From Slackia exigua ATCC 700122 (GTDB taxonomy: Bacteria > Actinomycetota > Coriobacteriia > Coriobacteriales > Eggerthellaceae), in contig NZ_GG700630.1 in assembly GCF_000162875.1 (NCBI RefSeq), forward strand, positions 20,657 to 84,656: a DNA stretch of 64,000 nt, written 5' to 3'. This document shows, piece after piece, positions 1-64,000 of this stretch. Below the pieces are notes generated by a model. It made no database searches and had not been told where the DNA came from. It saw only the letters and a program-made list of their open reading frames with translations. The position numbers and the translations under genes are program-made. How positions within the stretch are numbered: position 1 is the stretch's first letter; every line of letters starts with the position of its first letter.

Positions 1-336
1 CTCGCCCAGAGGCGCCCGGGCGCGCGGACGACCGTCCATTCCGATCGCGGCGGCCACTACCGCTGGCCGGGATGGGTCTCTATCTGCGAGCGGCACGGGC
101 TGGCGCGCTCCATGTCGCGCAAGGGGTGCACGCCCGACAACGCCGCGATGGAGGGGTTCTTCGGCAGGCTGAAGAACGAGTTCTTCTACTACCGCGACTG
201 GCGCGGCGTGAGCGTCGACGGATTCGTCGCGAGGCTGGAGTCCTACCTCGAGTACTACCGGAGGGACAGGATCAGGGAATCGCTTGGGTGGCTGAGCCCG
301 GACGAGTATCGGAGGAAGCTCGGATACGCCGTGTAG
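1..336 (+). CDS. IS3-family transposase, C-terminal part (5' end outside window)
   Basis: Reading frame 1 is open from the first base to the TAG at 334-336. It reads HSDRGGHY near the start and then CTPDNAAMEGFFGRLKNEFF. These are the second and third parts of the DDE integrase core of IS3-family OrfB: the HSDxGxxY aspartate and the DNAxxExFFxxLKxE glutamate. The end, YNxxRxxxxLGWLSPxEYRRKLG-like, is also typical of IS150/IS3 OrfB. The upstream half of the element and its left end lie outside the window, so I cannot tell whether the copy is intact. The visible catalytic residues are present. Confidence 0.93.
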   Translation, partial: LAQRRPGARTTVHSDRGGHYRWPGWVSICERHGLARSMSRKGCTPDNAAMEGFFGRLKNEFFYYRDWRGVSVDGFVARLESYLEYYRRDRIRESLGWLSPDEYRRKLGYAV

Positions 337-357
337 GCGGTCCAAGAAATCGTCCGC

Positions 358-377
358 ATCCCCCTTAGGGGGATTTT
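358..377 (+). terminator. Hairpin with T-run just after the transposase
   Basis: ATCCCCC (358-364), loop TTA, GGGGGAT (368-374), followed by TTT. It lies 22 bases after the transposase stop and would work as an intrinsic terminator. Part of it also belongs to the longer inverted repeat 364-382/537-555. Confidence 0.5.
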
Positions 378-555
378 GCAAGTCGAAACCTCCCGCACTG
401 CCAGAATTTCTGAGGTTAGGGGGTATCGCTCCGAGACGCGTGAAATACGGTATTTCATGAAACATGCTCGATCTGGGGAAACGCAACGAGCAGAAGAGCG
501 ACCGATGTCGATCAAGTCGAAATCCGCGCGAACGTGCTTGGAAAATCCCCCTAAG
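364..555. repeat. 19-bp imperfect inverted repeat framing 192 bp (IS end or MITE-like)
   Basis: The left arm is 364-382 and the right arm 537-555. One is the reverse complement of the other with one mismatch in 19 bases. The framed 154 bases hold no convincing gene. The position next to a transposase suggests IS-related ends, but the upstream end of the IS is not visible, so identity with its terminal repeats cannot be tested here. Confidence 0.45.
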
Positions 556-819
556 CGTCGATATTTTGTCAGTGGCGCGGCATTTACGATAGAGGCATCA
601 GCATCATCAAAGCGATGATCCGCATTTCTGCGATACCCATAACGTTTCCTTCGAGCTCTTCGCTTTGCGCATATGCGTCTGTCAGGTTGTCAGGGGGAGG
701 TTTTGCGCCGCGCACGAATCGATCGCGATGAAGAGCGGATGGTATCCAGGAGGTGCAGCTCGATCGTGACCATATGCACGATGGCCGCCCTCCGACGAAG
801 ACCAGGGAAAGGGAGGAGA

Positions 820-846
820 TAAAGAAAAACCCGCCGAAGCGGGTTT
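820..846 (-). terminator. Intrinsic terminator of the tRNA-Asn/tRNA-Val transcript
   Basis: On the minus strand AAACCCGC (846-839) and GCGGGTTT (834-827) form an 8-bp stem around a TTCG tetraloop, followed by TTCTTT. It lies ten bases beyond the CCA end of tRNA-Asn. Confidence 0.8.
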
Positions 847-855
847 GGATTCGAA

Positions 856-930
856 TGGCTCCTCGGGTAGGATTCGAACCTACAACCTATCGGTTAACAG
901 CCGAGTGCTCTGCCGTTGAGCTACCGAGGA
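856..930 (-). tRNA. tRNA-Asn (anticodon GTT)
   Basis: The reverse complement folds as a standard cloverleaf. The acceptor is TCCTCGG/CCGAGGA with discriminator G and an encoded CCA (858-856). The D-arm is GCTC..GAGC, the anticodon loop CTGTTAA has GTT at 898-896, and the T-arm has GGTTCGAATCC. It is transcribed after tRNA-Val with only three bases between them, so both come from one precursor. Confidence 0.96.
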
Positions 931-933
931 ATA

Positions 934-1008
934 TGGTGGGCGTTACAAGATTTGAACTTGTGACCTCTTCCGTGTGAAGGAAGCGCTCTCCCCCTGAGCC
1001 AAACGCCC
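934..1008 (-). tRNA. tRNA-Val (anticodon CAC)
   Basis: The reverse complement starts GGGCGTTTGGCTCAG and ends AACGCCCA plus an encoded CCA (936-934). The anticodon loop TTCACAC gives CAC, decoding GUG. The acceptor, D, anticodon and T stems all pair. It is the first gene of the two-tRNA unit behind the promoter at 1049-1077. Confidence 0.96.
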
Positions 1009-1048
1009 ACGTTCACGCCCAATGGGGTTTCGCAAGGCGCGATAAGAG

Positions 1049-1077
1049 ATTGTAGCAATCCGGCCTATGCGGTACAA
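1049..1077 (-). promoter_or_regulatory. Sigma-70-type promoter of the tRNA-Val/tRNA-Asn unit
   Basis: On the minus strand there is a -35 TTGTAC (1077-1072), a 17-base spacer and a -10 TACAAT (1054-1049). The start of tRNA-Val is 41 bases downstream of the -10, as expected for a short tRNA leader. Confidence 0.8.
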
Positions 1078-1294
1078 GTACTTTTTTCGTTCGGCATCAT
1101 TCTCTCCAATCCAACGAATACGCCGTCGTGCGAGCGCTTGCAAGCTATTGCGCATGCCGCTACGAATGGCCCGATCTGCGTCCTATGACGGGCACCGGGC
1201 CTCTTGCCCGCACGACAACACATTCGCCTCCGCGGGCGGAAAGCAGGTAGCGATCGGAAATCGAGGGGGATGCGTTCGAGCGGTAGATCCCGCT

Positions 1295-1340
1295 CGACGC
1301 ATACGCTTCGCAGCCTTGGAGCAGCGAAGCGTATGCGTCG
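1295..1340. repeat. 17-bp perfect inverted repeat with 12-base loop
   Basis: 1295-1311 and 1324-1340 are exact reverse complements over 17 bases, separated by 12. No T-run follows on either strand close enough for a classic terminator. It lies between the tRNA promoter and the L,D-transpeptidase gene, in a 460-base gap (1009-1469) that otherwise shows only the tRNA promoter. Confidence 0.7.
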
Positions 1341-1469
1341 CGTCCGCAACAATCGTCTGCGAATTCCTTGACCTTGCCGATGCGCTGTTGAAAGCGCATG
1401 CGGATGTGGCATTATGGCAGGCACGAATAAAACGTCGAACGCATTTCAAACGCATAAGGACGCTCGATC

Positions 1470-3056
1470 ATGCCGCATCATCATCGCGGGGCGCACGCGG
1501 CCCCTTCATACGACGGTCCTACCGCCGCCATGGAATCCGTCGCCCCGCGTCCTTCGCGCGGCGCCCATGCCGCGCCCGATGCCGACTTCTTAACCGATCG
1601 GGCATCGAGCTTCGTTCCTCAGTCCACGGCGCAGGAGCGCCGCGGACTGAAGCCTGCGGTCGTCGCGGCCATCGTCGCCTTCGCGATCATCCTGATCGCC
1701 TATGTCATAGGCGCCTTCTATTTCTCGACGCATTTCTTCCCGCGCACCACCATGGGCTCGCTCGACGTGTCCGGCATGTCGCAAATCGAAGCGCAGCAGG
1801 TCGTCGAAGATGCCGAAAAGACCTATACGCTCTCTGTGAGCGGCATGGGGCTTTCCTTCAGCATGACGCCGTCCGACGGCGGCATGGGGGTCGATCCCGC
1901 CGATGTCGTGTCCAATGCGCTCGCGCAGGAACGCGCCCTTCTGTGGCCGATCGCGATTCTCCGCAGCCATGATGTGACCGATGCGCTCGTGGCCACCGTC
2001 GACGGCGGCAAGCTGGGCGATTTCATCGAATCCAAGGTGGATGCCTACAACGCCTCGCAGACGCCTTCCGCCGACGCGTACGTGGCCTACGATTCCAGCA
2101 AGAAGTCATTCGCCGTCATGCCCGAAACCTACGGCACGCAGATGTCATCCGACGCCGTCATCGCCAAGGCGGCCTCTGCCATCGGGTCGTTCGAAGGCGA
2201 AGTCAAGCTGGACGACGACGACCTGATCAAGCCCGAGGTGCGTTCCGACGACAAAGGCTTGGCCGCGTCCGCCAAGAGTGCGAACGATCTTCTAGGTGCC
2301 GAGGGAGACATCGTGTTCGGCACCACCGGCGTGAAGGTCGCCACCATCGATGCCGACATCGTGTCCCAGTTCGTGGTCTTCGGAAGCGACGGCACCGCGT
2401 CCATCGACAACGATGCGGTCTCCGCATGGGTCTCCGATTTCGCGAGCTCGCTTTCCACCGTGGGCACGACGCGCACGTTCACGCGCGGCGACGGCGAGAG
2501 CGTCACGGCGTCGGGCGGCGATTACGGATGGGCGGTCAGCTCCGATGCCGCGGCCGAAGCCATCGAGGAATTCATTCTGGATAAGTCGCGCGGGCAGCTC
2601 ACGCTTGACGCGACGCAGTCGGGGAACGGCTATGTCTCGGCGAATCAGGATTGGGGCGCCTATGTGGACGTCGACCTGACCGAGCAGCATGCGCGCTATT
2701 ACGACGCGAAGGGCGATCTGCAGTGGGAATCCGACTTCATCTCGGGAAGCCCCAAGCATTCCACGCCGACCGGCATCTATTATCTCAAGGCGCTGCAGCG
2801 CCACCAGACGCTCATCGGCAAGCCCGATCCTGAGACGAAGAAGCCCGAATACGAGACCCCGGTCGACTACTGGATGCCGTTCATCGGCAACGCCGTCGGC
2901 TTCCATGACGCCCCCTGGCAGTCCTCTGCGGCCTTCGCCGATCCGGCGGGGTATACCTACACCGGAAGCCACGGCTGCATCAATCTACCGCCTGACAAGG
3001 CGAAAGACCTTTTCGGTATCCTCAAGGTGGGCGATGCCGTGGTGGTGCATTCCTGA
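1470..3056 (+). CDS. L,D-transpeptidase with PG_binding_4-type extracellular region
   Basis: Cell-wall enzyme that forms 3-3 peptide cross-links in peptidoglycan or attaches proteins to it. The 528-aa product has an Ala/His-rich cytoplasmic N-terminus, one membrane anchor (about residues 65-92) and a long extracellular region of the type seen in YkuD/VanW-associated proteins. The C-terminal YkuD domain (about 400-528) carries the catalytic motif GSHGCINL with Cys near residue 507, and the upstream HDAPW histidine. The ATG has AAGGA nine bases upstream. The stop directly abuts the ATG of the ABC-F gene, so the two are probably co-transcribed. Homologues of this layout are common in Coriobacteriia (family knowledge). 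Confidence 0.92.
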   Translation: MPHHHRGAHAAPSYDGPTAAMESVAPRPSRGAHAAPDADFLTDRASSFVPQSTAQERRGLKPAVVAAIVAFAIILIAYVIGAFYFSTHFFPRTTMGSLDVSGMSQIEAQQVVEDAEKTYTLSVSGMGLSFSMTPSDGGMGVDPADVVSNALAQERALLWPIAILRSHDVTDALVATVDGGKLGDFIESKVDAYNASQTPSADAYVAYDSSKKSFAVMPETYGTQMSSDAVIAKAASAIGSFEGEVKLDDDDLIKPEVRSDDKGLAASAKSANDLLGAEGDIVFGTTGVKVATIDADIVSQFVVFGSDGTASIDNDAVSAWVSDFASSLSTVGTTRTFTRGDGESVTASGGDYGWAVSSDAAAEAIEEFILDKSRGQLTLDATQSGNGYVSANQDWGAYVDVDLTEQHARYYDAKGDLQWESDFISGSPKHSTPTGIYYLKALQRHQTLIGKPDPETKKPEYETPVDYWMPFIGNAVGFHDAPWQSSAAFADPAGYTYTGSHGCINLPPDKAKDLFGILKVGDAVVVHS

Positions 3057-5153
3057 ATGATCCTGCAGATCGAACGCATCACCAAGAGCTTCGGGGGACG
3101 CACGCTGTTTTCCGATGCGTCGTTCGGCGTGGAGGCGCATGATCGCCTTGCCCTGGTCGGACCCAACGGCGCAGGCAAGACCACGATGCTCAACATCGTC
3201 ATCGGCACCGAAGAGCCGGATGAAGGCCAGGTCGTGCTTGCACACGGTGCACGCATCGGCTATCTGCGTCAGGAAGCCATCGAGATGGGGGAGGCGCCTA
3301 TCTTCGATGAGGTCGTATCCAGCCAGAAGGAGCTTCTGGATGCCGAGCGCCGCGTGCATGAGCTGGAATCGGCGCTCGGAGACGCGCCTACGCAGGCGCA
3401 GCTCGACGCCGCCGGCCGGGCGCGCGAGCGCTACGAGGCTCTCGGCGGCTATTCGTTCCGCTCAACCGTGCGCAGCGTCATGTTCGGCCTGGGTTTCAAA
3501 GAAGACGACCTGCAGCGCCTCACGACGGAGTTCTCCGGCGGCTGGCAGATGCGCATCGCGCTGGCGAAGCTGCTCGTGCGTAAGCCTGAAGTGCTGCTGT
3601 TGGACGAGCCGACCAATCACCTCGACCTTGAGAGCGTCAAATGGCTCGAGAAATTCCTGCGCGTCTACGACGGCGCCGTCATCGTGGTGTCGCACGACCG
3701 CGTCTTCATGGACAATATGGTCGACCGCGTGGCGGAAATCGATGCGGGCCAGCTGCGCCTGTATCGCGGCAATTACAGTTCCTATCTGCGTCAGCGTGAA
3801 GAATGGCTCGTGCGGCTCGAGCAGGAGGCCGCCGCGCAGGCCGAAGAACGCGCCAAGATGGAGGCCTTCATCGAACGCTTCCGCTACAAGCCCACCAAGG
3901 CGCGTCAGGTGCAAGAGCGCATACGCAAGCTCGAGAAGATGCCGCGGATCGCAGTGCCGCAGAAGAAGAAAGCGGTGCATTTCAATTTCGTCCAGCCGCC
4001 TCGCACGGGCGACATGGTCGTACGCCTTGAAGATGTGACCAAGCACTTCGGCGAGAAACGTGTTTACGACGGGCTCGATCTGGCGTTCTATCGCGGCGAA
4101 AAGGTCGCATTCGTCGGTCCGAACGGCGCCGGCAAGTCCACGTTGCTCAAGATGATCGCCGGTGTGCTGTCGCCCGATGCAGGCCGCGTGTCGTACGGCA
4201 CGAACGTCTCCATGACCTATTACGCGCAGCATCAGCTCGAAGAGCTGCATCCGGGCAACACCGTGTTCCAGGAACTCGACAAGGTCGCGCCCGGTTGGAC
4301 GATGAGCCAGGTCCGCACGCTGCTCGGCTCGTTCCTCTTCATCGGCGACGACGTGGACAAGCGCGTGAGCGTGCTGTCGGGCGGCGAGAAAAGCCGTCTT
4401 GCCCTGGCGAAGATGCTCGTGGCGCCGCGTCCTCTGCTGTGCTTGGACGAACCCACCAATCACCTGGATATCGCGAGCACCGACATCCTCGAGCAGGCGC
4501 TCACGTCGTTCGAGGGCACGATTGCGCTCATCACGCACGACCGTCATCTCATCCGAAGCGTCGCGAACCGCATCGTCGAAGTCACGCCGGGCAAGGTCAC
4601 CGTGTTCGACGGCGACTACGACTACTATCTCTACAAAACCGGCCAGACCGAAGACGACGTGGATGCGAAGGCGCCCGCAGCATCGGGCGTCGGCGGGAAG
4701 ATGCCGGCCTCGGGGGCGTTTCCCCCGTCGTCAAGCGCGGACGCTTCCAAGAAGGCATCGGCCGAGAAAGAAGCTTCGTCGAAGGGGCCGGCCGTCGCAG
4801 GTTCCAAGGCGCAGGCGAATTCCGTGCAGCTCACGGCTCCGCGCGCGAGCGCTCCCAAGACCAAGGAGCAGAAGCGTCGCGAAGCCGAGGCCCGCAATCG
4901 AGCCTATGCCGCGCTCAAGCATCATCGGCGTCGCATCGCCGAGCTCGATGAGCAGATGGCTGCCGACGATGCGCGCCTGAGCCAGCTGCTCGCGCTCATG
5001 GCCGATCCCGATTTCTACATCAACGAAGACGAGTCGAGCGACGCCATCGCCGAGCATGCGTCCATCAAGAAACGCATGGCCGCCAACGAGGAGGAATGGC
5101 TGACGCTCACGGCGGAGCTTGAGGAGGAGATGGCCCGTCAGGCCGGCGCATGA
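3057..5153 (+). CDS. ABC-F family ATPase (ribosome-associated, tandem ABC domains)
   Basis: Cytoplasmic protein with two ABC cassettes and no membrane domain, a family that acts on the ribosome in translation or antibiotic protection. Cassette 1 has GPNGAGKTT, signature FSGGW and Walker [12 protein letters not shown]. Cassette 2 has [18 protein letters not shown] and [10 protein letters not shown]. Between them lies the basic helical P-site-type linker (about residues 240-300, with [13 protein letters not shown]). A low-complexity Ala/Ser/Lys stretch (about 545-600) leads to a C-terminal coiled coil, as in Uup/YdiF-type members. At 698 aa it is at the long end of the family. It starts one base after the preceding stop. 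The subtype (Uup, EttA-like or resistance) cannot be settled here. Confidence 0.94.
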
Positions 5154-5163
5154 TGCGCCGAGC

Positions 5164-5218
5164 GCGGATGGGAGGGGTGCCGTCCCTTGTCCATCCCGCG
5201 TCTTTTCCGCCCATCCGC
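5164..5218 (+). terminator. Stem-loop downstream of the ABC-F gene
   Basis: GCGGATGGG (5164-5172) pairs with CCCATCCGC (5210-5218). An alternative inner stem pairs with CCATCCCGC ahead of GTCTTTTCC. The position 11 bases after the stop suggests transcription termination, though the T-run is imperfect. Confidence 0.45.
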
Positions 5219-5275
5219 ATGAACTCATGAGAGAATAGCGGCGTTGCGACCTTCGCCGCCGATAGGAGCAAGAGC

Positions 5276-5953
5276 TTGAACCAGATCGCCTATATCGTCA
5301 TCAGCATACTCTGCTTCGTGCCGGCCATCATCCTGCACGAATGCGCCCATGGCTTCGTGGCCTCGCTTCTCGGCGACCCGACCGCGAAGAATTCGGGTCG
5401 CCTGACCCTCAACCCCGTCAAGCACATCGATCCGTTCGGCACCGTCGTGCTGCCGCTTATCCTGGCACTCTCGGGGATGCCGGTTTTCGGCTATGCGAAG
5501 CCCGTTCCGTACAATCCGCGCCACTTCAAGAATATCCGCGCCGGCGAGGCCTTGGTCGGATTGGCAGGTCCGACGGCCAACCTTCTGCTCGCGCTCGTTG
5601 CCGCGCTCATCGCATGGATTCTCTGGCCTTTCGCGAACGGCCTCGTGATGTCGAACGTCGTCTTCGCATATTTCTACCTGAGCTTCCTGCCGCTGTTCGC
5701 GCTTGTGAATCTCTACCTGATGTTCTTCAACCTCATCCCCGTGCCGCCTCTCGACGGCGCGAGCGTGATCGCGCTTTTCCTCCCCGCCAAAGCGCTGCCG
5801 GCCTATTATCGCGTGCAGCAGTATGCGCTGCCGGGGCTCATGATCCTGCTCATCGGTCTTCCGTATTTCCTGCACGTCAACCCGATCGGCATCTACCTGA
5901 ATTTCACGGCCGTGGGCCTTGCCAACCTGCTGTTTCCGTTCGCGGTCGCATAA
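5276..5953 (+). CDS. Site-2-protease-type M50 zinc metallopeptidase (membrane)
   Basis: Integral-membrane protease family that cleaves substrates within the bilayer. The 225-aa product begins with a hydrophobic segment carrying the zinc motif HECAH (HExxH, residues 22-26). The second motif region NLIPVPPLDGAS (about 152-163) supplies the Asp ligand (N-x-P-x-P-x-x-x-D-G). Five to six hydrophobic stretches are visible and no PDZ domain, as in the short Rip3/YwhC-like group. Translation starts at TTG 5276, preceded by AGGAG at 5263-5267. It leads into scpA with an 11-base gap, an arrangement widespread in Gram-positive bacteria. Substrate unknown. Confidence 0.9.
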   Translation: MNQIAYIVISILCFVPAIILHECAHGFVASLLGDPTAKNSGRLTLNPVKHIDPFGTVVLPLILALSGMPVFGYAKPVPYNPRHFKNIRAGEALVGLAGPTANLLLALVAALIAWILWPFANGLVMSNVVFAYFYLSFLPLFALVNLYLMFFNLIPVPPLDGASVIALFLPAKALPAYYRVQQYALPGLMILLIGLPYFLHVNPIGIYLNFTAVGLANLLFPFAVA

Positions 5954-5963
5954 GGGGCCTTCC

Positions 5964-6758
5964 ATGTCGTACCGCGTTCGCCTGGATAGCTTCGAAGGTC
6001 CTTTCGACCTGCTGCTGTATCTCGTATCGTCGCAACGCGTCGACATCGCATCCATCTCGGTGTCGGAGATCGTCGACCAGTACCTCGCCTACGTCGAGCG
6101 CCTCGAGGAGCTCGACCTCGAGGTCGCAAGCGATTTTCTGCTGGTCGCATCCACGCTTCTGAACATCAAGGCGGCTTCCTTGCTGCCTTCGGACGAAGGC
6201 CGCGACGGCATGGACGACGATTTGGAGGATCTGTCCCCGAGCGAGGCGCGCGATCTTCTGATCGAACGTCTCATTTCGTACAAGACGTACAAGAACGCAT
6301 CCGTCGCGCTGTCCCGCCGGTTCGAGGCGCAGGGACGCATCCATCCGCGCACGGCGGGTCCCGATCCCGAATTCCTCGGGCTCATGCCCGACTTCCTGCG
6401 CGATGTGGGGCTCGACGAGCTCGCGGTGCTCTGCGCGACGAGCATGGCGCGTCGGGAGATCGTGCTGCTCGAAAGCGAGCACATCGCCGCCCGCCCGGTG
6501 CCTCTGGAGCCGCGCATCCGCGCCTTCCATCGCCGCATGAGCCTTGAGAAGCACCTTCGATTCTCGGATCTCATCGCCGATGCGCCGTCGCTGCCGGTGC
6601 GCGTGGTAAGCTTCCTGGCCATCCTCGAGCTCTATAAGCAGAACATGGTCAGGCTGATGCAGGACGAGCCGCTCGGCGACATCGCTGTCGACTTCGTCGA
6701 GGATTCCGGCGCGCTCGTGCTGGACGGCCTGGATGAAGAAGAAGGGGAGAGGGCATGA
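5964..6758 (+). CDS. scpA: Segregation and condensation protein A
   Basis: Kleisin subunit of the SMC-ScpAB condensin complex, which folds and separates replicated chromosomes. The N-terminus has the family hallmark FEGPFDLLLYLV (residues 9-20), followed by the helical SMC-neck-binding domain with ASTLLNIKAASLLP. The C-terminal winged-helix part (about 195-255) includes VVSFLAILELYKQN. At 264 aa it is of usual length. The ATG at 5964 was chosen because it gives the conserved start MSYRVRLDSFEGPFD and follows AAGGGG. It overlaps the start of scpB by four bases (ATGA), implying translational coupling. Confidence 0.97.
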   Translation: MSYRVRLDSFEGPFDLLLYLVSSQRVDIASISVSEIVDQYLAYVERLEELDLEVASDFLLVASTLLNIKAASLLPSDEGRDGMDDDLEDLSPSEARDLLIERLISYKTYKNASVALSRRFEAQGRIHPRTAGPDPEFLGLMPDFLRDVGLDELAVLCATSMARREIVLLESEHIAARPVPLEPRIRAFHRRMSLEKHLRFSDLIADAPSLPVRVVSFLAILELYKQNMVRLMQDEPLGDIAVDFVEDSGALVLDGLDEEEGERA

Positions 6759-7450
6759 CGGAATACGAGATGAGCGCGGAAGACGTGATCGGCGCCTGCG
6801 AGGCCATGCTCTTCGTGACCGACGAGGCGCTAAGCGCGCTGTCCATTTCGGAGATGCTCGGCATCGCGCCTGCGCGCGTCCAGGCCGCGCTCGACGAGCT
6901 GCGCCGACGCCTGGAGGCGCGCGACGCCGGCATCCAGCTTCGCGAGGCCGCGGGAGGTTGGCGCCTGTTCACGCATCCCCGCTATCACGATCTGATCGAA
7001 CGCTACGTCATCTCCTGGGATACGCGTCGCCTGTCACAGGCCGCCTTGGAGACGCTTTCGGTCGTCGCCTACAATCAGCCCGTCACGCGCGCGGCGGTCG
7101 CCGGCGTTCGCGGCGTGAACTCGGACAGCGCTATCAGCTCCCTTCTCGAAAAGGGGCTTGTGCGCGAGGCGGGGCGTGAAGACAGCCCCGGCCAGCCTAT
7201 CCTCTACGCCACCACGAAACGATTCCTCGAGCATTTCGGCCTGCGCACCTTGGCCGATCTTCCCGATCTTGAATCGTTCGCTCCCGACGAGGAAAGCCGC
7301 GCGCTCATCCGCGAGCGCCTGGGCCTCACGCGCTCCGAGGCCGTCGATGCCGTCGAAGCCTTCGACGATGGCGATCTCGAGCTCGATCTTGCCGACGACA
7401 TCCTCGATCTGCGCCGCGGCATCGAAGGAGACGAACGCGATGGGCGATGA
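6755..7450 (+). CDS. scpB: Segregation and condensation protein B
   Basis: Winged-helix partner of ScpA that dimerises and binds the kleisin in the SMC condensin. The 231-aa product has two winged-helix regions. The signature stretch LSQAALETLSVVAYNQPVTR (about residues 92-111) is followed by RGVNSDSAISSLLEKGLVRE and the GRPxLYATTKxFLEHFGL-like motif. The acidic tail is unconserved. The start overlaps the scpA stop and the 3' end overlaps the start of rluB, so scpA-scpB-rluB form one translational unit. Confidence 0.97.
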   Translation: MTEYEMSAEDVIGACEAMLFVTDEALSALSISEMLGIAPARVQAALDELRRRLEARDAGIQLREAAGGWRLFTHPRYHDLIERYVISWDTRRLSQAALETLSVVAYNQPVTRAAVAGVRGVNSDSAISSLLEKGLVREAGREDSPGQPILYATTKRFLEHFGLRTLADLPDLESFAPDEESRALIRERLGLTRSEAVDAVEAFDDGDLELDLADDILDLRRGIEGDERDGR

Positions 7451-8210
7451 TCAGCGTGACGATGCGTCGAACGCGCCGCGCATCGTTCCCATGCGCGTGC
7501 AGAAGTTCCTGGCGCGCGCCGGCGTTGCGAGCCGGCGCGGCAGCGAGAACCTGATGACGACCGGACGCGTGAGCGTCAACGGGCGCGTCGTGACGGAGCT
7601 TGGCAGCAGGGTCGATCCGAGGTGCGATGTCGTGCGCGTGGACGGGCATGTCGTGCATCTGTCCGACGGTTCGACGACGCTCATGCTCAATAAGCCCGCC
7701 GGCTATATCACGACGATGTCCGATCCCTTCGGGCGGGCCTGCGTCGCCGAACTCGTGCCCATCGACGCGTATCCCGGGCTCTTCCCGATCGGCCGCCTCG
7801 ATGCCGACACCACGGGCATCCTGCTTTTTTCGACCGACGGCGAGCTGGGAAACGGGCTTTTGCATCCGCGTAAGCATGTGGATAAGACCTATCAGGCTCT
7901 CGTGGAGGGCAGCGTCTCCGAAGAAGAGCTCGAACGCCTGCGTTCGGGCGTGGAACTCGAAGACGGCATGACCGCGCCGGCCGAAGCGCGCCTGACCTGC
8001 GTATCCGAGGACGAAAGCCGCTTGGACATCACGATCCATGAAGGCAGGAAGCGTCAGGTCAGGCGCATGTGCGCTACGGTCGGACATCCGGTCGTGACGC
8101 TGCATAGGTCGCGGTTCGGCCCGTTGGTCCTAGGCGATCTTCCCGAAGGCTCCTGGCGCATGCTCAGCGGTTCCGAAGTCGCGGCTCTGCACGCCGCCGC
8201 GAGGACGTGA
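7440..8210 (+). CDS. rluB: Ribosomal large-subunit pseudouridine synthase B
   Basis: Isomerises a uridine in 23S rRNA (RluB target in E. coli: U2605; transfer to this species is inference). The product is 256 aa. An S4 RNA-binding domain (about residues 18-75, MRVQKFLARAGVASRR) precedes the RsuA/RluB catalytic domain with the motif GRLDADTTGILLFSTDG, where the Asp of RLD is the nucleophile. KTYQALVEG and EGRKRQVRRM are also typical. The ATG at 7440 follows GAAGGAG (7424-7430) and overlaps the scpB stop by 11 bases. The scpA-scpB-rluB order is conserved in many Gram-positive bacteria. Confidence 0.95.
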   Translation: MGDDQRDDASNAPRIVPMRVQKFLARAGVASRRGSENLMTTGRVSVNGRVVTELGSRVDPRCDVVRVDGHVVHLSDGSTTLMLNKPAGYITTMSDPFGRACVAELVPIDAYPGLFPIGRLDADTTGILLFSTDGELGNGLLHPRKHVDKTYQALVEGSVSEEELERLRSGVELEDGMTAPAEARLTCVSEDESRLDITIHEGRKRQVRRMCATVGHPVVTLHRSRFGPLVLGDLPEGSWRMLSGSEVAALHAAART

Positions 8211-8298
8211 CGGCGGGCGTGCCTGAGTCCGGCTCGGCCGGCCGTATGGGGTAGAATCGTTGACGATGCACGGCGCGTCCGAAGGAGATGCATGCGAT

Positions 8299-9618
8299 AT
8301 GAGCGAATCCGTTGTCATACGACCTCTTGAAAAGCCTCTCAGGGGAAGCATCCGCGTGCCGGGCGACAAGAGCATCTCGCATCGGGCCGTGCTCCTTTCG
8401 GCCATGGCCGAAGGAACCTCCCAGATTCGCGGCGTGCTCGATTCCGACGACGTGCGATCGTCCATCCGCGTGGTCCAACAGCTCGGAGCGCAGGTGAATC
8501 TGCAGATTATGCCCGACGGAAGCCTGGAGGGCGCCATCACCGGATGGGGGGCGAAGGGGCCGAGCCAGCCCGACGGTCCGCTTGACTGCGGGAATTCCGG
8601 CACGACGGCGCGTCTTCTCATGGGCATCCTGGCCCCATGGGGCATCGAGGCCGAACTGACCGGCGACGAATCGCTCGCGCGACGTCCTATGCAGCGCGTC
8701 ATGACGCCGCTTTCACGCATGGGTGCGCGCTTTTCCCCTCAGGATGCGCAGACGCTGCCCATCACCGAGCGGGGAACCGGGCGCCTCGATCCCATCACGT
8801 ACGAATCGCCGGTTGCTTCCGCCCAGCTGAAGACCGCCGTTCTTCTTGCAGGGCTTTCCGCCGACGGTGAGACGCGCGTCATCGAGCCCGCGCCTTCGCG
8901 CAACCATACCGAGCTCATGCTCCCTGCATTCGGCGCTGAAACCACGGCCGCCACGCGCGTGGCGAGCGTCAAGGGTCCGGTCACGCTGCGTGCGACCGAC
9001 GTCGTCGTTCCGGGAGATCCGTCCTCCGCGGCCTTCCTCCTCTGCGCGGCCGCTCTTTGCCCAGGCAGCGCCATTCAGGTCGAGGGCGTTTCGCTCAATC
9101 CCGCGCGCATCGGATTCCTGCGCACGCTCGAGCATATGGGCGTCAACGCGTCGCGTCGGTCCGACGGCGCAAAAGGCAAGGAGCTTTCCGGCATCCTGTC
9201 GGTCGAATACTGCGATCGCCTCCACGGATGCGAGGTTCCGGCCGAGAAGATCGCGACGGTCATCGACGAGGTCCCGATCCTCGCTCTGGTCGCGGCGCAT
9301 GCGAAAGGCGTCACGGTCTTTCGGGGAGCCGATGAGCTGCGTGTGAAGGAGACCGATCGCGCTGCTGCCGTCATCGAGGGCCTTGCGCTCATGGGCATCG
9401 ATGCATGGATGGACGGAAGCGATCTGTTCATCGAAGGAGATCCGATGTTCTCGACCTCCGCCGGCCTGCGCTTCGACGCGAAGGGCGATCATCGTCTTGC
9501 CATGACGTGGGCGGTCGCCGGTCTTTGCGGAGCGAACCCTATCGAGATCCAGGGATTCGACGCGGTTTCCGTCAGTTATCCGGGATTCCTCGACGATATT
9601 CGAATGCTTGCGCGCTAG
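8299..9618 (+). CDS. aroA: 3-phosphoshikimate 1-carboxyvinyltransferase (EPSP synthase)
   Basis: Sixth shikimate-pathway enzyme: shikimate-3-phosphate plus PEP gives EPSP and phosphate, in the cytoplasm. The 439-aa product has the PEP/S3P-binding motif GDKSISHRAV near residue 20, DCGNSGTTARLLMG (signature 1, about residues 95-108) and the late motif RVKETDRAAA (signature 2, about 350), with DHRLAMTWAVAG near the end. The ATG at 8299 was preferred over an upstream in-frame ATG (8260) because GAAGGAG lies at 8281-8287 and the family N-terminus follows directly. It is followed by cmk with a 41-base gap. Confidence 0.96.
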   Translation: MSESVVIRPLEKPLRGSIRVPGDKSISHRAVLLSAMAEGTSQIRGVLDSDDVRSSIRVVQQLGAQVNLQIMPDGSLEGAITGWGAKGPSQPDGPLDCGNSGTTARLLMGILAPWGIEAELTGDESLARRPMQRVMTPLSRMGARFSPQDAQTLPITERGTGRLDPITYESPVASAQLKTAVLLAGLSADGETRVIEPAPSRNHTELMLPAFGAETTAATRVASVKGPVTLRATDVVVPGDPSSAAFLLCAAALCPGSAIQVEGVSLNPARIGFLRTLEHMGVNASRRSDGAKGKELSGILSVEYCDRLHGCEVPAEKIATVIDEVPILALVAAHAKGVTVFRGADELRVKETDRAAAVIEGLALMGIDAWMDGSDLFIEGDPMFSTSAGLRFDAKGDHRLAMTWAVAGLCGANPIEIQGFDAVSVSYPGFLDDIRMLAR

Positions 9619-9659
9619 ACGCGCACGGATGCGGCCTGCGCCGCCAAGGAAGGATAGGC

Positions 9660-10340
9660 ATGATCATCGCCATCGACGGCCCTTCAGGGGCGGGGAAGTC
9701 CACGGTCGCGAAGGCCGTGGCCAAGCGCCTTGGCTTCAACTGCCTGGATACGGGTGCAATGTTTCGCGCGGTCGCGTGGCAGGCGCTCGAGGACGGCGCT
9801 TCGCTCGACGACGCTGAAGCGCTCGGGGCCATCGCCCGGACGCATCCCGTATCGTTCACGCACGAGCCGGGCGATCCGTCTCCGGCTCAGGTCTTGATGG
9901 ATGGCATGGACGTTACGAGCGCCATTCGCACGGCGCGCATCGATCGGTCCGTTTCGGCTGTATCAGCGCATCCGAGTGTGCGCGCGGCGCTTCTCGATCA
10001 GCAGCGTCGCATCGCTTCCGAAGGGGACTACGTCATCGAGGGCCGCGACATCGGTACCGTCGTCTTTCCGAATGCCGATGTCAAGGTTTTCCTTACCGCG
10101 AGCGATGAAGCGCGCGCCCGGCGCCGTGCAGCCCAAAACGAAGCCCGCGGCATCGGTTCGACCGACCTTGCCGAGGTGCTCGTCGATATCCGCATGCGCG
10201 ACGAGGCCGACGAGAGCCGCGCTGCGGCGCCTCTCGTCCAAGCCGACGACGCCGTTGCCGTCGATTCGAGCGATATCTTCGTCGACGAGGTCATCGATCG
10301 CATCTGCGCGCTTGCCGCCGAACGCGGCTCCAAGGCGTAA
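9660..10340 (+). CDS. cmk: Cytidylate kinase
   Basis: Phosphorylates CMP and dCMP with ATP in the cytoplasm. The 226-aa product opens MIIAIDGPSGAGKSTVAKAV, the P-loop (residues 8-16). It continues with the LDTGAMFRAVA substrate-binding stretch and VIEGRDIGTVVFPNADVKVFLTAS. The LID-type RRRAAQNEARG and the Asp/Arg-rich RMRDEADESR region follow. The ATG at 9660 is preceded by AAGGAAGG. It is followed nine bases later by a plsC-like gene and then ispH, a conserved order in several Gram-positive lineages. Confidence 0.96.
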   Translation: MIIAIDGPSGAGKSTVAKAVAKRLGFNCLDTGAMFRAVAWQALEDGASLDDAEALGAIARTHPVSFTHEPGDPSPAQVLMDGMDVTSAIRTARIDRSVSAVSAHPSVRAALLDQQRRIASEGDYVIEGRDIGTVVFPNADVKVFLTASDEARARRRAAQNEARGIGSTDLAEVLVDIRMRDEADESRAAAPLVQADDAVAVDSSDIFVDEVIDRICALAAERGSKA

Positions 10341-10349
10341 GGCGGGGCC

Positions 10350-11186
10350 ATGCTGTCAAGCCAGGACATGTGGGATATGCCCTTCTCCCTTCCGTTGGCC
10401 GATGTCGCTGCGAGAGAGGGCGATGCATCCGAAGGCCGGCCGCGCACGGTCACGCATTGGGCGGCCCATATCTGCTATGCGATCATCGCGTTCGTCTTCA
10501 AGATCGCGTTTCGCTATTCGACGGTCGGCCTTGGGAATCTGCGCCGTCTGCACGGTGTGAGCGGGGCCGTCGTCGCGTGCGCGCATTTCTCGTACCTGGA
10601 TCCGGCGTTCCTCTGGATCACGGCGCGGCCGAAGCAATGGATTCGATTCATGGCGCGCGACACGATATTCGGCAATGCCCATGGCTTGGCCGGCCAGGTC
10701 GTCTCGCGTGCAGCAGGCTTTCCCGTCAAACGCGACGCGGCCGATCGCGTGGCCATCAAGCGTGCGGCCGCCATGCTCAAACGCGGCGAGATCGTCGGCA
10801 TCTTTCCCGAGGGGACGCGGCGCGGCGGCAAGGGGTCGGCTCGGATCTCCCTGCACAACGGAGCCGCGTTCATCGCACGCATGGGCAAGGCGCCCCTCGT
10901 GCCGGCTGCCGTTCGCAATGTCGATCTCATCTCGCCCAAGGGCTCGAAGCTCCCGCATTTTCCCAAGGTGACGGTCGTGTATGGCGCACCTGTCCATCTT
11001 GAGGACTTCGACTTCATTCCCAAAGACGAGCGTCTCGATGCCGTATCGTGGTACGTGATGCGGGAATGCCATGCGCTCAAAGCCGACGTCGATCGTGAAT
11101 CGGTGGATATGCATGCGCTGTTCCCGGCATCCAAGGATTATTCCGCAGAGTTCGCCGGTCGCGACATGGCCCGCCGCGTCGCATAG
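10350..11186 (+). CDS. plsC: 1-acyl-sn-glycerol-3-phosphate acyltransferase family protein
   Basis: PlsC-domain enzyme expected to acylate lysophosphatidate at the membrane in phospholipid synthesis. The 278-aa product has the catalytic HX4D motif HFSYLD (about residues 77-82), the FPEGTRRGGKG phosphate-binding motif (about 152-162) and a hydrophobic N-terminal segment (about 38-55). An unusual hydrophilic lead of roughly 30 residues precedes it. It sits nine bases after cmk and before ispH, so it is probably in the cmk operon. The exact acyl acceptor is not determined by the sequence. Confidence 0.88.
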   Translation: MLSSQDMWDMPFSLPLADVAAREGDASEGRPRTVTHWAAHICYAIIAFVFKIAFRYSTVGLGNLRRLHGVSGAVVACAHFSYLDPAFLWITARPKQWIRFMARDTIFGNAHGLAGQVVSRAAGFPVKRDAADRVAIKRAAAMLKRGEIVGIFPEGTRRGGKGSARISLHNGAAFIARMGKAPLVPAAVRNVDLISPKGSKLPHFPKVTVVYGAPVHLEDFDFIPKDERLDAVSWYVMRECHALKADVDRESVDMHALFPASKDYSAEFAGRDMARRVA

Positions 11187-11285
11187 GTCGTGAAGGACGA
11201 GATTTCACGGATGCGGGGCATCTCAGCCGCGCATCGCGCGCCTCGATATGGTTGCAGGCGCCCACGAATCGAAAGGGAATCGGGT

Positions 11286-12113
11286 ATGAAGGTGGTCAGA
11301 GCCGAACATGCCGGCGTCTGCTATGGCGTCGAACGCGCGCTTGATATGGTGCGTGATGCCATGGACGGCGACGAGGACGTCTTCACGATCGGTCCGCTCA
11401 TCCATAATCCCCGTGTCGTGGCGCAGCTGAAGGATCACGGTGTGGAATCCATCGAAGGTCCCGCCGACGTGGATCACGGCATCGTGGTCTTGCGTACGCA
11501 CGGCGTCGAGCCGAGCGTCGTGGAGGAGCTGGACGAGCGCGGCCTGTCGAGCATCGATGCCACCTGCCCTCATGTGTCGCGCGCCCAGAAGGCCGCCGCC
11601 GATTTCGCCGCGCAGGGAATGACCGTGCTCGTCATCGGGCGTGCGTCGCATCCCGAGGTCAGGGGCATATGCGCGCATGCCGCGGGTTCGGCCGTCGTCG
11701 TGGCCGACGCCTCCGAGATTCCTGCGGACATCGCGGGTCCGGTCGGCATCGTCGTGCAGACGACCGAGAACAAGTCGAAGCTCGACGAGGTGGTCGCCGA
11801 CCTGCGCGGGCGGGGTATCGAACCTGTGGTGAAGAACACGATCTGCTCCGCTACGCGCAAGCGCCAGGATGCCGCCGCCGATTTGGCGGACAAGGTCGAT
11901 GCGCTCGTGGTCATCGGAGGAAAGAACTCGTCGAATACGACGCATCTCTTCGAGATCTGCCGCGCGCACTGTTCGCGTTCCTACCACATCGAAACGGAGG
12001 ACGAGATCGATCCGACCTGGTTCGACGGTGTGGAGGCCGTCGGTGTGACGGCGGGGGCCTCCACTCCCGACGAGCAGATCGAGGCCGTGGTCGCTCGCAT
12101 CGAATCCCTGTAA
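11286..12113 (+). CDS. ispH: 4-hydroxy-3-methylbut-2-enyl diphosphate reductase
   Basis: Last step of the MEP isoprenoid pathway: HMBPP is reduced to IPP and DMAPP by a [4Fe-4S] enzyme. The 275-aa product has the three cluster cysteines in AGVCYGVERAL (residue 13), ATCPHVSRAQ (about 96) and NTICSATRKRQ (about 186). The substrate motifs TENKSKLDEV, GGKNSSNTTHL and GASTPDEQIE are also present. The ATG at 11286 follows GAAAGGGA. Its last 51 coding bases plus 8 more are duplicated at 17312-17370, on the far side of an inserted island. The gene itself is intact. Confidence 0.96.
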   Translation: MKVVRAEHAGVCYGVERALDMVRDAMDGDEDVFTIGPLIHNPRVVAQLKDHGVESIEGPADVDHGIVVLRTHGVEPSVVEELDERGLSSIDATCPHVSRAQKAAADFAAQGMTVLVIGRASHPEVRGICAHAAGSAVVVADASEIPADIAGPVGIVVQTTENKSKLDEVVADLRGRGIEPVVKNTICSATRKRQDAAADLADKVDALVVIGGKNSSNTTHLFEICRAHCSRSYHIETEDEIDPTWFDGVEAVGVTAGASTPDEQIEAVVARIESL

Positions 12114-12121
12114 GGTTTCAG
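12063..12121 (+). repeat. Left direct repeat (attL-like), 3' end of ispH
   Basis: 59 bases spanning the last codons and stop of ispH, identical to 17312-17370 except for one silent change (12095 T versus 17344 C, both Ala). Together the two copies bound the island. Confidence 0.9.
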
Positions 12122-12187
12122 ACGAAGGCTTGAGGGATCATGTCCTTTTGGAATGTCCGAAGATGCGTCGCCTTTCCTTATCGTGTT

Positions 12188-13150
12188 TCATGAGTTCATC
12201 CAGAACTTATTGATGAGTTCTCCTCTGCTCGTGCAGTCGGTCTTCTTGAATATGTTATGGATATGCGTCTTGACCGTTCCCAATGCGAGCTGGAGTTCAT
12301 TTGCGATGTTCTGGTTATCGCGACTTTCCACCACCAGCCGCATGATCTCCTCTTCTCTCTGTGTAAGGCCGTATTTTTCAGAAAAGAAACTGAGCGTCTC
12401 GTCTTCGTCGATAGCTTCGGTATTTTTCTGGAATCGACCCATTGAAAACGCTCTTAAGGTCTTGATCGAGGCGTACATGAGGAAGCCGGCCCCTGTCGCG
12501 GCAAGCAAGGATTCGGAGATGTTTCGACGATAAAGGACCTCGGCGAAAGGAAGATTCGCCGCATCGACGCTCAACGTCAGCATGACAAGAGTATCTTCAA
12601 CCAACGTGAGCAGAATGAAGAGCGTGACTATGGTGAATTGCAGGCGTCTTCTCTCGTATCGTTTCTTCGTAGGGCCGTCCGGGGCTTTCATGTAGTTTGC
12701 GAGGCAGAATAAGACAATTGCCATGAGAAAGATCTGACGCATCGAATAGATGAACCATTTTTTGAGTCGATCGTCGATGTCGGGAACGAGGCATACGGTG
12801 ACGCAGGCGACAAGGAATATGGCGATGGGAATCCATCTGAGAATCCTGTTTTCAGAATCGTAGTATTCGATGACGGCGATCATAAGGGATTCGCACATAA
12901 CCGCACCAATTGCGATTCGCAGAAGCGGATCTTCCATGCTCGAGAATATTTCAGCTCGAAAAGGTATGTTTTGATTCAAGAATTCCCGGTATAGAATCAC
13001 GATTTGCTCTATGGCATACCCGAATGTCAGGATAGAGAGGAACGCCGCCATCCTCTTTCTCGAGACGATATACGAGGAAATGCTGAAAGCGCTTGCTATG
13101 CTCGCTACGACGATAAGGGATGCGGTGATCGAGAATTCAAGCGTCGCCAT
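12188..13150 (-). CDS. Membrane-bound LuxR-family transcriptional regulator
   Basis: Predicted one-component regulator with its sensor in the membrane. Six to seven hydrophobic segments (about residues 5-235) are followed by a cytoplasmic linker and a C-terminal LuxR helix-turn-helix. The HTH is YGLTQREEEIMRLVVES...IANELQLALGTVKTHIHNIFKKT (about 258-305). This membrane-LuxR layout is abundant in Eggerthellaceae. The start at 13150 is supported by AGGAGG six bases upstream. It is transcribed divergently from the deiminase gene across a 352-base region with three GTTTATC repeats, so it probably controls the island's catabolic genes. Ligand unknown. Low GC fits horizontal acquisition. Confidence 0.88.
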   Translation of the reverse strand: MATLEFSITASLIVVASIASAFSISSYIVSRKRMAAFLSILTFGYAIEQIVILYREFLNQNIPFRAEIFSSMEDPLLRIAIGAVMCESLMIAVIEYYDSENRILRWIPIAIFLVACVTVCLVPDIDDRLKKWFIYSMRQIFLMAIVLFCLANYMKAPDGPTKKRYERRRLQFTIVTLFILLTLVEDTLVMLTLSVDAANLPFAEVLYRRNISESLLAATGAGFLMYASIKTLRAFSMGRFQKNTEAIDEDETLSFFSEKYGLTQREEEIMRLVVESRDNQNIANELQLALGTVKTHIHNIFKKTDCTSRGELINKFWMNS

Positions 13151-13344
13151 GGAATCCTCCTGTCCGTGCATCGACGGTGCAGTGCATGAAAACAGTGCGC
13201 TTGCAGAAAATCGGGGGATTCATCATCCAAGGGCAGAAGAATCCTTCGCTCATGCAGAACGCGAACCTATAGAGACACTTGGATCGTAAGCCAAGCGCAG
13301 CGATTCGCTATTAACGGATTCGGTCGAGCGGTGCCTCTAATCAG

Positions 13345-13394
13345 GTTTATCCGAGTTTATCTGCCGCGTCGCCGCATTATTAGGCAAGTTTATC
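13345..13394 (+). promoter_or_regulatory. Three direct GTTTATC repeats in the divergent regulatory region
   Basis: GTTTATC occurs at 13345-13351, 13355-13361 and 13388-13394, within the wider pattern C-R-R-GTTTATC-Y-G. The starts are 10 and 33 bases apart, close to whole helical turns. They lie 110-160 bases ahead of the deiminase gene, a natural place for an activator such as the adjacent LuxR protein. The rest of the 13151-13502 gap shows nothing else I can name. Confidence 0.5.
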
Positions 13395-13502
13395 TGGGAA
13401 ATCAACCACATTCCATCTATGTGCGCCTACAAGCTGCGCCTATCTTCCGAGGCATTGAGCCACGCTTGCCGTAGAAGCTGGCATTTTCGAAAGGAGATGG
13501 AC

Positions 13503-14750
13503 ATGTCAAGCGCATTCAGGTATCCAGGAGAATTTGAACCGCAGACCGATGTTTTCGTCGAGTGGCTTCCGTACGCCGAGCCGATCAAAGGCTACGATGC
13601 GCTCGAGCCTGCCGTCGAAGTCGTGCGTAACCTGCTCGACGAGGTGAAAATCCACATCAATTGCTGTCCATATGTGGAAGGTCTCAAGGAATCGTGCGTC
13701 AAGGCGCTTGAAACCGCCGGAATCGACGTGGATCGAATCGATTTCACGGCATTCAACGAGGATCCGAACTCGTTCTACTTCCGAGACAACGGTCCCAACG
13801 TCATGGTCAACGACGAAGGCGAGACGTTGGTGGTGAATCCTAGCTGGAGCTTCTACGGACGCTACGAGAAGAACGAGGGCTTGCGCGATTGCTCTCGTAA
13901 AATTGGCGTGCAAGCCGCTATTGAGCTGGGTTGCTACGATATCGTGAGCTCTGACATGGTTTCTGAAGGAGGCGATCGCGAGTTCAACGGCGCCGGTGTT
14001 TTGATCGCCATTGAAGACACTGAAGTTCGCAAGCGCAATCCTGAATACAGCAAAGAGCAAATCGAGGAAGCATACAAGAAGCTCTGGAACGTCGGGAAGA
14101 TCATCTGGTTGCCTCAACCTATGGTTGATGACGATGATTTCCGCATTGCCCCACTTGACTACAAGGCGGACGGAACTCCCGTCGTTGGATCGAGCTTCGC
14201 CGCCCATAGCGACGAAATGTGTCGCTTTATCGGCAGAAATAAAATCTTGCTCGCCGAAGTCACCGAGGAAGAGGCTGCGTCCAGCCCGGTTTCGAAGGAG
14301 AACAAGCGTCGTCTTGATGCATGCTATGAGATTCTGCGCAATGAAACCGATCTCGAGGGAAACCCGTTCGAAATCATCCGCATTCCAACCTCGGCTCACA
14401 TTGAGTATATCCAGAGTCCCGGAGATGATCTGTACGACTACTATCACGAGCTTGTCGGCGACGCCTTCATGGATGGCACTCCCTGGCCGGAAGGACGCGA
14501 CCTGCATCTGTTCGCCGCAACGAGTTACTGCAATTTCCTAGTCTGCAACGGTGTGGTTTTGGGCCAGCGCTATTGGCGCGAAGGGATGGACCGGGCTGTC
14601 AAGGAAAAAGACGAGCAAGCCGAAGCGGTGCTCAACCGATGCTTCCCCGATCGCAAGGTCGTCATGATCAACAGCCTTGCCTTGAACATGGCAGGTGGCG
14701 GCGTGCATTGCTGGACCAAGAACGTCTTCGTTCCCGCGAATGCGCAGTAG
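13503..14750 (+). CDS. Agmatine deiminase family (porphyromonas-type PAD) enzyme
   Basis: Guanidine-modifying hydrolase that releases ammonia from a guanidino group. Agmatine giving N-carbamoylputrescine is the usual family reaction, but the substrate here is inferred. The 415-aa product keeps the family core: FRDNGPNVMV (about residue 93), SEGGDREFNG (about 156), HSDEMCRF with the catalytic His/Asp (about 235) and the nucleophilic Cys in GGGVHCWTKN (about 403). It is longer than standard AguA (about 365-370 aa). The ATG at 13503 follows AAAGGAG with six bases spacing. The neighbouring carbamoyltransferase would phosphorolyse a carbamoyl product. GC is lower than the flanks. Confidence 0.85.
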   Translation: MSSAFRYPGEFEPQTDVFVEWLPYAEPIKGYDALEPAVEVVRNLLDEVKIHINCCPYVEGLKESCVKALETAGIDVDRIDFTAFNEDPNSFYFRDNGPNVMVNDEGETLVVNPSWSFYGRYEKNEGLRDCSRKIGVQAAIELGCYDIVSSDMVSEGGDREFNGAGVLIAIEDTEVRKRNPEYSKEQIEEAYKKLWNVGKIIWLPQPMVDDDDFRIAPLDYKADGTPVVGSSFAAHSDEMCRFIGRNKILLAEVTEEEAASSPVSKENKRRLDACYEILRNETDLEGNPFEIIRIPTSAHIEYIQSPGDDLYDYYHELVGDAFMDGTPWPEGRDLHLFAATSYCNFLVCNGVVLGQRYWREGMDRAVKEKDEQAEAVLNRCFPDRKVVMINSLALNMAGGGVHCWTKNVFVPANAQ

Positions 14751-14799
14751 CGAACCTCCCAACGTATCGAGCCGTCACATTTCTATGAAAGGAACGATC

Positions 14800-15852
14800 A
14801 TGCGCAATACTCTTCGTGGCCAGGATTTCATCAACTTGCGTGACCTTACGCCCGACCAGTTCCGCTATCTGCTTGATCTGGCGCATACCCTGAAGGCCGA
14901 GAAGCGCGCCGGCGTCGATCAGCGTCGTTTCGTGGGGAAGAACGTCATGGCTCAGTTCGAATGGAGCTCAACGCGTACCCGCTGCGCGTTCGAGACCTCG
15001 TGCAACGATCTGGGAATCGGTTTTACGTACTTGTCTAACTCCCATGTTGGAGTGCAAGAGACGGTAAAGGATACCATCCGTGTGTTTTCCGAGATGTATG
15101 ACGCTATCGTTTGGCGTTCGCAGGGTCCCGAGAGGTTCATGTACGAAATCGCCGAATATGCCGACATCCCCGTTATCAATGCCTTGACTACCGAGGACCA
15201 TCCTACGCAGATGCTTGCCGACGCCATGACGCTCGAGGAGTTGTGGGGCGGTGCCGGTTCCTGCAAGGGTAAGAAGATGGCCTATCTCGGAGCTGCGGCT
15301 ATCGAGCCTCTATGGTATGGCCGCATGTGCGCATATATGGGTATGGACCTGTATGTCATCGGTCCTGATCTGTACGACCACAAGATGCTTCCCGAATATG
15401 TTCAGGAGCTTGAGGAGACCTTCGCCAAGCACGCTCCCCATAACAAGTTGATCATCTCCGACGACCTCAGCCTGTTGGAGGGTGTGGATGTTCTTACTAC
15501 CGAAGAATGGGAGTATACCAATTCCTCAACCGGCGACGACCACGGTTACGACTCCTGGATGCACTATGCCAAAGAATTGATTCCTTATCGCTTGACCAGC
15601 GAACTCATGGAAATTGTAGACAACCCTGATTGCATCGTTCTTCATATGCTGCCTTCCCTGCATAACGCTGACCACTCCTTGGGCCGGCAGCTCGTCGAGC
15701 AAGCTCCAACCCAGGAGGCCAGGAATCTTATAGTTTCCGGTCTTGAAATTTCCGATGAGCTGTTCGAGAAGCACGCTCATGAGATTTTTCGCGAAGCAGG
15801 CAATCGTCAGCACACCATCAAGGCCGTGCTCACGGCATGCATCGGTTGCTAG
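14800..15852 (+). CDS. Carbamoyltransferase of the ornithine/putrescine carbamoyltransferase family, divergent
   Basis: Expected to transfer a carbamoyl group between an amine and phosphate. The 350-aa product keeps the carbamoyl-phosphate site: SSTRTR (about residue 54) and DHPTQ (about 137). The second-substrate signatures differ from ornithine transcarbamylase. HCLPAFH is HMLPSLHN, the D-x-R-N-N loop is AAAIEP, and the SMG loop is replaced by an STGDDHGYDS stretch. So ornithine is unlikely, and putrescine or another amine is possible. The ATG at 14800 follows AAAGGA and lies 49 bases after the deiminase. No carbamate kinase gene is nearby to use the carbamoyl phosphate. Confidence 0.85.
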   Translation: MRNTLRGQDFINLRDLTPDQFRYLLDLAHTLKAEKRAGVDQRRFVGKNVMAQFEWSSTRTRCAFETSCNDLGIGFTYLSNSHVGVQETVKDTIRVFSEMYDAIVWRSQGPERFMYEIAEYADIPVINALTTEDHPTQMLADAMTLEELWGGAGSCKGKKMAYLGAAAIEPLWYGRMCAYMGMDLYVIGPDLYDHKMLPEYVQELEETFAKHAPHNKLIISDDLSLLEGVDVLTTEEWEYTNSSTGDDHGYDSWMHYAKELIPYRLTSELMEIVDNPDCIVLHMLPSLHNADHSLGRQLVEQAPTQEARNLIVSGLEISDELFEKHAHEIFREAGNRQHTIKAVLTACIGC

Positions 15853-15871
15853 CTGACTAATCGAATCTGAC

Positions 15872-15905
15872 GCAGGTCGCGTGAGTCTAGGTTCAGGCGA
15901 CCTGC
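15872..15905 (+). promoter_or_regulatory. Inverted repeat just upstream of the MFS gene
   Basis: GCAGGTCGC (15872-15880) and GCGACCTGC (15897-15905) are exact inverted repeats with a 16-base loop. No T-run follows. The right arm ends four bases before the ribosome-binding site GAGGTGAT, so it could be an mRNA-processing or attenuating stem between the transferase and transporter genes. Confidence 0.4.
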
Positions 15906-15921
15906 ATGCGAGGTGATTTCC

Positions 15922-17187
15922 ATGGAAAAGACCAAGGGGCTTCATCGTGCCTGGCTCGTCATGCTGGGATGCGGCATGCTCATCGCTGGGTCCGTGACGT
16001 TCTATACCGTTGTCATAGGTAACTTTTTCGTTCCTGCAGCGGCCGATCTCGAGGTCGACTATTCAAGCATCTCTCTGTACACGACCGTCGTGTATCTGGG
16101 AATTGCATGTGGGTTACCTTTCGTAGGCAATCTGCTTCATAAGATACCTCCGGCAGGTATCGCAGGTTTTGCGGCTCTGCAATCTGCCATCGTTGCACTT
16201 CTTGCTTTCAGCGACGGCATAGTCTTCTGGTGGATAGGCGGCTTCTTCATCGGTGTCGGCATGTCTTTCACGAGCATTGTGTTCATTTCCACCGTCTTGA
16301 CGAATTGGTTCACCAAGAAAACCGGTTTTGCCATCGGTGCAGCGTGGGGTCTTGCAAGCATCGTTTCGGCCATTATGAGTCCGCTTTCCGTCACGCTTAT
16401 GGACGCCATTGGCTGGCGGTCGGCCATGATCGTCTTCGCTGCCATTGGGGCCGCATTGGCTATTCCCGCCGCCTTGTTCATGGTTTCGTACAGTCCTGAT
16501 CGTAAAGGCATGAAATCTTACGGTTACGAGCAGGTCGCGGGTGCTGAGGGTGAAACCGAGCCGCTCGTCGGCGTGCCAGCGAAGCATGCGTTGAAGTCCA
16601 TGTCTTTCGTCCTGGTTGCATTGGCGCTTGCTCTTACTCAAATCGTTTCAGTCATCAACGCATATTTTCCGGTGTATGCCGAAAGCGTTGGTTTCGCTCC
16701 GACGGTAGGTGCGCTGATGATTTCGGTGGCCCTCATCTTCGACATCGTGCTCAACGCTACTGTAGGAGCCACTATCGACAAGATAGGAGCGATACGCGGT
16801 TTCGTTTCGTGGATGGCGGTTTCGGTCGTTGCCATGGTCATTCTGATGTTCAGCGCCGGTCAACCGCTTCTTGCGTATCTTGGCGCCGGCTTGGGCGATG
16901 CGCTCTACGTCCTTTTGGGCGTCGGTATTGCATCGGTCGTTTCCCATGTGTTCGGGACGAAGGATTACGGCAAGATTTTTGCATACATATCGATGATAGG
17001 TTTCGCCGCCGGGTCGGTCGGAGGATTCGTGATCACTAGGCTATACGAGGTCACTGGTTCGTTTCAGATGGTGTTCGTGTTCTGCATCGTTGTGTGTGTC
17101 GCTATCTGCGGTTGCGTCCTTCTTGCCAACGCATTGGGCAAGAAGCTTCCGCGCGTGTCTGACGATGGTGCGATCCCTGACGAATAG
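15922..17187 (+). CDS. MFS transporter (oxalate/formate-antiporter-like group)
   Basis: Twelve-helix secondary transporter of 421 aa, with hydrophobic segments throughout and a central cytoplasmic loop (about residues 195-225). It resembles the OFA/MCT-like MFS branch: the N-terminal HRAWLVMLGCGMLI lead and FFIGVGMSFTSI region are typical. The usual AguD agmatine/putrescine exchanger is an APC protein, so this is a different solution if it serves the same pathway. The ATG at 15922 follows GAGGTGAT. It is the last gene of the island and most likely imports the guanidino substrate or exports the amine product. A strong terminator follows. Confidence 0.82.
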   Translation: MEKTKGLHRAWLVMLGCGMLIAGSVTFYTVVIGNFFVPAAADLEVDYSSISLYTTVVYLGIACGLPFVGNLLHKIPPAGIAGFAALQSAIVALLAFSDGIVFWWIGGFFIGVGMSFTSIVFISTVLTNWFTKKTGFAIGAAWGLASIVSAIMSPLSVTLMDAIGWRSAMIVFAAIGAALAIPAALFMVSYSPDRKGMKSYGYEQVAGAEGETEPLVGVPAKHALKSMSFVLVALALALTQIVSVINAYFPVYAESVGFAPTVGALMISVALIFDIVLNATVGATIDKIGAIRGFVSWMAVSVVAMVILMFSAGQPLLAYLGAGLGDALYVLLGVGIASVVSHVFGTKDYGKIFAYISMIGFAAGSVGGFVITRLYEVTGSFQMVFVFCIVVCVAICGCVLLANALGKKLPRVSDDGAIPDE

Positions 17188-17208
17188 CTGTTTTGCATTC
17201 TGACGAGA

Positions 17209-17242
17209 GAACGCCGCTTTGCGTGGATGCAAGGCGGCGTTC
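17209..17242 (+). terminator. Strong stem-loop after the MFS gene
   Basis: A 14-bp stem (17209-17222/17229-17242, one G-T pair) with loop GTGGAT, followed by TTGATG. It closes the island transcript 22 bases beyond the stop. Confidence 0.75.
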
Positions 17243-17311
17243 TTGATGACGTAGCAGTTCCGTCGACCGTAGCGTATGTATCGTCGTCTACCGAGAACAA
17301 CGCTTAATTCA

Positions 17312-17370
17312 ACTCCCGACGAGCAGATCGAGGCCGTGGTCGCCCGCATCGAATCCCTGTAAGGTTTCAG
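17312..17370 (+). repeat. ispH: Right direct repeat (attR-like), displaced ispH 3' end
   Basis: Copy of the last 17 codons, the stop and 8 further bases of ispH, in frame but with no gene body in front of it. It differs from 12063-12121 at one silent base. It marks the ancestral junction between ispH and the M23 peptidase gene. The surrounding 17188-17529 gap holds only this repeat, the terminator and a promoter candidate. Confidence 0.9.
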
Positions 17371-17397
17371 GAAGAGCATCCTCCGTTCATGTCGAAA

Positions 17398-17427
17398 TTG
17401 CGCATTGCGCGACATTGCTGCTATCAT
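17398..17427 (+). promoter_or_regulatory. Possible promoter of the M23 peptidase gene
   Basis: TTGCGC (17398-17403), 18-base spacer, TATCAT (17422-17427). It lies just downstream of the right island repeat, so the gene would keep its own promoter despite the insertion. Confidence 0.4.
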
Positions 17428-17529
17428 AGGTTGGTCTTTTAGGGGACGGAGGAGTTCGTGCATGCGTGTCGCCGATGCCTCCCGAGTCGAATAACTGACG
17501 CGACGAAACGATACAGGAGCATTACCACC

Positions 17530-18756
17530 ATGACCGAACCAAGCTCTGTACGCTCGATCCGGGATTTCTCCCGCCGAAATTTCGTCAAGCTCGCCGGCCT
17601 CGCCGCGCTGGGCATGACGTTCCCGCGCCTCGCGTACGGCGCGGAGTCCGACGATCTCGATGCCAAGGCGAAGGCTCTCGAAGGCAATCTTGCCGATCAG
17701 CAGGCTCAGTACGACGAGCTTTCCGCCAAGCTCGATGTTCTGAAGCAGCAAGTCAACGATGCGCTCGTCGCCTACGACAAGGCCACTGCCGCCCATGAGG
17801 CCGCCGTTCAGGCGGTCGAAGACGCCCAAGTGCGCGTCGATAACGCGGAAGCCGCCCTGGCCGACATCCAGACTCAGCTGTCCGACCGCGTGACCAACAT
17901 CTATCGCCAAGGCGAGCCGGGCATCTTCGACGTGCTCTTCGACTCTTCGTCGTTCGAGGAGTTCGTGACCAGCTGGGATGCCATGTCCCGCATCAGCGCG
18001 CAGGACGCCGATCTCGTCCAGCAGTCCAAGGATGCCAAGGCCGAGGCCGAAGCCGCCCATAAGGAATACACCGAGCAGGAAGCCAAGGCCGCCGAAGAGC
18101 TTCAGAAGGCGACCAAGGCCAAGGACGATCTCGAAGCCGCCCAGGAAACCCTGCAGAAGCAGGTCGACAAGATGGATCAGGACATCATCGACCTTCAGCA
18201 GGAGATCGAAGCCACGCGCATGGACGCCGACGCCGCGCGCGAGAAGGAAGAAGCCGCCGCGAAGGCCGCTGCCGAGGCTCTTGCCAAACAGAAGTCCACG
18301 GCCCGCTCGTCCGCCAGCTATTCGTCCGCATCCAGGTCCACGTCTCCGTCCATCTCCGTCGACGGCTGGGTGAATCCGGCTCCGGGCAAGCACGTCACGA
18401 GCCCCTTCGGCTGGCGTGCCTCCACGGGCACCTTCCACCAGGGCGTCGATCTGAGCTGCTCGTACGAACCTTGCTACGCCATCGGCGACGGCACGGTGTC
18501 GTTCACGGGCTGGCTCGCGTCGACGAGCGGCCTGTCGGTCGCCATCAATCACGGCGGCGGCACCGTTTCCTGGTATCTGCACGGTTCCGAGGCGCTTGTG
18601 AGCTCCGGATCGTCGGTTTCCGCCGGCCAGCAGGTGATGATCACCGGCAACACCGGCCATTCCACCGGCCCGCACCTGCATTTCCAGATCAACGTCAACT
18701 CGCCCGACGGCATCTACGGAACCGCCGTCGACCCCCAGCAATACTTCAGCTGGTAA
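17530..18756 (+). CDS. Tat-exported M23 peptidoglycan endopeptidase with coiled-coil domain
   Basis: Exported cell-wall hydrolase expected to cut peptidoglycan stem peptides during growth or division. The 408-aa product begins with a twin-arginine signal (SRRNFVK followed by a hydrophobic stretch, cleaved near ...LAYGAE). A PcsB-like coiled coil follows (about residues 40-255). A Ser-rich linker leads to the C-terminal M23 domain with HQGVD (about 307-311) and GPHLHF (HxH, about 381-386), the zinc ligands. Tat export is unusual for this family, most members using Sec. The ATG at 17530 follows AGGAG by ten bases. A terminator follows at 18781-18808. Confidence 0.92.
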   Translation: MTEPSSVRSIRDFSRRNFVKLAGLAALGMTFPRLAYGAESDDLDAKAKALEGNLADQQAQYDELSAKLDVLKQQVNDALVAYDKATAAHEAAVQAVEDAQVRVDNAEAALADIQTQLSDRVTNIYRQGEPGIFDVLFDSSSFEEFVTSWDAMSRISAQDADLVQQSKDAKAEAEAAHKEYTEQEAKAAEELQKATKAKDDLEAAQETLQKQVDKMDQDIIDLQQEIEATRMDADAAREKEEAAAKAAAEALAKQKSTARSSASYSSASRSTSPSISVDGWVNPAPGKHVTSPFGWRASTGTFHQGVDLSCSYEPCYAIGDGTVSFTGWLASTSGLSVAINHGGGTVSWYLHGSEALVSSGSSVSAGQQVMITGNTGHSTGPHLHFQINVNSPDGIYGTAVDPQQYFSW

Positions 18757-18780
18757 GCCCATCCGTCATCATGCTCTGAC

Positions 18781-18808
18781 GAAGCGGTCCGCGCAATCGG
18801 GCCGCTTC
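18781..18808 (+). terminator. Intrinsic terminator after the M23 gene
   Basis: A 10-bp stem (18781-18790/18799-18808) with loop GCGCAATC, followed by TTCTTCTCT. It also lies directly ahead of the DUF512 ribosome-binding site, so read-through or attenuation is possible. Confidence 0.7.
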
Positions 18809-18833
18809 TTCTTCTCTCGGAGAGGTGCCGCCC

Positions 18834-20207
18834 GTGCCCGACTTCTCGCTCCATCACGACTATCCCGGCGATCCCAAGCGTCCCGAAGCCCGCATCCTCG
18901 CCGTCGAGGAGCTTTCTCCCGCCGACGATGCCGGCTTCACGCCGGGGTGCGTCATCACGGCCGTCAACGGGCATCCTCTGCGCGACATGATCGATTGGCA
19001 ATGGTATTCCGACGGCTTCGAGGTCACGCTGTCCTACGTGGATACCGAGGGCGATTCGGGCGAGGTCACGCTCGAGCGCGAAGACGGCGAAAGCTGGGGC
19101 ATCACCTTCGACGGCGCCATCTTCGACGATATCAAGACCTGCCGTAACGCCTGCGTGTTCTGCTTCATGCGCCAGCTTCCCGCAGATGCGCGCGATTCGC
19201 TCATGCTGCGCGACGACGACTGGCGCCTGAGCTTTCTCCAAGGCAACTTCACCTCGCTCACGGCGCTGACCGACGAAGAGGCCGACGAGATCATCGAGCG
19301 GCACGTATCGCCTCTGCGCGTGTCGCTGCATTGCATCACGCCCGAAGTGAGGCGCACGATGATCGGCCGCCATGCGCCGCACGGCGTCGAGATGATGGAG
19401 AAGCTGCTCGCCGGCGGCATCGAGATGTACATGCAGATCGTGCTCGTACCCGGCATCAACGACGGGCGCGAGCTCATGAAGACGCTCACGTGGGCCTATA
19501 CGCACGAAGGCATCGCGAACGTCGGCATCGTTCCGATCGGCTTCACCAAGCACCAGACGCGTTTCGAGCGCAGCTTCACGGAACCCGATCAAGCGCGCGA
19601 AGTCATCGATATCGTCTCGCGCTTCCAAGCCCATGCCCAGGCGGAGCGCGGCTGCGCGTTCGCGTATCTCGCCGATGAATTCTATTGCAACGCCTATCCT
19701 GACGATCTGCTGGATCATCTTCCTCCGAGCAGCCATTACGGCGACTTCGATATGTTCGAGGATGGAATCGGCATCATCCGCGCCACGGTGAACGAATGGG
19801 AAGAGGCGGGGGAGGGCATCGATGCGCTTGCACGGGCCCTCGAAGAGGAGGACGCCCATGTATATTACGTGCTCGGCTGCGCTCAGAAACCCGCGTTCAC
19901 GCCGATCGTTGAATCGAGCCCGCTTGCCGGGCGCCTCATGCCGCTCTATGTGGAAAACGAGTATTTCGGCGGCAACGTCAACGTTACCGGGCTTCTGACC
20001 GGGACAGACGTCGCCCGTGCCTTGCGCGGCGTATCGGCGCGCGATTACGTGGTGCTGCCGCGCGTGATGTTCAACGCCGACATGATGACGCTCGACGACA
20101 TGACCGTCGACGATATCCGGGATGCGGCGGGCATGCCGGTCACCGTGGTATCCTGTGACCCCAAAGAATACGTGCATCAGATCGAAGAGCTAGTAAGAGG
20201 ATTGTGA
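18834..20207 (+). CDS. DUF512 family protein: PDZ-like domain plus radical-SAM-type iron-sulfur core
   Basis: Conserved protein of unknown function. The N-terminal 60-70 residues form a PDZ-like fold (SPADDAGFTPGCVITAVNGHPL). A radical-SAM-type cysteine cluster follows in CRNACVFCFMRQLP (about residues 101-114, CxxxCxxC). The remainder is the DUF512 region, with LHCITPEVR, VLVPGINDG and GCAQKPAFTPIVES. GTG 18834 is preferred because GGAGAGG lies eight bases upstream; a GTG at 18825 would overlap it. It overlaps the region ahead of der. The DUF512-der pairing is widely conserved, suggesting a role in ribosome or RNA maturation, which is inference. Confidence 0.9.
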   Translation: MPDFSLHHDYPGDPKRPEARILAVEELSPADDAGFTPGCVITAVNGHPLRDMIDWQWYSDGFEVTLSYVDTEGDSGEVTLEREDGESWGITFDGAIFDDIKTCRNACVFCFMRQLPADARDSLMLRDDDWRLSFLQGNFTSLTALTDEEADEIIERHVSPLRVSLHCITPEVRRTMIGRHAPHGVEMMEKLLAGGIEMYMQIVLVPGINDGRELMKTLTWAYTHEGIANVGIVPIGFTKHQTRFERSFTEPDQAREVIDIVSRFQAHAQAERGCAFAYLADEFYCNAYPDDLLDHLPPSSHYGDFDMFEDGIGIIRATVNEWEEAGEGIDALARALEEEDAHVYYVLGCAQKPAFTPIVESSPLAGRLMPLYVENEYFGGNVNVTGLLTGTDVARALRGVSARDYVVLPRVMFNADMMTLDDMTVDDIRDAAGMPVTVVSCDPKEYVHQIEELVRGL

Positions 20208-20209
20208 TC

Positions 20210-21526
20210 ATGGCATTGCCAATCGTCGCCGTCGTAGGGCGCCCCAATGTCGGCAAATCGACGTTCGTGAACCGCATCACGCACGGCAACGACGCCATCG
20301 TGCATGAGATGCGCGGCGTCACGCGCGACCGCTCGTATCACGAGGCCGAATGGAGCGGCGTTCATTTCACCCTCGTCGATACCGGCGGTATCGAGATGGG
20401 CGACGACGACGTCTTCCAGGGCTCCATTCGCGAACAGGCGTTCGTGGGCGCCGAAGAGGCCGATGCGATCGTCTTCATCGTCGACGGCAAGACGGGCATC
20501 GCAGCCGATGACGATGCGGTCGCCCGCATCCTGCGCAAGACGTCCAAACCGGTGTTCTTGACCGTCAACAAGATGGACAATCCTGCCGACGAATCGGCGA
20601 TGTGGGAATTCTACCAGCTCGGCCTGGGCGATCCGTGGCCCATCTCATCCGAGCACGGGCACGGTACGGGCGATCTGCTGGATGCCGTGATCGACGTCAT
20701 CCGCGACATTCCCGAGCGCGAGCCCGAGGAGCGCGAGAACATCGTCAACGTGGCCATCATCGGCCGTCCTAATGCGGGGAAGAGCTCGCTTACGAATCGT
20801 CTGATCGGCAAAGAACGCTCCATCGTGAGCGACGTCGCGGGCACGACGCGCGACGCGATCGATACGACGATCGAGCATGAAGGCACCTTCTACACGATCG
20901 TCGACACGGCCGGCCTGCGCCGCAAGGCCCAGATCGACCAAGATGTCGAGTATTACGGGTTCGTGCGCGCCATGCGTGCGATCGATCGCGCCGACGTGGC
21001 GCTGCTCGTCGTGGATGCGACCCTCGGCCTGACCGATCAGGATCAGCGCGTCGCCGGCTATGCGCATGAGCGAGGCTGCGCGCTTGCGATCCTCTTGAAC
21101 AAGCGCGACGCGGTCGAATCGGGCGATACCTTGAACGCGTTGCGCGAAGATATCGAGGAGCGCATGAACTTCGTGAAGTACGCGCCGGTCTTGAGCATCT
21201 CGGCGCTGACGGGCAAGAGCGTCGATCGCATCTGGAACATGATCGACGATGTCTTCGCCAGCTATTCGGCGCATATCACCACCGGCAAGCTCAATGCGTG
21301 GCTCCAGACCATTCGCGAGTTCGGCTTCACGGTCAGCAAGGGGAAGCGGAGGCTCAAGCTCAAGTACGTCACCCAGACGCGCACGTGCCCGCCGCAGTTC
21401 ACGGTCTTCTGCAACATGCCCGATCTGGTCAACGACAATTTCGAGCGCTATCTGGAGAACCGCTTCCGTCAGACGTTCGAGCTTCCGGGCACGCCGATCG
21501 TGTTCAAGTTCAAGAAGCGCGACTGA
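20210..21526 (+). CDS. der: Ribosome biogenesis GTPase Der (EngA)
   Basis: Essential GTPase with two tandem G domains that assists 50S subunit assembly. Domain 1 has GRPNVGKST (residues 10-18), DTGG and NKMD. Domain 2 starts near residue 180 with GRPNAGKSS, DTAG and NKRD. The C-terminal KH-like domain (about 350-438) includes KLKYVTQTRTCPPQFTVF. At 438 aa it is of normal length. The ATG at 20210 follows AAGAGG by nine bases; a GTG six bases earlier is too close to it. It overlaps no gene but starts two bases after the DUF512 stop. Confidence 0.97.
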   Translation: MALPIVAVVGRPNVGKSTFVNRITHGNDAIVHEMRGVTRDRSYHEAEWSGVHFTLVDTGGIEMGDDDVFQGSIREQAFVGAEEADAIVFIVDGKTGIAADDDAVARILRKTSKPVFLTVNKMDNPADESAMWEFYQLGLGDPWPISSEHGHGTGDLLDAVIDVIRDIPEREPEERENIVNVAIIGRPNAGKSSLTNRLIGKERSIVSDVAGTTRDAIDTTIEHEGTFYTIVDTAGLRRKAQIDQDVEYYGFVRAMRAIDRADVALLVVDATLGLTDQDQRVAGYAHERGCALAILLNKRDAVESGDTLNALREDIEERMNFVKYAPVLSISALTGKSVDRIWNMIDDVFASYSAHITTGKLNAWLQTIREFGFTVSKGKRRLKLKYVTQTRTCPPQFTVFCNMPDLVNDNFERYLENRFRQTFELPGTPIVFKFKKRD

Positions 21527-21537
21527 CCAAGGTATCG

Positions 21538-21564
21538 CAGGCGCCGGAGGATGTCCGGCGCCTG
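21538..21564 (+). terminator. Intrinsic terminator after der
   Basis: A perfect 11-bp GC-rich stem (21538-21548/21554-21564) with loop GGATG, followed by TTCGTTT. It separates der from plsY. Confidence 0.75.
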
Positions 21565-21616
21565 TTCGTTTCATCAAGGACTTGCAGGTACGTTACGGAA
21601 TCGAGGTCGGCATTCC

Positions 21617-22264
21617 ATGTCGTTGGGCATCGCGTTCGGAATCTTCGCGGTCACATTCCTTCTCGGGTCCATCCCGTGGGGCGTCATCGTGTCTAAGACG
21701 ATCTACCATACCGATATCCGCGAACATGGCTCGGGCAATATCGGGACGACGAACGCGATGCGCACGATGGGCAAGGCCGGAGGAGCGGCGGTGTTTCTGC
21801 TCGATTTCTCCAAGGGGCTCGCTTCGGGCGCCATCGCCTGGGGCTGCGCGCACACGGCGCCGCCCGATGCCGCGATCCTGACGCCTGCGCTCATGGGCGC
21901 GGTCGCCGCCTGGGGTTGCGTATACGGCCATATCTTCAGTCCTTGGCTCTCTTTCAAGGGCGGCAAGGGCATCGCCGTCGCGATCGGGGCTCTCTTCGTC
22001 ACGTTCGGCTGGATCGGCGCCTGCATCGAGCTTTTTGCCGTTTTCGCGCTGCTCGTCATTCTCACGCGCTACGTTTCGGTTGGATCGATCGCCGCCGCCG
22101 TCGCGTGCCCGTTCGTCGCGGCGGTGCTGTTCTGGGGCGACTGGCCTGCCATTGCCGTCTATGCGCTCGTGGGCGCGACGGTCGTGTGGGCGCACCGCTC
22201 GAATATCGCGCGGCTTGCATCCGGAACCGAATCGAGAATCGGATCGAAGAAGGGGACTGCATGA
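21617..22264 (+). CDS. plsY: Glycerol-3-phosphate acyltransferase PlsY
   Basis: Membrane enzyme that acylates glycerol-3-phosphate from acyl-phosphate, the first step of phospholipid synthesis in most Gram-positive bacteria. The 215-aa product has five to six membrane helices and the three conserved cytoplasmic motifs: LGSIPWGVIVSK, GSGNIGTTNAMRTMG and FKGGKGIAVA. The ATG at 21617 gives the usual hydrophobic N-terminus. Its stop overlaps the gpsA start (ATGA), so the G3P supplier and consumer are translationally coupled. Confidence 0.96.
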   Translation: MSLGIAFGIFAVTFLLGSIPWGVIVSKTIYHTDIREHGSGNIGTTNAMRTMGKAGGAAVFLLDFSKGLASGAIAWGCAHTAPPDAAILTPALMGAVAAWGCVYGHIFSPWLSFKGGKGIAVAIGALFVTFGWIGACIELFAVFALLVILTRYVSVGSIAAAVACPFVAAVLFWGDWPAIAVYALVGATVVWAHRSNIARLASGTESRIGSKKGTA

Positions 22265-23262
22265 TGGACGCGCAGGTCGCGATCGTAGGCGCGGGGTCGT
22301 GGGGAACGGCTTTGGCGCAGCTTGCCGCCACGGCGGGAAACGATGTGCGCCTATGGGCGCGTAAGGAAGAAGTCGCACACGGTATCAACGCCGATCACGT
22401 TAACCCTCGCTATCTGGCCGATGCACGCCTGAGCGAACGCATCGAGGCCTCGACCGATATCGTGCGCGTGGTCGGCGGCGCCGATGCCGTCGTCATCGTG
22501 ACGCCTTCGTCGGTCATGCGCGAGACAGCCCGCGCGATCGCTGCGCACGTCGGCGCGAAAACGCCTGTCGCCCTTGCGGCCAAGGGCGTCGAGGCCGAGA
22601 CGGGCATGCTGCCGGTCGAGGTATTCGACGAGGTGCTGGGCGGCCTCGGACGGTTTGCGGCGCTGACCGGACCCAACCATGCCGAAGAGGTCGTGCGGGG
22701 CGTGCCGTCGGGCACGGTCGTCTCGTCGTACGTGCCGCGTACGGCGCGATTCTTCCAGAGCCTGCTGTCCACGGAATCCTTCCGCATCTATGTGGGCAAC
22801 GATGTCGTGGGCGCCGAGGTGTGCGCCGCGTACAAGAACGTCATCGCCATCGCCGTGGGCGCGTCCTACGGTCTCGGCATGGGCGATAACACGGCGGCGC
22901 TTCTGATGACGCGCGGCCTGGCCGAAATGAGCCGTCTGGTCGCGGCTTGCGGGGGCAATGCGATGACCTGCATGGGCCTTGCCGGCATGGGCGACCTTGA
23001 GGTCACGTGCATGAGCCCGCACTCGCGCAACCGCACGTTCGGCTACGAGCTTGCCCAGGGCGTCACACTCGATGCGTACCGCGCGCGGACGCACATGGTG
23101 GTCGAAGGAGCGCTTGCGTGCCGCACGTTGCACGATCTGGCGCTCGCGCACGACGTGGACCTTCCTCTGGCGCGTACCGTCCGTGCGATCGTCTGGGAAG
23201 GCTACGATGCGGTCGCGGCCGCCCAGGATCTTCTGGATCGTCCGCAGAAGCCGGAGTTCTGA
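22261..23262 (+). CDS. gpsA: Glycerol-3-phosphate dehydrogenase [NAD(P)+]
   Basis: Reduces dihydroxyacetone phosphate to sn-glycerol-3-phosphate for phospholipid synthesis. The 333-aa product has the Rossmann motif IVGAGSWGTALA (residues 8-19), LTGPNHAEEVVRGVPSG, the catalytic Lys region AAYKNVIAIAVG and GMGDLEVTCMSPHSRNR. The ATG at 22261 overlaps the plsY stop and follows GAAGGGG. A second ATG one codon later is equally possible. The natural partner PlsY lies directly upstream. Confidence 0.97.
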   Translation: MMDAQVAIVGAGSWGTALAQLAATAGNDVRLWARKEEVAHGINADHVNPRYLADARLSERIEASTDIVRVVGGADAVVIVTPSSVMRETARAIAAHVGAKTPVALAAKGVEAETGMLPVEVFDEVLGGLGRFAALTGPNHAEEVVRGVPSGTVVSSYVPRTARFFQSLLSTESFRIYVGNDVVGAEVCAAYKNVIAIAVGASYGLGMGDNTAALLMTRGLAEMSRLVAACGGNAMTCMGLAGMGDLEVTCMSPHSRNRTFGYELAQGVTLDAYRARTHMVVEGALACRTLHDLALAHDVDLPLARTVRAIVWEGYDAVAAAQDLLDRPQKPEF

Positions 23263-23320
23263 TACCGATCTATCCAAAACGTCTCGTCGCCTTACTGAGC
23301 AACTCGAATTTTCTGTAAAA

Positions 23321-23338
23321 AGTTACCTAAAGGTTACT
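23321..23338. promoter_or_regulatory. Operator-like inverted repeat upstream of the surface-protein operon
   Basis: AGTTACC (23321-23327), TAAA, GGTTACT (23332-23338): a perfect inverted repeat about 200 bases ahead of the start codon at 23538. The halves TTACCT and AGGTTA resemble half-sites of DtxR/IdeR-type metal-repressor boxes in everted order. The regulator is inference. Confidence 0.4.
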
Positions 23339-23537
23339 ATGGCAACCTCGCGCGGGTCGCGCACCGCTCATAATCGAGCGTGGACACAGTGTGCGCTGCA
23401 GGGAATCGCGCGATTGAAGGCCGAAAGGCCGCGATCCGGTCGTGCATCCGCGCTTCGGCACGGATGCACTATGGGCCGAACGGCGATTTCGAACGATGCA
23501 TCAGGAGCCGCAGCGCCCGACGATGGGAGTTCGAGAA

Positions 23538-26500
23538 ATGGTGAAAGCGTATCGCATTCATGCAAGGCGGGCGAAGAGCTCGAAACGCGGGGTAACGGCC
23601 GTTCTCCTTGCGTTCGTGCTTGCGTTCTCGATGGTGCCGACCGCTGCGGCGGCCGGACCCGAAGAGCCTGCCGAATCGCAGGAAGGCCAGACCGTTTCGG
23701 CGCCGGAGAATGCCGATTCCGCAGCCGAAGCACCTGACGTCCAGGTCGCTTTTGCGCCACCCGTTTCGCCTGAGGATGACGAGGAGAGCGCGACGCACGA
23801 AGCAGCATCCGAAAATGCTGTTCCGACCGAAGCGGACGATGCGGGCGAGCCCTCCGCGCCTGCGTCCTTCGACAAGGATTTCAAAGACGGAAAGACCGGC
23901 ATCCGGGCGCACGTCTCCATCAAGAACCCTTCTGAAAACGACGATCCCGAAGGATACGCCTTCTCTGTCAAAGAGCTTTCCGGGCCGCAACGCGTCGATG
24001 CCCTGTCGCGTGCCGGCATCGACGATGCCTCGGGCGTCGCCGCCTTCGCGCTGAGCTTCGCCAAGGATGGGAAGGAATACTCCTTTGCCGATGCCGATGC
24101 GGTCGATGCATGGCTTCCCGGCACGGAGGGATCGTCTGTCGTTCGCCTCAGCGACGGCAAGGCGAAGAGGCTTTCAGCATCTCGCGACGCCGATGCGCTC
24201 AAGGTGAGGACGAACGGCATGGGTTGCTTCGTCGTGGCGCCTCCTGCCGCCGAAGAAGATCACGGGGCGGCCGATGCAGATGCGGCCTCCGACGATGCGG
24301 TCGTCGAGGAATCCTCCGACGACGGACATGCCTTCCAGCAGACGCCGCCTGCATCCGACGGCACGGATGCAGGCGAAGGCTCCAATGCGGGTGCGTCCGT
24401 CGCGAACGGGAGCGCCATCCTGCACAGCGCATTTGCATTCGAGGGCGGCGGACTGCCATACAGCAGCGCCGAGCTCGCACCCGGAACCTATACCGTTTCA
24501 GCCAATATATCCATGATGACGCCGCTCGGAATCCCCGGGTATACGACCAATCCCACCAACCCTGAGGGCATCGGCGGCAAAGCAGGCATTCCCGATATGC
24601 CCGTGAGCCAGAACGCCACGCTCGTCGTCGGCGCCGACGGCTCGCGCACCCTGACCGTCGACCTGGTGAATCCGGTCTTCACGGTCCAGAGGGCGCAGAA
24701 CGGCGCGAACCTGTCCGTCCTCGATGCCGTCTACGTTCCTATCGAGCAGAAGGCCGACGACGAGGACTACAACCAGCGGGTCGCGCAGGCCGGCGTCACC
24801 CAGCGCATCTCGCGTCTCACGCTCGGCCTGAACGATTGGAGCGGGCTGTACCGTTTCGGCGGCTGGTCGGTGTATGCGACGACGCTTAACACCTTCTTCC
24901 CGAACGCCGCGTATCCCGCCATCTCGTCTCTTGATGTGAGCGTCGATCTGAAGACGGCCGTCAAGAAGGTCGAAGGCGACCGCACGTGGTCGTTCGAAGA
25001 CGACGCAACGGGCGTGAGCCTCGATGTGCGTGCGGATGCGGGATCGTCTTCGATCGGATCCCTTGACAAGGCGTCCTTGCGCGTGCGGAAGATCGACGAT
25101 GCGTCGACGCGCGCCGCCGTGTCCGCCCTTCTTTCCCAACGCTACGTGAGCGTTCCCGATTTCGCCCTTTACGATGTGCAGCTCATCGCCGATGGTGATC
25201 CTGTCGCCCTCGACGGGAAGACGGCAACGCATCTGAGCATGCCGGCATCCTCCGGATCGAGCCTGGACTCGTATGCGAACGGCATGCTGACAGATCTTGC
25301 CGGCACGATCGAAAACGGCCGCATCTCGGCCGCGCCGGGCGCGCTCGGCACCTTCGTGCTTGCATCCTCCGAAGATTGCGAGAAAAGGAAGTGGTCCCGG
25401 ACCCTGAAAGATCCGGCCACCGGCGTCTCCATGTCCTATGCGACCGACGGCACGCCCGAGACGCCCCTTATCGCCAGCACTCCTGAAGAGTCGTGCCAGA
25501 TGCTCGAGTGGTATTCCGAGTACCTTTCCCTTCCTGCCGTCAACAAGGCCGACGAGGCGACCAGGAAATCCGCGCTTGCCCTCATCAAGCAAGAAGGGTC
25601 GCTTGCGAACCCCGAGCTTTCCGGCATCTACGCGGCCGGAATGTCCATGGAAGCCCTCATGGGGGTTCCCGCCAATCTGCTTGGCGGAGGAATCACTCTG
25701 TCGGATGCGTGCAATCCGACGAGCATGGCCATTCCCATGGTCTCACCCGATTCCTCGGTCTACCTTGTCACGGGCACGGTCGGATCGGGCCTGACGAAGG
25801 TCAAGAAGCTTTCGGCGACCGTCGACGGCGGCTACGGCATCGTCTCGCTCACGAAGGAATCGACGGGCATGAGCGCGGCTGCCGTACCGCTCTTCAATGC
25901 GGCGGCGAACTTCGACGGGACCGCGCAAGGTCCGCTTTCCTCCTCTTCCGAGATAGGGTATCTCGTTGTGGCGTCTGCAGGGTCCGTCTCTCCTGAAGAG
26001 CCGCCGAGCGATACGCTTTCCCCCGGCACCTACGAAGTGACGGCCAATCTCGCCATGCCCGGACAGTACAACCCGGCCATCAAGGGACTCACGGTGTATG
26101 CGAACAGCCCCGACAACCCGTTCGGCCCGACGATCGACGAGAACTCGGACGTCACGGTCAAGGAGGCCGTGCCGAGCGCGCCCATGAAAGCGAACGCGCG
26201 CATCGTCGTGTCGAAAGACGGAAAGAAGACCCTGGTCTTGCCTGTGCGCAACCCCATCTTCACCACGCAGTCCCTCGGCACCTGCGCGACCCTTTCCGAC
26301 ATTCGTACCGAACGCGTGAAGCCGACCGCGGGCGGAGGGAGCTTCAGCGGCACCTACGGGCGCATGAAGGACCGCATCCATATGATGTCGGCCACGCTTC
26401 CTGCAGATGCGTCTTCGGGCATCGGCACCTACGATTTCAAGGGCAGCGTCCTGTACGCCGTCCCGCTCGATCTGACGCTTGCGCCTTCGGGGGATGTATC

Positions 26501-27506
26501 GCTGCAGCTGACGGTCGATTACGGCAGCATGAAGAAGGTTTCGGACAGCACGGATGTTCCCGCCTTCGCGCGACCGGGAGAGAGTCCTTCCGATCCCGGC
26601 ATAGATCCAGGGCCAACCCCCGATACGCCGAATCCCGGATTCGATCCCTCGAATCCGGGCGGCGGCTCGAATCCGGGCGACGACCCGTCTTCGAACGACC
26701 CTGCGGCGACGGATAAGCCTTCCGGCGAGTCCGGCACGCTTGCCGCCGGCACGTACACGGTGTCCGCGAACATCTGGGTCGATAAGTCGACCGCAGGCCT
26801 TCCGCTTCAGCCTCACTTCACGAATCCGTCGTTCCCGCCGAAGGATCCGGTTTCCGACAACGCGACTTTGAAGGTCGAATCCGACGGCCATGCCTACGTG
26901 ACGGTCCCCATCGTCATCCAGGACCGCATCATGCACGTGAAGAGCATCGGAGGCTTGAACATCGTCGATTCGTCGAGCTCGGGCGGCGGGCTTACGAGCA
27001 TCACGGTCGATCTGGGCGTCCTTGATGCGAGCGACAAGGTGATCAGGAAGAACTGTTCGGCATCCATCGAGCTCGGCTCGCTTGCGCGCACCATCATCGG
27101 CGGAGAGGTGAACCGCAATTGGTCATGCTTCTTCCAGGTGAATTTCAGCGGCGTGCCTAATTCCGGCGGCGGCACCATTCCCGCCGCCGCGCTCGCCGCG
27201 ATGAACGGCGAGACGTCGGCCCAGTCGAGCGGGGCGGTCAAGGCCGCGAAGGACGATGTGTCCGATGCAGCCGCGAAGGCTGCCGAAGAGGCGCGCGCCG
27301 CACGCGATGCCGCAGGGACGTCTGCTGCATCGGCATCCGGCGGCGCCGTCGCCTCCGCCGTGTCCGACATCGCCGACGCCGCCGCGCGCAATCCCGTAGC
27401 CGCCGCCGTCGCAGGCCTGTGCGCGCTTGCCGCGATCGGCGGAGCCTCATACGTTTTGATCAGGCGCCGCATGCAGGGCATGCGCGCAGTGGAAGGAGGG
27501 GAGTAG
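23538..27506 (+). CDS. Large surface-anchored protein with three NEAT-like repeats
   Basis: Predicted cell-surface ligand-binding protein of 1322 aa. A basic N-terminus and Sec signal peptide end near residue 38 (MVPTAAAA). An acidic linker follows, then a modular region in which a GTY(T/E)V(S/T)AN strand recurs at about residues 313, 827 and 1067. Each copy is followed by a Pro/Asn-rich stretch and NAxLxVxxDGxxxxTV. This pattern resembles NEAT (iron-transport-associated) domains, but I do not see a clear heme-tyrosine motif. A Pro/Gly/Asp-rich spacer lies at about 1013-1065, then a C-terminal membrane helix (about 1287-1308) with an Arg tail and no LPxTG. The gene leads into an ABC importer three bases later. 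Confidence 0.8.
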   Translation: MVKAYRIHARRAKSSKRGVTAVLLAFVLAFSMVPTAAAAGPEEPAESQEGQTVSAPENADSAAEAPDVQVAFAPPVSPEDDEESATHEAASENAVPTEADDAGEPSAPASFDKDFKDGKTGIRAHVSIKNPSENDDPEGYAFSVKELSGPQRVDALSRAGIDDASGVAAFALSFAKDGKEYSFADADAVDAWLPGTEGSSVVRLSDGKAKRLSASRDADALKVRTNGMGCFVVAPPAAEEDHGAADADAASDDAVVEESSDDGHAFQQTPPASDGTDAGEGSNAGASVANGSAILHSAFAFEGGGLPYSSAELAPGTYTVSANISMMTPLGIPGYTTNPTNPEGIGGKAGIPDMPVSQNATLVVGADGSRTLTVDLVNPVFTVQRAQNGANLSVLDAVYVPIEQKADDEDYNQRVAQAGVTQRISRLTLGLNDWSGLYRFGGWSVYATTLNTFFPNAAYPAISSLDVSVDLKTAVKKVEGDRTWSFEDDATGVSLDVRADAGSSSIGSLDKASLRVRKIDDASTRAAVSALLSQRYVSVPDFALYDVQLIADGDPVALDGKTATHLSMPASSGSSLDSYANGMLTDLAGTIENGRISAAPGALGTFVLASSEDCEKRKWSRTLKDPATGVSMSYATDGTPETPLIASTPEESCQMLEWYSEYLSLPAVNKADEATRKSALALIKQEGSLANPELSGIYAAGMSMEALMGVPANLLGGGITLSDACNPTSMAIPMVSPDSSVYLVTGTVGSGLTKVKKLSATVDGGYGIVSLTKESTGMSAAAVPLFNAAANFDGTAQGPLSSSSEIGYLVVASAGSVSPEEPPSDTLSPGTYEVTANLAMPGQYNPAIKGLTVYANSPDNPFGPTIDENSDVTVKEAVPSAPMKANARIVVSKDGKKTLVLPVRNPIFTTQSLGTCATLSDIRTERVKPTAGGGSFSGTYGRMKDRIHMMSATLPADASSGIGTYDFKGSVLYAVPLDLTLAPSGDVSLQLTVDYGSMKKVSDSTDVPAFARPGESPSDPGIDPGPTPDTPNPGFDPSNPGGGSNPGDDPSSNDPAATDKPSGESGTLAAGTYTVSANIWVDKSTAGLPLQPHFTNPSFPPKDPVSDNATLKVESDGHAYVTVPIVIQDRIMHVKSIGGLNIVDSSSSGGGLTSITVDLGVLDASDKVIRKNCSASIELGSLARTIIGGEVNRNWSCFFQVNFSGVPNSGGGTIPAAALAAMNGETSAQSSGAVKAAKDDVSDAAAKAAEEARAARDAAGTSAASASGGAVASAVSDIADAAARNPVAAAVAGLCALAAIGGASYVLIRRRMQGMRAVEGGE

Positions 27507-27509
27507 ACG

Positions 27510-28607
27510 ATGCTCTCCCGCAGAAGGTTCATTCTCGGCTCGAGTTTGGCGGTCGCGTCGTTAGCCGTCACAGGTCTTGCCGGCTGCGCATCTTCGGATA
27601 AGACGGTCGCTTCCGATGCCGGCGCCGCCCCCTCATCCATGGCGCAGCCCGAGAGCCGCGCGCTCATGGGAAGCCCCGATCCCTGCACGGCGCGCATCGG
27701 GCTCATCATGGGGCCTCCTTCCATGGGGCTCTCCCAGCTCATCACCGCGGCGAACGAGGGCGTGACGGAGAACTCCTTCGAGTTCACCGTGAACGGCGTC
27801 GACTATATCGGCCTTTCGGCCGCATTCAACGAAGGCGACTACGATATCTGCACGCTTCCTTCCAACATAGGTCCCATCCTCTACAACAACCACGATCTCC
27901 AGAACGAATACGAGATCATAAGCATCAACAACCTGGGCGTCCTCTACGTCATGACGACCGATCCGAGCATTTCGGGCATGTCCGACCTCGTCGGGCGCAC
28001 GGTCTACAGCTACGGCGAGGGCGGCACGCCCGAATACACCATCGAGGCGCTGCTGAAGAAGATGGGCATGGCCGATTCGTTCAACCTCGAATTCAAGAGC
28101 ACGCCTTTCGAGATCCTGAATCTGCTGCAGCAGGAGGAGAACTGCGTGGCCATCCTGCCGCAGCCCTTCGTATCGCTTTCGAAGATCATGGTGGACCCCC
28201 TCTACGTGCCGGTGGACATCACCGACGAATGGGATAAGGCGTTCGCCGACACGGGAAGCCAGGCGGTCACCACCACGACGATCGTCAACCGTCGCTTTCT
28301 CGAGGAGCACGAGCAGGCGGTCATCGAATACCTTCAGCTCATGAAGTCATCGGTCGCCTGGACGCTCGAGAATCCCGCCAGCGCCGCAGCGCTGCAGGAA
28401 AGCCTCGGCACCTTCCTCAACAACGACGTCGCGCTCGATGCCATGACCCAGATCTCGCTCGTCGCCCTGACCGGCACCGAGATGCGCACGGCCATGTCGG
28501 GCTACGTCAAGGAGCTCTACGATGCCAACCCCGACTCCGTCGGCGGGGCCATTCCCGGCGACGATTTCTATTACCTGCCGCCCCGCGGCTATCTGGGCGA
28601 GGAGTGA
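27510..28607 (+). CDS. ABC-transporter substrate-binding lipoprotein (NMT1/SsuA-like)
   Basis: Extracytoplasmic binding protein of a NitT/TauT-type importer. The 365-aa product starts with an Arg-rich export signal (SRRRFILG, possibly Tat) and a lipobox LAGC (Cys about residue 29). The rest is a periplasmic-binding fold with NEGDYDICTLPSNIGPIL, VGRTVYSYGEGGTPEY and a hinge region like the NMT1/SsuA family. It starts three bases after the surface-protein stop and is followed at once by its permease. The ligand is not determined. The paired NEAT-like protein suggests a metal-chelate or heme-type compound, which is inference only. Confidence 0.87.
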   Translation: MLSRRRFILGSSLAVASLAVTGLAGCASSDKTVASDAGAAPSSMAQPESRALMGSPDPCTARIGLIMGPPSMGLSQLITAANEGVTENSFEFTVNGVDYIGLSAAFNEGDYDICTLPSNIGPILYNNHDLQNEYEIISINNLGVLYVMTTDPSISGMSDLVGRTVYSYGEGGTPEYTIEALLKKMGMADSFNLEFKSTPFEILNLLQQEENCVAILPQPFVSLSKIMVDPLYVPVDITDEWDKAFADTGSQAVTTTTIVNRRFLEEHEQAVIEYLQLMKSSVAWTLENPASAAALQESLGTFLNNDVALDAMTQISLVALTGTEMRTAMSGYVKELYDANPDSVGGAIPGDDFYYLPPRGYLGEE

Positions 28608-28615
28608 TCGCGCGG

Positions 28616-29776
28616 ATGGGTCGTATCGGGGATGCGCTTTCTCGGATGCGTGCGCACGACGCGTCCGACGGGAGCGCGGGCACGCTTCCGCGCCTCGACG
28701 TCGTGGCCGAGGCGCTCGGCCTGCCTGAAGAGCGCGTCGCGATGATGGTCGCCCAGGTGCGCAAGAACGGGCTTGACGAAGCGCAGATCGCCCCTATGAT
28801 GCAGATGGCATCGTCCAAGGGCTTGGACCCTGAGCTCATCATGCAGATGCTGACAGGCATGGGCGCATCCAGGGCCCGCGTGGCCGAGCTCATGCGTGCC
28901 CAAGGCATCTTGTCCGACGAAGAGGCGAGCCGCTATATCGACGAGGACGAGCGCTTGCAGACCGAGCGCCTCGCCGAAGAACGACGGCGGAAGCGGCGCG
29001 AGCGTCTGCGCAAGGCTCTTGTGATCGCGTTCTGGATTCTCGTGTGGCAGGGGCTTGACCTCGCGATGAACAACAGGCTCGTGCTCGCCGGCCCCATCCG
29101 TGTCATGCAGGCGCTTGCCGAAGGCATCGTCGAGCCGGGGTTCTGGCTGAGCTGCTCGGCATCGTTCGCGCGCATCGCGGCGGGATTCCTGCTTTCGTTC
29201 TTCGTGGGCATATCCCTTGCGCTCCTTTCGCATCATGCGCGCATCGTGCGCGACTTCGTGGAACCCGTCATCTCCCTTCTGCGCACCATTCCCGTCGTGA
29301 GCATCATCATCATGCTGCTCATCTGGGTCGGCAACCAGATGCTCACTGTGTATCTGTCGTTTCTCATCGTGCTTCCCATCATCTACACCAACATGCTCGC
29401 AGGGCTCGAAAACGTCGATCCGCGAATGCTGGAGATGGCGCGATGCTATCGCTTGGGATGGTGGCGCACGTTCATGTACGTGTACCGTCCGGCGTTCATG
29501 CCCTTCCTCAAGAGCAGCTGCAGGCTTTCGCTCGGCATGAGCTGGAAGGCCGGCATCATGGCCGAAGTCCTGGCCACGCCCAAGCCGTCGATCGGCAAGG
29601 AGATGGCCCAGGCGCGCACGTTCCTCGCCACGCCCGACCTCTTCGCATGGACGGTTGTGGTCATGATATTGAGCTGGGGTTTCGAAAAGGCGTTCATGGC
29701 TCTGCTCGACGCATTGGGGCGTCCGCTCGGTTCGCTGCTCGGGGTTCGTGACGAAAAGGAGGCGAAGGTGCGATGA
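28616..29776 (+). CDS. ABC-transporter permease with unusual cytoplasmic N-terminal extension
   Basis: Inner-membrane permease of the NitT/TauT (SsuC-like) type. The C-terminal 250 residues hold about six helices and the ATPase-coupling EAA-like loop (ENVDPRMLEMARCYRLGWWRTF, about residues 262-283). Unlike normal SsuC-type permeases of about 260 aa, this 386-aa protein has a hydrophilic helical region of about 120 residues first. That region is rich in Met/Glu/Arg and ends in EERRRKRRERLRK just before the first helix. The ATG at 28616 follows GAGGAG by 12 bases. The stop overlaps the ATPase gene by four bases. Confidence 0.87.
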   Translation: MGRIGDALSRMRAHDASDGSAGTLPRLDVVAEALGLPEERVAMMVAQVRKNGLDEAQIAPMMQMASSKGLDPELIMQMLTGMGASRARVAELMRAQGILSDEEASRYIDEDERLQTERLAEERRRKRRERLRKALVIAFWILVWQGLDLAMNNRLVLAGPIRVMQALAEGIVEPGFWLSCSASFARIAAGFLLSFFVGISLALLSHHARIVRDFVEPVISLLRTIPVVSIIIMLLIWVGNQMLTVYLSFLIVLPIIYTNMLAGLENVDPRMLEMARCYRLGWWRTFMYVYRPAFMPFLKSSCRLSLGMSWKAGIMAEVLATPKPSIGKEMAQARTFLATPDLFAWTVVVMILSWGFEKAFMALLDALGRPLGSLLGVRDEKEAKVR

Positions 29777-30414
29777 GCATAGAGGTCTCAGGCGCCTGCA
29801 AGTCCTTCGGCGCGACGCGCGTGCTGTCGGATCTGAACCTGACCATGCAGGACGGCGGCATCTATTGCCTGATGGGTCCATCGGGCGCAGGGAAGACCAC
29901 GTTTTTGCGCATCCTTCTTGGGCTCGAAACGCTTGACTCGGGAACCGTGACGGGCCTTGCCCGCGGCGAGGCGTCGGCCATGTTCCAGGAAGACCGGCTG
30001 TGCGAATCGCTGACCTCGATCGACAACGTGGCGCTCGTGCTCGGCCGTCGGACGAGCCGTCGAAGCGTCAAAGAGCTTCTTGAAGAGCTCCTTCCGCCTG
30101 AATGCCTCGACCGTCCCGTGACGAGCCTTTCGGGCGGCCAGCGCCGCCGTGTGTCGCTCGTGCGGGCGGTTGCGTATCCGGGCGCCGCCATCATCATGGA
30201 CGAGCCGTTCACGGGACTCGATGCGAAGACCCGTCGCCAGACGATCGAGTTCGTGCTCGCGCATAGAGGACGGCGCACGCTGCTCGTCTCCACGCATGGA
30301 GAAGAGGACGCCGCCCTGCTCGGTGCGCAGAAGCTCATGCTTTCCGATCTGCAGGGGCGCGATCGGCGGCCATCCGATCGCGTAAACGTCGAGAGGAGCC
30401 TGCGATGTCGATAG
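29773..30414 (+). CDS. ABC-transporter ATP-binding protein
   Basis: ATPase of the importer encoded by the two preceding genes. The 213-aa product has Walker A GPSGAGKTT (about residues 35-43), signature LSGGQRRR, Walker B AIIMDEPF and the H-loop STHGEE. It is compact for the family. It overlaps the permease gene (ATGA) and the following regulator gene by 10 bases, so the whole set is translated as one unit. Confidence 0.93.
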   Translation: MSIEVSGACKSFGATRVLSDLNLTMQDGGIYCLMGPSGAGKTTFLRILLGLETLDSGTVTGLARGEASAMFQEDRLCESLTSIDNVALVLGRRTSRRSVKELLEELLPPECLDRPVTSLSGGQRRRVSLVRAVAYPGAAIIMDEPFTGLDAKTRRQTIEFVLAHRGRRTLLVSTHGEEDAALLGAQKLMLSDLQGRDRRPSDRVNVERSLRCR

Positions 30415-31061
30415 ACGATAAGACCATGGCGCGCATCAAGGCCTCAAGTCCCTTCGCCGGCGTTGCGGAGGAGGACATGGAAGCCTTGGTCGATCAGCTG
30501 CATGCGTATACGCGCGCTTACGCGAAGGATACGGTGATCAGGCACGCCGGGGATGAGCTCGATTTCTATCCGGTCATCCTCGAAGGAGAGGTCCAATCGG
30601 CCATGCCGCGCGGCGAAAGCGAGCAGATCATCGCCCGGTTCCTTCCCGGGGAATCCTTCGCCGAAGCGGTGCCGGGCGGCCCGGGCGTCTGTCCGGTCAA
30701 TATACGCGCCCTGTGCGACACCGTGCTCCTGCAGATTCCGGCCCAGGGCTTGAAGCACTGCGCCCATCCGTCCGCCTCGATCGTGCAGGCGAACCTCATG
30801 CAGATGATGGCGCGGCGCATCACCTGGCTTTCCAAGAAGATAGCCCTGCTCAATGAGCCGCGCTTGCGTAAACGCATCCTGCTGTTCCTGGAAGACCAGG
30901 ACAAGGAGGAGGACGGGAGCATACGGGTCTATTTCTCGCGCAAGGACATGGCCGAATACCTGGGCGTCAACGACAAGGCGCTGCTGCGCGAGATCAAGCG
31001 AATGCAGGAGGAGGGCGTCCTCTGGGTCGAAGACCGACGGTTCCGCATCCTTCGCCGCTGA
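30405..31061 (+). CDS. Crp/Fnr-family transcriptional regulator
   Basis: DNA-binding regulator of 218 aa. An N-terminal cyclic-nucleotide-binding-type beta-roll (about residues 15-125) is followed by a dimerisation helix. A winged helix-turn-helix closes it (about 165-215, KDMAEYLGVNDKALLREIKRMQEEGVLWV). I see no N-terminal cysteine set for an Fnr-type [4Fe-4S] cluster. The ATG follows GAGGAG and lies inside the end of the ATPase gene. Position in the operon suggests autoregulation of the importer/activase cluster. Effector unknown. Confidence 0.9.
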   Translation: MSIDDKTMARIKASSPFAGVAEEDMEALVDQLHAYTRAYAKDTVIRHAGDELDFYPVILEGEVQSAMPRGESEQIIARFLPGESFAEAVPGGPGVCPVNIRALCDTVLLQIPAQGLKHCAHPSASIVQANLMQMMARRITWLSKKIALLNEPRLRKRILLFLEDQDKEEDGSIRVYFSRKDMAEYLGVNDKALLREIKRMQEEGVLWVEDRRFRILRR

Positions 31062-31158
31062 GGGTTTCATATCGAGCATCCGGAAACCAGACCGCTTTGC
31101 GGCCCGGGCGCGTCCTGCGTTTTTTCGGGACGGCCTGTATAGAGAGAAAGGCACCGAC

Positions 31159-31365
31159 ATGATCGGAGACACCGCGAAAACCATGCGCGAGATCTGCGAG
31201 GACGAGCCTCTGTTCGAGGGCTTCCTGCAGTCCAAAGGATTTCCCTTCTCGATCGACAATCCCATAACCGAGATCGTGAGCTTCGACGACGTCGCGCAGA
31301 TGAGGGAGCTCGACAAAGACGGGTTCCTCGCGGAATTCGAAGCGTACAAAGCCCAGCGCGCCTAG
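31159..31365 (+). CDS. Small helical protein (DUF1858-like)
   Basis: 68-aa acidic protein with no signal peptide or membrane segment. The pattern TMREICEDEPLFEGFLQSKGF...NPITEIVSFDDVAQMRELD is reminiscent of the small helical DUF1858 fold, which usually accompanies redox or iron-sulfur proteins. It lacks the cysteines that many members have. The ATG has AAAGG about eight bases upstream. It lies between the Crp regulator and the giant activase gene in the same direction. Function unknown. Confidence 0.6.
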   Translation: MIGDTAKTMREICEDEPLFEGFLQSKGFPFSIDNPITEIVSFDDVAQMRELDKDGFLAEFEAYKAQRA

Positions 31366-31402
31366 GGCCGCTGCGGGATCGGGAAGAACCAAGGGGGAGA
31401 CC

Positions 31403-34400
31403 ATGCTCTTTCTGGGCATAGACATCGGCGCTTCGACGATCCGGCTCGCTGTCGTGGACGGCTCGGGCGCGATCGTCCGCATGCTGCGCGAAAGCCATAA
31501 GGGCGCAGCCGTCGCGTGCCTGAAACGCATGCTCGCGCATCTTTCGGACGAGATCGAAGGCGAGGTCTGCACCGCATATGCGGCAAGCGGCTCAGGCTGT
31601 TCGCTGCTGCGCGATTTCGATCGCTCCGTCCGTGTGCTCGAGGATGTTCCGGCCATAACCCGAGGCCTTTCCGCCATTGCCCCCCATGCGCGCAGCGTTG
31701 TCCAGATCGGCGGGCAGAGCGCATGCTTCATAGCCCTGTCCGAAGACGGGTCCGCGCCTCGGTTCGCCATGAACGAAGGCTGCGCCGCAGGCACCGGTTC
31801 GTTCTTCGAGGATCAGATGGAGCGTCTCGGCCTGCGCATCGAAGACTATTCGCGCCTGGTGGCGAATGCGCGAAGCGTTCCACGCCTCTCGGGGCGATGC
31901 TCGGTTTTCGCGAAAACCGACATAATCCATCGTCAGCAGGAAGGCGTTCCCGTCGAAGGCATCCTGCTCGGCCTATGCTTCGCGACGGTCAAAAGCTACA
32001 AGGCGACGATCGTTCGGCGCATGCCCGTCAAGGCTCCCGTCGCGCTGACGGGCGGCACTTGGCGAAACGCTGGAGTCGTGCGCGCCGTGCGCGAATCGTT
32101 CGAGCTTGGGGACGACGAGCTGCTGGTAGGAGAAGAGCTTGAGTTTGCCCAGGCCGTGGGGGCGGCGTTGCATGCTCGGGATGGATTCGCCGGGCGTGAT
32201 GATGCGGATGGGACGCGTAATGGAACGCGAGACGGAACGTCGCGTTCCCCCCTTTCCGCAACGAACGGCATCGACGAGGATGCGCTCGAACGGCTCGCAG
32301 GGCTGCTCGAGGCGAAGTCCCTCGACGACGCGCTTCCGCGCTGCGCGCCTCTCGTGGACCATGGATACGAGCCGGGGGAAGGGTACGTCTGCCGTCCTCG
32401 GCCTTGGCGCGCAGGGCCTGATGGGCGCGTCTCCTGCGTCATAGGAGTCGATGCCGGATCCACAAGCACGAACATCGCGGTCGCGGATCTTGAAGGGCGC
32501 CTTCTCGATGCCCAGTACCTGCGCACGCGCGGGGATGCGTTCTGCGCTGCGCGCGACGGGCTTGCCGCCCTCGGCAAGCGCCTCGGCGACGAGCTGGACG
32601 TCAGGGCTGTCGTCACGACGGGATCGGGGCGTTCTCGTCTGGCCGAGCTCATCGGTGCCGATCTGGTGCGCGACGAGATCACGGCGCAGGCGCGTGCGGC
32701 AGCCGAGGTCGATGCGCGCACGGATACGGTGTTCGAGATAGGCGGCCAGGATTCGAAGTACGTTTCGATGGCGTCCGGGCAGGTCGTCGAATTCCAGATG
32801 AACAAGATTTGCGCTGCCGGCACCGGTTCGTTCGTGGAGGAGCAGGCTGCACGCCTGGGAATCCCGCTGGATGGATTCGGTGCCCTCGCGCTTTCGAGCA
32901 CGGCGCCCGTCGATCTGGGGGAACGCTGCACCGTGTTCGTGGAGACCGCCATACACGCCGCGCTCGCCAAGGGAGCGCGCCTGGAGGACGTCGCCGCCGG
33001 GCTGTGCCAGTCCGTCGTGCGCAACTTCCTGCATCGCGTCGTCGGTTCGCGTCCCGTAGGGCGGCATGTGGTCCTGCAAGGCGGCGTCGCCTACAATCCC
33101 GGCATCGTCGAGGCTTTCCGACAGCATCTCGGCGACGCATTGCGCGTCTCTCCGCATTTCGCCATCTCGGGAGCTTTCGGCGCAGCCTTGCTCGCGCTCG
33201 ATGAGCTTCGCTGCTCCGATTCGCCTCTTCGCAAGGAGGGAAGCGTCTTTCGCGGCTTCGACCTTTCGAGGGCGGTCGGGACGCGTGATGAGGCCGATGC
33301 GCAGGAGCGAGAGACCAACCGTATCCTGTTCAAGGAGACGCAGAGTCTCATGCTCGATGGATACGTCCCGTCGCGCGATGCGTCGAAGAAGACCGTCGGC
33401 ATACCGCGCAGCCTGCTCATGTACAAATTCTTCCCTTTGGCGAATGCGTTTTTCACCCAGCTCGGCTTCAACGTGCTCCTCTCCGACACCACCGATGAGG
33501 AGACGGTGCGTGCAGCTCAGGAGCATGCCGCAGGGGAGACCTGCTATCCGATCAAGCTCATGTACGGGCATATGGCCCAGCTCGCCGATGCCGGCGTCGA
33601 TTACGTGTTCATGCCGACGGTGCATACTATTCGGCATGTGACGAGCCGCGTGAGGCATAACTACGGGTGCGCCTATATGCAATCGGCTCCGAAGCTGGTC
33701 GCGGAATCCCTAGGATTCGAGGAGCGCGGCATCGAGCTGCTCTCTCCCATGCTCGACATGGATTTCGGTCAAGAATCGCTGGCATCCGCGATGCTCGGCG
33801 TCGGAGAGCGGCTCGGGTTCGATGCGCGGAGCACGGCGAAGGCGATGATGGCAGGCGGATTCGCGGTGCAGAAGCTTGATGCGAGGACCGAAGCGATCGG
33901 CCAAGAGCTTCTGGCAGGGCTCGGACCCGACGATCGCGCCCTCGTGATCGTGACGCGCCAGTACGGCATCAACGACCCCGTGCTCAATATGGATATCCCG
34001 AACCTGCTCATCGATCGAGGCCAGAAGGTCATCGCCCTTTCGAATCTCAGGGCGCACGACATCGACGTCAGCATCGACTATCCGGGCGTCGTCTGGCCGT
34101 TCGGCCAGCATATTCTTGCGGGCATGAAGCTTATCCGACGCGATCCGCGCCTGTTCGCGGTATACCTCACCAATCACGGCTGCGGGCCCGACGCCATGCT
34201 GTCGCATCTCGTTGCAGAGGAGATGGGCGATAAACCCTATCTGCAGATAGAGGTGGACGAACACTTTTCCAAAGTGGGCGTCATCACGCGCATCGAAGCC
34301 TTCCTGAACGCGATCGCGCATTGGAAGGAGGAAGGGGCGCCGACGCGGGCCTTGGCGCACGTGGTCGATGACGAGGGGTATGCATCGCTTGACGACGGCG

Positions 34401-35599
34401 TGCGGACGTTCATTCCGTCCGTCGGCCCGTATGGCGACATCATTGCGAGCGTGATGCGGCGGCGCGGCGCCGATATCCGGTTGATGGGTTTCTCCGAGCA
34501 TTCGCGCGAACGTGCCGCCCGCGAGCTGTCGAGCAAGGAGTACTTCAGTTTCTCGTGGCTTTTAGGCATGGGTATCGAACAGGCTGAGCGTGCGCATGAT
34601 TCGGCATCCGACGTGCGGCTGGTCATGCCGGTGTCCGCTTCTGCCGAAGCAGACGGCCTGTACGGACGGGTTCTTCGCGCCGTCCTCGACCGCCGCGGGC
34701 TCACGCATGCGCGCGTCGCGTCGGTGATGCTCGAACGGCTGCCCTGGCGTGTGGGGTCAGACGTGGCGCAGGATGTCTTCCGCGCAGTCCTTGCAGGCGA
34801 TATTCTGCTTGCGGCGCCTCCTGCGCTGCGGGGGAGGCTTCTTGAGCGCTTCATGGCCGGCGCGATCGATGAGGACGTCCTTCTCGAAGCGGCCGCAGAA
34901 GCACGGCGGCATGCGCATGCGTCTTCGAAGGTGCTCTTCGCGTGCGGGGAATGGCCGTTCGTCTACGACGATGCGCTCGTCGATGGGACGTGGTCGAGGC
35001 TCGAAGACGACGGCTTCGTCGTCAGGCGCATGCCGTTGTCCGAATACCTGCTCTTCGCCTGGATCGACATGGCGCACGAAGATGAACGGGTGCGACCGCG
35101 CACCCCGTTTTTCATGGATCACGTTCTCGATAGGACGTCGGAAGCCGGCACCCGCGTTTCGCCCGTGGCTCCCGAGCTCGAGAACCGGCTTCGTGCGCAT
35201 AGGCGCGACGACGACCTCGCGCTCGAGGAGCCTTCGACAGAGGAGAAGCGTGCGATCATGCGCGGCTTCGGGGGGCTTATGGCACGCGTATCCGAAGCGC
35301 TCGGGCCGTCGAGCCCCTTCGCGAAGGATTTCCCGGCGCTCTTCGATCATGCGGATGAGATCGTCGGCCCCCTGATGGCCGGCAACGGCAGATATCGGGC
35401 CGCCAAGGCGCGCGATGCGTCGAGGGATGCCGATGCCGTCATCCTCGTCGCGTCCATGTACGAGAACGTCGATCTCGTGCTGAAGCTCGCAGAACGCAGG
35501 ATCGCGTGCGAGGCGCCCATGCTCAGCCTCGCCTTCGACGGCACTCTCGACCAAGGAAACGAGGAACGCCTCCGCTCCTTCCTGTATTACTTGAGATAG
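31403..35599 (+). CDS. Giant acyl-CoA dehydratase activase-related protein (two BadF/HgdC ATPase domains plus DUF2229)
   Basis: 1398-aa cytoplasmic protein of the BcrA/BadF/BcrD/BadG/HgdC ATPase superfamily, which uses ATP hydrolysis to deliver very low-potential electrons. Domain 1 (about residues 1-260) starts MLFLGIDIGAST and has candidate cluster cysteines in EGCAAGTGSF and SGRCSVFAKTD. Domain 2 (about 345-615) has GVDAGSTSTN, EIGGQDSKY, ICAAGTGSF and LGERCTVFVET. The DUF2229/HgdB-like region (about 655-1100) begins TVGIPRSLLMYKFFPL and has further Cys. A C-terminal region of about 300 aa ends the protein. Partner and substrate are unknown for this widespread class. It closes the importer operon. 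Confidence 0.88.
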   Translation: MLFLGIDIGASTIRLAVVDGSGAIVRMLRESHKGAAVACLKRMLAHLSDEIEGEVCTAYAASGSGCSLLRDFDRSVRVLEDVPAITRGLSAIAPHARSVVQIGGQSACFIALSEDGSAPRFAMNEGCAAGTGSFFEDQMERLGLRIEDYSRLVANARSVPRLSGRCSVFAKTDIIHRQQEGVPVEGILLGLCFATVKSYKATIVRRMPVKAPVALTGGTWRNAGVVRAVRESFELGDDELLVGEELEFAQAVGAALHARDGFAGRDDADGTRNGTRDGTSRSPLSATNGIDEDALERLAGLLEAKSLDDALPRCAPLVDHGYEPGEGYVCRPRPWRAGPDGRVSCVIGVDAGSTSTNIAVADLEGRLLDAQYLRTRGDAFCAARDGLAALGKRLGDELDVRAVVTTGSGRSRLAELIGADLVRDEITAQARAAAEVDARTDTVFEIGGQDSKYVSMASGQVVEFQMNKICAAGTGSFVEEQAARLGIPLDGFGALALSSTAPVDLGERCTVFVETAIHAALAKGARLEDVAAGLCQSVVRNFLHRVVGSRPVGRHVVLQGGVAYNPGIVEAFRQHLGDALRVSPHFAISGAFGAALLALDELRCSDSPLRKEGSVFRGFDLSRAVGTRDEADAQERETNRILFKETQSLMLDGYVPSRDASKKTVGIPRSLLMYKFFPLANAFFTQLGFNVLLSDTTDEETVRAAQEHAAGETCYPIKLMYGHMAQLADAGVDYVFMPTVHTIRHVTSRVRHNYGCAYMQSAPKLVAESLGFEERGIELLSPMLDMDFGQESLASAMLGVGERLGFDARSTAKAMMAGGFAVQKLDARTEAIGQELLAGLGPDDRALVIVTRQYGINDPVLNMDIPNLLIDRGQKVIALSNLRAHDIDVSIDYPGVVWPFGQHILAGMKLIRRDPRLFAVYLTNHGCGPDAMLSHLVAEEMGDKPYLQIEVDEHFSKVGVITRIEAFLNAIAHWKEEGAPTRALAHVVDDEGYASLDDGVRTFIPSVGPYGDIIASVMRRRGADIRLMGFSEHSRERAARELSSKEYFSFSWLLGMGIEQAERAHDSASDVRLVMPVSASAEADGLYGRVLRAVLDRRGLTHARVASVMLERLPWRVGSDVAQDVFRAVLAGDILLAAPPALRGRLLERFMAGAIDEDVLLEAAAEARRHAHASSKVLFACGEWPFVYDDALVDGTWSRLEDDGFVVRRMPLSEYLLFAWIDMAHEDERVRPRTPFFMDHVLDRTSEAGTRVSPVAPELENRLRAHRRDDDLALEEPSTEEKRAIMRGFGGLMARVSEALGPSSPFAKDFPALFDHADEIVGPLMAGNGRYRAAKARDASRDADAVILVASMYENVDLVLKLAERRIACEAPMLSLAFDGTLDQGNEERLRSFLYYLR

Positions 35600-35684
35600 C
35601 CGTCGCGCGCGCAGTGCGATGGACGTCGCGGATCGTGCGCCGCGCGGTTGACGAGGGGGGTCGCATGCGGAGTGCTGTCGAAAG

Positions 35685-35712
35685 AGGGCGCGCGGGCTTT
35701 TTCGCGCGCCCT
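35685..35712 (-). terminator. Stem-loop serving the convergent ends at 35599 and 35719
   Basis: A perfect 10-bp GC stem (35685-35694/35703-35712) with an 8-base loop. On the minus strand it is followed by CTCTTTC, immediately downstream of the ArsC-like gene. It may also stop plus-strand transcription from the activase gene. Confidence 0.7.
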
Positions 35713-35718
35713 TGGATC

Positions 35719-36072
35719 CTATGCCTTCAGGGCCTCCGCCCACACCTGTTCCTTGAAACCGGTCAAGACGATGTCGCCATTGATGAGGATAGGGCGTTTG
35801 ACCAGCATGCCGTTTGTTGCCAGCACCTCGATGATCTCGGCATCGTCGGCGTGCGCGAAACGGTCCTTGAGCTTCATTTCACGGTAGAGCATGCCGCTCG
35901 TGTTCACGAACCGCTTGATGGGAAGCCCGCTCATCCGATGCCATGCGGAAAGCTCGGCGGCTGTCGGGTTGTCCTCCACGATGTGGCGGTCGGTATAGCC
36001 GAAGCCCGCATCGTCGAGCCACTTCTTCGCTTTCTTGCAGGTGGAGCACTTAGGGTATTCGATGAACAGCAT
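35719..36072 (-). CDS. ArsC/Spx-family thioredoxin-fold protein
   Basis: Small cytoplasmic protein of the ArsC-related/Spx family (YffB/YusI-like). The 117-aa product has the redox-type motif YPKCSTCKKAKKWL with CxxC at residues 9-12. The family signature LVKRPILI follows about residues 90-97. It lacks features that would separate arsenate reductase from the uncharacterised YusI group. It starts five bases after the pyrE stop, so the two are co-transcribed. Confidence 0.87.
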   Translation of the reverse strand: MLFIEYPKCSTCKKAKKWLDDAGFGYTDRHIVEDNPTAAELSAWHRMSGLPIKRFVNTSGMLYREMKLKDRFAHADDAEIIEVLATNGMLVKRPILINGDIVLTGFKEQVWAEALKA

Positions 36073-36077
36073 GATGC

Positions 36078-36764
36078 CTATGCCTCCTTCACGGCGCCGT
36101 AGCGTTCGTAGTAGGCATCGAGCGCGGCCTTGATGCCGTCGTCGATGACGACGCGCCCGCGGACCTTACGGCCGTGCAGATGCGCGGTGACTTCTTCCAT
36201 GTCGACGATGGCGGCGGTGGGAAAACCGTAGCGCTCGCGCACCTCGTCGAGCGCGGCCATCGTGCCGCCACGTCCGACTTCCATGCGATTGAGCGACACC
36301 ATAAGCCCTTTGACCTCGATGTCCGCCTGGGATGTGATGATCGGATAGGTTTCTTCGATGGACTTGCCCGAGGTGGTCACGTCTTCGACCATGATGACGC
36401 GATCGCCGTCTTTCAAGGGCGATCCGAGAAGGATGCCGGCATCGCCATGGTCCTTGGCCTCTTTTCGGTTGGAGCAGTAGCGCGCTTCCTTGCCGTAGAG
36501 CTCATGCAGGGCCATCGTGGTCACGACGCTCAGGGGAATGCCTTTGTAGGCCGGTCCGAAGACGACGTCGAAGTCCAGCCCGAAGGCGTCATGGATGGCG
36601 CGCGCATAGTAGATTCCCAGGCGGTGCAGTTGATCTCCCGTGACGTAGGCGCCCGCGTTCATGAAGAACGGGGAGGTGCGCCCGCTCTTGAGCGTGAATT
36701 CGCCGAACTTAAGGACGTCGCTTTCGACCATGAACTCGATGAATTCCTGCTTGTACCGCTCCAT
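36078..36764 (-). CDS. pyrE: Orotate phosphoribosyltransferase
   Basis: Converts orotate and PRPP to orotidine 5'-phosphate in pyrimidine synthesis. The 228-aa product has the PRPP-binding motif VIMVEDVTTSGKS (about residues 121-133), preceded by FGPAYKGIPLSVV and RKEAKDHGDAG. The MERYKQEF start at 36764 follows AAAGGA. It shares a divergent promoter region with the CDF transporter and continues into the ArsC-like gene. No other pyrimidine gene is nearby. Confidence 0.95.
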   Translation of the reverse strand: MERYKQEFIEFMVESDVLKFGEFTLKSGRTSPFFMNAGAYVTGDQLHRLGIYYARAIHDAFGLDFDVVFGPAYKGIPLSVVTTMALHELYGKEARYCSNRKEAKDHGDAGILLGSPLKDGDRVIMVEDVTTSGKSIEETYPIITSQADIEVKGLMVSLNRMEVGRGGTMAALDEVRERYGFPTAAIVDMEEVTAHLHGRKVRGRVVIDDGIKAALDAYYERYGAVKEA

Positions 36765-37054
36765 CGTGCGTCCTTTCGGGTCGGGTGCGCCGCACGCGCG
36801 GCGCGACGGCATGCGAACCGCCGTGCGCGTTTCGGCGTATACACGCTCATGTATCGTGCATCAGGTCCTTTTTCAGGTGATCTCAATGCCATGCGCGTCT
36901 TCTTGCGCTTGAAGCGCGCTGCTATCTTACTATAGTGGGCGCAGGAGCGGTTCGCGTTCTGTCGAGACGATGCAGAGGCATGGCGAAGGGGGAGCGGCGC
37001 ATGAAGGCGATCGAAGGGGGCCGACGTGCGAAGGCAGGAGAAGGGGAGGTCCGT

Positions 37055-37978
37055 ATGGAGACGGCTGAGAGAGGCGCGCGCATCCGTCACGTGCTGCTCG
37101 TGATCCTGCTTCTGAACCTGGGCGTCGCCTTGGCGAAGATCATCTGCGGCAGCGCGTTTTCGTCCGAATCCGTGCGCGCCGACGGCATCCATTCCCTCTT
37201 CGATTCGGCGGGAAACGTCGTAGGTCTGGCGGGCATCGTCATCGCCGCCCGTCCGGCCGATCGCGACCATCCGTACGGCCATGCCAAGTACGAGACGTTC
37301 GCGAGCTTGTTCATCGGGATGCTGCTCGTGTTCGCGGCCTACGAGGTAGGATGGAACGCCGTGCAGTCGCTCATGAGCGGCGAGTCCCATGTCGTGGCAT
37401 CTCCTGTCGCATTCGCCGTGATGGTGGTCACGCTCGTCATCAATCTGGGTGTCACAACATATGAACGAAGGCAGGGCAGGGCGCTCGGCAGCGCCGTGCT
37501 CGATGCCGACGCGAAGCACACGCTGTCGGATGCGCTCGTCTCCATAGGCGTCATTGCGGGACTCGTGCTTGTGAAACTCGGATTTCCCGAGGCAGATGCC
37601 GTAGCGGCGCTCGTCGTGACCATCGCCATCTTCTCGACGGCGTTGTCGGTGCTGAAAGACGTGACCGAGACGCTTTCGGACGAGGCTCGTGTGAATCCGG
37701 AGCGCATCAGGTCGTATGTGCTCTCTATCGAAGGCGTTGCGGCGTGCCATAACATCCGTACGCGCGGCCCCGAAGGCGAGGTGTTCGCGGATCTGCATAT
37801 CCTGGTCGATCCGGATATGAGCATCAGCCGCGCGCATGCGATCGGAAATGCCGCCGAGGCGCTCATCAAAGAGAGAATTCCCCAGATCCGCGAAGTGCTC
37901 GTGCATCTTGAGCCCGCCACCGCCCAAGAGCTTCACGAAGACGACGTGCCGCTTGAGACCGAAAAGACGTCTTCCTAA
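37055..37978 (+). CDS. Cation diffusion facilitator (CDF) family metal exporter
   Basis: Membrane proton/metal antiporter (Zn, Mn, Fe or similar). The 307-aa product has six helices. The metal-site motifs are HSLFDS (helix II, HxxxD), DHPYGHAKYE and HTLSDA (helix V, HxxxD). A cytoplasmic C-terminal domain (about 215-300) includes HNIRTRGPEGEVFADLHI. The ATG at 37055 is preferred because GGGGAGG lies five bases upstream and the family N-terminus starts there. In-frame ATGs at 37001 and 36980 are alternatives. Substrate metal cannot be read from the sequence. Confidence 0.9.
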   Translation: METAERGARIRHVLLVILLLNLGVALAKIICGSAFSSESVRADGIHSLFDSAGNVVGLAGIVIAARPADRDHPYGHAKYETFASLFIGMLLVFAAYEVGWNAVQSLMSGESHVVASPVAFAVMVVTLVINLGVTTYERRQGRALGSAVLDADAKHTLSDALVSIGVIAGLVLVKLGFPEADAVAALVVTIAIFSTALSVLKDVTETLSDEARVNPERIRSYVLSIEGVAACHNIRTRGPEGEVFADLHILVDPDMSISRAHAIGNAAEALIKERIPQIREVLVHLEPATAQELHEDDVPLETEKTSS

Positions 37979-38168
37979 CAAGGCGAAAGACGGGTTCTGT
38001 CGGGATCCGATACGGTTTACGGGATGTCGATCGGGCCGTCGGCCGACGTGTCTTCCAGGGTTGCGCGGGATCGGTCGAAGTGCGTTCGTTCCTCTCCTAT
38101 AATTGCGGCTCCACGAGAGACAGACGCTCGCACGCTCCGTCACGGAGGTGCCGATGGGAGATTGCATC

Positions 38169-38777
38169 ATGACCGATGAAAGGAATGCGGAAGCCGTCTC
38201 GGCGCGCATCCGCGCGCTTGCGCTGGCTCAGGAACGCGCGGCCGACCTGCTCGATGCCACACCGGCCGCCGATGCGCTGAAGGGTTTTCGAACGGCCTTC
38301 GAAGCGGCGGGCCTGGACGCATCGGCCTTTCCAATCCTTTCGCTCGATGCGCTGGCCGCGCAGTTCGACGTCGTCTATGCGCTTGAGGACGAAGGGACGT
38401 ATCTGCTTCAGGAATCCCGATACGTCGGCGACCCTCTTTCGGTGGAAAGCGCGATCAAGCGCACGTTCGACAGCATGGGATTCACTGGTTCGAACGCGAG
38501 CTTCCCGTTTTGCCATATAGCGAACGAACTGCGATTCCTTGCGTTCGTGCTGAACGCGTGCGAAGACGTGCGCGCGGCCGGCGATGCGCGAGGAGCGATG
38601 CGTTTCGCGGGGGTCGCCATGAATTTCCTGGTCGACCACCTAGGCTACCTGCATCAGATGGCACTTGAATGCGACCTGTTCGAGGCACCCGCATATGCGG
38701 AGATCGCACGTGCGACCGAGATGCTGGCTGAGGTCGATCGCGAAGCGTTCATCGGCTTCATGCGGCCGCTTCGATAA
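38169..38777 (+). CDS. TorD/DmsD-like chaperone-type protein (tentative)
   Basis: 202-aa all-helical cytoplasmic protein without signal or membrane segments. The middle and end (ANELRFLAFVLNACEDVRAAGD, NFLVDHLGYLHQMALEC, APAYAEIARATEMLAEVD) match the pattern of the TorD redox-enzyme maturation family, where a conserved E/D-x-x-x-x-F and H-L segment pack in a helical bundle. No molybdoenzyme gene is adjacent. The nearest is at 56714, which has its own TorD-like gene. ATG 38169 has GGGAG eight bases upstream; ATG 38154 is possible. Confidence 0.55.
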   Translation: MTDERNAEAVSARIRALALAQERAADLLDATPAADALKGFRTAFEAAGLDASAFPILSLDALAAQFDVVYALEDEGTYLLQESRYVGDPLSVESAIKRTFDSMGFTGSNASFPFCHIANELRFLAFVLNACEDVRAAGDARGAMRFAGVAMNFLVDHLGYLHQMALECDLFEAPAYAEIARATEMLAEVDREAFIGFMRPLR

Positions 38778-38781
38778 GAGG

Positions 38782-38815
38782 ATCGGTCGGCTGGATGAAG
38801 ATCCGGCCGACCGAT
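38782..38815. terminator. 15-bp stem-loop between convergent genes
   Basis: 38782-38796 pairs with 38801-38815 (one G-T) around a GAAG loop. It lies between the plus-strand TorD-like gene and the minus-strand yhhQ gene. T-runs are weak on both sides, so termination would rest on the very stable stem. Confidence 0.6.
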
Positions 38816-38921
38816 GGGATCCCATGCGCACGCACTGTCGGCATGCGCATAGCAGGCGGATGGATTGCAGAATCGAACCGGTCTTTCGATCCGCACCTAT
38901 ACGATGCGGAGGAAACGGATG

Positions 38922-39644
38922 CTACGCTTCTGCCGCCGCGGCGCGCGTCTGCGCCTCGATTCGGAGCGAACCTTCGGCGGCTGCATGCGTGCGACGTGTG
39001 AGCAGGTAGAAGAACGGCGTGTCGAGTGCGGCGAGGATGAACTTGATCAGGTACTGGCCGACCATCATCGCGCCGAGCTGCGGAAGCATGGCCGAGTCGA
39101 AGAGCCAGCCGAACCCGATGCCGAACGCGATGCCGACGAACACGACGGTATCGATGATCTGCGACGTCATCGTGGATGCATTGTTCCATATCCAGCGCCA
39201 GCGCGGGTTAGCGGTGGCGTCGAGCACGCGGTTGCGAATCTTATGGAAGATCCAGACGTCCCACGACTGCGACATGAGATAGGCGGCCATGCTGCCGATG
39301 ACGAACACGACGTTCTGCCCGAGCAGCGAATCGTAGGCCGTCTGCATGGCGGGGTCGGCTGCGGGAAGCTGCTGCGTGAACACGATGAGCAGCGTTGCCA
39401 GAAGCTGACCGGCGAATCCCCAGTACACGATCGTCTGGGCTTCCTTGCGCCCCCAGACCTCGCCGATGACGTCGGTCATAAGGAAGGTGATCGCGTAGCA
39501 GAGCGCGGCGCCGGGAAGCACGATGGTGCTTCCGAACAGGGGGATGCCCGTCTGGATGGTCTTGCCTGTCACGACGTTGGAGATGACGAGGGCGACGACG
39601 AAGACCATCGCGCAGAGCAGCAGGTTCTCATTGGTTCTCTTCAT
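38922..39644 (-). CDS. yhhQ: Queuosine precursor transporter (YhhQ/QPTR family)
   Basis: Membrane importer of the queuosine precursors preQ0/preQ1. The 240-aa product has about six helices and the family stretches LVISNVVTGKTIQ, CYAITFLMTDVIGEVWGRKEAQ, QSWDVWIFHKIR and NASTMTSQIIDTVVFV. The start at 39644 follows AAGGA, which also forms the 3' end of a preQ1-I riboswitch candidate. It lies downstream of queF and queC on the same strand, consistent with its role. Confidence 0.93.
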   Translation of the reverse strand: MKRTNENLLLCAMVFVVALVISNVVTGKTIQTGIPLFGSTIVLPGAALCYAITFLMTDVIGEVWGRKEAQTIVYWGFAGQLLATLLIVFTQQLPAADPAMQTAYDSLLGQNVVFVIGSMAAYLMSQSWDVWIFHKIRNRVLDATANPRWRWIWNNASTMTSQIIDTVVFVGIAFGIGFGWLFDSAMLPQLGAMMVGQYLIKFILAALDTPFFYLLTRRTHAAAEGSLRIEAQTRAAAAEA

Positions 39645-39650
39645 GAAGGG

Positions 39651-39705
39651 TTCCTTAGTTTTTTTAGGTTGGATGGTTTCGAACAACCTCCCGGTACCGC
39701 CGGGA
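39651..39705 (-). promoter_or_regulatory. preQ1-I riboswitch candidate overlapping the yhhQ ribosome-binding site
   Basis: On the minus strand a hairpin GGA-GGTT/AACC-A-TCC (39692-39672, one bulged A) is followed by an A-run and then ACTAAGGA (39659-39651), which contains the ribosome-binding site. A-rich linker plus CTAAGGA is the hallmark of preQ1-I aptamers that hide the ribosome-binding site. A second hairpin, CCCGG/CCGGG, lies just 5' (39704-39690). Gene context (yhhQ, queC, queF) fits. The L1 loop is not a textbook match. Confidence 0.6.
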
Positions 39706-39747
39706 TCGGGCTTTTCCATTGCGTCCGCGAAGGGGCGCGATGCCGGA

Positions 39748-40554
39748 TTATAGCGCAGATGCGCCGTCCGGTGCGGAGGAATAGCGAATCGGGTCTTCCG
39801 CGCCGTTCGCATGAAACGCCGCGATGCGGTCGAGGCATGTTCCGCACGTGCCGCAGGCGACATCGCCGCCCTCATAGCATGACCATGTGAGCTCGTAGGG
39901 AACTCCCCGCTCAAGACCGCAGGCAACGACGCCTGCTTTGGTGTCGTTCACGAAGGGCGCCTCAAGCGTCACGTTGCCGTAGGTGCCGATGCGCATGGCG
40001 TCGGACATGGCGTCCGTGAAGGCGGGCGAGCAGTCGGGGTAGGCGTCGCCTGCCGCATCGTCGGCATGCGCGCCCAGATAGACGGCGCAGGCCTCGTCGG
40101 GATAGAGCGATGCGGCCAGAGCGGCTGCGGCGGAAAGCATGAGTCCGTTGCGGAAGGGCACGTAAGTGTTCGGACGTCCGGCCGCATCCTTCTGGTCGGC
40201 GTAGGTGCCGCGTGCGACATCCTGCGTGCTGCCCGCCATGAGCGCGTTGTCGGAATAGCGAAGCACGCTCGCGATGTCGAGCACGTAATGCGCGACGCCG
40301 TAGCGTTCGGCGACGGCCTGTGCGGCGTCGAGTTCCTTACGGTGGCGCTGCCCGTAGAAGAAGGAAACGGTGGATACGTTCGCCGTGCTGAAGCGCTCGA
40401 CGGCAAGCGCCAGGCAGGTGGTGGAATCGATGCCTCCGCTCGACAGCACGAGCGCGCGGGTCGGGCACGTGGGCGACGAGGCCCGCATCCCGCCGGATGC
40501 GGGCGGCGAAGCTGCGACCGGGACGTTTTCCGTCGTCTTGGATTGCCTGCTCAT
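39748..40554 (-). CDS. queC: 7-cyano-7-deazaguanine (preQ0) synthase
   Basis: ATP-dependent enzyme that converts 7-carboxy-7-deazaguanine and ammonia to preQ0 in queuosine synthesis. The 268-aa product has the PP-loop [13 protein letters not shown] (about residues 37-49), [11 protein letters not shown] and VPFRNGLML. The C-terminal zinc site [18 protein letters not shown] has four cysteines. The first 30 residues are unconserved, so a later start is possible. The ATG overlaps the queF stop (ATGA). Confidence 0.95.
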
Positions 40555-41072
40555 GCGCGGGCATCGTCGCCGCGGTCGAGGTCGGACAGCTGCGCGAACA
40601 TGCGCGACGCCGCGACGTCCTGGTAGCCGAACTTCGGATTCGCCCAGTTCGCAAACGGATAGATGGAGATCCCTCCGCGCGGATAGAACATGCCGCGGAC
40701 CTCGATGTACTTCGGATCCATGAGCTTTGCCAGATCGTTCATGATGATGTTGGTGACATCCTCGTGGAAGTCGCCATGGTTGCGGAAGCTGAACAGATAG
40801 AGCTTGAGCGACTTGCTCTCGACCATGCGCACGCTGGGGATGTAGTTGATATAGAGCGTGGCGAAGTCAGGCTGGCCGGTGATGGGGCAGAGCGTCGTGA
40901 ACTCGGGGCAGCGAAAGGTGACCATATAGTCGCGGTCCTGATGCGCGTTCTCGAACGTCTCCAGCACCGAAGGGTCGTAATCGTTCGGGTACGATGCGCG
41001 CTGGTTGCCGAGCAGGGTGATGCCTTCGGCTTCGTGCTCGCGCGTTTTGGCGGCGGCTTCGGTAGGCGTCAT
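40551..41072 (-). CDS. queF: NADPH-dependent 7-cyano-7-deazaguanine reductase
   Basis: Reduces preQ0 to preQ1. The 173-aa product is the short, single-domain type. The thioimide-forming Cys and its neighbours lie in [21 protein letters not shown] (about residues 53-73), followed by the QueF motif [21 protein letters not shown] (about 84-104). First gene of queF-queC-yhhQ. queD and queE are not in the window. Confidence 0.96.
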
Positions 41073-41286
41073 GGAGCTCCTTTCATGTCCGTGTCGTCAT
41101 CCATTCTAGCGTCGAGCCGTGCAGGACGCGTGGACGGACGGTGTGTGCATTGCATGCCCTATGCCGGAATGCGCGTGTGGCAGGCGATAGAATAAGGGGA
41201 ACGCAGATGCCGAGCACGATGAAGCCCGGCATGCCCATAGGGATCGGGAATGTGCGCGCCGTCGCGCGGGAACGAAGGGAAGATGC

Positions 41287-42615
41287 ATGGCAGGGGATGC
41301 ACGGACGAGGTCGACCGAGGCTGGACGTCCGCATGGACTCTCCGAGCATGCCGACGACGCGCGGTCCGGTCGCAAAGGCTTTCGCAGCGTGCGGGAACGC
41401 ATGCGTCTGGGAGAAGCGCCCGACTTCATCCTGTCCGAGATCGCGGGCGCGCGCGATGTGCCTTCCTCGCAGGCAGGGCGGACGCCGCTTGCCCTGCGCG
41501 TTTTCGGCATACTCAGCATCGTCGTGGGAACCGCGGTCGTCATCCCTCTCGTCTTCTTCATCCTGCGCGCCTTCGTGAGGTTCGCCCTGGGCCGTTTCGA
41601 GACCTGGTCGACGGTCACCTTGGTCGTGGTCATCGTGAACCTGGTGTCGGCGGCGGTGCTTATCGGGATGTTCGTGCTGCTGGGAGTGAGGCTTCTGCGC
41701 AGCAAGCGACGTCTGGCGGCTGAGCTTGCCTATGCGATGATCGGCGTCGATTTCGTGGTTGCCGCAAGCTACGTCATGCTTCTCGGCATGGACTGGATCG
41801 CGCTTTTCTTGGTCGGCGTCGCGCTTTTCCTCGTCACGCTGTCAAGCTATATGGATCCTTCTTTGGCGCAGGAGCGAGAGCTTCAACGCCGTCTGCGCGA
41901 CATGGATGCGCGTTCGCAGGCGGAAGAGGGGACGATCGGACGCGACGAAACGGGACGCGGCTACATCGCGCTCAATTTCATCAACCTGTTCTGGATATTC
42001 ACGATCTGCAGCGTCGTGGGGCTCGGGCTTGAGACGGTCTACCATCTGGCGCTGTATGGAGAATGGCAGGATCGCGCGGCGACGGTGTTCGGGCCGTTTT
42101 CCATCATATACGGCGTGGGCGCCGTGCTCATCACGATCGCCCTCAACCGCTTCTATAGGAAAAACCCCTTGATCATCTTTCTGGTCGCAGCCGTGATCGG
42201 CGGCGCATTCGAGTTTTCCGTCAGTTGGCTTATGCAGATGGCGTTCGGCATCACGTCTTGGGATTACACGGGAACCTTCCTTTCGATCGGCGGACGTACG
42301 AACGGGTTCTACATGACCATGTGGGGGCTGCTCGGCTTGGCGTGGGTGAAGCTCGCCCTGCCGCGAATCCTCAGGCTCATCAACCGCATCCCCTGGAACT
42401 GGCGGTACGCGGCAACGTCGCTTTGCGCGGCGGTCATGATCGTCGATTGCGGCCTGACGCTCGTCGCGCTCGACAGCTGGTTCAACCGGCTTGCCGGCAT
42501 TCAGACGAATACCGAGATCGAGCGGTTCTGCGACGATCGCTTCGACAATGCCTTCATGGAGCATCGCTTCCAGACGATGGCCATCGATCCCGAAACCGCC
42601 GTGCGCGGCGACTGA
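41287..42615 (+). CDS. Putative ABC-transporter type IV / CmpB-family membrane protein
   Basis: Integral-membrane protein of unknown function. The 442-aa product has a hydrophilic N-terminus (about 65 residues) and four hydrophobic segments. A charged loop follows, then the C-terminal CmpB-type domain (about 230-400) with FGPFSIIYGVGAV, FEFSVSWLMQMAFGITSWDYTG and a GGRTNGFYMTMWGLLG stretch. The annotation as transporter rests on family naming, not on visible ATPase or binding residues. A shorter paralogue lies at 61840-62730. The ATG at 41287 follows GAAGGGAAG. Confidence 0.82.
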   Translation: MAGDARTRSTEAGRPHGLSEHADDARSGRKGFRSVRERMRLGEAPDFILSEIAGARDVPSSQAGRTPLALRVFGILSIVVGTAVVIPLVFFILRAFVRFALGRFETWSTVTLVVVIVNLVSAAVLIGMFVLLGVRLLRSKRRLAAELAYAMIGVDFVVAASYVMLLGMDWIALFLVGVALFLVTLSSYMDPSLAQERELQRRLRDMDARSQAEEGTIGRDETGRGYIALNFINLFWIFTICSVVGLGLETVYHLALYGEWQDRAATVFGPFSIIYGVGAVLITIALNRFYRKNPLIIFLVAAVIGGAFEFSVSWLMQMAFGITSWDYTGTFLSIGGRTNGFYMTMWGLLGLAWVKLALPRILRLINRIPWNWRYAATSLCAAVMIVDCGLTLVALDSWFNRLAGIQTNTEIERFCDDRFDNAFMEHRFQTMAIDPETAVRGD

Positions 42616-42725
42616 CGCCGTCCGCTATGCGCCGAGAGGATGCTCCGATTTCGTCGGGCTCTGGCTTCAGAAGTCATGCACCGAAGCGTTTCGAATGGAA
42701 TCGCGGAATGGTTCCGTATATCAAA

Positions 42726-42751
42726 GACGGGAGACGCTTAGGTCTCCCGTC
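42726..42751 (-). terminator. Intrinsic terminator of tRNA-Pro
   Basis: A perfect 10-bp stem (42726-42735/42742-42751) with a 6-base loop, ten bases beyond the CCA end of tRNA-Pro on the minus strand, followed by TTTG. It may also end the plus-strand CmpB transcript. Confidence 0.8.
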
Positions 42752-42761
42752 TGCAGTTTCA

Positions 42762-42838
<77 letters not shown>

Positions 42839-42874
42839 ATATGCAATTCGTGCGTCTGCTTGACGCAAGGAAGC

Positions 42875-42903
42875 ATTCTACCGTTTCGAGTCGTACGGCT
42901 CAA
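42875..42903 (-). promoter_or_regulatory. Promoter of tRNA-Pro
   Basis: On the minus strand a -35 TTGAGC (42903-42898), 17-base spacer and -10 TAGAAT (42880-42875), 36 bases ahead of the mature tRNA end. Confidence 0.7.
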
Positions 42904-43062
42904 GACCGATTTTCAAAACCAGCACAAGTCGAGCTTCGAGCCGGCTCGCAGGTCCGCACGTCGCTAATCGTAGGGACCTTTGGCGTAAAGCCTCCATTCC
43001 CGTGCAGATGCGAGGCCGGCAGGCATGTCGGCGGTATCGACCGATCCTCGGCCACGGTACCC

Positions 43063-44784
43063 TTATATATCCCATGCGAGCTGGTCGGTGTGCAGCCATG
43101 CCTCAGCCGTCGGCGAAAGGGGCTCGCCGATCCAGTCGGCGTAGAGCTTCTGCACATCCGGGTTCTCGTGCGACATGCGCAGCACATCCGCTCCGTCCAG
43201 CGCGTTCAGGACTGCAGCGCGTTCCTTCGCGAGTTCCTGATTGAAGGCGATCGGTTGCCCGCCGCCTCCGACGCAGCCGCCCGGGCAGGCCATGACCTCG
43301 ACGAAGTCGAACTCGACCTCGTCGGCCGCCAAAGCGTCGAGCAGCTTCGAGGCGTTTTCGAGCCCGCTTGCGATCGCGATGCGCACCTCCATGCCGCCGA
43401 CATCGAGCGTCTTGGATGTCCAAGGCTCCTCGGGCGTCGCTGCGGTGCAGTCGGTCGCTTCGATCGGCAATGTCGTTCCCGTTATCAGGTAGGCCGCCGT
43501 GCGCAACGCCGCCTCCATCACGCCGCCCGTGCGCCCGAAGATCGTGCCCGCGCCCGTCGACGTGCCGAGAGGATGGTCGAACCCCTCTTCGGGCAGCGAC
43601 GCGCAGTCGATGCTGAACATGCGCAGCATGCGGTCGAATTCGCGCACGGTCAGGACGGCATCCACGTCGGTTCCGCCCTCGGTCGAAAGCTGCGGCACGC
43701 CGGCCTCGTACTTCTTGGCGACGCACGGCATGATGGAGATGGTGAACAGCTTCCGCCCTTCGGCTTCCGCCTGCTCGCGAAGCGTGTTCTTGATCGTGGC
43801 GCCCAGCATCTGATGAGGCGATTTCGACGTGGACAGCTGCGGGGCGAAGTCGGGATAGTGCTGGAGGGCGAAGCGCACCCAGCCTGGGCAGCACGATGTG
43901 AACATCGGGCGCTTCTTGCCCGCCTTCACGTATTCGACGAATTCGCTCGCCTCTTCCATGATGGTGAGGTCGGCGCCGAAGTCGGTGTCGAAGACGCGGT
44001 CGAATCCGAGGCGGCGCGCGGCGGCCGCCATGCGGCCCTGCGTCGCGAGCGTGCGATCAAGCCCGACGCCTTCTCCCCAGCTCGTGCGTACGGCAGGCGC
44101 GATTTGCACCACCGTTTCGACGGTCGGGTCCATGAGCGCTTCCATGACGCGGTGGATGTCGGCGCGCGCCGTGAGCGCTCCGGTGGGGCAGTGCGTGATG
44201 CACTGGCCGCACAGCGAGCAGCCGGCATCTGCGATAGGAAGGCCCTCGCGCACCGTGACCTTCATATGCGGGCCTGTGCCCGTGAAATCCCATACGGCGC
44301 AATGCTGGTTCTTTTCGCAGACGGACACGCAACGCATGCATTTGATGCACTTGGACGAATCGCGGCGCAGCGGGAAATCGTGGTCCCAGTCGCCGGCCTT
44401 CGTCTGGTTCGAAGGGAAGGGGAGGTTCCACGCTCCCAAATCGCGCGATATCTGCTGCAGCGCGCAGGTGTCGGCGCGCAGGCAGCTCGTGCATTCGCTG
44501 CGATGCTCGGACAGGATCATCTTCACATTGCTGCGGCGCGCGGTGACGACTTCGGGCGTGTTCGTGCGTACCTCCATGCCTTCGGCGACCGGGGTGGTGC
44601 ACGAGGCAGGGAAGCGGTCTTCTCCTTCGACTTTCACGACGCAGACGCGGCAGGCGCCTATTTCGTTCAATCCCTTGAGCTCGCAGAGCGTCGGGATGGT
44701 GATGCCGGCTTCTCGCGCGGCGTTCAAGATGGTGGTTCCTTCGGGGACGCTGACGGGCGTGCCGTCGATCGTGAGCCTTACCAT
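43063..44784 (-). CDS. [FeFe] hydrogenase catalytic subunit (HndD/NuoG-like N-terminus)
   Basis: Soluble hydrogenase that interconverts H2 with protons and electrons. The 573-aa product carries in order a [2Fe-2S] ferredoxin domain (CELKGLNEIGACRVC), a His-Cys [4Fe-4S] motif (HRSECTSCLRADTC), two [4Fe-4S] ferredoxin motifs (CIKCMRC, CSLCGQCITHCP) and the H-cluster domain. The latter has all three signatures: TSCCPGW, MPCVAKKYE and EVMACPGGCVGGGGQP. The ATG at 44784 overlaps the upstream flavoprotein stop. The partner is a GltD-type flavoprotein rather than NuoE/NuoF subunits, resembling the glutamate-synthase-linked group A2. Confidence 0.95.
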   Translation of the reverse strand: MVRLTIDGTPVSVPEGTTILNAAREAGITIPTLCELKGLNEIGACRVCVVKVEGEDRFPASCTTPVAEGMEVRTNTPEVVTARRSNVKMILSEHRSECTSCLRADTCALQQISRDLGAWNLPFPSNQTKAGDWDHDFPLRRDSSKCIKCMRCVSVCEKNQHCAVWDFTGTGPHMKVTVREGLPIADAGCSLCGQCITHCPTGALTARADIHRVMEALMDPTVETVVQIAPAVRTSWGEGVGLDRTLATQGRMAAAARRLGFDRVFDTDFGADLTIMEEASEFVEYVKAGKKRPMFTSCCPGWVRFALQHYPDFAPQLSTSKSPHQMLGATIKNTLREQAEAEGRKLFTISIMPCVAKKYEAGVPQLSTEGGTDVDAVLTVREFDRMLRMFSIDCASLPEEGFDHPLGTSTGAGTIFGRTGGVMEAALRTAAYLITGTTLPIEATDCTAATPEEPWTSKTLDVGGMEVRIAIASGLENASKLLDALAADEVEFDFVEVMACPGGCVGGGGQPIAFNQELAKERAAVLNALDGADVLRMSHENPDVQKLYADWIGEPLSPTAEAWLHTDQLAWDI

Positions 44785-46604
44785 TTGACGGGCCTCCCTC
44801 CGCGCAGCGTTCCCATGCCGTAGTGATCGCAGCGCAGACAGCGGCTGCATTCCTGCTCGGCTTCCTCATCGCGCAGGGGTATCTCGACGCCGTCGAAATC
44901 GTGCGCGCGATCGAAGACCGAACGCTCCCGGATGTTCACGCGCCCGCAGGCAAGCTTGGAATCGAATGATACGGGCGGGATCTCCACCTCGTCGTAGACG
45001 TCGTGGTGGAAGCCGAGGAAGGCATCGATATTCGCCGCGACGGCCTTGCCTGCATCGATGGCGCGGATGACCGTCGAAGGACCGGTTTCGCAGTCGCCGC
45101 CGACGAATACCTTGTCCATGCCGACGGCGCGTCCGTGTTCGTCGGCCTGAAAGTGGCCGCGTTCCGCAGGCAATCCCTTGGAGGTGAAGTACTCGTATTC
45201 GATGACCTGCCCGATCGCCTCGATCAAAAAGTCGCATTCGAATGCGGTCTCCTCGGCGCTCGTCGGCTTGGCACCGGGACGTCCGCCCCGATAGAGGCCG
45301 GGCATCTGCGGTTGGACGACGAGGCGGATAGGCTTGTCGGTGCCGGCGTCCACGCGCACGGGCGACATGAGCTCGACGATCTCGCATCCTTCCTCGACGG
45401 CGGCGTTCACTTCTTCGGGAAGCGCCGTCATGTCCTTCTTGCGGCGGCGATAGACGCAGCGCACGCTGGCGGCGCCCAGACGCTTGGCCGTGCGCGTCGC
45501 ATCCATGGCCACGTTGCCGCCGCCCACGATGACGACGTCTTTGCCGGCCATGTCTATGGGGCGGCCGGACGACGAGCGATGCAGGAACTGCACGGCCGAG
45601 AAAACCCCTTCGCGCGTGGCGTAGTCGATACCGAGGTCGCGGAAGTGGTGCGCGCCGATGGCGACGAACACGCAGTCGTGCGATCCTTCCACTTCTTCCC
45701 ATGTGACGGTCACACCGACCTTGGTGTTGTAACGGACTTCCACGCCGAGCGACAGGATCGCGTCGATATCGTAGTCCAGATTCTCGGCGGGCAGGCGGTA
45801 GCGCGGGATGCCGTAGTACATCATGCCGCCCAAGTGGTCGTTCTGCTCGAACACCGTGACGTCATGGCCCATGAGCGCCAGGTAGTATGCTGCCGAAAGG
45901 CCGCTCGGGCCGCCGCCGATGATGGCGACGCGCTTGCCGGTGGCAGGCGCCTTCGCCGGAGCGGGCACGAATCCTGCCGTCAACACCGCGTGCTGTTTGA
46001 TGGCGCGGATGTTGATGGGCGCATCGATCATGCCGCGACGGCAGGTGGCTTCGCACGGATGCTCGCACACGAATGCGCAGGCGCTCGGGAAGGGATTGTC
46101 GTTGCGGATGACGCGCACGGCATCCGCATAGCGCCCGGCGCGCACCAGGTCGATGTAGGCCGGGATGTCGATATGCGTGGGACAGCCCTTGACGCAAGGC
46201 ACCGATGTGAAACGCTGCTGGCAGATGCCGCGCTCGAGGTGCGATTCGGCATCTTCCTTGATGAGGTCGGCGAAGGCGAGACCGATCCGTCCGGCTTGAA
46301 AGCCGATCGCGCAGTCGGATGTCGTGTAGAGGGCCTGGCAGGTGTCCATCAGGCGATCGACGATGCCTTCGCCCCCTTTGCCTTCGAGGATGTTTTCCAG
46401 ATCGTCGGTCAGCCGGCGGAGCCCGATGCGGCAGGGCGTGCACTTGCCGCAGCTCTGCGATGCGCAGAGGCTGAAGAAGCCTGCGGCGGCCTCTATAGGA
46501 CAGTTGGCGTTGCCTGAGACGTTGAGCCTGCGGATGGCCGAATCGGTGATGACGCGGCTTTCGCGATCGGCGTCCGTAGGCGCGAAGATTGCGAGTCTGC
46601 TCAT
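44778..46604 (-). CDS. NuoF-type iron-sulfur domain fused to GltD-type NAD(P)H flavoprotein
   Basis: Likely electron-transfer partner of the [FeFe] hydrogenase. The 608-aa product starts with the C-terminal [4Fe-4S] domain of NuoF-like proteins (SCGKCTPCRIG, about residues 51-61). A GltD-type dihydropyrimidine-dehydrogenase helical domain with CVKGCP, CAFVCEHPCEATC follows (about 135-190). Then come an FAD Rossmann motif (AIIGGGPSGLSAAYY, about 224) and an NAD(P) motif (VIVGGGNVAMDATR). The C-terminus has another Cys set (CSRCLRCDHYG). The FMN/NADH domain of real NuoF is missing, so NAD(P)H would react at the GltD-type site. Probably NADPH- or NADH-linked hydrogen metabolism. Confidence 0.9.
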   Translation of the reverse strand: MSRLAIFAPTDADRESRVITDSAIRRLNVSGNANCPIEAAAGFFSLCASQSCGKCTPCRIGLRRLTDDLENILEGKGGEGIVDRLMDTCQALYTTSDCAIGFQAGRIGLAFADLIKEDAESHLERGICQQRFTSVPCVKGCPTHIDIPAYIDLVRAGRYADAVRVIRNDNPFPSACAFVCEHPCEATCRRGMIDAPINIRAIKQHAVLTAGFVPAPAKAPATGKRVAIIGGGPSGLSAAYYLALMGHDVTVFEQNDHLGGMMYYGIPRYRLPAENLDYDIDAILSLGVEVRYNTKVGVTVTWEEVEGSHDCVFVAIGAHHFRDLGIDYATREGVFSAVQFLHRSSSGRPIDMAGKDVVIVGGGNVAMDATRTAKRLGAASVRCVYRRRKKDMTALPEEVNAAVEEGCEIVELMSPVRVDAGTDKPIRLVVQPQMPGLYRGGRPGAKPTSAEETAFECDFLIEAIGQVIEYEYFTSKGLPAERGHFQADEHGRAVGMDKVFVGGDCETGPSTVIRAIDAGKAVAANIDAFLGFHHDVYDEVEIPPVSFDSKLACGRVNIRERSVFDRAHDFDGVEIPLRDEEAEQECSRCLRCDHYGMGTLRGGRPVKW

Positions 46605-46753
46605 GATCCCCCTTGGTCATGGTGTGGTCGCTATCCGTCGCATGATACGCGAACAGCGTACGTCCGCGTAACGCGATGCGCTTTGATACGTATTTTTAAC
46701 GGGGGATGGTCGGACGCGATGCGAATGCGCATATTCGCACGGGCGCATGAAAA

Positions 46754-46779
46754 GAGGCGCCGCTGCGATGCGGCGCCTC
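46754..46779 (-). terminator. Intrinsic terminator of the DUF5692-type gene
   Basis: A perfect 10-bp GC stem (46754-46763/46770-46779) with a 6-base loop. On the minus strand it is followed by TTTT. It lies 61 bases after the stop at 46840. A second stem (around 46796-46830) lies between. Confidence 0.8.
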
Positions 46780-46839
46780 TCGGAGCGGTTCTTCGCGCAC
46801 GACTCCGGATGAAGGTCCGGCGATCGTGCGCGCGAGTCC

Positions 46840-47886
46840 TTAGGCTGCGGGCAGCTCGCCTTCGGCGATGCGCTCGAGGGCCTGGTTGTGATCGCGGGTA
46901 CCGGTGAAGACCTCATGCTTGTAGGGGTTCACGCCGAGCTTCTTGGCGCGGTAGGCGATGTAGGCGATGGCCGCGATGTTGGCGATCAGGGCGATCACGG
47001 ACACGGTGGTGTTGGTGGACGTGCTGAGCGTCGACTGGACGGCGAAGACGCTGTCGAAGCCGAGCTCGGGGAAGGAATCCTGGAACTGCGGGAACACCTG
47101 GGCGAACATGCACCAGATGGCAAGCGTGTTGGCGCGGTTCTGGATCCAGCCGCCCTTGTTCCAGAGCGCATTGGCGACGGTAGGGGCGAGCAGCAGCGCC
47201 AAGCCGCAGTACCACGCGTGGTTGGGCAGGCAGTTGTAGGTGTAGCAGAAGTTCCACAAATCGTAGGAGATGATGAAGACCCACGTCATGTCGGCCCAGA
47301 TCATGTCATCCTTCTTCTTGGACGTGTAGACGGCCCACCAGCCGGTCATGCAGAAGATGTTGATGAGGCCGGCGACGCCGTTGAAGACGTTATGCCAGCC
47401 GCAGAGCTGGGTGGCATGCTCGGAGGTCACCCAGGCGGCCGAACCGTTGTCGAGCAGGAAGTAATCGCCGGAGAAGTAATGGGCGGCGCTCTCGAAGTCG
47501 GACACGACGGCGATCAGGATGTTGATGGCCACGATGACGAACGGGAAGGCCTTGAACCAGGTCGCTTTGCCCAAGCGCCCCCAATGGTACTTGATGATCA
47601 TGAAGCCGATGCAGCCGGTCAGCGCCGCATAGACTTTGGCGTAGTGGAACCAGCCGTTCTGGAAGAGCACCGTCGGGTTGTTGACGGCCCATTCGGCTCC
47701 GCCCGCTGCTCCCACCGTGACGGCGATGCAGTAAATCGTCATCGCGATCGGCAGCGCCACGAACATGATGATTCCGCCGGTCTTGGAACGACGGGCGAAT
47801 TCATTCAAGAGGATAAGGCCGATGAACACGATGGCCCATCCGATCCATTGGAATATGGCGTTGTCGCCATACACTTGGAACAGCAT
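46840..47886 (-). CDS. Multi-pass membrane protein (DUF5692-like)
   Basis: 348-aa integral-membrane protein with eight to nine hydrophobic segments, rich in Trp and Tyr (for example YDLWNFCYTYNCLPNHAWYCGL). It appears to match the uncharacterised DUF5692 family found in gut anaerobes; this is recognition from memory, not a search. The start at 47886 follows GGAGG by about six bases. It lies behind a TetR regulator with a 133-base gap in the same direction, the usual arrangement of a TetR-controlled transporter or membrane enzyme. Substrate unknown. Confidence 0.75.
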   Translation of the reverse strand: MLFQVYGDNAIFQWIGWAIVFIGLILLNEFARRSKTGGIIMFVALPIAMTIYCIAVTVGAAGGAEWAVNNPTVLFQNGWFHYAKVYAALTGCIGFMIIKYHWGRLGKATWFKAFPFVIVAINILIAVVSDFESAAHYFSGDYFLLDNGSAAWVTSEHATQLCGWHNVFNGVAGLINIFCMTGWWAVYTSKKKDDMIWADMTWVFIISYDLWNFCYTYNCLPNHAWYCGLALLLAPTVANALWNKGGWIQNRANTLAIWCMFAQVFPQFQDSFPELGFDSVFAVQSTLSTSTNTTVSVIALIANIAAIAYIAYRAKKLGVNPYKHEVFTGTRDHNQALERIAEGELPAA

Positions 47887-48019
47887 AGCTGTCCTCCCTT
47901 CTGTTCTCATCCGCCTCCCAAGCGGATGCATCCTCGTCTCCATGCCGCCGAGGCCCTTCGGCTTCGGAGCATCTCCCCTTCGCGCCCGCGCCCCTGCGAG
48001 CGGGACGGCGGTTTCAGCT

Positions 48020-48667
48020 TTAGTTCTTCTGACCGGCTTCGGCCGCGCCTTCAAGCATGTAGCTTCCGTCCAGGTCGAGATGAAGCGTCTGGGCCACCAG
48101 GCATTCAAGCACCTCGTCATCGGCATCGGGATGGTGACGGATGTAGCCGATCATCCCGACGATGAGCATGTAGAAGGTGTCGTAGATATGGTCGATGCGG
48201 ACATGATGGAACCGCCCGTATTCGATCGCGGTGGTCTCGGTGACATAGCGTGCGACGGCTTCGGCCGTGCGCGAGAGGAAGTCAAGATAGAGAGCGGCGT
48301 TCTCCTTATTGGTGAGCGCGTGGCGGAACGCGTCTTTGTCGAAGATCGCGCGTCGCATGAGGGTGATGCAATCGTGGAGCGCGCTCTGCACGTCGTAGCG
48401 GGTGCGGGATTCGTTCCAATGTTCGACGAGCTCGATGAAGTCGTCCACATACGCGTCAAGGACAGCTTCGATGACGGCGTCCTTGTCGGCGAAGTAGTAA
48501 TAGAACAGCCCGCGGGCGACGCCGGATTCGCGCGCGATGTCCTTGACCGTGGTATGGGCAAGGCCGCGTTCTTCGAAGAGGCTGCGTGCGACTTCGACGA
48601 TCTGATGCCGGCGGTCGTAGCCGTTGCTGCGGGATGCGGCTGTCTCCTCGCGTCCGTCGACGGACAT
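48020..48667 (-). CDS. TetR/AcrR-family transcriptional regulator
   Basis: 215-aa regulator. The N-terminal HTH (about residues 17-63) reads QIVEVARSLFEERGLAHTTVKDIARESGVARGLFYYYFADKDAVIEAV, the TetR signature. The C-terminal ligand domain is all-helical with a His-rich pattern. The ATG at 48667 follows GAGGTGA. It probably controls the downstream DUF5692-like gene and itself. Confidence 0.93.
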   Translation of the reverse strand: MSVDGREETAASRSNGYDRRHQIVEVARSLFEERGLAHTTVKDIARESGVARGLFYYYFADKDAVIEAVLDAYVDDFIELVEHWNESRTRYDVQSALHDCITLMRRAIFDKDAFRHALTNKENAALYLDFLSRTAEAVARYVTETTAIEYGRFHHVRIDHIYDTFYMLIVGMIGYIRHHPDADDEVLECLVAQTLHLDLDGSYMLEGAAEAGQKN

Positions 48668-48745
48668 GCGGTTCACCTCGCTTCATACGTACGTCCTGAT
48701 GGCGTTTCCGTTTGATGCGAATATGGTAACTTTCAGGATATTCTA

Positions 48746-48776
48746 TGGTCAATGTACACATACCGAAAAATGACCA
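48746..48776. promoter_or_regulatory. Possible operator upstream of tetR
   Basis: TGGTCA (48746-48751) and TGACCA (48771-48776) are inverted repeats, 19 bases apart, about 80 bases ahead of the tetR start. The region is markedly AT-rich. Assignment to the TetR protein is inference. Confidence 0.35.
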
Positions 48777-48806
48777 ATGAGCAACGTTTTCATTTCAAAA
48801 ATGAAG

Positions 48807-48832
48807 AAAAGGCCTCCGCAGGGAAGCCTTTT
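48807..48832 (-). terminator. Terminator of the FAD-reductase gene
   Basis: On the minus strand AAAAGGC-T-TCC/GGA-G-GCCTTTT with loop CTGC, followed by TTCTTCATTTTT, 53 bases beyond the stop at 48885. Confidence 0.7.
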
Positions 48833-48884
48833 CCGATGAAGCGCCGCAAGGAGGGGTTCGGGCGCGCTTCTGGTGCGAAATGCG

Positions 48885-50603
48885 TTATTTACCGAGGTAT
48901 TCCGCAGCGCTCTTCATGGCGAGACGTCCGGAATTCATGGCCCAGGCAGCCTGGGAACCCGGTGCGAACTTCACGTCGTAGGAGTCGCCGTACAGGCCGC
49001 CTGCATCGGATCCGCCCGCGTAAAGGCCGGGAATCACGTCGCCGTCGTCGTTGAGCGCCTGGGCGAACTCGTTGACCTTTATGCCGCCGCAGGTGGTGTA
49101 GAAGCCATCGGCGACCTCGCAGAGCCAATAGGGACCCGACTCGACCGCGTGAAGGTACATGGCGCGCTTGCCGAATTCCGCATCGGCGGACGTGTCGTCG
49201 CCGTCGAGGACGGAAGCCGCTTCGCAGCATCCGTTGTATTCGTCGACGGTCGCCTGCACGGCGGCCGCGTCGAGGCCGACCTCCTTGCAAAGCGCGGCGA
49301 GGTCGTCGCCGACATGGCATCCCGAAGCCTTCTGCAGGTCTTCGCGGGCATTGGAAAGCGGCGTTCCGGGAATGCCGAAGGAGAAGCATTGCGCGTACGG
49401 GCCGTTCTGCTCCCATTCCTGCATATCCGCCTCGGTGAACAGGACGTAGGTCTTCTCCTGATTGCGCATGGCTATGCCGGCGCCCGCGAAGTCGTCGCGC
49501 CAGAGGTCTTCTTTGCAATAGCGCTTGCCGTTCTGGTTGATCCAGAGGGTGGGCTGCACGCCGGCGGTGTATGCATCGGTGGTCCAGGTCGCCGTGATCG
49601 CACCTAGGGTGACCGGTCCGCACCACATGACCGTGCCCAGACCTTCCGCCATGGCCGCGCCGGCGTCCTTGGCCATCTTGATGCCGTCGCCAGAACGGCA
49701 GTCCATGCCGAGTGCCTGGATGTTGACGTTCTTCGTCTCCGATACGGCATAGAGGAATTCGGAGTTGTTCGCGTATCCGCCGGATCCGATCATGACAACG
49801 GGCGCTTCGATCTTGATGACCTTGCCGTTCTTGTCGACGGCCAGGATGCCTGCCGCCTTGCCGTCTTCGATGATTATCTTGCGGGCATTGGTCTCGAAGT
49901 GGACCTCGACTCCCAGGCGATCGGCCTCTTCGCCGAACGTCTTCATGAAATAGCCGCCAGGGCTGGGACTGTCGCCCTTGTCGTAGACATGCCATATTTT
50001 AGGACCGGCGCCGATGTCGATGACCTCGGCGAATTTCTGCCCGTGTCCTTCCAGCCATTCGATGGTCTCGGCCGTTTGGCCGAAGAAGTTCTTGTACAGG
50101 CTGTGCTGCGGAATCCAGTGATGGAAATTCATGCAGGTGTTCATCGCGTTGTTCACATCATAGACGCGATCGGGGAAATAGGCGCCGGCGAACGTGGGCG
50201 GTTCATCGACCAGATAATGCGATTCGAGCGCCGTCATGCCTTCGGTTCCTATGAACGAACCGCCGTAACCCGCGAGGCGTTCGACGATGATAGGCTTAAG
50301 GCCGAGGTCGACAGCTTGGATGGCCGCTGCAAGTCCGGTGCCTCCTCCGCCGATGATTGCGACGTCGGCCGTGAGCGTTTCTTCGGGTTCGCCGACGGCT
50401 TCGAGTTCCCAGACCTTGTCCTCGGCGTTTGCGGCAGGTTTCGTCGCGCCGGTCTCTGCAGGTGCCGATTCGGTTGCGCCCGTCGAGGCTTTCGGCGCGC
50501 AGCCTGCAATCGCTCCGCTCAGACCTGCGGCGACGATGCCGGTTCCGACAAGGAAACTCCTACGGCTCAGGTTCGTGCGTACGTGCTCGCGCTTCGTCGT
50601 CAT
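48885..50603 (-). CDS. Tat-exported FAD-dependent reductase (fumarate/urocanate reductase family)
   Basis: Extracytoplasmic flavoprotein of the FAD_binding_2 family, which reduces double bonds of organic electron acceptors. The 572-aa product has a twin-arginine signal (LSRRSFLVG, about residues 12-20) followed by a lipobox-like AIAGC (Cys about 34). The FAD motif ADVAIIGGGGTGLAAAIQAVD follows (about 84). The end GLYAGGSDAGGLYGDSYDVKFAPGSQAAWAMNSGRLA is typical. No heme motif or FMN-attachment domain is visible. It is divergent from a LysR gene, the usual pattern in Eggerthellaceae, where many such reductases each have a dedicated regulator. Substrate unknown. Confidence 0.92.
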   Translation of the reverse strand: MTTKREHVRTNLSRRSFLVGTGIVAAGLSGAIAGCAPKASTGATESAPAETGATKPAANAEDKVWELEAVGEPEETLTADVAIIGGGGTGLAAAIQAVDLGLKPIIVERLAGYGGSFIGTEGMTALESHYLVDEPPTFAGAYFPDRVYDVNNAMNTCMNFHHWIPQHSLYKNFFGQTAETIEWLEGHGQKFAEVIDIGAGPKIWHVYDKGDSPSPGGYFMKTFGEEADRLGVEVHFETNARKIIIEDGKAAGILAVDKNGKVIKIEAPVVMIGSGGYANNSEFLYAVSETKNVNIQALGMDCRSGDGIKMAKDAGAAMAEGLGTVMWCGPVTLGAITATWTTDAYTAGVQPTLWINQNGKRYCKEDLWRDDFAGAGIAMRNQEKTYVLFTEADMQEWEQNGPYAQCFSFGIPGTPLSNAREDLQKASGCHVGDDLAALCKEVGLDAAAVQATVDEYNGCCEAASVLDGDDTSADAEFGKRAMYLHAVESGPYWLCEVADGFYTTCGGIKVNEFAQALNDDGDVIPGLYAGGSDAGGLYGDSYDVKFAPGSQAAWAMNSGRLAMKSAAEYLGK

Positions 50604-50662
50604 GACGATCTCCTCTCCATTCCGTTCCCTTCGAACTCCCTATACATACAAAGTACGTGCGG

Positions 50663-50687
50663 TATAGTTCCTAATCAATGAACTGTA
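50663..50687. promoter_or_regulatory. LysR-type operator between the reductase and lysR genes
   Basis: TATAGTTC (50663-50670), nine bases, GAACTGTA (50680-50687): an inverted repeat with 7 of 8 matches. It lies 60-95 bases ahead of both divergent starts, where an LTTR autoregulatory site is expected. A further AGTTC half follows at 50688-50692. Confidence 0.6.
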
Positions 50688-50757
50688 AGTTCTGCATTGA
50701 AACGAAAGGTGAGTTCATATCGCATCGCGTGGTCGAGGTCTCGGCGGGGAGGCGCCT

Positions 50758-51672
50758 ATGAATACCGATCAGTTCAAGCACTTCGCCTTGGTTTACAAGC
50801 TTCGCAGCTTTGCCTTGGCTGCTTCTCAGGTTCCTATGTCGCCTCAGGGTCTCGCGAAATCCATTCGCAAGCTCGAGCAGGAATTCGATGTGGAGTTCTT
50901 CGAGGCCGATGCGTCGGGCGCCCGCGTCCCGACTGAATTCGGCGATCGCATGATGGATTTCGTCAACGAGGCAGAGCTTCAGCGTGTCCAGCTCGTTTGG
51001 GAATTCGATCGAATTCGCGCCAGAAGGCAGAAGCGCGTGCGCGTTGCGTCCTGCCTAGGAATATCCGGGTTCATCGGCCTGCGGTTGAAAGAGGCTTTCG
51101 AAGCACGGAACCCCGATGTGCGCATAGATCTTATCGAGCTCAGCGACGATGCCTGCGACGAGGCCATCTCGCTCGGACGCGTCGATCTCGGCTTCACGCT
51201 CGCGCCGTTCGACGGGAGGCTTGCGAACGTTCCTTTGTTCACGGAGCCGTTCTATCTATGGATCAACGTGAAGGATCCACGTTCCAAGAAGGAGTGCGTG
51301 ACCATGTGCGATCTGGATGGGGCATGCGTTTCGTCGTTCGGGGATGGGATCAAGTGCGACGCGGTTTTGAGGAAGAGACTTGCAGAGGCGGGCTCTGCGC
51401 CGACGTTCTTCAATTCGCCCGAGGTGTATTGGCACTACGAGAACGCTTTGCTGAATCGATCGATCGGGCTGACCGTCCAGCATTTCGTGGCTCTGAAGGC
51501 GTTTTGCGCCAGCGACGAGGTCCGTGCCGTGCCGCTCGATGACCTGAACTGGTCGATCGGCTTGTCCTACATACCTTCCCACGTATTCGCCGAACATGAG
51601 GCCCGTTTCGTGGATTTCGTGACGACGCATGCAGAAGCCATGGCGATCGAAGCGCGCATGCCGGGGTGCTGA
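50758..51672 (+). CDS. LysR-family transcriptional regulator
   Basis: 304-aa LTTR. The N-terminal HTH (about residues 1-60, FALAASQVPMSPQGLAKSIRKLEQEFDVEFFEA) precedes an effector-binding domain (about 90-290). The ATG follows GGGGAGG. It is transcribed divergently from the Tat-exported FAD reductase, which it most likely regulates in response to that enzyme's substrate. It ends 29 bases from the convergent NUDIX gene. Confidence 0.94.
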   Translation: MNTDQFKHFALVYKLRSFALAASQVPMSPQGLAKSIRKLEQEFDVEFFEADASGARVPTEFGDRMMDFVNEAELQRVQLVWEFDRIRARRQKRVRVASCLGISGFIGLRLKEAFEARNPDVRIDLIELSDDACDEAISLGRVDLGFTLAPFDGRLANVPLFTEPFYLWINVKDPRSKKECVTMCDLDGACVSSFGDGIKCDAVLRKRLAEAGSAPTFFNSPEVYWHYENALLNRSIGLTVQHFVALKAFCASDEVRAVPLDDLNWSIGLSYIPSHVFAEHEARFVDFVTTHAEAMAIEARMPGC

Positions 51673-51701
51673 TGAAACGGAATGCGTAAAGGCCGTCGCG
51701 A

Positions 51702-52097
51702 TCAGCAGCGGAATAGTTCGGATTTGATTCTCTCGATGATGGAGCCGTCGGCAGGAAGCCATGCCGCCTCGTCGATGGTCGAGGCATCCAGCCAACGTGC
51801 GGAGGCGTGTTCGAGCAACGTCAGATCTCCTTCGACCACATGGCATAGATAGCATCGCATGCTCAGGTGGAAGGCGGGGTAATCGTATTCCACGGTCATG
51901 AAGTGCGAGTCCACGGCGATCCGCGTGGCAAGCTCCTCGCGAATCTCGCGCTCGAGCGCCGCTTCGGGCGTCTCGCCCGGATCGATTTTGCCTCCGGGGA
52001 ATTCCCAACCGCCTGCGAAGTCGCCGTATCCGCGCTGGGTTGCGAATATCTTATCATCGTGCCTGATGATGGCCGCAACAACATCAATGGTTTCCAC
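51702..52097 (-). CDS. MutT/NUDIX-family nucleotide pyrophosphohydrolase
   Basis: Small hydrolase, probably cleaning 8-oxo-dGTP or another nucleotide. The 131-aa product has the complete Nudix box GGKIDPGETPEAALEREIREEL (residues about 33-54), preceded by WEFPGG. GTG 52097 is chosen because AAAGGAG lies six bases upstream and the family N-terminus (ETIDVVAAIIRHDDKIFATQR) follows. An upstream ATG-started extension would be unconserved. Confidence 0.93.
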   Translation of the reverse strand: METIDVVAAIIRHDDKIFATQRGYGDFAGGWEFPGGKIDPGETPEAALEREIREELATRIAVDSHFMTVEYDYPAFHLSMRCYLCHVVEGDLTLLEHASARWLDASTIDEAAWLPADGSIIERIKSELFRC

Positions 52098-52479
52098 AAT
52101 GGGCTCCTTTCTGCAGTCGCGACATTGTATCCAATGGCAAAGAAGCATCCCGTTTATCGTCAATGATCCCCGTATCGTCATCGGGCCTCTCGAAAGGCTT
52201 TCATAGAAAAGAATGGTCATATGATCGTTTCCTGCCGCCTATTTGCTTTGCAAAACAAGGCCAGACCGATACGCGAAGCCCATCGAGCATACGCATCCGC
52301 TTTCGATTGAATGCGAAGATTCGGGCGTATCCGGAGGCATTGCCGAAAAGACAGCACTAATAATGCGCGTGCAGCTAAGGATCCGCATCGACGGCTGTGC
52401 TCAGGAAGCCGAAGCTCCACCGCAGGCGATGATGCACGATCGGGCAGAATCCCCTGACCGCGGAGGAGGGGATGAAACC
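52098..52479. other. 382-base gap between divergent NUDIX and SemiSWEET genes
   Basis: Only the ribosome-binding sites of the two neighbours are evident. I see no convincing gene, RNA or strong repeat here. Confidence 0.5.
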
Positions 52480-52737
52480 ATGAATCAGAAGACGCTTGGA
52501 ATCGTGGGATGGATAGCGACCTGCACGGCCATGCTCATGTACATAGCGTACTTCCCTCAGATCATCCACAACCTGCATGGAGATAAGAGCGGTTTTCCGC
52601 AGCCTCTGGTTGCGGCAATCAATTGCACCTTATGGGTCAGCTACGGGTTTTTCCAGGAGAAGAAGGATTGGCCTATTGTCGTAGCCAATGTGCCTGGCGT
52701 TATATTCGGTGCGCTCGCTGCGCTTACTGCCCCGTAG
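52480..52737 (+). CDS. SemiSWEET-type sugar transporter
   Basis: 85-aa membrane protein with three helices, the size of bacterial SemiSWEETs that dimerise to form a sugar uniporter. The PQ-loop motif is in YIAYFPQIIHN (about residues 21-31). NCTLWVSYGFFQEKKDWPIVVANVPGVIFG (about 48-78) is typical of helices 2-3. The ATG at 52480 follows GGAGGAGGGG. It stands alone between a NUDIX gene and a DUF3290/DUF421 pair. Sugar unknown. Confidence 0.88.
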   Translation: MNQKTLGIVGWIATCTAMLMYIAYFPQIIHNLHGDKSGFPQPLVAAINCTLWVSYGFFQEKKDWPIVVANVPGVIFGALAALTAP

Positions 52738-52853
52738 CCGGTGCATCGGAGGTTGCACTCTCGAGAGAGATCGTTTGAACGCACGCGATGCAGACGGATA
52801 CTAGGATCTTGCCGTTAGATACGGGGCGCATCGGAACCGAGGTTGAGTGACGC

Positions 52854-53390
52854 ATGAACTTCTATGCCCTTGACTACATCATCTCGCACCAATCCGCCGA
52901 TTCGGTCCTGCGCGTGGGCATGATGCTCGCCTTGCTCTTGGCGGGCATCGTCTTCACCGTGCTCTACCTACGCGATAGAATACGGACCCGCTGGCGAGAC
53001 GCGGGGGTGGGCGCCATCGTTCTCCTGTTGGTGCTGGCGGGTGTGCAAACCGAGCAATATTGCCAGGCAAGCAACCGGATATCCCAGTTCCAGCTGCTTG
53101 TGAAATTCGTCGAGGGAGTCGCTGAGGACCAACATGTCTCGGAAAACGAGGTGCTGGTGAATTCCACATCTCTGAAAGACGGCATCATCGTGCGCTTCAA
53201 TGAAGAGGACTACCTCGTTCATCTCAATGACGACAATAACTCCTACACGCTTGAGCGAACGCACATCATCGACCATAACGTCTACGTGAACGGGGAGCGC
53301 CGACATGGACTTCTATACGCTGACGGCCATCAAGTTCTCGCTGGGCATGCTCGTGATGATCCTCCAGATCAACATTCTCGGAAAGCATGA
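52854..53390 (+). CDS. DUF3290 family membrane protein
   Basis: 178-aa protein with two N-terminal membrane helices (about residues 18-40 and 48-66) and a soluble C-terminus. It matches the DUF3290 pattern (FYxLDYI start; LKDGIIVRFNEEDYLVHLNDDNNSYTLERTHII). The family is nearly always next to a DUF421 protein, as here. The last 28 codons overlap the start of the DUF421 gene in another frame and look unconserved, so the reading frame may have lost an earlier stop. Function unknown. Confidence 0.8.
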   Translation: MNFYALDYIISHQSADSVLRVGMMLALLLAGIVFTVLYLRDRIRTRWRDAGVGAIVLLLVLAGVQTEQYCQASNRISQFQLLVKFVEGVAEDQHVSENEVLVNSTSLKDGIIVRFNEEDYLVHLNDDNNSYTLERTHIIDHNVYVNGERRHGLLYADGHQVLAGHARDDPPDQHSRKA

Positions 53391-53964
53391 CTTCTCCCTC
53401 AATACTCCGCTCCCTCAAGTCCAGAATTACGTTTTGGGCGGCATCATAGGAGGAGTGATCTACAATCCGTCGGTCACGGTGCTCCGGTTCCTGATAGTTC
53501 TTCTCATCTGGTCGCTCGTCGTTGTGGCGGCGAAGTTCCTTTTCGGGAGCAGCAAGACGTTCAGGCGGGTCGTCGCCTGCCGTCCTGAGCTTATCGTCTG
53601 CGATGGAGAGGTGGACGTCTCGCGCTGCGCCAAAGTCGGCCTTACGGCCGAGCAGCTTTGCAGAAGCCTGCGCGAGAACAGCATTTCCGCTCTTAAGGAT
53701 GTGGAAGCGGCCGTCATGAAAACCGACGGCAGGCTTACGATCCGCGCGGGCGGCACGCAAAGCGATGGTTTGCTGTTGCCGTTGGCGAGCGACGGCCATC
53801 TGGTGCAGGATGGTCTGAAGCTTGCGGGCAAGGATGAGGCGTGGGTGATGGAGCAGATCAAAACGCAGGGATATACCTCGATGAAACAAGTCTTCCTAGG
53901 CGAGCTTGTGGATGGAAATCTTGAAGTGGTGCCGTTCTCTCGGGCTGTCGGACAAATCCGATAA
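53305..53964 (+). CDS. DUF421 family (YetF-like) membrane protein
   Basis: 219-aa protein with three membrane helices (about residues 8-25, 42-60, 62-82) and a cytoplasmic domain. The second half has GKTYKRVVACRPELIVCDGEVD-like and LRENSISALKDVEAAVMKTDGRLTI, the YetF/DUF421 hallmark. The ATG follows GGGGAG by seven bases inside the end of the DUF3290 gene (86-base overlap). The pair is probably one membrane complex of unknown role, linked to envelope stress in Bacillus relatives. Confidence 0.86.
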   Translation: MDFYTLTAIKFSLGMLVMILQINILGKHDFSLNTPLPQVQNYVLGGIIGGVIYNPSVTVLRFLIVLLIWSLVVVAAKFLFGSSKTFRRVVACRPELIVCDGEVDVSRCAKVGLTAEQLCRSLRENSISALKDVEAAVMKTDGRLTIRAGGTQSDGLLLPLASDGHLVQDGLKLAGKDEAWVMEQIKTQGYTSMKQVFLGELVDGNLEVVPFSRAVGQIR

Positions 53965-54109
53965 CGGTTCCTTCAAGATTAACGAGGGCTACGGGAAGGC
54001 CTTTCGTCTTTGATTAGACAACCAATCTATCTCACGCTTCAATCGTGGCAACTTGTCATATGATTAGCTTGTACGGCATGCACGAATTGGACGCGAAAGG
54101 AGGGCCTCG

Positions 54110-55048
54110 GTGCTGACCGACCTTTCGATCGCATATCTGTTCCTCGGCGGTACGGGCGGTGGAGCGCTCGTCGTTTGCAGCTTGCTTTCGCTCCTGACGC
54201 CCCGAAGCGCCGTGTCCGCTCGACGTCTTGCTCCAAACGGCCGCACCGTCACGTTGGTGATGCTTGTCCCTCAAAGTTATCGGCTCCTGCTCGGCGGTGG
54301 GTTCGGAATCGCTCTGGCCTGTCTGTTCATCGGTTCGTTGGCGCTTTTGACCGACCTGGGCCGACCCGTTCTCGCGACGATGCTTTTCGTTTCGCATCGC
54401 TTGACGCTTCTGAATTTCGGAACATATGCGCTCGCGGCGGGAACGCTGATGGCACTCCTGCTCGCTTGCGCCTGGGGCGTTTCGTCGGCGCTATGGCGTT
54501 TTCGCCTCGTGCGTGCGCTCGGCGTCGCCGGTATCGTCTGCGGGCTTTCGATCGCCTTGTACACGGGGCTTCTGCTTGGAAGCCTCGCAGCAGTGCCGCT
54601 CTGGTCGTCGATATGGCTTCCGGTGCTCTTCGTGCTTTCCTCACTTTCCTGCGGTCTTGCGCTTCTCGTCATCCATGCGTGCATGGCCGAGGTGTTCGAT
54701 GTGTTCGCGACGACGTTGCATCGGCTTCTTGTCAGCGACGCCGTCGTCATCATGTTTGAGGCTCTTGCAGCTGCCGCCCTTCTGGCCAGTGCGTTCCTGA
54801 GCGAATACGACGTTGCACGCCAGGGAGCGAAGAGCCTGGTCGGCGGTCCTGATGCTGCTGTGTTCATTGGAGGATTCGTTCTGTGTGGCGTTGTTGTCCC
54901 TCTCGCGCTTGATGCGGGCGGCATGCTCGTTCAGGGGAATCGCCAGGCGCGCATTGTCGTCACGGGTGCATTCGTGCTGGTCGGTGGCTTTGCGCTGCGC
55001 TATTCGCTTGTCATGGCCGGCGCTCATCCGTTCTTGGGAGCTCTCTGA
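54110..55048 (+). CDS. Orphan NrfD/PsrC-type quinone-interacting membrane subunit
   Basis: 312-aa protein with eight to nine hydrophobic segments in the NrfD/PsrC pattern (YLFLGGTGGGALVV near the N-terminus, GTYALAAGTLMALLLA later). Such subunits carry electrons between quinones and an extracytoplasmic or cytoplasmic iron-sulfur/molybdenum enzyme. No iron-sulfur or catalytic partner is adjacent. It ends by overlapping a GntR gene (TGATG), and the molybdoenzyme operon at 56714 has its own NrfD. GTG 54110 follows GGAGGG. Confidence 0.75.
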   Translation: MLTDLSIAYLFLGGTGGGALVVCSLLSLLTPRSAVSARRLAPNGRTVTLVMLVPQSYRLLLGGGFGIALACLFIGSLALLTDLGRPVLATMLFVSHRLTLLNFGTYALAAGTLMALLLACAWGVSSALWRFRLVRALGVAGIVCGLSIALYTGLLLGSLAAVPLWSSIWLPVLFVLSSLSCGLALLVIHACMAEVFDVFATTLHRLLVSDAVVIMFEALAAAALLASAFLSEYDVARQGAKSLVGGPDAAVFIGGFVLCGVVVPLALDAGGMLVQGNRQARIVVTGAFVLVGGFALRYSLVMAGAHPFLGAL

Positions 55049-55473
55049 TGGCCGCGGCGACTCCGAAAACGTTTTCGTTTTCCATGGACGAATCGAGCGA
55101 TATCCCCCTATGGGCGCAGCTGCGCAATCGCATCGTCTATCTCATCAATTCGGGCTATTACGTTCCGGGCGAGCAGTTGCCGACCGTGCGTGCGCTTGCA
55201 TCGGACATTTCCATCAACTACAACACCGTGAACAAGGCCTATCTGGCGCTCAAAAGCGATGGATACGTAGAGTCGACGCGCGGGCGCGGCGCGTTCGTGC
55301 GCGCATCGGCTGCGGATGCGGACGGCTCGCTTTCGCACGAGGCGGACGCGGTGATGCAGGATTGCATAAACGCATGCCGGGCCATGGGCATGTCGCTCGA
55401 TGATATCCAGCTGCGTATGATCCGCATGGTTCGCCAGTTCAAACAAGAGGAGGGGCGTGGAAGGAATGTCTAA
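55048..55473 (+). CDS. GntR-family (YhcF/YtrA-type) regulator
   Basis: 141-aa regulator with a GntR winged helix (about residues 20-85, IPLWAQLRNRIVYLINSGYYVPGEQLPTVRALASDISINYNTVNKAYLALKSDGYVESTRGRG). A short C-terminal helical tail follows, as in the YtrA subfamily. The ATG overlaps the stop of the NrfD gene and its end overlaps the slipin start, so it belongs to the same transcript. Effector unknown. Confidence 0.92.
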   Translation: MAAATPKTFSFSMDESSDIPLWAQLRNRIVYLINSGYYVPGEQLPTVRALASDISINYNTVNKAYLALKSDGYVESTRGRGAFVRASAADADGSLSHEADAVMQDCINACRAMGMSLDDIQLRMIRMVRQFKQEEGRGRNV

Positions 55474-56485
55474 GACTATGAAGGTGCGCGGACATCGCGC
55501 TGCGGGCGTTGAAGAAGACTTCGGAGGCCACAGGAAACGCGCGCAGGTCGCAATGTCCGCTGGATACCGCATGGCGGTCGTTCCCGAGGCGGAAACCGAA
55601 ATCATGGGGGAGCGTGCTTCGAATGCAGGCGTCATCCTGTTTTCGGTCGTGGTGTTCGCTGTGGTTTTCGGTACATCGTTGTTTTGCCTGGATGCCGCCC
55701 TAAACGGCATGGGGCTTGCGGCCTTCGTCGCAGCACTCGTCTTCGCTTGCGCAGTCACTATGTCCGTGCATATCGCGCAGCAGTGGGAAAAGGTCGTCGT
55801 TCTGCGACTCGGCCGCCTGAATCGCGTTGCGGGGCCCGGGGTGTTCTTCACGATTCCTGTGATCGAAAGCAGTGCGATGCGCATCGATTCGCGTGTGCGC
55901 GTGACCACATTCGGGGCGGAAGAGACCTTGACGTCCGATCTGGTGCCGCTGCATGTGGATGCGGTGCTGTTCTGGATGGTGTGGAACGCCGAGGCGGCAT
56001 GCACCGAAGTGAGCGATTTCACGCGTGCCGTGGAGATGGCGGCGCAGACCGCCTTGCGCGATGCGATCGGACGCGGCGGAGTGGCCGAGGTCGCCATTCG
56101 CCGTGAACAGCTCGACCGCGAACTCAAGAGCGCGCTCGAGGAAAAGGTAGGGGATTGGGGCGTCACCATCCTTTCGGTGGAGGTGCGCGACATCATCCTG
56201 CCGCAGGAACTGCAGGACATCATGTCGGTCGAAGCGCAGGCCGAGCAGCGCAAGAAAGCGCGCATCATTTTGGCCGAGGCCGAACGCGATATCGCTGACA
56301 TGCTTGAGGACGCAGGTGGGGGGTATGCAGGGAACGACGAGGCTATGCGCCTGCGTGCGATGCATCTGCTGTATGAAAGCGTGCGCGAAACCGGAGGGAC
56401 TGTGGTTCTCCCAAGTTCGTTCAGCGAGGGTTTCAGAGATATCCTGCCTGATGCGAAGACGGTTCTAAAGGATTTGGGGAAGTAG
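55466..56485 (+). CDS. SPFH/Band-7 slipin-type membrane protein
   Basis: 339-aa membrane-scaffold protein. Two hydrophobic segments (about residues 50-95) are followed by a Band-7 domain (about 108-270: VVLRLGRLNRVAGPGVFFTIPVIE...QTALRDAIGRGGVAEVAIRREQLDRELKSALEEKVGDWGVTILSVEVRDIILPQELQ). An Ala/Glu-rich helix follows (about 270-310). Family members form ring oligomers in membrane microdomains. The usual NfeD partner is absent here. The ATG at 55466 has AGGAGGGG ten bases upstream; GTG 55457 is an alternative. Confidence 0.88.
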   Translation: MSKTMKVRGHRAAGVEEDFGGHRKRAQVAMSAGYRMAVVPEAETEIMGERASNAGVILFSVVVFAVVFGTSLFCLDAALNGMGLAAFVAALVFACAVTMSVHIAQQWEKVVVLRLGRLNRVAGPGVFFTIPVIESSAMRIDSRVRVTTFGAEETLTSDLVPLHVDAVLFWMVWNAEAACTEVSDFTRAVEMAAQTALRDAIGRGGVAEVAIRREQLDRELKSALEEKVGDWGVTILSVEVRDIILPQELQDIMSVEAQAEQRKKARIILAEAERDIADMLEDAGGGYAGNDEAMRLRAMHLLYESVRETGGTVVLPSSFSEGFRDILPDAKTVLKDLGK

Positions 56486-56534
56486 GGCGCATCGAAGCAC
56501 ACACTCTTTATCTATAAATAGAATAATTATCGGT

Positions 56535-56576
56535 AAATAATCCTATGACAATCAATTGATTGTCATAGGATTATTT
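56535..56576. terminator. 42-bp perfect palindrome, hairpin terminator or operator
   Basis: Every base of 56535-56555 pairs with 56556-56576, with no spacer: 21-bp arms. As RNA it gives a 19-bp stem closed by an AATT loop. It is AT-rich and followed by TTGTTAC. It sits between the slipin and the molybdoenzyme operon, 50 bases after the slipin stop, so it could stop transcription from both directions or be a protein-binding site. Confidence 0.7.
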
Positions 56577-56713
56577 GTTACTTTCATGCGCAGGGGGAAT
56601 CGGCCGATTCTAACGACATTGTGTAAGCGGAAGAAGGCGTCACTTTGTCGCGACGGTACGCATATCGCGCGCATCGCATTACGCCTCTCCATGTGCAAGG
56701 AGGAGAAACGTCT

Positions 56714-59122
56714 ATGACGGATCGCTCGAATCATGGGCTCACGCGTCGAAGCTTTCTCAAGGGTGCAGGTATGACCGCAGGTGCGGTTGGCGTTGTTGGC
56801 GCAACGGGGATGACGTCGGCCGACGGGTGGCTTAAGCCTGCCGATGCGTCCGAAACCCTCGATGAGCGCACAGCATGCACGTACCATCAGAGCCATTGCG
56901 GAAGCATGTGCTCTTTGAAGTGCACCGTGCGCGATGGCCGCCTCGCGCTCATCCAGCCGAACGACAAGATGGCGGAAAAGCGTTACCAGACCATCTGCCT
57001 TAAGGGTATATCGGAAATCCAGCACGTCTATGGCGCAGGAAGGATCCAAACGCCTCTGAAACGCGTGGGCGAGCGTGGGGAAAACGACTTCATGCAGACG
57101 ACATGGGAAGAAGCGCTTGACGATATCGTCGCTCGGATCAAGGATATTCAAGAGGCGCACGGCAAGGATGCCGTCATGGTCACCAACGGCGCCGAAGCCG
57201 ACGTGGGATTCCTCGCGCCTCTGCTCGGTGCATGCGGACAGGGCTTCAATGCGGGCATCGATACCGGCACCGGCAACGGACTCGATCCGGCGCTCGGAAT
57301 GGGCTGGGGATATGCGATGACCAACCCTGAGGCGCGCGACTGGGTCGACTCTCGTCTCGTCATCCATACGGGCACGAACTTCTGCGAATCGAGCCTTACG
57401 ACCTCTCGGCTGCTGTTCGAAGCGAAAGAAGCGGGTGCGCGCATCGTGACCATCGATCCGCACTACTCGACCACCGCATGCAAGTCCGATGAATGGATTC
57501 CTATCGAACCCGGTACCGACCCTGCGCTGTTCCTCGGCATGGTCAGCCACATTCTCGACAAGAAGCTCTACGATGAAGACTTCATGAGGCAGCATACGTC
57601 TTTGCCGTTTCTGGTCGACGAAGAGACCCGCATGCTCGTGAAGGCCAAGGATCCCGAGACCGATCCTTTGACCGCTGTCGTCGTTCCAGGTCAGAAAGAC
57701 ATCTATTACGTCATCGATAAAGGCTCGGCCGTGCTGCAGGGGGAAGCCTCCGATATTGCGCTCTCCGGCACCGTCGAAGTGGAGGGATGCAAAGCTCGCA
57801 CGGTATTCGACTTGCTTGTAGAGGGGCAGAAGGAATATACGACGCGATGGGCCTCCGAGGTCACCGGCATTCCGCAGGCTACCATCGAGAGGCTTGCCGA
57901 AGAATACGCCCAAGGCCCGTCGTCGCTCTGCGTAGGCTGGGGCGGATGGGACAAGATCAGCAACGCCGATGTAGGCGGGCATGCGGTCGCCGTCCTTGTT
58001 GCGCTTACGGGCAATATCGGTAAGAAGGGGACGGGCGTCGGCGTGTATGTCGGCGGTTCGTATTCCGGCCATGCCTCCGTGCTCGGCGCCTGGGCCCTGC
58101 CGGCGGATATGATGCCGGGCGCATCCCCCGTCGCCCTGTACGACATGCCGACCAAAGAGAACAACGTGCACGCGTGGATAGCGGTCGGCGACTCCTACAT
58201 ACAGCGTATGGCGAATTGCACCGCTGCGGAAGACTGGGTGCGCAGCCTCGATCTGATCGTCTCTGCAGATCCGTACTTCACGGAAAGCTGCAAATGGGCC
58301 GATTACGTCCTGCCTCTGACCACGCGATTTGAATACGATGAAGATTTCGGAAACATTACGAACGGATACAGCCATATCGTGATGCAGCAGAAGGTCATCG
58401 ATCCGCTGTTCGAGGCGAAAACCGACCTGTGGTTCGTGCGCGAGCTCGCCAAGAGGCTCGAGCTCGATTCGGTGCTGCCTGCGACGGCGCGCGAACGGGC
58501 TGACGCGATTCTGTCGACTTCGCCCGACGAGTACGTCAATGCGCTTACAGTCGAGAAGCTTGCGGAAAACCAATGCGTCTGGCCCGCGAAGGACATCGCG
58601 GAGGTTCGACGCGTCGTGCCCGACTACGCGTTCGCGACCGCATCGGGCAATATAGACCTTTACTACGATTCTTTGGTGAAGCACGGTCAGGCGCTTCCCG
58701 CATGGGAGCCGCCTCTTGAAGCGCGTCGCGACAATCCCGATCGCGTGGAGATGCCGTTCCAGCTCGGCGGCATGCGCACCCGCTTTCGCATCCATAACCA
58801 GTTCAACGATGCGGAGTGGCTGCAGCAGCTGTACGTTCCCACCGTCGACGTCAATCCTTCGGACCTCGAAGGCAGCGGCATACGAAACGGCGACGTGGTC
58901 GAGGTGGCTAACGACCGAGGAAGCTTCAAGGTTCCTGTCCATTTGAACGAGGCCATCCGACCTGGGTCGGCGCGCATCTACGAAGGCGCGACGGCTGATT
59001 ATACGGTGGAGGGCAACCTCCAATCCGTCACGAACAACACCCGGCTCGATCGCGGATACGACATGATGATGGGTCCTGTGGCCCCATATTCCGACACGAT
59101 CGTCAGCATCAAGAAGGCTTAG
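56714..59122 (+). CDS. Molybdopterin oxidoreductase catalytic subunit (DMSO reductase family), Tat-exported
   Basis: Exported bis-MGD molybdoenzyme, terminal reductase or dehydrogenase of an anaerobic respiratory chain. The 802-aa product begins with a Tat signal (TRRSFLKG, about residues 11-18). The [4Fe-4S] motif is CTYHQSHCGSMCSLKC (about 56-71) plus a fourth Cys in QTICLKG. Molybdopterin-binding stretches follow, and the C-terminal MopB domain has VDVNPSDLEGSGIRNGDVVEVANDRG. The ATG follows AAGGAGGAG. Next come an FeS subunit, an NrfD subunit and a TorD chaperone. The Mo-ligand residue is not certain from inspection, so the substrate is open. Confidence 0.92.
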   Translation: MTDRSNHGLTRRSFLKGAGMTAGAVGVVGATGMTSADGWLKPADASETLDERTACTYHQSHCGSMCSLKCTVRDGRLALIQPNDKMAEKRYQTICLKGISEIQHVYGAGRIQTPLKRVGERGENDFMQTTWEEALDDIVARIKDIQEAHGKDAVMVTNGAEADVGFLAPLLGACGQGFNAGIDTGTGNGLDPALGMGWGYAMTNPEARDWVDSRLVIHTGTNFCESSLTTSRLLFEAKEAGARIVTIDPHYSTTACKSDEWIPIEPGTDPALFLGMVSHILDKKLYDEDFMRQHTSLPFLVDEETRMLVKAKDPETDPLTAVVVPGQKDIYYVIDKGSAVLQGEASDIALSGTVEVEGCKARTVFDLLVEGQKEYTTRWASEVTGIPQATIERLAEEYAQGPSSLCVGWGGWDKISNADVGGHAVAVLVALTGNIGKKGTGVGVYVGGSYSGHASVLGAWALPADMMPGASPVALYDMPTKENNVHAWIAVGDSYIQRMANCTAAEDWVRSLDLIVSADPYFTESCKWADYVLPLTTRFEYDEDFGNITNGYSHIVMQQKVIDPLFEAKTDLWFVRELAKRLELDSVLPATARERADAILSTSPDEYVNALTVEKLAENQCVWPAKDIAEVRRVVPDYAFATASGNIDLYYDSLVKHGQALPAWEPPLEARRDNPDRVEMPFQLGGMRTRFRIHNQFNDAEWLQQLYVPTVDVNPSDLEGSGIRNGDVVEVANDRGSFKVPVHLNEAIRPGSARIYEGATADYTVEGNLQSVTNNTRLDRGYDMMMGPVAPYSDTIVSIKKA

Positions 59123-59130
59123 GGGGAGCC

Positions 59131-59748
59131 ATGACGAAACTAGCCATTGCGGTCGACCTGAGCCGCTGCGTCGGATGTCACACCTGCGCGATCTCATGCA
59201 AGATGCAAAACGACATACCCGACGGCATGTTGTGGAATCGTGTGCTCACCGAGGGGTGCGACGTGATCGACGGTGCTAAAGGCACCTATCCGAATCTTTC
59301 ACGCACCTTCTTGCCGCTTGCATGCCAACATTGCGAGAATCCGGCATGCAAGAAGGTGTGCCCGACTGGCGCCACCTACAAAGACGATGCCGGGCGCGTC
59401 GAAATCGCATACGACAAGTGCATCGGCTGTCGCATGTGCATGGCGGCCTGTCCGTACAATGCGCGCGTGTTCAACTGGAACGAGCCTGAGCGTTCGTGCG
59501 GATTCACCTACGGCGATGCCGAGGTCCCTGTCCGTTCTAAGGGCATCATGGAGAAATGCACGCTGTGCCAGGAGCGTACCGACCGCGGCGAAGAACCTAT
59601 GTGCGTCATCTGCTGTCCTGCGGCTGCACGTATATTCGGCGATCTGGACGACCCGAATTCCGAGATCTCCAAGCTACGCACCAAGGAAAACGTTCGCATC
59701 CTCCTCGAGGACATGGGCACTGATCCCCAGGTCTTCTACCTTCAGTAA
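59131..59748 (+). CDS. DmsB/PsrB-type four-cluster iron-sulfur subunit
   Basis: Electron-transfer subunit between the molybdoenzyme and its membrane anchor. The 205-aa product has four Cys-rich motifs: CVGCHTCAISC (about residues 12-22), CQHCENPACKKVCPTG (about 67-82), CIGCRMCMAACP (about 97-108) and CTLCQERTDRG..CVICCP (about 144-168). Together these fit four [4Fe-4S] clusters. It has no signal peptide and would be carried through Tat by the catalytic subunit. Eight bases follow the catalytic gene. Confidence 0.94.
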   Translation: MTKLAIAVDLSRCVGCHTCAISCKMQNDIPDGMLWNRVLTEGCDVIDGAKGTYPNLSRTFLPLACQHCENPACKKVCPTGATYKDDAGRVEIAYDKCIGCRMCMAACPYNARVFNWNEPERSCGFTYGDAEVPVRSKGIMEKCTLCQERTDRGEEPMCVICCPAAARIFGDLDDPNSEISKLRTKENVRILLEDMGTDPQVFYLQ

Positions 59749-59760
59749 GGGGTGTCATCC

Positions 59761-60930
59761 ATGCAATTCTCTTCCAAAGCGAAAGGCGGCCTCGCGGTGC
59801 TGGCCTTCCTTACCGCGATCGGCGTATGCGCCTGGGTCTATCAGCTTATCAATGGTCTCGGGGTCACGGGCATGAGCAACGTGAACTCATGGGGCCTCTA
59901 TATTGCGAGCTTCATGCTTTTCGTCGGCCTCTCGGCCGGCGGCCTGATCGTTGCGTCGTCCGCATCCGTGTTCCACATCAAGCAATACAAGCAGGTAGCC
60001 GTGCCCGCGGTCATCACTTCGACCGTCTGCATCCTGGTCGCGGCTTTGTTCATCCTGATCGATCTCGGCGGCGTCCAACGCATCTGGCGTCTGTTCGCCA
60101 ATCCGAATTTCACCTCGCCGCTTCTGTGGGACGTTTGCGTGATCACGACCTATCTCGTCATCAACATCCTCGACCTGCTCTGGATGTGCGGCAAGAACGC
60201 CGATGATCGCAAGGTCGAAGCGCTTTCTCGCGTGGCGCTGCCCGTCGCCATCCTGGTCCATTCCGTGACCGCGTGGATTTTCGGCCTGCAAATCGCCCGC
60301 GCCTGGTACACTGCCATCATGGCGCCGATCTTCGTGGCCTCCGCACTCGATTCCGGTCTGGCCATTTTGCTCATCGCACTGGCATGCTTGGACAAGGTCG
60401 GCCTGTTCGTCCTGTCGAAGGACGTTTTCAAGTCCCTTGCCGGGTTGCTTGCCACCTGCATTGCCGTCGATGCGTTCTTCATCGGCTGCGAGGTGCTCAC
60501 GATGGCATATCCTGGAGCGGGCGAGTCCGTTGCCCTATCCCATATGCTGACCGGCGCCACGGCACCGTTCTTCTGGGCGGAAATCATCGGCGGTCTGCTG
60601 GTCCCGTTCCTGATTCTCGTATTCGCTAAGAATCGCGAGAACACCGCGCTGGTGATCATTGCTTCGGCGCTGGTCGTCTGCGGCGTGTTCTGCAAGCGCA
60701 TCTGGCTTCTGCTGACGTCGTTCATCACGCCGAATGTCTATGGCGGTCCTGGCATCTCGCTGGGCACCTCGGATGCCGTCGCCACGCATAGTCCAGCGTC
60801 GGTATGGGCTACCGTTGGCACCTATGCGCCGACCGCGTTCGAAATCGCTATCTGGGTAGGCGTCATCTCCCTCGGCGTCATCATGTTCACGATGCTGTCG
60901 AAGAAGCTTCTTTCCTCACGGGCGGCATAG
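59761..60930 (+). CDS. nrfD: NrfD/PsrC-type membrane anchor subunit
   Basis: 389-aa integral-membrane subunit with about nine to ten helices. It matches the PsrC/NrfD pattern: GMSNVNSWGLYIASFMLFVGLSAGGL near the N-terminus, and FSKPLLWDV-like and VHSVTAWIFGLQIAR further on. It passes electrons from menaquinol to the FeS subunit. ATG 59761 follows AGGGG by about eight bases. Third gene of the molybdoenzyme operon. Confidence 0.9.
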   Translation: MQFSSKAKGGLAVLAFLTAIGVCAWVYQLINGLGVTGMSNVNSWGLYIASFMLFVGLSAGGLIVASSASVFHIKQYKQVAVPAVITSTVCILVAALFILIDLGGVQRIWRLFANPNFTSPLLWDVCVITTYLVINILDLLWMCGKNADDRKVEALSRVALPVAILVHSVTAWIFGLQIARAWYTAIMAPIFVASALDSGLAILLIALACLDKVGLFVLSKDVFKSLAGLLATCIAVDAFFIGCEVLTMAYPGAGESVALSHMLTGATAPFFWAEIIGGLLVPFLILVFAKNRENTALVIIASALVVCGVFCKRIWLLLTSFITPNVYGGPGISLGTSDAVATHSPASVWATVGTYAPTAFEIAIWVGVISLGVIMFTMLSKKLLSSRAA

Positions 60931-61051
60931 CGTTCGGTTCCAAGTTTCGATCCGTATGCGCGTCGCATCGATCCGTCGGTTTCCGCAGCGTCTGTATGCT
61001 GCGAAAACTGCGGCCTGCGGCGCGGGAGGACTTCGATTGAAAGGTGCAGAC

Positions 61052-61696
61052 ATGGGGATGCGTTCCCAAGAAGATTGGCAGGCGTATTCTGAAGCGTTCG
61101 CATTCATCGGAAATACCCTGCTTGCACCCTTGTCGCAGACGCAAGGGCCGGCTCTTGATCCTGGGTTCTGGCGCTCGTTCCCGAATTTCGGAAGCGTCGT
61201 TCTTGAAGACGAGCTCGAATCCATGGCCGACTATGTGGCAGACGTCGTCGCGCATCCCGTCAACGATCCTGTAACCGATATATCGGTCGAATATACGCGC
61301 CTGTTCGTCGGTCCGCCGCGTCCCGCAGCCGCACCCTGGGAAACCATGCATAGCGCAGGCGGCACGAACGTCGGGTTCGGACGGGCCACGCACGAGATGC
61401 GCGAGCTCATGCGTTGTGCAGGTGTGACGCTTGCTCAGATCAACAAGCAGTATGAAGACCACATGGGACTCGAGCTCCTCTATCTTTCCGTCGCATGCGC
61501 CAACCATGCGACGGGAGGTTCGCATCCTCCGTTCGATAGGGGTTCGACCGTCCGTTTCGTGCATGTTCATCCGCTCGCATGGATCGACAAGCTTGCCGAA
61601 TCCGTCGAATCCGCGGCGCAGGGCGGCTTCTTCTCGCACGTGCTCGCGATAGAGAAGGCGCTTCTCAAACGCTTCGTCGAAGAGGCGGCATCGTAA
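61052..61696 (+). CDS. TorD-family molybdoenzyme maturation chaperone
   Basis: 214-aa soluble helical protein. It has the TorD/DmsD pattern: SVEYTRLFVGPPRPAAAPWE (about residues 73-92) and QYEDHMGLELLYLSVAC (about 131-147), followed by FVHVHPLAWIDKLAESVE. It would bind the Tat signal of the catalytic subunit and aid cofactor insertion. ATG 61052 has AAAGGTG upstream. TTG 61037 behind a stronger GGGAGGA is a real alternative start. Last gene of the operon. Confidence 0.88.
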   Translation: MGMRSQEDWQAYSEAFAFIGNTLLAPLSQTQGPALDPGFWRSFPNFGSVVLEDELESMADYVADVVAHPVNDPVTDISVEYTRLFVGPPRPAAAPWETMHSAGGTNVGFGRATHEMRELMRCAGVTLAQINKQYEDHMGLELLYLSVACANHATGGSHPPFDRGSTVRFVHVHPLAWIDKLAESVESAAQGGFFSHVLAIEKALLKRFVEEAAS

Positions 61697-61777
61697 ATCT
61701 GCAGCGTCGGCGGCGCTTCAAGGCTCCGAAATCGGGCCGTGTTCCCTTATGCGTCCGATGCGTGCGATCATGCTGCC

Positions 61778-61814
61778 AAGGATCGATTCCTGACTTTCTC
61801 CGGAATCGATCCTT
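61778..61814 (+). terminator. Terminator of the molybdoenzyme operon
   Basis: A perfect 13-bp stem (61778-61790/61802-61814) with an 11-base loop, followed by TT then CGCG. It lies between the convergent torD-like and CmpB genes. Confidence 0.75.
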
Positions 61815-61839
61815 TTCGCGTTCGCGGCGCACCGATGCG

Positions 61840-62730
61840 CTATTTCGCACGCGGGTCGATGCGTTCGCGCAGCTTGGCGAATTCTTCCTTGTAATCGATC
61901 GCCTGCAGATGAGGGAATGCGGCGAAGATGCGGCGCTCCTGGTCGTTGAGCTTGCTTTGGAACGCATCGATCAGATCGGCAGGCGAAAGATCCACGCCGC
62001 GATCCTTCAAGCGCCGGTACATGTCGCCGGCGACGCGGTTGGCGGGTATGCTGCGCAAAAGATCAAGCCCTTTGGACGCCGCTGCAGCCATGCCTTCGGT
62101 CGCGGCATTCTGAGGCAGCGCGTTCCTGACCCGTTCGAACGCCCCTTCCTCGGCGGCAAGCGCTTCGTAGAGCGCGCGGGTGCGATCGGATACGCCCGCA
62201 TAGAAAGCATCGAAGCGCGCCCTCAGGTTCGCAAGCCCGATGCCGGTGACGATAATGTCCGCGACGAACGCGACGAACGCGGCGCTTCCGACGATGACGA
62301 CGGCTTTGACGGGAACGGCTTCCGCCAAGCTCGCGAGCGCAGGATGGATGATGCGTATCACGACGATGCAGGCGACGCCGAACAGCATGAACCCTGCCAG
62401 GCAGACGCGTCCGTTGAGGTTGAGGAAACGTCCGTCGTAATCCCACCAGCGCGCGTGGAAGATGCGCTCCATCGCATACGATGTGGCGTACTCCATGACG
62501 GTGCAGGTGCAGGCGCTCGCGAAGAAGAGGGCGATGGGGTTTCGCACATCGCCGAACAGAATCACCGCCGCAATGGCGCCGGCGCCGTAGATGGGGCAGT
62601 ACGGTCCGTTCAGGAATCCGCGGTTGATCAGCCGATCTTCCTTGAGGGAGCAATAGATGACCTCGAAAAGCCAGCCGCAGAAGCTGTAGAAGAGGAAGGA
62701 CAGGAACAGAAGGGCGAGATCATAGGTCAT
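61840..62730 (-). CDS. CmpB-family putative ABC-transporter type IV membrane protein
   Basis: 296-aa membrane protein related to the C-terminal part of the product at 41287-42615. Five helices (about residues 5-175) contain SFCGWLFEVIYC, GPYCPIYGAGAI and FEYATSYAMERIFHARWWDYDGRFLNLNGRVCL. A cytoplasmic helical tail of about 110 aa follows. The ATG at 62730 lies inside the end of the HD-domain gene, so the two are coupled. No ATPase is adjacent. Function unknown. Confidence 0.85.
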   Translation of the reverse strand: MTYDLALLFLSFLFYSFCGWLFEVIYCSLKEDRLINRGFLNGPYCPIYGAGAIAAVILFGDVRNPIALFFASACTCTVMEYATSYAMERIFHARWWDYDGRFLNLNGRVCLAGFMLFGVACIVVIRIIHPALASLAEAVPVKAVVIVGSAAFVAFVADIIVTGIGLANLRARFDAFYAGVSDRTRALYEALAAEEGAFERVRNALPQNAATEGMAAAASKGLDLLRSIPANRVAGDMYRRLKDRGVDLSPADLIDAFQSKLNDQERRIFAAFPHLQAIDYKEEFAKLRERIDPRAK

Positions 62731-63211
62731 TTGCAGGGCCCCTGAAGAACGCAAGGGCCGCTTTCGCGAAGCCCGCGACGGTTTCCTGCGTAGCGCAGAT
62801 CTTGTCGGCGAGGCAGAGGACGGCCGCTTCCTTCGTCGAAGGCGGCCGCAGATTCACGGGAAACATATGCCGTTCGATCACGTTGCGTTCTATGTCGTTG
62901 AGAACGAAGTCGCGCTCGGCATTGCGCAAGGCATAGCGCGCGTGCATCGTGGCATGACGGTGGTTCTCGGGGCCGGGAACATGCCAGTCGTAGAGGAAGT
63001 AGTCGTGCAGCAGGGCGCCGCGCACGAGCGAGCGCTCGTCGAGCCTGATATTCAACGCGCGCGCGATGCGGATGCTCATGCAGGCTGCGCCGACGCTGTG
63101 TGCGTAGACGCTGACGTCGCCATGCTGCATGAAGGTCTTCTCGAGCTGCATGCCTTCCGATGCAAGGATGTCCCGGCCGTGCGTGCGCACGACTTCGATC
63201 GGCGTTTCCAT
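62720..63211 (-). CDS. HD-domain phosphohydrolase-like protein
   Basis: 163-aa cytoplasmic protein of the HD superfamily. Metal-binding residues fit YAHSVGAACMSIRIA (His about 35), LLHDYFLYDWH (HD about 69-70) and HATMHARYALRNAE (His), with the later LADKICATQET Asp. The METPIEVV start at 63211 follows GAGG. It overlaps the CmpB gene by 11 bases. Probable nucleotide or phosphate-ester hydrolase. Substrate unknown. Confidence 0.88.
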   Translation of the reverse strand: METPIEVVRTHGRDILASEGMQLEKTFMQHGDVSVYAHSVGAACMSIRIARALNIRLDERSLVRGALLHDYFLYDWHVPGPENHRHATMHARYALRNAERDFVLNDIERNVIERHMFPVNLRPPSTKEAAVLCLADKICATQETVAGFAKAALAFFRGPANDL

Positions 63212-63345
63212 GCGTAGATCCTCGATATCGTCTTCGGCGCCTTGCTTGGCGCGCGGTCGTTCATTGCCGAGCTGAAAGTATACCGACTGCGTGCGGATGC
63301 CGTGTGACGGAACGGTTTCAGCCGGAAAACCCCACGCATGCGAGG

Positions 63346-63376
63346 CGGGCCTGCATGAGTGATCCATGCAGGCCCG
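63346..63376 (-). terminator. Stem-loop between hcp and the HD gene
   Basis: A perfect 12-bp GC-rich stem (63346-63357/63365-63376) with loop AGTGATC. On the minus strand a GGGGTTTT run follows after about ten bases. It lies 107 bases after the hcp stop. Confidence 0.55.
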
Positions 63377-63482
63377 TCCGATGGAGGGGAAGCCGCCCAC
63401 GGCGCATCGCGCACAGTATGGGGAAGCGGACGCGCGGCGGCCGAGCTGCCGCAGCCGGCGGGAGATGGATGGCGCACGCCGT

Positions 63483-64000
63483 CTAGCCGAGGAGTTCGGC
63501 GAGGTCGGCCTCGGGAGTGGTGGTCGGAGCGATCCGGTAGTTCTCGACCAGGAAGTTCAAAACGTTGGGGCTTACGAACGCCGGCAGGGTGGGACCGAGC
63601 TTGATGCCCTGGATGCCGAGGGACAGAAGCGTCAGCAGGATGCATACGGCTTTCTGCTCGTACCAGGAAAGCACCATGGACAACGGCAGGTCGTTCACGC
63701 CGCATTCGAACGCGCCGGCAAGGGCGACGGCGATCTGGATGGCGCCGTATGCGTCGTTGCACTGGCCCACATCGAGCAGGCGAGGGATGGAAGTGCCGGG
63801 AACGCAGCCCAGGTCAAGGTCGTTGAAGCGGTACTTGCCGCAGGCAAGCGTCAGAATGACGGTGTCGGACGGGGTCTGCTTGACGAAGTCGGTGTAGTAG
63901 TTGCGTCCGTTGCGTGCACCGTCGCAGCCGCCGACCAGGAAGAAATGGCGGATCTTGCCGGCCTTGACGGCCTCGACGACGTCGCCTGCGATGGACAGGA
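63483..64000 (-). CDS. hcp: Hydroxylamine reductase / hybrid-cluster protein, C-terminal part (5' end outside window)
   Basis: Cytoplasmic hybrid-cluster protein that protects anaerobes against NO and hydroxylamine. Only the last 172 codons are visible, open from the right edge. Hybrid-cluster ligands are present: Cys in [10 protein letters not shown], Cys in LACGKYRFN, Cys in [10 protein letters not shown], and the Glu and Lys of WYEQKAVC. The end [15 protein letters not shown] is typical. The N-terminal cluster domain and any reductase partner (Hcr) lie outside the window. Confidence 0.95.

Follow-up and report, generated by a model that had tools for sequence, protein, structure and literature searches.

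Islands that lack an integrase and are framed by a duplicated gene end are a known type. The closest described category is the cis-mobilizable element (CIME), an ICE or IME that is without its integration and transfer genes and has kept its attL and attR (PMC5704250). Respiratory or catabolic cargo at a gene end is represented by the ssrA-specific islands of Dehalococcoides carrying vcrABC; 16 of 31 islands there have a syntenic integration module, and they contribute to differences among strains (PMC3146451). With regard to gene content, the nearest counterparts are the aguBDAC operon of Enterococcus and the operons of Eggerthella lenta, in which a deiminase, a carbamoyltransferase and a transporter are encoded together (PMC10234575). 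A 2023 study of E. lenta reported a second agmatine-type operon that is not inducible by agmatine (PMC10234575); no kinship between that operon and the genes described here is implied.

The locus considered here is a four-gene island of about 5.2 kb at the 3' end of ispH in Slackia exigua ATCC 700122 (Table 1), found in a 64-kb window, by which we mean the whole stretch of DNA that was analysed. As in a CIME, the cargo lies between direct copies of a gene 3' end, the target gene is intact and there is no integrase or transfer gene. Unlike a CIME, the island has no decayed mobility genes and consists of little beyond the cassette, and no related ICE or IME with its site is known or was found. 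With both repeats present and no integration or transfer genes, it may be a CIME, provided that it once carried such genes. The Dehalococcoides ssrA islands similarly bring respiratory or catabolic cargo to a fixed gene-end site, although there many islands share one site, whereas at ispH we see one island and no integration module (PMC3146451).

Table 1. Features of the ispH–M23 region, with positions in the window
Feature	Position	Strand	Basis
ispH (4-hydroxy-3-methylbut-2-enyl diphosphate reductase)	11286..12113	+	TIGR00216 E 5e-83, over cut-off; Pfam LYTB
59-bp repeat copy 1, attL-like	12063..12121	+	Last 51 coding bases of ispH including the stop, plus 8
LuxR-type regulator with long N-terminal part	12188..13171	-	GerE E 1.6e-13, residues 269-321
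Agmatine-deiminase-like enzyme, 415 aa	13503..14750	+	PAD_porph E 1.8e-44; GGGVHC and H-x-D pair present
Ornithine/putrescine-carbamoyltransferase-like enzyme, 350 aa	14800..15852	+	OTCace_N, OTCace; STRT and HPTQ present
MFS transporter	15922..17187	+	MFS_1 E 1.4e-26
Hairpin 3' of the transporter gene, 16-bp stem	17207..17244	+	Terminator-like, without a clear T run
59-bp repeat copy 2, attR-like	17312..17370	+	No ispH gene in front
M23 peptidase gene, which normally follows ispH in the genus	17530..18756	+	Peptidase_M23 E 1.4e-23

The duplicated ispH 3' end flanks the island on both sides, and the ispH gene itself is intact. The initial annotation had described a 59-bp duplication, made of the 51 bases that close the ispH coding sequence and 8 more, that recurs 5,249 bases downstream with one silent difference, and this description is accurate: the copies agree at 58 of 59 positions, the single mismatch being GCT versus GCC, both alanine codons. 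The edges of the repeat are sharp: compared without gaps, the left flanks agree at only 12 of 60 positions and the right flanks at 22 of 60. It is the sole direct repeat of at least 32 nt in the window (16-base seed); searched for genome-wide, it has these two copies and no third, the next matches covering about 24 bases with E > 0.05. No other long repeat occurs in the window, and with just two copies in the genome the duplication is far beyond chance. No perfect inverted arms of 6–9 bases, of the kind that a simple core site should have, were found inside the 59 bp.

The draft state of the scaffold raises the question of whether the cassette could have been misjoined at this place, since runs of N mark gaps elsewhere in the assembly. 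Such an artefact is extremely unlikely: the region itself is free of N, the two 59-bp copies differ by one base, and native gene order is found on both flanks.

The island differs in composition from its surroundings, as had also been stated for the four genes between the copies. Its GC content of 52.5%, compared with 62.0% in the remainder of the window, makes it the lowest-GC 5.2-kb stretch there, and GC3 is 0.62–0.66 in its genes against mostly 0.74–0.85 in flanking genes. The spacers between the outermost island genes and the repeats measure just 66 bp and 124 bp; the longer one (17188–17311), which holds the hairpin, has a predicted fold of -45.4 kcal/mol (z -2.7). No recombinase, relaxase, phage, excision or transfer gene, or remnant of one, was found within the island, which agrees with the integrase having been reported absent.

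Comparison with other Slackia genomes points to the insertion as an interruption of a conserved gene order. Among 11 other Slackia genomes, 10 have the M23 gene next after ispH, at a distance of about 90–140 bp; in the remaining one M23 is missing and a DUF512 gene lies directly behind ispH. None of the 11 has the four island genes behind ispH in this species-level comparison of the ispH–M23 junction, which had been suggested as a check. In S. exigua the order ispH–M23–DUF512–der picks up again behind copy 2, and the housekeeping order is thus broken in the way first proposed. From copy 2 to M23 the spacer gives only a loose alignment with relatives, so its native status rests mainly on gene order. 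In Slackia sp. S30M, M23 lies next to ispH on the same contig, and the cassette is on a different one.

This arrangement also bears on the alternative of a local rearrangement, in which the cassette came first to lie in the ispH–M23 gap and the second ispH end arose afterwards, through duplication followed by partial deletion. Local duplication had been named from the start as a possible explanation of the repeat. It is formally possible, but it calls for several events with ends falling exactly at both island borders, and copy 2 leads straight to the native M23, as would be expected from a single insertion. We therefore consider it very unlikely.

No duplicated ispH ends in the form of a long repeat were found downstream of ispH at 37 loci of relatives, a check in which 25-base matches at position 1 are an artefact of overlap between query and subject, and in which a few loci were read beyond a shifted stop. 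As a separate observation, the C-terminus of the S. exigua IspH, a highly variable part of the protein, resembles that of one genome from another family and may have been imported.

Outside the ispH locus, the same genes occur in other members of the family. In 11 of 138 Eggerthellaceae genomes (this one included), spread over eight genera, there is a carbamoyltransferase whose identity to that of the window is 81% or more. The block of a reverse-oriented luxR gene, deiminase, carbamoyltransferase and MFS transporter has the same layout in ten named Eggerthellaceae records, the genera including Senegalimassilia, Parvibacter, Raoultibacter, Rubneribacter and Adlercreutzia. In other genera the cassettes sit at different loci among other neighbour genes (in Senegalimassilia anaerobia the cassette and ispH are on different contigs), and no framing repeats were found around them.

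The carbamoyltransferase is more conserved between genera than the vertical background would suggest. Its identity reaches up to 94–98% between genera, compared with 64–82% for the housekeeping GTPase Der, and exceeds the Der identity in all 45 pairs that can be formed among ten genomes; for Slackia sp. against six genomes of other genera, the values are 95–98% and 64–74%, respectively. This consistent excess shows that the cassette has moved between genera. The regulators behave differently: the LuxR protein of the window is only about 30–38% identical to those at the same place in other cassettes, and cassette regulators are about 30–46% identical between most groups. Being far less alike than the carbamoyltransferases, they may have evolved fast or been exchanged. 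Judging from these comparisons, the four-gene set is a horizontally spreading, predicted catabolic cassette and not ancestral DNA, and it provides a clean example of the exchange of a putative energy-yielding gene set among Eggerthellaceae. Its absence from the site in 11 relatives, its presence elsewhere in other genera and the excess of carbamoyltransferase over Der identity together make us highly confident that the island is real and was laterally acquired.

How the island entered is less certain. The initial annotation took regeneration of the ispH 3' end as the hallmark of site-specific integration; acquisition at the ispH 3' end stands, but the mechanism is weakened by the lack of a recombinase, by a site that is unused elsewhere and by the unframed cassettes of other genera. 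Moreover, ispH is an essential gene, and any survivable insertion must spare it, so regeneration of the gene end does not by itself prove the action of an integrase. We nevertheless regard site-specific integration as the best single reading, and give it an even chance of being correct. The cassette would have been inserted between ispH and M23, with the 59-bp repeat as the duplicated insertion site, by recombination of the ispH 3' end with the attachment site of a putative circular element. A recombinase could have been supplied in trans or lost later, and the remainder, attL, cassette and attR, would then be a CIME-like relic. Such an insertion would leave ispH complete and shift the native ispH–M23 spacer behind copy 2.

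That integration of this kind occurs in the lineage is indicated by the tyrosine recombinases of the genome, encoded by five genes that all lie outside the island, and by an integrase-bearing element of about 9.8 kb at tRNA-Met; no member of the serine resolvase family was found in the genome. Like the island, the tRNA-Met element is an insertion of several kb within a direct repeat (48 bp) at a gene edge; unlike it, the element has a tRNA gene as target and, immediately within one of its repeats, a tyrosine integrase (Phage_integrase).

A mobile relative of the island was sought in several collections. The kind of element that had been proposed for the search, carrying a recombinase next to an ispH repeat, was not found in the genome, in 397 genomes of the order or in viral contigs, and neither was an ICE, IME or phage specific for this attachment site. 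The 59-bp site gave only short, weak matches in the 397 genomes, several of the strongest being at already-mapped ispH genes, and no match in viral contigs. Searched with the deiminase and ispH, viral contigs yielded one distant ispH only, and plasmids and phages searched with the region, the deiminase and the carbamoyltransferase yielded distant enzymes only. The literature searched, in which subscription journals are thinly covered, offers no relevant precedent for ispH (lytB) as an attachment gene and documents no target role for it, in keeping with the earlier remark that it is not a classic one. The locus offers a well-defined junction open to experimental test, at the end of an essential gene absent from the integration targets of that literature. 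A more general proposal, that the ispH 3' end is the attachment site of unrecognised small Slackia islands that would move metabolic cassettes with a recombinase acting in trans, strikes us as doubtful.

Two features of the island sit uneasily with a recombinase. Spacers of just 66 and 124 bp mean that a very clean loss of mobility genes is needed, and the near-identity of the 59-bp copies makes this species or a very close one the source of the second, incoming copy, leaving the first event in the chain unexplained. Had an element come directly from another genus, no more than a short core would be common to it and the target. Near-identity and the missing recombinase thus leave room for insertion of a circle by a single crossover and for break repair.

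In the former case, RecA would have acted in a Campbell-type event: circular DNA with the cassette beside an ispH 3' end of the same species, having entered by transformation or conjugation, would have been inserted by one crossover within the 59 bp, with no site-specific recombinase involved. The anatomy is exactly that expected from a single crossover, the 58/59 identity fits the same-species homology that the route requires, the genome has a ComEC-type competence gene, and the island is without a recombinase. However, the route presupposes a donor with the cassette already beside the same 59 bp, which moves the question one step back, and no such donor was found in the genome or in 397 genomes of the order. 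We hold it to be the foremost of the rival explanations, though on balance improbable.

Break repair would account for the almost bare state of the cassette. Repair of a break near ispH could have copied in the cassette and then picked up again 59 bases upstream, in a non-repeatable event that duplicates the target once and gives the repeat an arbitrary length. Selection for a whole ispH would favour survivors of such a shape, and the unframed cassettes of other genera suggest ordinary, non-specific acquisition. Conversely, a Ku end-joining gene was not found, and a 59-bp duplication made by template switching around a 5-kb insertion would be unusual. This explanation is unlikely, and ranks behind the RecA-mediated one. 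Site-specific integration at the ispH 3' end, then, remains our working model of the insertion.

As for the function of the cassette, both of its enzymes depart from the characterised specificities of their families. The deiminase scores 107 bits against an AguA equivalog cut-off of 381.8 (TIGR03380). It keeps the catalytic Cys in a C-terminal GGG-x-HC motif and the central His-x-Asp in an alignment with 1xkn, and so passes the motif test of the agmatine deiminase superfamily while failing the AguA cut-off. The carbamoyltransferase falls below the cut-offs of both the OTC and PTC models. The ornithine carbamoyltransferase signature consists of HCLP, an SMG loop and a Lys two residues before STRT, and that of putrescine carbamoyltransferase of HCLP and the 230-loop (PMC3282769). 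In all ten cassette copies examined HCLP is replaced by HMLP, and the enzyme of the window has no SMG loop, has Trp in place of the Lys that precedes STRT in ornithine enzymes (alignment with 7xjt and motifs) and differs from the putrescine signature in the 230-loop. Judged by these signatures, the enzyme belongs with neither the ornithine nor the putrescine carbamoyltransferases (PMC3282769). The transporter is closest to lactate and oxalate/formate-type models, with NF049980, NF038246 and TIGR00890 all below cut-off.

Thus, in contrast to the agmatine operons, the cassette combines enzymes below the AguA, OTC and PTC cut-offs, and without PTC or OTC signatures, with an MFS transporter and a LuxR regulator. 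From the enzyme families, its likely role is ATP formation via the deimination of a guanidino compound. A cassette-bearing cell would take up this compound and deiminate it to a carbamoyl derivative, the carbamoyl group would be passed to phosphate if the enzyme runs in the catabolic direction, and a carbamate kinase from another locus of the genome could then make ATP. A cassette that is shared between genera, and whose carbamoyltransferase matches neither of the known specificities, points to an unassigned pathway of guanidine fermentation. Outside the island, the genome of the window contains one arcC that exceeds the model cut-off and another that falls just short of it. In some relatives, as in the agmatine operons, a carbamate kinase adjoins the cassette: its gene lies behind the transporter in Eggerthellaceae bacterium ABMPRH_67_1 and Lactobacillus sp. 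YT155, and three more relatives have matching DNA at the same place.

Judged by sequence, the cassette carbamoyltransferase fits neither the ornithine nor the putrescine carbamoyltransferase signature: HMLP replaces the HCLP motif of these published signatures in 10 of 10 cassette copies (window; extracted loci L154-L159 and L161-L164). HELP or HMLP also occupies this position in the carbamoyltransferases of related operons from other Eggerthellaceae and one Lactobacillus. A related operon at locus L187 of another genome comprises a deiminase, a carbamoyltransferase and an MFS transporter at 39-56% identity, and its carbamoyltransferase carries HELP.

The cassette enzymes are mostly 73-98% identical, whereas the LuxR regulators share only ~30-46% identity between most groups. 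Because regulator identity falls so far below that of the enzymes, the regulator is diverging, or being exchanged, much faster. The window's island lacks a carbamate kinase gene, unlike its relatives in Eggerthellaceae bacterium ABMPRH_67_1 (L127) and Lactobacillus sp. YT155 (L130), where one follows the cassette transporter; the carbamate kinase genes of the window's genome are sited outside the island.

Behind both 59-bp repeat copies, TCATGTC recurs at equal offset, an in-register match with p ~0.003 by shuffling, which may be a coincidence, what is left of a repeat that was once longer, or an arm site for a recombinase. Elsewhere in the same genome lies an element whose repeats sit at the edge of tRNA-Met; its genes include one for a Phage_integrase protein and one for a protein of 1324 aa that contains a YobI-like P-loop NTPase domain. 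A second run of lower GC genes (0.55-0.58) was observed within the window.

Coordinates of the features discussed
Feature	Locus	Position
Cassette LuxR regulator	window	12188-13171
Cassette carbamoyltransferase	window	14800-15852
TCATGTC, first copy	window	12138-12144
TCATGTC, second copy	window	17387-17393
Second lower GC run	window	~50700-54000
Carbamate kinase gene	L127	11858-12811
Carbamate kinase gene	L130	11746-12690
Related operon	L187	G303:C1:523000-537500
tRNA-Met element, ~9.8 kb, 48-bp repeats	L117	7668-17495 (G000:C2 ~1055667-1065494)
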